From Saccoglossus kowalevskii (Eukaryota; Hemichordata; Enteropneusta; Harrimaniidae), in assembly GCF_000003605.2 (NCBI RefSeq), contig NW_003132850.1, positions 144,474-176,055 on the forward strand: a stretch of 31,582 nt of DNA, written 5' to 3'. Shown piece by piece: positions 1-31,582 of the stretch. Numbering within the stretch: the stretch's first letter is position 1; each line of letters begins with the position of its first letter. The notes under the pieces are model-generated. The model ran no database searches. It saw only the letters and a program-made list of their open reading frames with translations, and was not told where the DNA came from. The translations under genes and the position numbers were made by a program.

Positions 1-126
1 GTATCATTTGTTTTAATCGTCACAAGTTTCTCCGATTATGGTTACAAAATGGGAAAGCTATTAAATATCCAAGCTGTACCGCATCAGTTCCGAGGTTCAC
101 TCGTAAATCAATTTGTTCTTACAATA

Positions 127-360
127 TCACCAGGCTTGGTAGCAAATCCAATAGACGATGTTGAATGTGATGAAAAAAGCTGGAAAGATATATCTAGATG
201 CCTTGTCCACGTTATCTGCTGTTAACACTGGGTTTCGTTTGGGTTTGTCGATAGTGGTTGACCCGTCCAGCTCTACAGTTGGTTGATACACCTTGGGTTC
301 GTCTTTATGTCTATTTTTAAGCTCGATGAACTCGCTGTTACCATTTACTCCCATGGAAAC
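127..360 (-). CDS. Glycine-receptor-like channel subunit, last coding exon (end of cytoplasmic loop, TM4, stop)
   Basis: The exon follows acceptor AACAG (361-365 region, minus strand) and begins in phase 0 with Val-Ser-Met-Gly. It runs 77 codons to a TGA at 127-129. The first ~50 residues are polar and charged, as expected for the variable TM3-TM4 cytoplasmic loop. The end, DKASRYIFPAFFITFNIVYW then ICYQAW, is a textbook TM4 of the glycine/GABA-A/GluCl family (R-IFP-F--FN--YW), placed right at the C-terminus as is usual. No AATAAA is visible in the 126 bases downstream, so the 3' UTR probably leaves the window. The family and the stop are secure; the exact acceptor is inferred from the splice consensus. 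Confidence 0.9.
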   Translation of the reverse strand, partial: VSMGVNGNSEFIELKNRHKDEPKVYQPTVELDGSTTIDKPKRNPVLTADNVDKASRYIFPAFFITFNIVYWICYQAW

Positions 361-1557
361 CTGTTAAATAGTAAAACGTTGCTACAATTTAATATGCTAA
401 GTGACTGACGCCCCATTAAATGCCAGTCCGAGGTACTGAAAGAACGAGCTTTGCACCAGTTTTATAACTGTTTATAACGCCGTGCCGCAGTCATTGCGTC
501 GATCGAATCATTGAGAACACCTCGGCTACCATAGCACCACGCGTCATTCGGATATGTGATAGTGTAATTTATCTAGCTCACGAATCACCTCTCCAGCAAA
601 TCGCGCCCTCTAGCGGCAACGCATTTCTGTGACGTACATGGGCGAAAGGATTGCCAACCACAAAAGGGGTACATAACGTCGGGTTCTCGCAGAAGTTAAT
701 AACGCCACTTAAAGTGTTGTTAAGACAGTTGCTGTCCGCCGTAAATAAAAATTGGAGTGACCTACCAAATTCTAACTGACGAACGACTACAGGGTCAAAT
801 CCAATTTCGATCTGAACGACGTTTTCTTCAACCCGCGCAAAAGCATTTTGTCACTAGAGGGCGCGACTACTAAAATCTAACGCTTCTCAGTCAAGAACGT
901 AAAATCTGTAAAGCGGGTTGTTTCAGACATAGAGGCAATAAGTGAAGTACGCACAATTTTCAATAAATTAAAATGGGTAATTGTCTAGTTTTACAAATAA
1001 ACAGCACCAATGTTGAAATTTCCAAAAATGGAGCCACTCGAACGACAGTATTGGTAATATTTGAAAAGATACCCCCAGCTGACTTATAGCTATGAATGTA
1101 TCAGTCCATATTCCAGCCAGCCTGCTTATTCTGGTATAATATTGAATGAATATTGTTCGAAATTAAAGCAAACCATTTCTTTGCGAAAATGTTGTTTTCT
1201 AAATAGAGAGGATTACATTCGTGACCACACACATTGACACAAATTATAACAAAACCTGTGTAGAAATTCTATCAATCCTTCAAATCACATGTTTTACACT
1301 TGTAACGAAATTTTATATTATTTTGCGTCAGTTTATCATTTAATGCACACTACCAACAAAGTTAAAGCCGAGGGGTCGTCACCCGCGCACGCGCGGGAAT
1401 TGAGTCCCAAGCGACGATAACAAGGAACTATAAAAACGCAAAGGCTCATGGGTAGACGTTTGTTTGTAAACAACGACACGCTATGGCCGTTTGCCACATG
1501 CGCAGGTGACGACACCCCAGCTTTAATCATCATCCCATTATGATCTCGTTGAATTAC
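361..1557 (-). other. Intron between the TM3 and TM4 exons
   Basis: This interval lies between the preferred donor GAG|GTAATT and the acceptor AACAG of the final exon. It contains an inverted-repeat pair at 601-866 carrying two CTCF-like cores. The reading frame of the TM3 exon stays open past the preferred donor to a TGA at about 1336. A second in-phase donor (GGG|GTGTCG, exon end 1516) therefore cannot be excluded. I see no other gene here. Confidence 0.7.
601..866. repeat. Inverted-repeat pair, possible small MITE
   Basis: Positions 601-619 (TCGCGCCCTCTAGCGGCAA) and 848-866 (TTGTCACTAGAGGGCGCGA) are inverted copies that match at 17 of 19 positions. They bound a 266-base segment inside an intron. 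The same 20-base string as the right arm recurs in inverse orientation at 30841. I see no clear target-site duplication, so calling this a transposon rather than two binding sites is an inference. Confidence 0.45.
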
Positions 1558-1731
1558 CTCTTCCCTTGATTGCTGGTGTTGTTTTGCTGCATATAATTTA
1601 TCTAATTCTTCCAAATCCTTTTTCTTCTTCTTGACTTTCTTCTCATACACACTAATATAATTGACTCCGGCAAACTCCACCAAGGCGGCAAAAACAAAGA
1701 CTAGACATACTGCCATCCAAATGTCAATTGC
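1558..1731 (-). CDS. Glycine-receptor-like channel subunit, TM3 exon
   Basis: The exon follows a strong acceptor (pyrimidine-rich tract then TTGCAG, 1732-1737 region) and starts in phase 0 with AIDIWMAVCLVFVFAALVEF, which is TM3. This is nearly the vertebrate glycine-receptor TM3. After TM3 comes a very basic stretch, YEKKVKKKKKD, then a Glu/Gln/Lys-rich run. Basic residues at this place in glycine receptors act in trafficking and cytosolic contacts, so the same role is plausible here. The preferred donor is GAG|GTAATT (58 codons, phase 0). An alternative in-phase donor at 1516 would add 14 residues. Reading on without splicing would give a truncated protein ending near 1336 that lacks TM4. 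Confidence 0.88.
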
Positions 1732-2033
1732 CTGCAAGTTGAAAAAAATATATATTTCGCGGACTGGCAAGGTCTTGGGAATTGCGCCCTCGAACGACGG
1801 TTATAAAGCCACTCGATAGACTTTCTCGGGTTAATATTAGTAAATGTTTGCGTCTGATTTATAGAAGTGATATGTGCTTGATGCGTGCGTTCAAATATAA
1901 GAGCACGAAGATATTTATCTGCAACATTAACTACTTCTTTTACTGTATTATTTTTGTATGATATGTTATGTACATGAAAATCCCTTCACTTGGTGTGACG
2001 TGCTTCTGAGTTAAAATTAACTTTTCTAGTTAC

Positions 2034-2263
2034 CTTAGGGTATGACACTTTGGGTAACTGCGAACGAATACCCGAATCCAGCGTCGTTAGGGTCAATATC
2101 GTTGTTACACCAAGAGCGACTCTTGCGGGCGCTGCTTCATAGCTGATCCAAAACGAAACCCACGACAACACCACCAATATAATACTGGGTAAGTAGGCTT
2201 GTAATATGTAGTATCCGACTTCGCGATGTAGTGTGAACGTAGCTTCTATGCACGTAAAACTGC
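2034..2263 (-). CDS. Glycine-receptor-like channel subunit, loop C/TM1/TM2 pore exon
   Basis: The acceptor TTCAG precedes a phase-1 start. The split Gly codon gives TTG|SFTCIE, the loop C segment with the second binding-site cysteine and the Thr/Phe pair that contacts glycine in vertebrate receptors. TM1 follows ([20 protein letters not shown]). TM2 begins with [18 protein letters not shown]. The Pro-Ala-Arg at the cytoplasmic mouth is the known anion-selectivity signature, and the 6' Thr and 9' Leu are conserved. Arg at 19' and the SLPKVSY-like TM2-TM3 linker (here QLPKVSYPK) are glycine-receptor features. Positions 14'-15' read Leu-Asp, whereas vertebrate alpha subunits have Gln-Ser as I recall. 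The donor is AAG|GTAACT, phase 0. The exon is 230 bases. Confidence 0.95.
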
Positions 2264-2976
2264 CTGAACGAGAAACAGATACAAACAATGTTAAGTGTTG
2301 AATAGCTACGTATTTCGGTGTGCGGCAAGTAGTCTAATAGTGAATATTCGTTATATATAGAAATGACTGACATCTGTAGCCTACTCAATAATGTCGCAAT
2401 TTGTGGCTGTGATGTAATTATTCGAATAATTCAAAACTAATTAAAATGTCAACGTTATCATTAGTAAAGTGATGTACTACCATTATGGCGTCTGGAAGTC
2501 TAGATGCATTTGGTTTCACCATTAGATGGCAAGCGTTGATTGAGTCTTGTCTGTCTTCCAATAAATTGACATCAATTACCTCAAACTCCTTCACTCAAGG
2601 ATTCAATTAAAATGTAATTCATGCAAATATGAGCGTCGTATTTCATATTAGGTTTTGAAATAATTATATGTAATCACAATACTCCGTGAATAATGAGATT
2701 TTTTTATTATACAACCTCAACTGTTGCCGTTTATGTTTTGTGAAATTGATTTTTAATGTATTTATTATTCTTGTCGTTTTATTTGATAAATTGCTTTGTT
2801 TTTACACATCCTACCTTTGTAATTAATTTCGCTCAAAAAGGATAATTGCAAGTAAAAATAGAATACAAATTGTGTGAGCAGCTTTAGCCTATCTTGTTTC
2901 GTTGTGTACAGTCACTCTGTGTGTATATTTACTAAATCACCTGCTGTGTACATTATACATATCTTTAGTCACTCAC
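2264..2976 (-). other. Intron between the loop B/C exon and the pore exon
   Basis: This is 713 bases of AT-rich sequence between donor GTGAGT (2971-2976) and acceptor TTCAG. I see no repeat or gene in it. Confidence 0.85.
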
Positions 2977-3111
2977 CTGTTGTGTACGACTTTGTACAAT
3001 TAAATGTAACAATGTCACTTATACGAAACTGTGGTAACTTCAGTTCGTTGTCTGTCTGTATGGGTTTGTCGGCATGCCAGTCGAAGATCAAATCTTTCGT
3101 CGTATAACCAT
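2977..3111 (-). CDS. Glycine-receptor-like channel subunit, loop B to loop C exon
   Basis: Acceptor CACTCACAG opens the exon in phase 1, and donor G|GTGAGTG closes it in phase 1. The 135 bases read YGYTTKDLIFDWHADKPIQT, then a segment containing ELKLPQF and ending FNCTKSYTTG. With the previous exon this forms MESYGYT (loop B; vertebrate glycine receptors have SFGYT). The invariant Trp and the LPQF strand are present. The Cys of NCTKSYTTG pairs with the Cys of SFTC in the next exon, giving the second disulfide typical of glycine receptors and GluCl but not of GABA-A subunits. NCT is also a possible N-glycosylation sequon. The exon was found by splice phase and similarity; its length is close to the homologous vertebrate exon of about 138 bases. 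Confidence 0.94.
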
Positions 3112-4742
3112 CTGTGAGTGACATACGAAAGTGTTACGAACAGATGTAAAAGACGAAGTAATTTGAAACACAATTTCTACAAATATACAGACGAGTAACT
3201 GATATTAAATTTAATCGATTAGAGGATTTCATATAATGTTTCGAATTTTACGTCCATTCACTGCTATAATGATGAAGTCTGAGACAGTGATGGGAGTAAT
3301 TAAACTTTCTGTTAATAATCATCGGCAAAATACGTATTCATTTCACTTTGTAATTAATTTCTACTGGAAGCAGTATGAACTTTTCCTACTAAATATTTAC
3401 AATGTGTTTATGAGCATAACTTTTTCTTATATACATTTACAAATAACACAATGCATTGTGGGAGTTAGTACGCGACTAGCCCCCCGCACATATATACTAA
3501 ATCTGAGCCTGCTTCACAGCGTTCAAGAGGCCATTGTTTACGCGGCGTATACATATAAAATGCCAGGATTAAAAACAAAAACTTTTTTTATTCGGAAAAA
3601 GGTTTACAATATTAATTTAATATTTATTGATACATGACAGCACGCCCATTAATAATAATTTCACGGAAATATGGTTGCAAACTTGATAGAACCGGAACAG
3701 AACAGAACAACTTGAAGTTGGAGACCTAGCTCCTCGTCCGTCAACTTAATGAATATATTTTTATGTACCAATCAAATTGAATAGATGCTATTGACCCATA
3801 TTAATAATAAATGGCGTTTTCCGAATTTCAATGAATTCTCAAAAATAGTTTGGACGCTGTTTTTAGCAAGTGTTAGCTATGTTGTCTCTTTACTGTCATG
3901 CATCAATGGAACGTGTAGGAATGCTGCGTTAAATGTGATTTATTGAAACAAACTTCCTAAATTTTTGATTCACAAAGCAATATAAAACGAGCTCTATATA
4001 TTTATAATGATTTAACTGACTGAGCTATTTCCATGTATTTACGATTGATACTAGTAACAGTAGTTATAGTTATGTGATCATTGCCCTATTTGATTTGAAA
4101 GGTCACACATTTTATAAACGTAATATAGTTACAAGGTCCTGATCTCGCGACAGTTCCTAGCATAACCCGCATGGTCGGCATAATGGTTTTAAATTGTCGC
4201 CAGTTGTGATGAAGCTAAGAAATGACATAGTTACGACATGCGACAGGGTATCATTGTACGTCCACCACACTGTAGACGCTGTACCATTTGTTCGTAGCGT
4301 AATGCAGTAAATATTTTTGATGAGATTATAACGTAACAGAAAAAAATATTAAATGCAATAAAAGAAATAGAATAGGAGCCAAACATATTAATACATACAT
4401 AACGCATCTTCAAAACAGAGTCCGATCGGCTTGGTTGGTTGAATGTTGTATTGTAGTAGCAAATCAGAGGATACATTCGACCAATTTCCTTCTAACTCAT
4501 TTTACATTGCCGTTTATAACTACCTAGCATGATTACATACACCAAATATCACCATTTTCAACCAATACTTATCAGGGAATACACGTGCACCCTGGCCATA
4601 CACAATCAGATTATTGTCTCGATTATTCTAGTAACTAAACACAAGCGAATATGACGCACACACAGCTTAGCAATCTTTAAATATGAGATCGATGACGTTG
4701 TCACGTAACATTTATAAACTTAGCGTAACAAGTACAGCGATA
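3112..4742 (-). other. Intron sequence downstream of the LINE insertion
   Basis: This is the rest of the intron that also holds the LINE. It is AT-rich. Open frames at 3236-3637 (+) and 4231-4476 (-) have no recognisable similarity, and splice phases do not support an exon. I see no further structured repeat. Confidence 0.7.
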
Positions 4743-4758
4743 TTAACTTGGTTACTTA
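4743..4758. repeat. Target-site duplication, 3' copy of the LINE
   Basis: TTAACTTGGTTACTTA here matches 6079-6094 (TTAACTTAGTTACTTA) at 15 of 16 positions and directly abuts the A/T-rich 3' tail of the minus-strand LINE. The single mismatch suggests a moderately old insertion. Confidence 0.85.
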
Positions 4759-4787
4759 TAATAAAAATAATAATTTTATTAATTGTA

Positions 4788-4807
4788 TAATGGCCTCCGG
4801 CCCATTA
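4788..4807 (-). repeat. GC-rich hairpin near the LINE 3' end
   Basis: TAATGGCCTCCGGCCCATTA is a near-perfect palindrome in otherwise AT-rich sequence, about 30 bases from the LINE terminus. A 3'-terminal stem-loop is where many LINEs are recognised by their own reverse transcriptase, so that role is plausible but inferred. Confidence 0.6.
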
Positions 4808-4961
4808 CAATCATACAAATTAATTATTGACAAGAAATAAATTTACATTACAAAATATGTATGAAAATATAGATAAAGAGGGTGTCAATAGATAATATAA
4901 GCACTATATAATAATGTGATGGGGATATTTATATATATATACATACAAGCTTATTAGCTTA

Positions 4962-6078
4962 TTAGGTTATTCTCATTTGAACTTTGATTAAAAAACACTT
5001 ATAAATAAATAGAGCTAACGAGTTAATGATTTGGCTTTTAGAGGAACTTAATAGTTGTACTAGAGTATTCAAATTCAGGGGTTGTGTCTCATTTGGGAGA
5101 TACTTTTTTCTGATTGTGTCCCATTCAGTGCATTTTAGTAAAAAATGATATTCATCATCAATTTCTTGCAGGCACAAATGACAAATACGGCTCTCCCTAG
5201 GGATATTATTATGTCTGCCTCTTTCTATTTCTAAGGGATGGCACGCACATCTTAATCTTGCTATTGCTCTGCGCAATTTTAATTGTGGCAATGACACATA
5301 GTTTTCAATCCCATAATTTGTTTTGTATTGCCTATAATACTGCGGTGTTTTTTTTTTCGCCAGAACAAACGTCTATATACCAATCTGTAATTCCAGTATC
5401 TTTGACCCGTTCACAAAATTTGTACAAGAACATATCAGAGTCCCCCACCCCTTGATTAAACCAGACATAACCAAATCCATATTTAAATAGCAATTCTTTA
5501 ATTTCTGTGGCCCCATGACCTTGGTCGTTTTTCGTCCAGTGCAAGTAGCATCCGGTAAGCTACTTGGAGTAATCTGTTTTCATCCATGCTAGTAATTTTT
5601 AACCAATATTTCACACATCTTTTAACATGGTAACAAAATAAGGGTAGCCTCCCACAATCCCCTAATACTATACAAGTTGGAGCATTTTTACCTACACCGA
5701 GGTATTGCCTACAATAAGATGTATGTACACTTTCTAAATGTTGACATTGATCATATCCCCAAATTTCAGACCCATATGTAAATACAGGTTGAATTAAGGT
5801 GTCAGAAATCTTAAAATACAAGTCTGCTTTAAAAAAATTGCATATTTCCTAAGTATCTTTTGATTGCAATCAATTTCTTTTTGCCTTTTATAGCTAAATT
5901 TTCTGTGGTAATATTAAAAGAGCATTTACATAACATTACCAATCCCAAGTATTCATATGAACTAACAGTACTAAGTTGCTTGTTCACGAAGTACCACTTT
6001 TCATATTTACTGAGATATCCCCCATTTCTGTATACTACAATTTTAGTTTTAATTAAGTTGATTTTTAAAGTTTTTAAG
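4962..6078 (-). pseudogene. Broken LINE reverse-transcriptase coding region
   Basis: Coding similarity runs through at least three frames. One frame runs from about 6078 to a TAA near 5833 (KTKIVVYRNGGYLSKYEKWY and on to the YLG motif). The second runs from about 5821 to 5498 (the FTYGSEIWG region). The third group covers about 5544-5332 and then 5330-4962, ending with the CHLC knuckle and a TGA at 4962. Each break is a frameshift or stop, so no functional protein can be made. Only the C-terminal third of a typical LINE polyprotein is represented. Confidence 0.88.
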
Positions 6079-6094
6079 TTAACTTAGTTACTTA
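6079..6094. repeat. Target-site duplication, 5' copy, overlapping a splice donor
   Basis: This copy of the 16-base LINE target-site duplication reads, on the minus strand, as intron positions +2 to +17 of the donor GTAAGTAACTAAG that ends the 83-base exon (6096-6178). The LINE begins immediately after it. Confidence 0.85.
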
Positions 6095-6095
6095 C

Positions 6096-6178
6096 AGCTT
6101 TCCATTGTAATTTTGCAGACTTGTGTATCCATTGGAAACCGCTCAAGTGACATATAACATGCCAATTTTAAACTATAC
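6096..6178 (-). CDS. Glycine-receptor-like channel subunit, Cys-loop exon (83 bases)
   Basis: Acceptor TTTGCAG starts the exon in phase 2 (completing an Arg codon) and donor AGCT|GTAAGT ends it in phase 1. It encodes YSLKLACYMSLERFPMDTQV then CKITMES. This is the signature Cys-loop: two cysteines with exactly 13 residues between them and the canonical FPMD. Most vertebrate glycine receptors have CPMDL where this has CYMSL. The Tyr after the first Cys resembles some invertebrate chloride channels. The 83-base length equals, from memory, the homologous exon in vertebrate GLRA/GABRA genes. A LINE lies 17 bases downstream of the donor. Confidence 0.94.
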
Positions 6179-6325
6179 CTGCAAAGATAATATAGATATT
6201 GTCATGGCAACTCAAAATATAATGTATTATAATTTATATATCTGAAACCGAAAACAAGAGAATTCATCTGTCCGTAAAACGCAATACAAACATTGCGTCT
6301 TTAACATTAGTATAAGCAATAATAC

Positions 6326-6537
6326 CGTGTACTGCATAAAATGAATCCATCCTGGTATATCCGGGCTATCTGATTCTCTACAGTGACCGTGTGGAGATGT
6401 CCGCTCTTCTCGTTGGTAAAGAACGCATCAGGGGTCCACAATCGTGTTATGTCGTGCAGGAAGATTGGATCGCTGTCATTATGAGATAGCCGTGGGTCCG
6501 TCCATCGCTGCCGCATGAATATCGATACACCATAATC
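6326..6537 (-). CDS. Glycine-receptor-like channel subunit, loop D/A exon
   Basis: Acceptor CTTTGTAG precedes DYGVSIFMRQRWTDPRLSHN. The exon continues through LWTPDAFFTNEKSGHLHTVT and ends at ACA CG|GTATTA in phase 2. FMRQRW carries the Phe and Arg of loop D that line the agonist site in glycine receptors. W-PD-FF-NEK is the loop A strand found in all glycine-receptor and GluCl subunits. NDS at residue 20 is a potential N-glycosylation sequon. The 212 bases compare with about 224 in the vertebrate exon; the shortfall falls in the variable loop after DPRL. Confidence 0.94.
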
Positions 6538-9016
<2,479 letters not shown>

Positions 9017-9084
9017 CATGGTAGTCTCTGTAATGGAATCAAAACTGTTTATAAAAAAGTCACAAAGAACGTAAACCGGGGGAC
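9017..9084 (-). CDS. Glycine-receptor-like channel subunit, 68-base N-terminal-domain exon
   Basis: Acceptor ATCTTGCAG and donor ATG|GTATGT bound a 68-base exon that starts in phase 1 and ends in phase 0. It encodes (G)PPVYVLCDFFINSFDSITE followed by TTM. This matches the G-PPV-V-V-----SF-SI-E--M strand conserved at this place in glycine and GABA-A receptors. The 68-base length and both phases equal the homologous vertebrate exon as I recall it. It was found by similarity, since the exon is too short to stand out as an open frame. Confidence 0.94.
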
Positions 9085-10987
9085 CTGCAAGATAAAATAA
9101 TTTAATATATCACATATACATGTGGGTAAATAATGTAACTTGATGAACAAGATAACAATGTTAAAAGCATTGGTGGACAATTGATTATGATTACGTCACA
9201 TGCCTCCTCTTTCCCGAGTATTTTTTTTGAGCTTATTTTCTAGCCAACATTAAAACCTTTTCTCAGTTACCATAGGCTAATGTAATTAAAACCAAACATA
9301 TCGCTATTGACAACCTAGTTTTCGGCTATGGTCTCTTATGTCGTTGTCATAACGACACCGTTGTCTGTATGCATCGAACTACTCTGATCAACATCTCTCT
9401 TCAACCAGGTATTGTGCCTATCTGTATCTGTAGTAACTGTGAACTAGTTAAATAAACATTCACACCTAATTAAGTAACCTACCGGGTTACAAAGCACCAT
9501 TGTTCGATACGAGTTGCAACACCCTAGATATATGTTACAACTCTCTGAGATGTTATGTGGTTTCTGCGTTCATGGTAATGCATTTTTGTACGCTATCACA
9601 TTACAAAAACGATATCAAGTCGCCTAAATTCCTATCATGTTGATATACGTGGCAGATGTTACAGGCAATCTATTGGATCTATATATTTATAAAAAAAACT
9701 ATTGTTCGTTATTGAAAAGCAGTGATGTTAAAGAATTGGTGGGTCATTATTTAATTATGTAACATCTGTCGTCTTCGCCCTAACATTTCCTTCTAGTATT
9801 TTCTTTTCAATATTTTGTTCTTCCAATTATACTGCTGTATACATTTAAACCTACTCTCAGAAAAAAATAATCATATTCTATATTATAATTTGCCAATCTA
9901 TTTTGTGGTTATGATGTCATTGTCGGCATGGCAACAATCACATCACTTCAACTTATCAACCGTGTGGTGCGCAAAATTCGTTGATTATGTAAAATTATTC
10001 TTTACACACACTGTTTCGAGTTTCTAACTTGTGTTTAGCGATTCTAGCTACAACTTTAAAAAATCGGTTACATATCAGATTTTCAGAATCCCCTGTGATT
10101 TCTATTTGCACAGTGTAACATAATGATTTCAATTCGACTTATACGTCATTATAATTCACATCACGTTAGCAACATCGATTCCAAGATGTCCTTATTAAAT
10201 TTTAGCCGGCACTAAATGTAATCGTTCTAGTCTGGGTGATCCGTTTCTATTGTTGTATCATGCGTTCCATACATACAAATATACAATGACGTAACATTCG
10301 ATAACAATCACCCGTGTTTGAATCAACAAATCAATTAAGGTAACATGTATTTTCATTTGGTCCATCAAACAGATTTCTACATTACATGCCAAATGGTCTT
10401 GAAAAATGTTAATAATTTTTTTGAAGTTACTTAATATGTATCTATAGTTACAGAGTGACGTATTGTTTTTTACGCGAAGCAGTCGAAGCTGTAAACTTCA
10501 GAATAAGAATAATTTCTGGGCTAATCTGCACTGGCTCGGAAGGTTGTAAATGATTAGCTAGTTTGAATTTGCATAACAATACTGACAATGAACGTGCATT
10601 CAACGCCACAAGTTTTTTTGTTTTTTTAGCCAATCAGAATTCATCTTCCGAGCCAGTGCAGATCAGCCGTAATTTCTCTTTTCATCAAATTCAGTTACTT
10701 GACATCCGGGTCGGCAGTCATATTTAATTAAAATAAAATCATATCCAACAATTCTTTACAATCCATAATCCATAACACAACATATTTAAACAAACATACC
10801 AATGGAACACGTGGGACTTCAAAGCACACATGAAAACTAATATTTCGAAAAGAAGTCAGGCACCCAACACATATTCTATATAAACTAATTCCAAGAAAAA
10901 AATATATACCACTTAGAAGTAGAAGATTACGATTCCGTGATAGGTTGATTATACTGTGACACAATTATCTAAATATTAGAAACTAAC
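9085..10987 (-). other. Intron between the first recognised exon and the 68-base exon
   Basis: This 1.9-kb intron carries an inverted repeat at 10505-10680. It also carries two weakly similar direct segments (about 9160-9290 and 9722-9860, both with GTTAAA...ATTGGTGG then ACCT...CTCAG) that may be an old tandem duplication. I see no gene. Confidence 0.6.
10505..10680. repeat. Inverted repeat, MITE-like or stem-loop
   Basis: Arms at 10505-10542 and 10645-10680 are inverted copies. A perfect core, ATCTGCACTGGCTCGGAAG, is followed outward by more diverged sequence. The spacer is about 100 bases and AT-rich. I found no convincing flanking duplication. It could be the ends of a short non-autonomous DNA transposon or a foldback element. 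Confidence 0.7.
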
Positions 10988-11091
10988 CTTTTGACTTCGG
11001 TCTAAACCGTTTATCATATCTATCTGGGTCCAAGAGATAGTTTAACAACTGTGAAGTTTTTTCATCTTCAGTCATATTCACCGTTGGTTCC
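10988..11091 (-). CDS. Glycine-receptor-like channel subunit, first recognised exon (extracellular N-terminal region)
   Basis: Acceptor TTTTACAG opens the exon with one base that completes a codon, and donor AAAG|GTTAGT closes it in phase 1. It encodes EPTVNMTEDEKTSQLLNYLL, then DPDRYDKRFRPKSKG. The Y-D-R-RP motif is the conserved N-terminal element of glycine and GABA-A receptors (vertebrate YD-R-RPNF-G). NMT is a potential N-glycosylation site. The exon has no start codon and needs an upstream exon ending in phase 2 that supplies the Met and signal peptide. That exon was not found between 11092 and the window end. Confidence 0.92.
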
Positions 11092-13640
11092 CTGTAAAAC
11101 ATAATGAAAAGGACCAATGCTAGAGATATATGTGTTATATTTGTGAAACCTATTTATAGGAGCGTTATAGGAACATTATGTGTACAATTTAATTAAAAAA
11201 CAAAGAATGTAGTTTATACTTGTGATATGCAAGTTTCTAACAACTGACTGCATAGTCACAACAAGCAACGCTTAGTATCTTCCAAGAAACATTACAGTTT
11301 TCCAAGGGAAACTTACAGTAAATATATCAGGTTTTATGATCAAATTATGTTGGCGTCCGTGTAAGAGTATATTGCCCCAAAAAATTAGTAATTAAAATAG
11401 TAGCTCATTTATTAAAAAAAAAAGAACATGATATTATTTTTTGGCGATATATTTTTAAGAGGCCGTTCACTATTTAAAAAAGTGATTGGTCAACAGTATA
11501 TTTATTTTAATTGGAAATGTGATGAGTCATGAATGATTTAAGCCAAGTGAAAATATTTTAAAAATGGAATATGTTTTTTTTTTGTATTACAATTTAAAAG
11601 TCTGAAATGTATTTCAGTTGATACATGTCATTAGTAACTATGTGCTCAAAGACATGCGCTTGCAACACGTAATCAAATAACATTAGAATGAGAATGTTGT
11701 AGAAAATTTATTTGATTACTACTAATGGCGGAAGAATTATTAATCGAGTTATAATTTCAACATTCTCCCCGGGAATAAAAATATCATTATAGTTGATAAA
11801 ATTGGTTTATCTTTAGAAAACAAGATTACCACAAGAATGTCAGAAACATTATGTAATTATGTTAATCTCCATACAGCCACTTTGGATCATTTATTAATGC
11901 ATACGACGTCGTATTTTGCATATCACTATTAATCATGAAATCTACAGTAGGAGGGCTTATTAAATGGAGTCAGTTAAAACAACATATAATATGTTGCAAA
12001 ACCATTTTAGCAAATTTGACCAATGCACAAATCCATAAAGCTAATAATAAGTGCTAACAATCTCATTTTGAGAATAAATATAGGCAAATTAGCTAAAAAC
12101 TAAATTCTATCTAAAAAGACAGAATGCGCAACAAAGAAGTGTACGTGCAGTGGTCAGTGAGTACGTTTTTCTTGTGTATGATTATTCAAATCGATGTATG
12201 ACCTCAACTTGTGGGAAAATACCCCTTACAACACCTACTCTAGATGAACATCCAATGCCTTAAATGTGCATGTAATAATATGCGGAACTAATCATCCGAG
12301 ACTCGGCAAAACTCGGCAACATTTGTGTGAAGTCCCCAAGGGAAATCGAACTAATTCAATCTCCAAACACTGGTGAAACTTATACGTATGCATTGTAATA
12401 CTTCTTCAATTTTTCATAGGCAATCCAAATTACAAAACCCGCGTGGATTTTAATTCATAAACATATATCATTATCTTATACATAATTAACAGCTGGATGT
12501 AGTTGTTCCAGGTCAATATCAACGCTGTTACTACACGATATCAATACTTCCCGCAAGTTTATTGCGAAGGAAAATTGAAACAATCGCCGCGTTGTTGTTT
12601 GAATGTACATGTATCACCATAATCAGCAGCAAGTGACTTTAACGAGTAACAATTAATTACTTAATTATATAAGGGTAATCGGAGTGGTTATTAGAGGCGA
12701 CTTGTTGGTTAGATGTATCGACGTTGATGGATGATTTTAATATTAATAACGAGGGACTGCGTATATGTAAATTCGTCTTTCAAGCTAATGGTACAGTGAG
12801 TTAAGATTCTTCATAGCGCTAATTTTAAATACCTTCTCTTGTAAATTAGCGTGATTTACCTTGATATAGTGAGAACAGTTTATCCTACCACCGCACATAA
12901 TTATATAGAGACTGTGTTGTTGACGGAGAGAGAGAATTATCAACACTATATTGACTAAATCAATATACTGTTGTTGCTTAAGTGTAAAACAGATTAAATA
13001 GTCGATTTGAGCTGCTACCTTAGTTGTTATGTATTCTACACGAGGCACAGTTCGAAATAGATGTGTCGGTTAATATTAATAATATTATATAATACATTAC
13101 ATAGACAATATGGTCTATTATCGTGTTCATGACAATTCAATTCATTGCATTTAGATTCTGCTACACAAAGTGTTGCCGCAATTTTTTCTATTTTAAGAAC
13201 TGCCTGGAAAATACTGGCTTAAAATATGGTACACAATATTTGATAATAATTTTAAGAGTGATAGATTAACTATTTGTCGTGAAGCTAAAAGCTTTTCTAT
13301 CAAGACGTTATATTTATCAGTTAGAAACCATGCCACAAGATTTGTGCAATGTTTTTTAACACATTTGTTATGGTCGTCGAAGGATGTGGTACGCTATGTC
13401 TGAGACAGTGATATGTAAACTGAAGTAACCCCGTGAGACTTGCACATGCGTATTATTAAAATTCAAACCTGTACAGTTTGCAATTAGCCGGAACAACCGT
13501 CTGGACAGGATAAGAGGCGATGACCATTCTAACTCCACGTGTAATTGTTTCGTTGCCAGACCTTGAATTATTTTGAAACGTATCATTCTAATCTCGGATT
13601 ATAATTAGTATTACTAAATTAATTAAACGTTATCTATAGC
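11092..13640. other. No gene seen; probable first intron of the receptor gene
   Basis: AT-rich sequence without recognisable genes or structured repeats. Open frames on either strand are short and lack similarity. A signal-peptide exon ending in phase 2 before a GT donor could be hidden here, but none stood out. Confidence 0.6.
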
Positions 13641-13740
13641 CCTGATTGAGGCATCCAGTCTCAACAAATATTGAGCATGCCTTCCTGCCTCATCTATTGC
13701 ACGTTCTAGGATTTAGTTTTTTTAACGCCACGCTAGGGAG

Positions 13741-13785
13741 TTTAGCTAGGCGAGTTAGTGCCGTGGTCGCCAGTTTGAATCACAC
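13741..13785 (+). repeat. Possible tRNA-derived SINE remnant (A-box/B-box pair)
   Basis: TAGCTAGGCGAGTTAG resembles a degenerate pol III A-box. About 27 bases on, GCCAGTTTGAATCAC resembles a B-box with the common SINE phrase GTGGTCGCC before it. No cloverleaf folds well and no tail or target-site duplication is visible. This is a weak call based on motif appearance only. Confidence 0.3.
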
Positions 13786-14532
13786 ATGTGGTACGTTTTC
13801 CATGTATAGAATTACGTCTCTCGTGATTACAATGAAATGTCGCCAATCGAGTTTCCCTTCACTCGTCTATTTACATTTAAAACGTGCACGAACTTCGATC
13901 ATTAATTAATAAAACAGTTCTCAAAACCACAACAAATATGTCGATGTGTATATATTTGCATATAATTATGAATCACCGTTCATGAAGTAGCCCTTCAATT
14001 ACATGTTGATGAAATAGACATTCCGAGTGCTCACAGAGTGAGACATATATTCGCATGTCGTAGCAGGATGTAGTTTAATCAGTGTGTCTTCAAACTATTA
14101 CGTCAATCTGGAGCAATTACGCCTCGGACAATCAAATTCGCGTGGGTGTAGAATACTAATGAGAAAAATACAAGCCCGGGAACACGTTTGAAATGACAGT
14201 TTAACAAACACACACTGCGATTTGCCCATGCATTATTATTTCCCAAATTCGTACACGTACACATACGCCATGGCAGGGGCGCTCAGAACACATAACGTGC
14301 TATGGAGGCAATGATATCAATATATGTAAGTCCGCATTTTAAAACGTCACCATCCATCCTTACAATATCACCGAAAAGAACAATAATTAAGCCTTCAAGC
14401 TTGTGTTGACATTTTAAATTTAATATATATGTATGAATTCTTTTATTTTGTGCATATTACAGTACTCAATTAAGTGTCATTCGCATTCCAGTAAATGAAA
14501 TGAACATACATATACAATTTATTACACTTTTA

Positions 14533-14535
<3 letters not shown>

Positions 14536-14604
<69 letters not shown>
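14536..14604. repeat. (TA)n microsatellite
   Basis: Some 34 near-perfect TA units are interrupted once by G near the right end. Open frames crossing it (repeated Ile-Tyr) are artefacts. Confidence 0.97.
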
Positions 14605-14948
14605 CATGCACACTGAATATCATTTCTTTCAAGCCGCTTCCTTCCCAGCAAAAACATACATACATTTACATATGTTCTAATTGTTAATTATTGAAAATAA
14701 ATTATTGTATTTGTTTTCTTGTATTTGGCAAATCATACATGTGTGTAAAATGGGAGGTATGAACATGTGAAGCGTACTTCTTGAAACACTTGGTGATTCC
14801 GATGCGCTCGAACGCGTCCGTGATGCTGAATCAATCTTAACAGCTTGCTATGCACGTAATTGTCGAGTCAATTGGTTTGACTTGTTAAATATCTCCCACG
14901 GTACTGCTCATAATTTACAACAGTATGTGATGGCAGTGCGAGTCACAG

Positions 14949-15133
14949 TATCACGTGGTATTTTTGTATGAGTACGTCACGCAATCTGCTGACTCGAAGG
15001 CAGCCAATGATTTAGAGGTTGCAATATCACGTGGTACTTTTGTACGACTACGTCATACAATCTGCTAACTGGAAGGCAGCCAATGATTTAGGGGTTGCAG
15101 TATCACTTGGTACTTTTGTACGAGTACATCATA
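14949..15133 (+). repeat. 76-base tandem repeat, about 2.4 copies
   Basis: TATCACGTGGTA at 14949 recurs at 15025 and, as TATCACTTGGTA, at 15101, giving a period of 76. Each unit continues with TTTTGTAYGA, a CGTCAY-CAATCTGCT segment and GGCAGCCAATGATTTAG. Copies differ at several positions. A related single copy (GTCACGTGGTATATTTGTTCGA) appears near 22907. The CACGTG palindrome and the CCAAT inside each unit are possible factor sites, but no function is shown. Confidence 0.88.
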
Positions 15134-15339
15134 AAACTAATTACCATTCATTGGTTTTGCGAAGCTTGCGTATCAAGGTGGTTAAATCACATAAGTGGGC
15201 ATTACCTTTTCTACAGGTGGTTCCTTGCTTACGGCGCAAAAAGTTTAAATCTAACAAAGGCATGTATGCTCTCAACTGCGCGTTGGTCAATACTCTTGCT
15301 GTACTACTGTCTTCGTGCATACTTTGATGTACCCTCGTA

Positions 15340-18300
15340 ATAACCCCATATTGTCATATACTGAGTATGTATATTGAAAATGGATGTCAGCAGATATGTT
15401 TGCAAATCAAAGTTATGAATTTCAATTCAGGAGAACGAAAACAAATACTGTTTGGTTGGCTATACGTCTTAAAAGTCTATTGTGGATGTATGGTTTTGGA
15501 GAAGTATGGAACAACCAGGGTATGAGAAAAAAAATTGTCTTTCTAAATGAATTCGAATAAAGATGACAAGACATTGATAAACAACACAAGTCATAGGGTG
15601 TACCTGAAAGTGCTAAACTCGGTTCATATAAGTATGTTTTGTCTTCAAAGTGCTACCTTTTCTAAATAGACCAGATTCATTTGCGAGTGCTCATATTTAA
15701 AGCATCGGCGTCCAGCCTCGAAATTGAATCAGGTCGAAATGAGGGTGTAAACAGAGAATCTGACCTGTTTGTTTCAACAACTGTATTGATGTTTATTGTG
15801 CCTAATTTATCTTCATGTTATAAATTCATATATCTCCTCATTTTACAATCAATCGCCAATGAAAATAAAATGTTATTGATTAATGAGTACTGACACTGCG
15901 ACTGATACCTTAACCGCTGAGTTTGTCAAAGTTTGTATATTATATTGTTTTTATATTATTATTTTGTATCGAAGTTCGATGGCCATAGTGACCGTGCTCC
16001 TCGTGAACCAACTACGAACGAGGCTATCATTTAATGACGTAATCGGACATAATTTCACGTGCACAGGCAAATGATCTATTTCTCAACCGCAGCTGGATCT
16101 CAACCAGACCGTGTTTTCCATGAACTGAAATGCGGTAATTAGCAACATATTTTAGGAAACGTTGAGTAAATTATTTTATTTTATATTAGTTTTCTGTCTG
16201 TGCGTCCTCCACGCGACCAATCAACAAGTTGGATACTGGACACCATATTTACACTAATATATATTTATCTGTCAATTATATAAAGGTGTTTAGCGACTGT
16301 AAACCAAAGGTTATCTCATTATATTTTTAAATGGGACGAATACCGGTTAATGGCTAAATGTTTCGGTTTCGCTTAATGTGATGTTATCATTGGCATTGCA
16401 AAGTAGATCAATTAACGTCTACTTTGGCAATATTTTAACGTTTTTAATAGTTGTTGGAACACGTGCAAATAAGGTTAGTGTCAATTAAAATTCCCCTATG
16501 GACATGCTGGTGGGCACTTTATTTGCATATTAAATAATTAAATGATAGCATAATGAACGGGTGCGTGTATTTTTCTGTCAGCGGTGTACTTTTATGTTTT
16601 AATATTCAATTTGAAGAAAGGACAGTGGGCGATATAGCAATTTAATTCACACCATGTGACCTTAATCGGATACTTGTCCGCTATATGCGTCATTACATTA
16701 CAAGTTCTATGTGATTGTACATCACACACAATTACAAAATTGAGACGACCATTAGATCAATACGCGAGGTGAGAGGTCCAACCATTTTACATTCCCTTTT
16801 TTTCAGAAAATCCTTATCTCTCATTGTTTTGTCGCGATTTGTTTTATTATTATTTATATATTTTTTGTGCTTGAATTGAATTGATAAATTTTCAGTGCTT
16901 ATTCTTTCTTCTTGATTTACGGATTCTTTTCTGGCAGAATAAGATAAGTGTCAATATACCACGTGATTTGAACGTGGACTGTTGACAAGTGCAATACAAC
17001 TACTGAGAGTATCCAAACAATTCAACACGTGTATTGTTACGACGAATACATGCATAATAAATAGAAGATCGTCAAAATTTCTCATAAAATATGCATCTAC
17101 TGTAATCATACTGCTAATAATTTATAAGACAGTTACACAAAGTAAGTTCATTCTCTTGAGAGTTTCAATTCGTGATGAAATCGAATTCAGTAGCATTGGA
17201 AACATAATTAACACTCGTTGGATATAAGGTTCTGTTCCGAGATCTCGGTCGGGTTGTAGCTAGAGCTGTCACTAAAATTTTTTGTTGAAGTCGACGATAC
17301 ATATAAGCACGCGCTGTATCACTGAATTGTCCGCGGGTTATTGTACTGTTTTTTATTTAAAAAAAAAATCCCGAATTTTGTTTGTTTGTCGCATTTGTGT
17401 GTCGGCATTGTTGTCGATAAATTTGCGTCAAATACAGCGACAAGAGCGCGTCGTCAACATTTGCTTGATAATAGAATGGAACGCTGGATTAACCAATTGG
17501 CGGGATTTAAAAAAGGTCATTTTGCGCGCCCTCATGATAAACACGTGGAGGTGTCACAGACTCTTTTAACTCAGATGGCGGTGTTAGACAGACATCCAAG
17601 ACACTGTCAATCCGAACAACACTGTTCAATTAGCTGAAAAAAGGTAAATTGTTCCGTTTGCGTGAAAGGGTGAAAACTAACCTAGATGCTCGGGTTATTT
17701 AATGTCATAAATGAGTGTTAATTATAAATATCGCAATTACTTTAAATTCAATGGCATAGCTGCAAGACGTTCTGCATCTTTTTCTTTTCCGGACTTACGA
17801 TGAAATCAACATTTTCAAATCATAAATATAGCTTGAGTTGATTTTGCCAATAATGGAAACATTCAACAGAAATCAACGAGTGTATTTTTTGGAAAACGCA
17901 AAAGGAAACACAGTCACTGAATTAAGATTTACATATTAATAATCTAATTTAACAAGTAAATTGTCTTCATAGCATAAATCTAACCGTGCTACCTACAACT
18001 CAGCTACAAACGGTTTTTAAGGAAAATCATCGAATATAGCTACTTGAACAGAGTTGAGGAGATATCCAATCATTGCCGTGGTTTGCATTAATTTAATGAA
18101 ATTCCACTATAGAATAAAGTCCCCAAAGGTATGTAACCGCATAATGATCACTGTTTTCTATAGTAATAAAGGAAGTGGCAATTCGCTTGTTTTGTTAACA
18201 TTTTAATAAACAAAATGCTAGTATTGACATGGGATTTGTTCAGACATTCACTGAAAAATTAAGCATATTTATTTTAACTTTTAGTTTTCTGATTTTCAAA

Positions 18301-18480
18301 ACATAGAAATAACAAAATAAAATTCTATGTCAATGTTAAATAGGGAGGAATGAATTTCATATTGTTTCACGATCGAGTTTTTATGCAAATTTTAAGACAC
18401 ATCAATATTCCGACTCAGGTGGTCTGCCCTCCCCATGTTATTTGATTGTATAAATGATTTAATGACGCAGTTCTGGAATA
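15340..18480. other. No gene seen; two ORF-dense or hairpin spots
   Basis: The stretch is AT-rich. A near-perfect 12-base hairpin lies at 16397-16430. A GC-richer spot at about 17260-17640 has two overlapping plus-strand open frames (95 and 98 residues) with no recognisable domains. They overlap in different frames, so at most one could be real. I do not call either a gene. Confidence 0.5.
16397..16430. repeat. Small hairpin
   Basis: TTGCAAAGTAGA and TCTACTTTGGCAA pair as a 12-base stem with one bulged G and a 9-base loop. No poly-T run or gene end is next to it, so I assign no function. Confidence 0.6.
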
Positions 18481-18488
18481 ATATTTAA

Positions 18489-18650
18489 ACAATAATGAAC
18501 AACCCGCCGACCCATAATGGGCAAAAGCTCACTGTATGCGACATATGTATATGATATAATTATGTAAAAGGCGTGAGCCGTGTACATATAGTATATGGAG
18601 CACAAAGTGTGCTTGAGTCCATTATGGGTTGGCAGGGAGTTCATTATTGT
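18489..18650. mobile_element. Inverted-repeat (MITE-like) element, 162 bases
   Basis: The 32-base arms at 18489-18520 and 18619-18650 match at 28 of 32 positions in inverse orientation, sharing ACAATAATGAAC at the outside and ACCCATAATGG at the inside. The middle is AT-rich and non-coding; the apparent 61-residue minus frame is the arms read through. The inner string ACCCGCCGACCCATA recurs at about 19757, suggesting a second, damaged copy. No clear target-site duplication is seen. Confidence 0.7.
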
Positions 18651-18991
18651 TATTATTTTGTAGTGTTGTCAATACCAGTGGATTTGCTGCCAATAAAAAG
18701 CGGAAAATATGGAGAAAAATCCACAGTGAACGGAATAGTTTCACAGCCATAGGCCAGTGAATCTGAATAATTAAAAATATCTTTCTAGACATTGTTTTTA
18801 CAATCTAATATGGCAAACTAAGAAAGAAACTACCTTTAACCATAAAATAGTATTGTATTTAAATCATTCACAATGCGAGTGGACGAGTGACTGATGTTTG
18901 GTGTGAACACCATGACTGGTACGCCGTCTGGGTGTCCACTGCGGTCTTACACTACGCTACGCTAGATCGCCGCTGTGGACCCGGGATACAT

Positions 18992-19343
18992 GCCCGGGGG
19001 GCTACTTCCATAGAATTGCAATACGGGTATGTGCCACCCGACTGGGGTATCATTTCACGTTATTTTGTTTAGAAGTGGGTAGCCATTTATCAATGGTTTG
19101 GTTTAGAAATGTGTAGCATTTATTTACTTTTTCACAGATTCTTATATTCAAAGCCAAATACTAGAAAGGCTGAATAAAATGCATGGCCCTGATGCGCTCA
19201 CTGGTTGAGAAAGTTGTGAGCTGGGTGTTTTGTTTTGTTTATATTTATATAAATAGAAAAAAAATGATTTAGAAGTGAGTATGGTTTTCGAGAGGTGGGC
19301 TTCACACCCTTACCCACTTAATGTGGAAGTAGCCCCCCCCCCC
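18992..19343. repeat. Inverted pair of GC-rich segments around a degenerate repeat
   Basis: GCCCGGGGGGCTACTTCCA (18992-19010) is inverted in TGGAAGTAGCCCCCC... at 19323-19343, which then runs into a C11/G10 palindromic tract. TTTAGAAGTGGGTAG-type strings recur between them (about 19068, 19103 and 19269). The pattern suggests a repetitive element with terminal inverted segments, but its limits are unclear. Confidence 0.5.
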
Positions 19344-19499
19344 GGGGGGGGGGATATATGTACGTACAAATCCCACAAGTTTTTTTCCAACCATCAAGGT
19401 AGAAGTTATAGGCAAATTTCCTGTCTGTGTAATGGTTATTTTCAAATTCTACGGGACGCCGGTGATTTAACAAATACTTTGAAGCCAAACTAAACTTAC

Positions 19500-20060
19500 A
19501 GGCGTAGCGAGCGAACGAACATGGCCGGAAAGCTAGTGGTTGTTATTCTAGAAGGAGAACTAACAATGATTTTAAACTGACTGTATAAATTAAAAAAAAA
19601 AAAAAAACCTGAGAAGGCGGATACTTTCATTTGTTTAGGCAAACTGTGCCCCGACTGTGACATTTACGGGGAAGTCGGCGCCGTTGAAATACAAGTCACG
19701 TCGGTCTTGGATCGATCTAGTTTCGCAAATTGTGTAGTACTCATTACAAAAACACGACCCGCCGACCCATATTCATCTTACTGTACTCGTACACATACCC
19801 CCACTTCGTTTATCGTATTTGCTTGGATAAATGAACGCCCCGGTTAACCTTACTTCATCGATACGACAGGGTGACCTAGTCTGGAGGCCACCAGGACAGT
19901 GGCATCAGTAGCGCGCGGTGGAATCGAGAAGCGCGCGCAGTGGTTGGAACACTTCGACCGAACGCGCTTTAGCGTTCAGAACAGACGACGAGGCCTTCAC
20001 AAAATTGTCTGATTTCGATATTGAACTCCGCTGTTATTGGCAATGGACCATTTTATTTGA
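19500..20060. other. CpG-rich segment, candidate promoter or 5' exon region
   Basis: GC and CpG content rise well above the surroundings, with runs such as GCGCGCGG and GCGCGCGC near 19911-19940. Neither strand gives a recognisable protein. On the minus strand an ATG followed two bases later by a strong donor (ATGAA|GTAAGG, 19848-19858) has the phase needed to join the exon ending at 11091. It would supply no signal peptide, so this is only a weak candidate. Confidence 0.35.
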
Positions 20061-20507
20061 TGCCGATTTTAGTACTAAATACTTGTTACCTAACAATTTC
20101 TTCTTTTTTTAAATAGTTTTTCCTTTATTCGTTTTCGAAAACAACATTGTATTCATATCCATGGCACGGGGCCTTGATGCTCAATAATGGAATACATTAT
20201 CGCGAAGAATATGCTGCAATGACGTCATCAAATCCACTAGTATTGATAATGCTTTAAAATATTTGTTAATAATGTTATCACTAGCAATACATGGTTATCA
20301 CCAAATGCTGGAGGTCTGCAAAGGATAACAATAAGTTTACTGGACAAAGCTATGCTTTTTTATCCAATCATTTTCAATCATTTTTGGTTACTCCTCCTGG
20401 CGATTTACATAAAGTCCGGGAACATGTGTAATAATGAACATTATTTTTACTTCTGGTGCAATTCAGTTAGATGTATGGTCAAATAGCTTCGCCCGTCTAG
20501 GTGTGAC

Positions 20508-20899
20508 CAGAGGTACATTACTTGGGGTTTGCAACTACGGTAACATGATACCAAGATCCCGTTTCAATCTCGCTCTCGCATAAGCGTTCCAACGTAGAAA
20601 AATGCGAATGCGCATGCCCGAGGTAACTATGATACTGGGATGTCCAGGTGGGTCAAAATAGCTGTTCACGATGTGACGAATTACGATAACTATATTTTCT
20701 GTACATTTTCAATGCATTACATTTTTTCGCTATGAATGTGGTAATACATGTGTTATTGTTTTATTACAAACCGCCTATGTCATGTCAGAAGGTCGTAGCG
20801 TCAGCCTCGCTATCTACGAGATGAGACTTGAATGGGATCTTGGCACGATGTCACCATACAGTACTATGCGCGTTGCAAACCCCAAGTAATGTACCTCTG
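20508..20899. mobile_element. hAT-like non-autonomous DNA transposon
   Basis: A 392-base element has perfect 28-base terminal inverted repeats (20508-20535 and 20872-20899). They begin CAGAGGTACATTACTT, and similarity continues inward in diverged form (ACCAAGATCCC... against GGGATCTTGGC...). It is flanked on both sides by the direct repeat GTGTGAC (20501-20507 and 20900-20906). Ends of the CAGAGG type are typical of hAT elements, which usually make 8-base duplications; here 7 match. There is no coding capacity, so it would have moved with a transposase made elsewhere. Identical ends suggest a fairly recent insertion. Confidence 0.9.
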
Positions 20900-20999
20900 G
20901 TGTGACTTATGACCTTCAGCGTAATTACCCAACTTCGAACGAGGTGATAACTCAATTGAAGATGATATCTAGCGCATTCTGGGAGCCCACAACTGGTAT

Positions 21000-23900
21000 A
21001 CCGTGCATAAAATTCTTTGCGCATGCGTAGTATGTGAAAAAATAGTTGTATTCAATAATAGTGCACTGACATTGGCTAAATTATGTCGAAGCTTTTGAGG
21101 TCTGTTTCTTTGTTGTCGGCAAGCATACCACAAAACATCACATGTAAGTATGTGTAGTCAAATAAAGGTATCAAAAATAAAAATAATATTTGAATGTTTA
21201 TATTTTGGTTTTATCTCTGACCTGTACATTTTCCGCTCGGCGGGTTTTCTACCTCTTTATTATTAACTCTCTGATGCAATGTTCGTGTACGAGTAGTCAT
21301 TGCTTGTTGAGCGTACATATAACGACATTCATCGTGAGAGTCGAAGTGTATAACTGTACTCGGATACGATCACTTGCGATTACTACAACGATTACATTAG
21401 TATAGTTTATGTAACAAAGTCGACTGACCCCCCCCCCTCCCAATTTGGCAAGTTGGAAAATCAATGCAAGATTTGACCCAAAAAAAAACTTTTAGAAGCT
21501 TGGAAAAGTAATACAACTCATTTTTGTTAATGTTACCGCATTGAGGCTATACTGATAAGTTGTAGATAACAGTAAATCACAGAACACGCTTCCCCCAACA
21601 TTAAATGCATTTTCAAACTAAGGAGATATATGCACCATTATATCGATTATTTGCATTTCATGTTTAATGAATTTAATTTTATCGCAATAAAAAAAACACT
21701 AACGACCTAATCTTATAAGACATAAATCACACGGAAATGACGGTTCCTGTGAGATTTGTTGTCGACATGTCGCGACAGTGTGCAGCATTATGTGCTAGTA
21801 CGTGCATTACACTAATTGTACATAAAATGTACACTTGAATCACAACGCACGTCCAACCATTTAAACTTTGGGTCAATACAACACGTTGTAAGCGAAGTGC
21901 GTGTTGCTAGAAAATGATCGTTTGACACTCGTTCAGGATTGTGGTTATAGTTGGCACAATTTATATAAAAAACGATAATTCAAATGATTATATTTAATTA
22001 GAATATAGTATCAGATATCATAAATAGTATAATATTTTTAAACGAGAGACAAGACCTAATTTTACTTAAAGTTATCAATTACTGCATGCATGGATCGAAA
22101 TATGTAACGGTTCATTACATACAATTATGTGATTCTCTGGCGTGACGTAATTCATCCTGCTGTTGAAAGATATGGTATGATATATGCTCCCCACGTTTTG
22201 AAATAGGTTGGCATAATAAAAATACACATGTACACGATATAATATGTAACTACTGCAAGGACACTCACTGAGAGGGGACAAATTTCATTCTATTTATGTA
22301 TGTTTTAACCATAAACTTTTAATACGTGAGTTGAGTTGTACCATGAAGCTATTTCACATAAAATTATCTGTCTCGTAGAAAGTTTAAATAAATTAATTTT
22401 TCTGTTCTATTAATTCCTGTATTCGGAAAATTCTGCTGCTTTTATTTTATCATGCATTGAAAGGGCACACTTGGAATGAATGATGTATCAAGAATATGGT
22501 AAATAATTTAGATATTTGGATAATTAATATCGAATATTACAAAGGCGTTCGCAATTCGAAAAACACAAATAATAATGTATATTTCACGTGTTGTATACAT
22601 CGCTTGTGACGAACACTGAGCAATACGACGACCAGCGCTCTTTAATTTTGAATTACATTGTGTTTTGGTGTGCGTGACAAGCATGCACACACTGACGTGA
22701 ACAGAATCAATAGAATTCACATTATATTGGCAGTTACACAATGAAAAATATACAGTGTATTGGCGCATAATGACACTGCGGGTATAAACAACTTTTTTAA
22801 ACGGTCAGAACAAGGTCATTTTGAAAAATGGTTTATATTGGTTTACGATCTTTATGTAAACTGTAGGTTTATATTTTGAAGCATAACGTTTACTTGTATC
22901 AGTGTCACGTGGTATATTTGTTCGAAGCCTACTCATAAATTAAAATTTCCAGAATTTATTCATTTTGCAATAAACTGTACTCCAAGGCAATATAAGGACA
23001 TTGACCTAAAACAAAGTTGGGGGTCACCAGTCTTTTTTCGAGAAATTGATGGATGTATTTTAGTAGACAGTCACCATTTTGACACTATTGTATCACTTTT
23101 ACAACAGGTTCCTATGGCAGAGATATTATACAATATCTCAAAATCGAGCCTGGTGACAGGCTGAAAAAATCATATATTGTTAATGATGGAATACTTTTTG
23201 TTTTTCCTAATTATTTAAAAAATCTGGGTTTCAAAAAGTGTCAAAAAATGCAATTTTTCTTTAACACTGTGTTCTATGGAAATGTTCTAAAAATAGCAAT
23301 TTTCAAAAAATATTAGGAAACGTTTCTCAAAAAGCTTAACTGTAACACACAAAATAATGCTATTTCATTGTACCATGGGACATAAGCTTCGTGATTGTAC
23401 ATAATAAACTAATGAACATTGTCATGCGATTCATGACCAATTTTGTTAAAAATTATGACTTAGATTTCTACCTTAATATCCGCCACGTTGTCGTCCCTGA
23501 TCGTAGATAGTTGTTGCAAAAATATTACAATACACCCCCAAGAATATATGTGATACAACACCGAGTGTTTGCAAGTAAACGTTCGACTTACGGTGACGCC
23601 AGTTCCTGGAAATGCACAGTCGCTTTGCACAAATTTGGATAAAATTTGCGGTACGCGTCTTCCACGAACTTCGTGCGAACGAGCCTGAGGCATCACTGAC
23701 TTATGACGCAACTTATGACGCACACGCAACATTGCGACGTAAACAGAGCCTCGCTGCGACTTCCAAACCAGGGGTTAATTTATTTGTCAGAACACATCTT
23801 CTGAGACAAAAGATTAATTATTCTAATCATAATTTAACTCATTCAACGAAATATACGAGGCTGTCAAAAAAATCATATCGAATTTCATTACGATGGCGTC

Positions 23901-24880
23901 ATAAATTGTTTCATTTATTGGATGGATTCTCTCTGCATTGCCCGCGTAACGCTACTCGTAAGTCGGTGGTCCTCTTCGGAATTTAGTGGAAGCAATTTAC
24001 CGAATTATGATGTTTCCTATCATCTGAAAAACACTGAAGCATTTATTTAATGTTTGTAATCAACTAAAGACGGACGGGAACGTACAGAGTAGAACCGGAC
24101 ATTTAAATGATTTGAAGCGACTAATACTAGGAAGCTGTGCTTAGCAAATGAGCCGTCAATTTCCTGTGCCTGGTCATTTGACTGTATTGTTATTAGTCAG
24201 GAACGAACATAATTGTTGATTGAAAATTATCAGTTAGCTTTTTCTGAAAATGTCACAGCGTCGGGGAAAATACATCAATAATTTATTTGTAATTAAGACA
24301 ATCTCGATAACTTGTTAAACATGTAATTTACATGGGTTTTTTATAGTACAGTTTACCCATGCGTAGGAACGTGTACTAAGTATATATATAATACAATTGT
24401 TTCTATCTCTACCTCAAAATATTTATTTGTTCAATAATATATATATGCCTAAGATGTTTATGCCCCAGCCCCATTCCCCGGGATGTTGAGCTGTGAATAT
24501 TTATGTCTGATTTCACCTGCGTTAACGACGATTGAGACCAGGTCTTATATAGGACTGTGTGTGATTGCTTTCATCAAGGCGATGTATTCTTATATACAGT
24601 CTACTCAACTCAATGCGATCGGTGACCTTCTTGGGTCTGACAATGTAGGGGTTGAATCGTACGTCTTCGCGTACCATTACTGAAACAGCTGTTTTGATTA
24701 CATTGCACGCACAATAACAGTATCACGGTGACTGTGTAATAGTGCAAATGCCATTGTGAATTCTTTTCACTAACAAATCTGATGTGAATTTGAATTTGAC
24801 ACCCAGTAGACCGCGCGATAATAGGTGTCAATCACGTCACCTACCCTGTGTGATTAACACGTTCAAATGTGAAAACATCG
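21000..24880. other. No convincing gene; one long unanchored frame and one ORF-dense spot
   Basis: A plus-strand frame without an ATG stays open for about 94 codons, from roughly 22881 to a TGA at about 23164. It reads as ordinary soluble-protein composition but matches no family I know. At 23460-23990 both strands are open (124 residues plus, 90 minus), with a 12-base tandem repeat ACTTATGACGCA twice near 23699. Frames this long are expected by chance a few times in 31 kb, so neither is called a gene. Confidence 0.5.
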
Positions 24881-24903
24881 TACACATATCTCTGATATTG
24901 AAC

Positions 24904-24930
24904 CACAGTCCCTCTATCAGAGGGACTGTG
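24904..24930. repeat. Perfect 12-base-stem hairpin flanked by 7-base direct repeats
   Basis: CACAGTCCCTCT, a 3-base loop ATC, and AGAGGGACTGTG form a perfect palindrome. ATTGAAC abuts it on both sides (24897-24903 and 24931-24937), which looks like a target-site duplication around a minimal pair of transposon ends. It may be the residue of an element whose interior was deleted, or a very small foldback insertion. Confidence 0.8.
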
Positions 24931-26255
24931 ATTGAACGCAATACTTACAGGACCACTTCACCCGATACACCAAGGATGTCGAATACAACCACTACCAGCA
25001 CAATAACACAGTGGAATCCCAGCAGAGACGTCATTGCTAACTTGTATAGCGTTTTAAAATGGCCGCGTCATCGGATAGACCTCTCTTCACATAAAACGAT
25101 CGGTTTGTAACTGACTACATCGACACTGCTCAACTCGATCTTAGTATTTCAGTCTCTGGTGCCTTTAGTAAATGCCCCAACCTTTATATAGCTGTGGGGA
25201 GACACTAACTAACCCGATGGTGTATATTACGACTTGCGTGCCCCCTAACTCGCTGCCGAATCTTACAATGGTATAAATTAAGTCAGAGAATAACAGTGAT
25301 TCGCTTCGCAAAACGACACTGCTTAGTTTCGACTATTGGTAGCAGATATTATATGATTGGCAATGTGGCTTCTAATTACATTTTAATTAATGGTCAGTTC
25401 AATCTGTTTTTTTTTTAATTTGAAACATAATATATGGGTCACCAACATCTAAGTGTTTATTACACAAATTGCAATAAAGTAGGGTTGTGTATCAGTTACG
25501 TCTGAATATTAATATCAGTTAATTTAACGCATATTCCATCGCTCGTGGGATTAATAACTTTAATTACACGCTTTAACGTGAATGAAATAATTTCAATGTA
25601 AATTAGGAAATATTACACCATATTACCAGGATAGTAATAACGTATTTAACATTTATTTTGGCGAAACTTTCAATATTGATAATACATATCCCTCTTTTCA
25701 TGTTGGTATTTAACTAGTTAAAGCATTGGAAATCGTTCGTGGTTTGTAATATTGGAAAAAGAAACTGATCGTTAAGTCATGTTGCCATACTGAATATATC
25801 ACGTTTATTACTTTAGCAAAGTCGACATTTGTATTATTTTTTTTTTAGGTGGCAACATAATATTGTAGTATAAGTTTTCGAGCAGCGTCCCACTTGTAAA
25901 TATACCATTTACGATTGCAAGAGTCGGGTGACGTGTGTCCCAGCACGTCGTCTTTGTTCATATCTAATCTTGTTATAAGTAAAATAGTCTTCCAAAATCT
26001 CGCAATTACTTGCGAGGCTCATGAATGTTCTTTTTTTCCTGAAAAATCGTAGTCTGCAACACACCTTCCCTATTGCATAGCGTCAAAAATTACGTAAATG
26101 GGTGAAGGCAGTGAAGCTCCAAAAAAAAACTATTCAAAAAATAATAATTCCCTCCAAAACGTATTTTTTTATTTCAGGGCGACCACAGATCCAATAAATT
26201 TCGACGCAGTGAATGAATTCGCTGACTGCGCCAATTTACGTCATGGAAAGTACCA

Positions 26256-26269
26256 TCACTAGAGGGCGA
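26256..26269 (+). promoter_or_regulatory. CTCF-like core with upstream ACGTCA
   Basis: TCACTAGAGGGCGA follows ACGTCA (26238-26243) after 12 bases. Related cores lie at 603-616 (-), 851-864 (+), 30844-30857 (-) and 31303-31316 (+). The core fits the published CTCF consensus CCASYAGRKGGCRS at most positions. Binding is inferred, and the sites could equally be repeat-element ends. Confidence 0.4.
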
Positions 26270-26478
26270 GCTATATGTTAGGAGTGGTGTGTTGCCATGG
26301 TATGAACCAGGGGCCATGAACTTAGTGAGGAATTAAATGCAGCTGATTCAGTTGAACATTGACATTGGGATATTAATAGTCTTGAAATGAAATAAATTAA
26401 TAAATAGCTATTAAATGTGTTACAATATACACGGGTGGAGCTACGTACGTCACAAGACGTTCCACCTTGCTAAGACGT

Positions 26479-26722
26479 GCACCACTGTACCATGTATTCC
26501 CATGGCCTATGCCCGAGCTGCTGTGGAACGCCGGTCGAAAAGTCGGTGAAAACAACTAAAGTCGCGAAAACAGCACAAACACAACTTTGAGGTAATCCTA
26601 GGCAATCAAATGTATACATGTTGCACATGTATGGGTAGCCTTGCTAAACTATTCAGAGGAGTCCCAACAACTAGCCCAAAGTACCGTTTCCTGAAAGTTT
26701 TTCAGTTTTTTGTCTTCACCCG
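26479..26722 (+). repeat. Diverged interspersed repeat, copy A
   Basis: About 240 bases align, end to end and in inverse orientation, with 31061-31290. Shared blocks in order are GCACCACTGTA, GCTGCTGTGGAACGCCGGT, AACACAACTTTG/AACTCAACTTTG, GTAATCC, and AAAGTACC, closing with a GTCTT...TTCACC block. Small indels and substitutions are scattered through it. It has no coding capacity and no similarity I recognise. Confidence 0.88.
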
Positions 26723-27505
26723 AGAATACAGCAATATCCGTGCGTTTTTAAACCCGAAAAAATTGTAAAGGATAATATTTGTCGTCATGACCTATTACGG
26801 AAATTCATGATTTTGAAATACGACATTGATTCAGGCTGTGAAATGTCAAATAAGATTCTGTAGATTAACTGAAGATTAATAAAGTACCATTAGAACAGAT
26901 CATTACTCTTAATCTTATAGTCATTTAGCAATATTATGATGCATTCAAATGTGGAAGACAAATAGCCCCCCACAGCGACAAATTAGTCGGTATGCGTTGA
27001 CTCAGAACGAATATGGCTCTATCCGATGATTTAATTACTTGTTAATTAGTACATGCATTATAGTAAATCGATCTACATTGTGAGATGTAATTAATGAATA
27101 TTCCAAGTGGAACCACGACTGGAATGCTAAAACATGTACGCAGGGATACGTTTGACAGTGACACTGACAGCATGTCTTGATGCGGTAAATAGTGCTATCA
27201 ACCTTTCGGTGAAATCTGACATCTAATCTAACATTACAATTCTCCAGTGAAGCCATTAACGCGCATTTATATTTAACAGTGTACACCTACCGATTACTAA
27301 TTACCGGTGATTAACTGTACATGCGCAGTAGCATACCGTGACATATTCACGTGAAGCTTGAATTTTCAACAAATCCATTTCACCGTTGTGACATATAGAA
27401 TACGGAGATAATAAAATTTTTAACTGGTTATCATGTTATGGAATGTGACATAAACAACAAAATATCGGGTTCGAAAAAAATATGTCAAGCAAAAACAACC
27501 AGCTT

Positions 27506-27632
27506 CGATAGTCCTTATTTTGCTACTTATAACGACAGTCTATATGTACTTAAGTCGATAGTACTTTGCAATTTGACAGTGCTTTAATAAAACCGACAGT
27601 CATTAGCTACAATTTGACAGTTCTGAAGTAAT
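27506..27632 (+). repeat. Degenerate short-repeat array, copy 1
   Basis: Variants of CGATAGTNCTT, GCTACAATTTGACAGT and CGACAGT recur at irregular 30-40-base spacing (for example CAATTTGACAGTGCTTTAAT and ACAATTTGACAGTTCT). Related units reappear at 28568-28640 (CGAAAGTCCTT, AGCTACAATTCGACAAA). It looks like an old minisatellite. Confidence 0.6.
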
Positions 27633-28567
27633 ATACTTACTAACAGTGTACGTCGTAAAACGAAGAGGCTAAAGCTCATTTGAGAAGTTACTTTCTGGTC
27701 GTAGACATGGTGGGACCACGTGGCGTACACATCAAAGACGTCTGTAATGAATTCTATCGTACAATTTGGTCTAGCCATGTATGACTTTACTTTTATTAAT
27801 CTTGATATAATACCCAAACCTCAGTAACACGTCCAAAACAAACGTAATGATCGATATTCGAAACCTCTGTCAATCGTCACCGTCGGACTCGGAATTGTCC
27901 ATCGCGATTCGTTCGCCAACACACATTAGGACATTACGTTGAAGCCGAGATATTTCGAGTCCAATGGAGGCGATGTTACGTGTGGTACACTGGGTCGTAC
28001 GCGACTATCTCGGACTCGGCTACTGCGTTGAATGACGTTCTCTGCTCGGTGATCTTTGAACCCGGCCTCTTGCCTCCCAAACTAAAAGAACTAAAAGTAA
28101 AATTCGCCACCGACAAGAACAGAAATGAAAGCCAATTTAATAACTTGTGGTAATTTTGAAGAAAATTTACATTTTCATTCGATTTCTAATGCACGATGTT
28201 ACTATCGAGTCAACAAACACATCTGCTTCATTTGCATAAATATTTATAAATTTCACAATTCAAACTGAAACAAAGGGGTTTTATTGGATTTGTTTTTTTT
28301 TTCAAATGACGTCAATGTGCACTACATTCGTTGATTGGCTGGTTAGATTTAACTGCAATAGAAATTTATACATATTTATAAAAAATAAAAAGAAGAAGTT
28401 AGTTGTGTCAATAGTATGAGAATAAACTTCTAATTTCTAGTAAGCTGCAGAATTTTGTATGCCGCTAATTGTGATTTTTTTCTATGTCGCGGCGAATTAC
28501 GGCTTTTAATTCACCGTAAATCTTGGATTATTGTTGGTCAACTGGTCGTGCCGTGTGATAAATATAA

Positions 28568-28640
28568 TTCGAAAGTCCTTTCCTATAATTCAATAGTCTT
28601 AATTAATGTTCTATAGTGCTTAGCTACAATTCGACAAATT
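28568..28640 (+). repeat. Degenerate short-repeat array, copy 2
   Basis: Contains TTCGAAAGTCCTTTCC, TCAATAGTCTTAAT, CTATAGTGCTTAGCTACAAT and TCGACAAA. These are diverged forms of the units at 27506-27632, about 1 kb away in the same orientation. Confidence 0.5.
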
Positions 28641-29209
28641 TGTTTTTACTATTGTCCATATTTGTGAAATACTCTAGTACTAAAAACTGAGAGCATTCTG
28701 TGTTCTACATCCTATACAAGCGAGGGCATAATATCGTGTACCCTACGTATGAATGCTGTGATTTTTGAGACTTATGTAATATGTATATATTAACCGGTAA
28801 GTCTCATTTCAGTGGCATCGCTTTCTAATTTCACAAGTTTCACGTGAATAACTACTGTGCAGGAAGTCAACACAGATAACTCAGTCACAACAAACAATGC
28901 AACACTTTCTGCACTTTCATGGAATCTTGGGTAATAGTGTCTCTCACCGAAACGAGATAACCTCATAAATTTCGACACAGAGGGCAGCATAACAATACGA
29001 ACAGCGGCGAAGTTCTCGGCCTATTCGAAAGTGACCACTGGAATCTCATTGAGATTGAGCCACGTGACTTGCTCTTCCCCCAAACAGTACTAGTATTTCA
29101 TTCTCTGCCATCGTCACGTGGATATACATTAATTATTTATTCAAATTGATAATACTTTAAATTTTTCAGAAGAATACCAACCTACACAAATTCAGATTAA
29201 TTATATTTA

Positions 29210-29651
29210 GGCCAGACTTTTTTTATTCCTTGTTTCTCGAGTTTTTATAAGGCATTTTTTTTGAGGAGGACGGAAAAAAAATAAAATTAAATCTTTTTTT
29301 TTTCCATTAGATTTGTGTGATTCTCAAAGAATTGTAAGTGAGATCATTGATCGGAGAGAAGAAATGAAATAAAATTTTAATTCATGTATAACCTTGTTTC
29401 TCATCTGCGCGACTGAGACTTCGGTACTTTGATCATCATGATACTCTCATGAAAATGCAACTTGGATTTGTTATGCGGCGGGCGGTAAAAAAATGAAGAT
29501 AAAAATAATAATTTTTTTTTGCATTTTTTTTTGGCGCTTACAAGTCGGCGGGCGCGAAAAAATACGCTGAAATAAAATTTTATTTTTATTTCATTTTCGG
29601 CTCTTTTTCATTCGGCGGGTTCGCGAAACAAGGGATAATAAAAGTCTGGCC
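29210..29651. mobile_element. PIF/Harbinger-like MITE, 442 bases
   Basis: The left end (GGCCAGACTTTTTTTATTCC, continuing TTGTTTCTCGAG) and the right end read in reverse (GGCCAGACTTTTATTATCCC, continuing TTGTTTCGCGAA) are terminal inverted repeats over at least 30 bases. TTA abuts both ends (29207-29209 and 29652-29654), fitting the 3-base TWA duplication of PIF/Harbinger elements, whose ends are often GG-rich. The interior is AT-rich with three spaced CGGCGGG boxes (about 29476, 29546 and 29613) and no coding frame. The superfamily is inferred from ends and duplication size. Confidence 0.88.
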
Positions 29652-29654
29652 TTA

Positions 29655-30840
29655 CTGTGTACAATTAACATTTATCATGATTTAGATGAATTCTGAAAGT
29701 TAAAAATGTAATTATATGTCACAAATGTATAAATATAATATTCGATGAGATCAATATTAATACAAACTAAATCGTCTTCGTGGATATGTTAATTCTCCTA
29801 TTCCCTTATTATTGTGATATTATCATGAGCCTCAGGAATATTAAATATTTATTTTATTATTTTTATATATTGTGCTGTATAATTACATTTTGAATTGTAG
29901 AAATACTTTGGAGAATCTTGATTATCTCAATAAATATTATAAATCTGAATTTGTTATATTTATTGTTATTGTTATGAGTCCATAGACTATTATAATTTGT
30001 CTCGTTGAATATTATATTCATATATTGTGTTTTATAAGTACATTTTGTATTTTTTGCCAAAATATTGTATTTACAATATATTAAAACTGCTACAAACGAT
30101 GTATCATGAAGCAATTAATTTGGTAGTGATTAGAAGATGAATATAAAGAAGTCTTCAGACCACAGAAGTATTTTACGTGCAAAAGACGGCCTGGCGGAAA
30201 TCCGCTATTCCTTGTAATGAAGATGCATGAGTTCCTTGTCGTGCTCTGATGACATTTTATTACATGCATCCGTTAGGACCCCATTATTCCGAGCATATTT
30301 CACTGGTTATTGATTTCTTTAGAATGTGTATGCTGAGTGAGCAATGTGCTGGTGGGGTCGAACGCACGTCATTGACCTGAGCTTGACGCTAGATAAGAAA
30401 AAAAACATTATATACAGATATGTTGGATACGATGACAGAGAATACTAAACACAAAACATGTCACGATGGAACATGTCACAGGTGTGAGTTTTCCTGCACT
30501 TTGTGATGGATGAATTCAATAAAGGGTCGTTTATTGAAAAAGTCTGATGATGTAAAACCAAACACATTAATGTGGCTTAATATCCTCCGTGGGGACAATG
30601 TATTCTAATTTAGGCTGACCACGCGCACATGTTCTGCGTGGTAAGCCGTAATACCTTTATATACTAAATCAATTCTTCAGACGTGATTGCCATGATTATA
30701 TCGCAAATTGGCGACATGTCGCTATACTGGAATTCAATTGTGTTTTCCGTTAGACTGAATTAACATGTATAGTGAAAATAAGCGATGTGACTTAATAATG
30801 TGCTTGTTCTATATTAAAATTGGGGGAAATCTCCCTGTCA
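29655..30840. other. No gene or structured repeat seen
   Basis: AT-rich sequence. The minus frame at 29863-30114 has low-complexity composition (Asn/Ile-rich) and is taken as chance. Confidence 0.6.
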
Positions 30841-30843
30841 GTC

Positions 30844-30857
30844 GCGCCCTCTAGTGA
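30844..30857 (-). promoter_or_regulatory. CTCF-like core with ACGTCA 13 bases away
   Basis: GCGCCCTCTAGTGA reads as TCACTAGAGGGCGC on the minus strand. TGACGT at 30871-30876 gives the same ACGTCA-gap-core layout as at 603-616/630-635 (13-base gap) and 26238/26256 (12-base gap). It also bounds, with 31303-31316, a segment that contains repeat copy B. Confidence 0.4.
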
Positions 30858-31060
30858 CAATAAGTTCCTGTGACGTGAATAGTGCAGTGAAAGCTGTTCA
30901 CATCGCCTGCTTGCACGGTTTCATATCCAATCAAAAATTCCGCCTTCCATCAATGTGTCCTCGTACTCGGGTTTTATCTTATACATAACGTTCATTGTAG
31001 ACAATGTCCCCTAAACCTCGGGCGGACATCCGGTGCATTTTCACCGCCTGGCAACCATAG

Positions 31061-31290
31061 CGGTGAAAACAAAGACCAGAAACTCGCCGAAAATGGTACT
31101 TTGGAATGGTTGCTGAGGCTCCCCTGAACAGTGTAACAAGATTAGCCCTACGTGTGTAACATATGTAAATTTGGTTGTTCGGGATTACTTCAAAGTTGAG
31201 TTTGTGTTGTTTTCTCGAATTTTCACCGGCTCCACCGGCGTTCCACAGCAGCGCGTACAGAGCCCATAGAAATGCATGTACAGTGGTGCG
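31061..31290 (-). repeat. Diverged interspersed repeat, copy B (inverted relative to copy A)
   Basis: Aligns in reverse with 26479-26722, including the identical 19-base block ACCGGCGTTCCACAGCAGC (31234-31252). It is flanked by imperfect inverted copies of the CGCCCTCT motif (30844 and 31303), which may be its terminal repeats; copy A lacks them at matching places and may be truncated. The 74-residue plus frame across it is probably incidental. Confidence 0.88.
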
Positions 31291-31582
31291 CAGGGGGGAT
31301 TGGCACGAGAGGGCGCCATCCGATCTGAATGGAACGTTTCGACGTCAGTCGTCCGTAGCCCACCGTCAAAGCAACAACGTCCCGTTTACGAACAGATGAA
31401 ATAATTGAAGCAATTTCTTTACAGAATTGAATTTCTCAACAAAACTTAGAAACATTTCATAGACAAAAACAGGCTCCAAAATTATGTCTATTGCAAAACA
31501 ATTCAACCGACAACCAGTTTGACGCCACAATTTCTTGCTGGAGCCCGAGTTCTACGCGTGATTTTATTGCGTTCAAAACTGT

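Follow-up and report, generated by a model that had tools for sequence, protein, structure and literature searches.

Among the closest described systems is the spastic mouse, in which a LINE-1 in intron 6 of Glrb is reported to cause exon skipping (PMC3484359, PMC7433344, PMC6466679). LINE-1 insertions at MET exon 14 likewise appear to cause exon skipping (PMC12934576), and in T-Wis an ETn element is described at the exon 7 splice donor (PMC6466679). In human and mouse, the retrotransposons found less than 20 bp from exons show a strong bias toward the donor side; the authors of that survey attribute it to the short intronic signal of the donor, ~6 bp (PMC3088655).

The locus analyzed here lies in a 31,582-nt stretch of the Saccoglossus kowalevskii genome (hereafter the window). 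As in spastic, which is a close precedent, a LINE interrupts an intron in a gene for an inhibitory Cys-loop receptor; however, the spastic element is reported as a full-length L1 in the '-' orientation with exon skipping, whereas the element in the window is truncated and has the sense orientation. The MET insertions are also truncated LINEs in or beside an exon, several of them with duplications, but they are described as exonic or acceptor-proximal, while this LINE is located by the donor (PMC12934576). The T-Wis ETn shares the position at a donor and differs in being an LTR element of '-' orientation, with aberrant transcripts reported (PMC6466679). The donor-side survey is mammalian and partly concerns full-length elements, and the sense orientation is the one disfavored for LINEs in it, yet this LINE holds it (PMC3088655). 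Our best explanation, in which we have high confidence, is that the LINE retrotransposed into an old intron after the Cys-loop exon, and that the resulting target-site duplication rebuilt the splice donor.

According to the Pfam matches and solved-structure relatives, the minus strand of the window carries a Cys-loop receptor gene, which is glycine/GABA-receptor-like; glycine receptors are the best solved relatives of two gene pieces. All of the gene features below are on this strand. The ligand-binding domain (PF02931) is divided between an upstream exon of 212 nt (6326–6537; Neur_chan_LBD E-value, 5.4e-12 on 6307–6537) and an exon of 83 nt (1 + 81 + 1 nt; 6096–6178; E-value, 3.4e-07 on 6097–6177), and the transmembrane region (PF02932) was matched by three pieces, 1986–2333, 1336–1800, and 127–363, the last of which falls below Pfam's cut-off. 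As read from the translation, the 83-nt exon contains the whole C-x13-C Cys loop. Its frame is kept on both sides: the joins to the upstream exon and to a downstream exon of 135 nt (2977–3111) give ...GFILCSTR-YSLKLACYMSLERFPMDTQVCKITMES-Y-GYTTKDL.... The 5' splice donor of the Cys-loop exon is GTAAGT (6090–6095, +1 at 6095), and its join to the acceptor before 3111 yields MES-Y-GYTTKDL. On the gene strand, the donor reads GCT|GTAAGTAA. Scanning the window for Rfam families and tRNAs gave no matches, and an AlphaFold model of the C-terminal piece was set aside (mean pLDDT, 46.5). A nearly perfect (AAAT)30 array is located at 7192–7311, upstream of the 6326–6537 exon on the gene strand.

The intron following the Cys-loop exon measures 2,984 nt in total and 1,648 nt without the insert. 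In introners, target bases that were duplicated can serve as splice sites, and it may be asked whether the LINE itself made this intron or its donor through such transposon-driven intron gain. The LINE is, however, entirely within the intron, and 1,648 nt of intron remain once the insert is removed. In mouse, we take exon 5 of Glra1 to be the Cys-loop exon. It is 83 bp long, the same as the exon in the window (PMC3484359). Since the reading frame continues across both joins of the 83-nt exon, which also has the length of the mouse exon, the intron is probably old and predates the LINE. The length of the intron and the conservation of the exon thus speak against an origin of the intron or donor from the LINE, which was rejected and which we regard as extremely improbable.

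The element occupies 4759–6067 on the minus strand as a 5'-truncated LINE in the sense orientation of the gene, with a (TTA)n-like tail at its low-coordinate end. A search of the genome (572 Mb, 4830 contigs) revealed at least 46 matching places, the window included, and 40 of the 52 candidates were scored. A query made of the 3' end found 42 places, largely those found before, plus four new loci; with both queries combined, at least 43 distinct loci are present. The copies have in common the 3' end with its hairpin and (TTA)n-like tail, while their 5' ends vary. Four pieces of the longer copies were compared with the reverse transcriptase family RVT_1: one piece of locus L007 matched it with an E-value of 5.1e-12, two pieces of L005 did so at 5.4e-6 and 1.3e-6, both below Pfam's cut-off, and the fourth piece gave no RVT_1 match. 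LINE-1 ORF2p was a further match of the L007 piece (2.3e-5). On the basis of the reverse transcriptase in the longer copies and of interspersed copies with variable 5' truncation, the insert is identified as a LINE (non-LTR retrotransposon). It may belong to a CR1/L2/Jockey-like clade, as its motifs, the 3' hairpin, and the (TTA)n-like tail suggest. In one copy, L024 (G000:C3688:126275-128635), the (TTA)n tail extends at least 70 bases beyond the matched part.

For the window copy itself, no Pfam or NCBIfam match to a reverse transcriptase was found, the only hits being to zf-AD below threshold (E-values, 0.02 and 0.22). One piece of it gave a single meaningless match to solved structures (E-value, 1.7), two pieces as well as the 3' hairpin had no relatives in viral_contigs, and one piece had none in genome_contigs. 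The 3'-terminal hairpin of the LINE (4775–4818, minus strand) stands ahead of the tail and contains the only AATAAA of the insert. Folding of the window copy gave −12.6 kcal/mol for it (z, −2.74), and an equally stable structure arose in four of 200 shuffles.

Other repeats were also observed in the window. A related LINE is represented by another, diverged fragment on the opposite strand at 15468–15761 (+), with 33% identity over 105 aligned amino acids (E-value, 5e-6) and stops. Another repeat is present as inverted copies at 26479–26720 and 31062–31289 (74% identity over 242 aligned bases), and 2.4 copies of a 76-base unit (88% matches) occupy 14949–15133.

The 5' boundary of the LINE was examined by comparison with nine other copies that reach the element start. 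Counted from the exon-proximal end of the insert, the match begins at element position 12 in seven of them, at 14 in one, and at 25 in one, and longer copies run on into common upstream sequence that is absent from the window. As the other copies start matching at position 12 or later, the LINE proper is 4759–6067, and the 11 bases at 6068–6078 (minus strand) are extra bases of the 5' junction outside the LINE. The initial annotation had placed the element at 4759–6078; the greater part of that interval is indeed LINE, and its last 11 bases, unmatched in longer copies, are not. For the count of divergence, 33 of 39 loci were aligned (L011, L012, L014, L024, L026, and L033 were excluded). In the window copy, 27 private substitutions were found in 1270 judged columns (2.1%), in addition to five indel events.

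The insert is flanked by a 16-base repeat, of which the copy at 4743–4758 reads TTAACTTGGTTACTTA and the copy at 6079–6094 reads TTAACTTAGTTACTTA, both features being on the minus strand. The two agree at 15 of 16 bases. On the gene strand, the exon-proximal copy, intron positions +2 to +17, is TAAGTAACTAAGTTAA; the string GTAAGTAAC is common to both copies, and the sole difference is at +10. One difference in 16 agrees with the divergence of the window copy. The distal copy has an A before it, as the initial annotation had noted, which gives AT in place of GT. The missing G matters little, since the distal copy is ~1.3 kb into the intron. The base before the proximal copy is G (6095), which leaves exon|GTAAGT intact. 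This agrees with the earlier view that GTAAGT stands intact at the proximal copy, with the correction that the copy itself begins TAAGT and that the G of the donor is outside it. The (TTA)n-like tail may account for the first 1–2 bases of the duplication, whose exact start is uncertain to that extent, and the nick may have fallen at G|TAAG or GT|AAG.

A match of 15 of 16 is not decisive by itself, because a pair at least as good occurs anywhere in the 1.9-kb region in seven of 60 shuffles; together with the 11 bases that separate the proximal copy from the LINE, this would suit a LINE inserted without duplication next to a chance repeat. The repeat is, however, at or near both element edges. 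From base composition, the chance of such a pair at the edges drawn in the initial annotation, with a slack of 10 bases, is ~3e-5; an order of 1e-4 or less is the fairer figure, since one edge had been set by the duplication and lies 11 bases from the true one. For a null drawn from the family, 5' and 3' flanks from different LINE copies were paired, using 23 of 39 loci (the excluded ones were longer than the query, lacked the 3' end, or had a masked 5' flank). None of the 506 swapped pairs reached the score of 13.0 obtained in the window, and the maximum was 10.25, which makes a chance repeat very improbable. With the repeat at 15 of 16, the exon and donor joining in frame, and a LINE family in the genome, the original observation as a whole was confirmed: the LINE landed in the intron a short way past the donor, and its duplication consists of the donor's own intronic bases.

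Among the 23 copies, 12 score above the 99th percentile of the swapped-flank null and 11 do not. The target-site duplications of the family vary in length. Among the 12 are L008 and L025, which sit in tandem repeats and whose duplication scores may be false. One copy, L034 (G000:C1176:166931-168347), has an unusually long perfect duplication of ~38–42 bases. The intron-side flank of the window copy occurs at a single place in the assembly, and neither an empty allele nor an ortholog turned up. The insertion is presumably fixed.

Retrotransposition into the intron would have proceeded as follows. Target-primed reverse transcription would start from a nick in the antisense strand within the donor, falling between +1 and +2 or between +2 and +3, and the RNA would be copied from its (TTA)n-like tail, with an early stop leaving the 5' truncation and the 11 extra junction bases. 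The sense strand would be cut deeper in the intron, after +17, and fill-in would leave one copy of +2 to +17 on each side. With both sides filled in, the exon would again be complete and followed by GTAAGT and the adjoining intron bases. The order of the nicks would be the one given here. The present layout, read from the exon, is the G of +1, the duplication from +2 to +17, the 11 extra bases, and the LINE from +29, so that foreign DNA begins past intron base +17.

The initial annotation held that the insertion missed inactivating the receptor by about one base, and this does not agree with the position of the foreign DNA after +17 or with a scan of offsets. With a 16-nt duplication, every start from 10 bases before +1 up to the limit of the scanned range preserves the exon and the donor through +6. 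From the observed start at +2, the duplication could thus begin 11 bases nearer the exon with both still intact, and it is for this reason that the estimate of one base is wrong. With a duplication length of 0, in contrast, the identical nick would split the donor. The duplication rebuilt the donor, and the insertion was no narrow escape.

Under the retrotransposition reading, donor use is expected to be normal or nearly normal, in an intron 1,336 bases longer. A different outcome would be a splicing hypomorph, in which the donor is intact and the sense LINE causes the Cys-loop exon to be included less often or some transcripts to end prematurely. The exon side of donors has the consensus CAG, and the GCT found here matches no base of it, so this donor leans on its intron bases. 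Its predicted pairing with U1, at −7.0 kcal/mol, falls within the range spanned by three further donors of this gene (−4.4, −13.0, and −6.5 kcal/mol). The insert brings one AATAAA, but the native intron already holds three. In spastic, exon skipping from the LINE-1 in Glrb intron 6 is reported to leave less than 25% of full-length beta subunit, and mammals have a deficit of sense-oriented LINEs close to exons (PMC3088655), so a mild effect on splicing is possible. Against such an effect, the intron bases through +17 are all kept, the insert is free of GTRAGT, and the examined exons are in frame. The ~2% of private substitutions indicates that the copy has persisted for some time. A simple acceptor pattern was absent from the insert, but the same pattern misses the real acceptor of the gene in that intron and is given no weight. 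On this evidence, we consider a hypomorph unlikely.

It was further considered that the endonuclease of this LINE family prefers T|AAG-like sites, which are offered by GT|AAGT; donors would then be natural landing sites, and the duplication would make such landings survivable. In a first, looser set of 15 copies, TAAR was found in seven (P = 6e-4) and TAAG in three (P = 0.007). The second set, of 13 copies, was formed by dropping L019, L025, L033, L036, and L038 and adding L011, L072, and L073; L008 was excluded from both sets because of its tandem repeats. The three added copies were the only ones to reach at least 11 among ten further copies scored (L002, L003, L004, L005, L011, L014, L070, L072, L073, and L075, the last without a 3' end), and they were scored for duplication without being placed against the swapped-flank null. 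In the second set, TAAG lies within 4 bases of the duplication start in 3/13 copies versus 1.9% of random flank positions, with P = 0.002 including the window copy and 0.02 without it, for a motif that was chosen after the window copy had been seen. The broader TAAR was found in 4/13 (P = 0.03; 0.10 without the window copy) and was set aside. Microhomology between the tail and the target was considered as the cause of site choice and not demonstrated, with at most 1–2 matching bases. Judged by title, none of the papers listed for LINE target preference and splice donors was on point, and no claim of absence is made. A preference of the family for donor-like sites is thus a tentative lead and, in our judgment, quite doubtful.

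Taken as the retrotransposition event described above, the locus is an ordinary, well-preserved LINE insertion near a splice donor, with no sign here of danger to the gene. It provides a clean case of how a retrotransposon can persist just downstream of a donor, in that the duplication copies the donor bases back. It would have wider importance only if the LINE family favors donor-like sites or if the insertion lowers splicing of the receptor.
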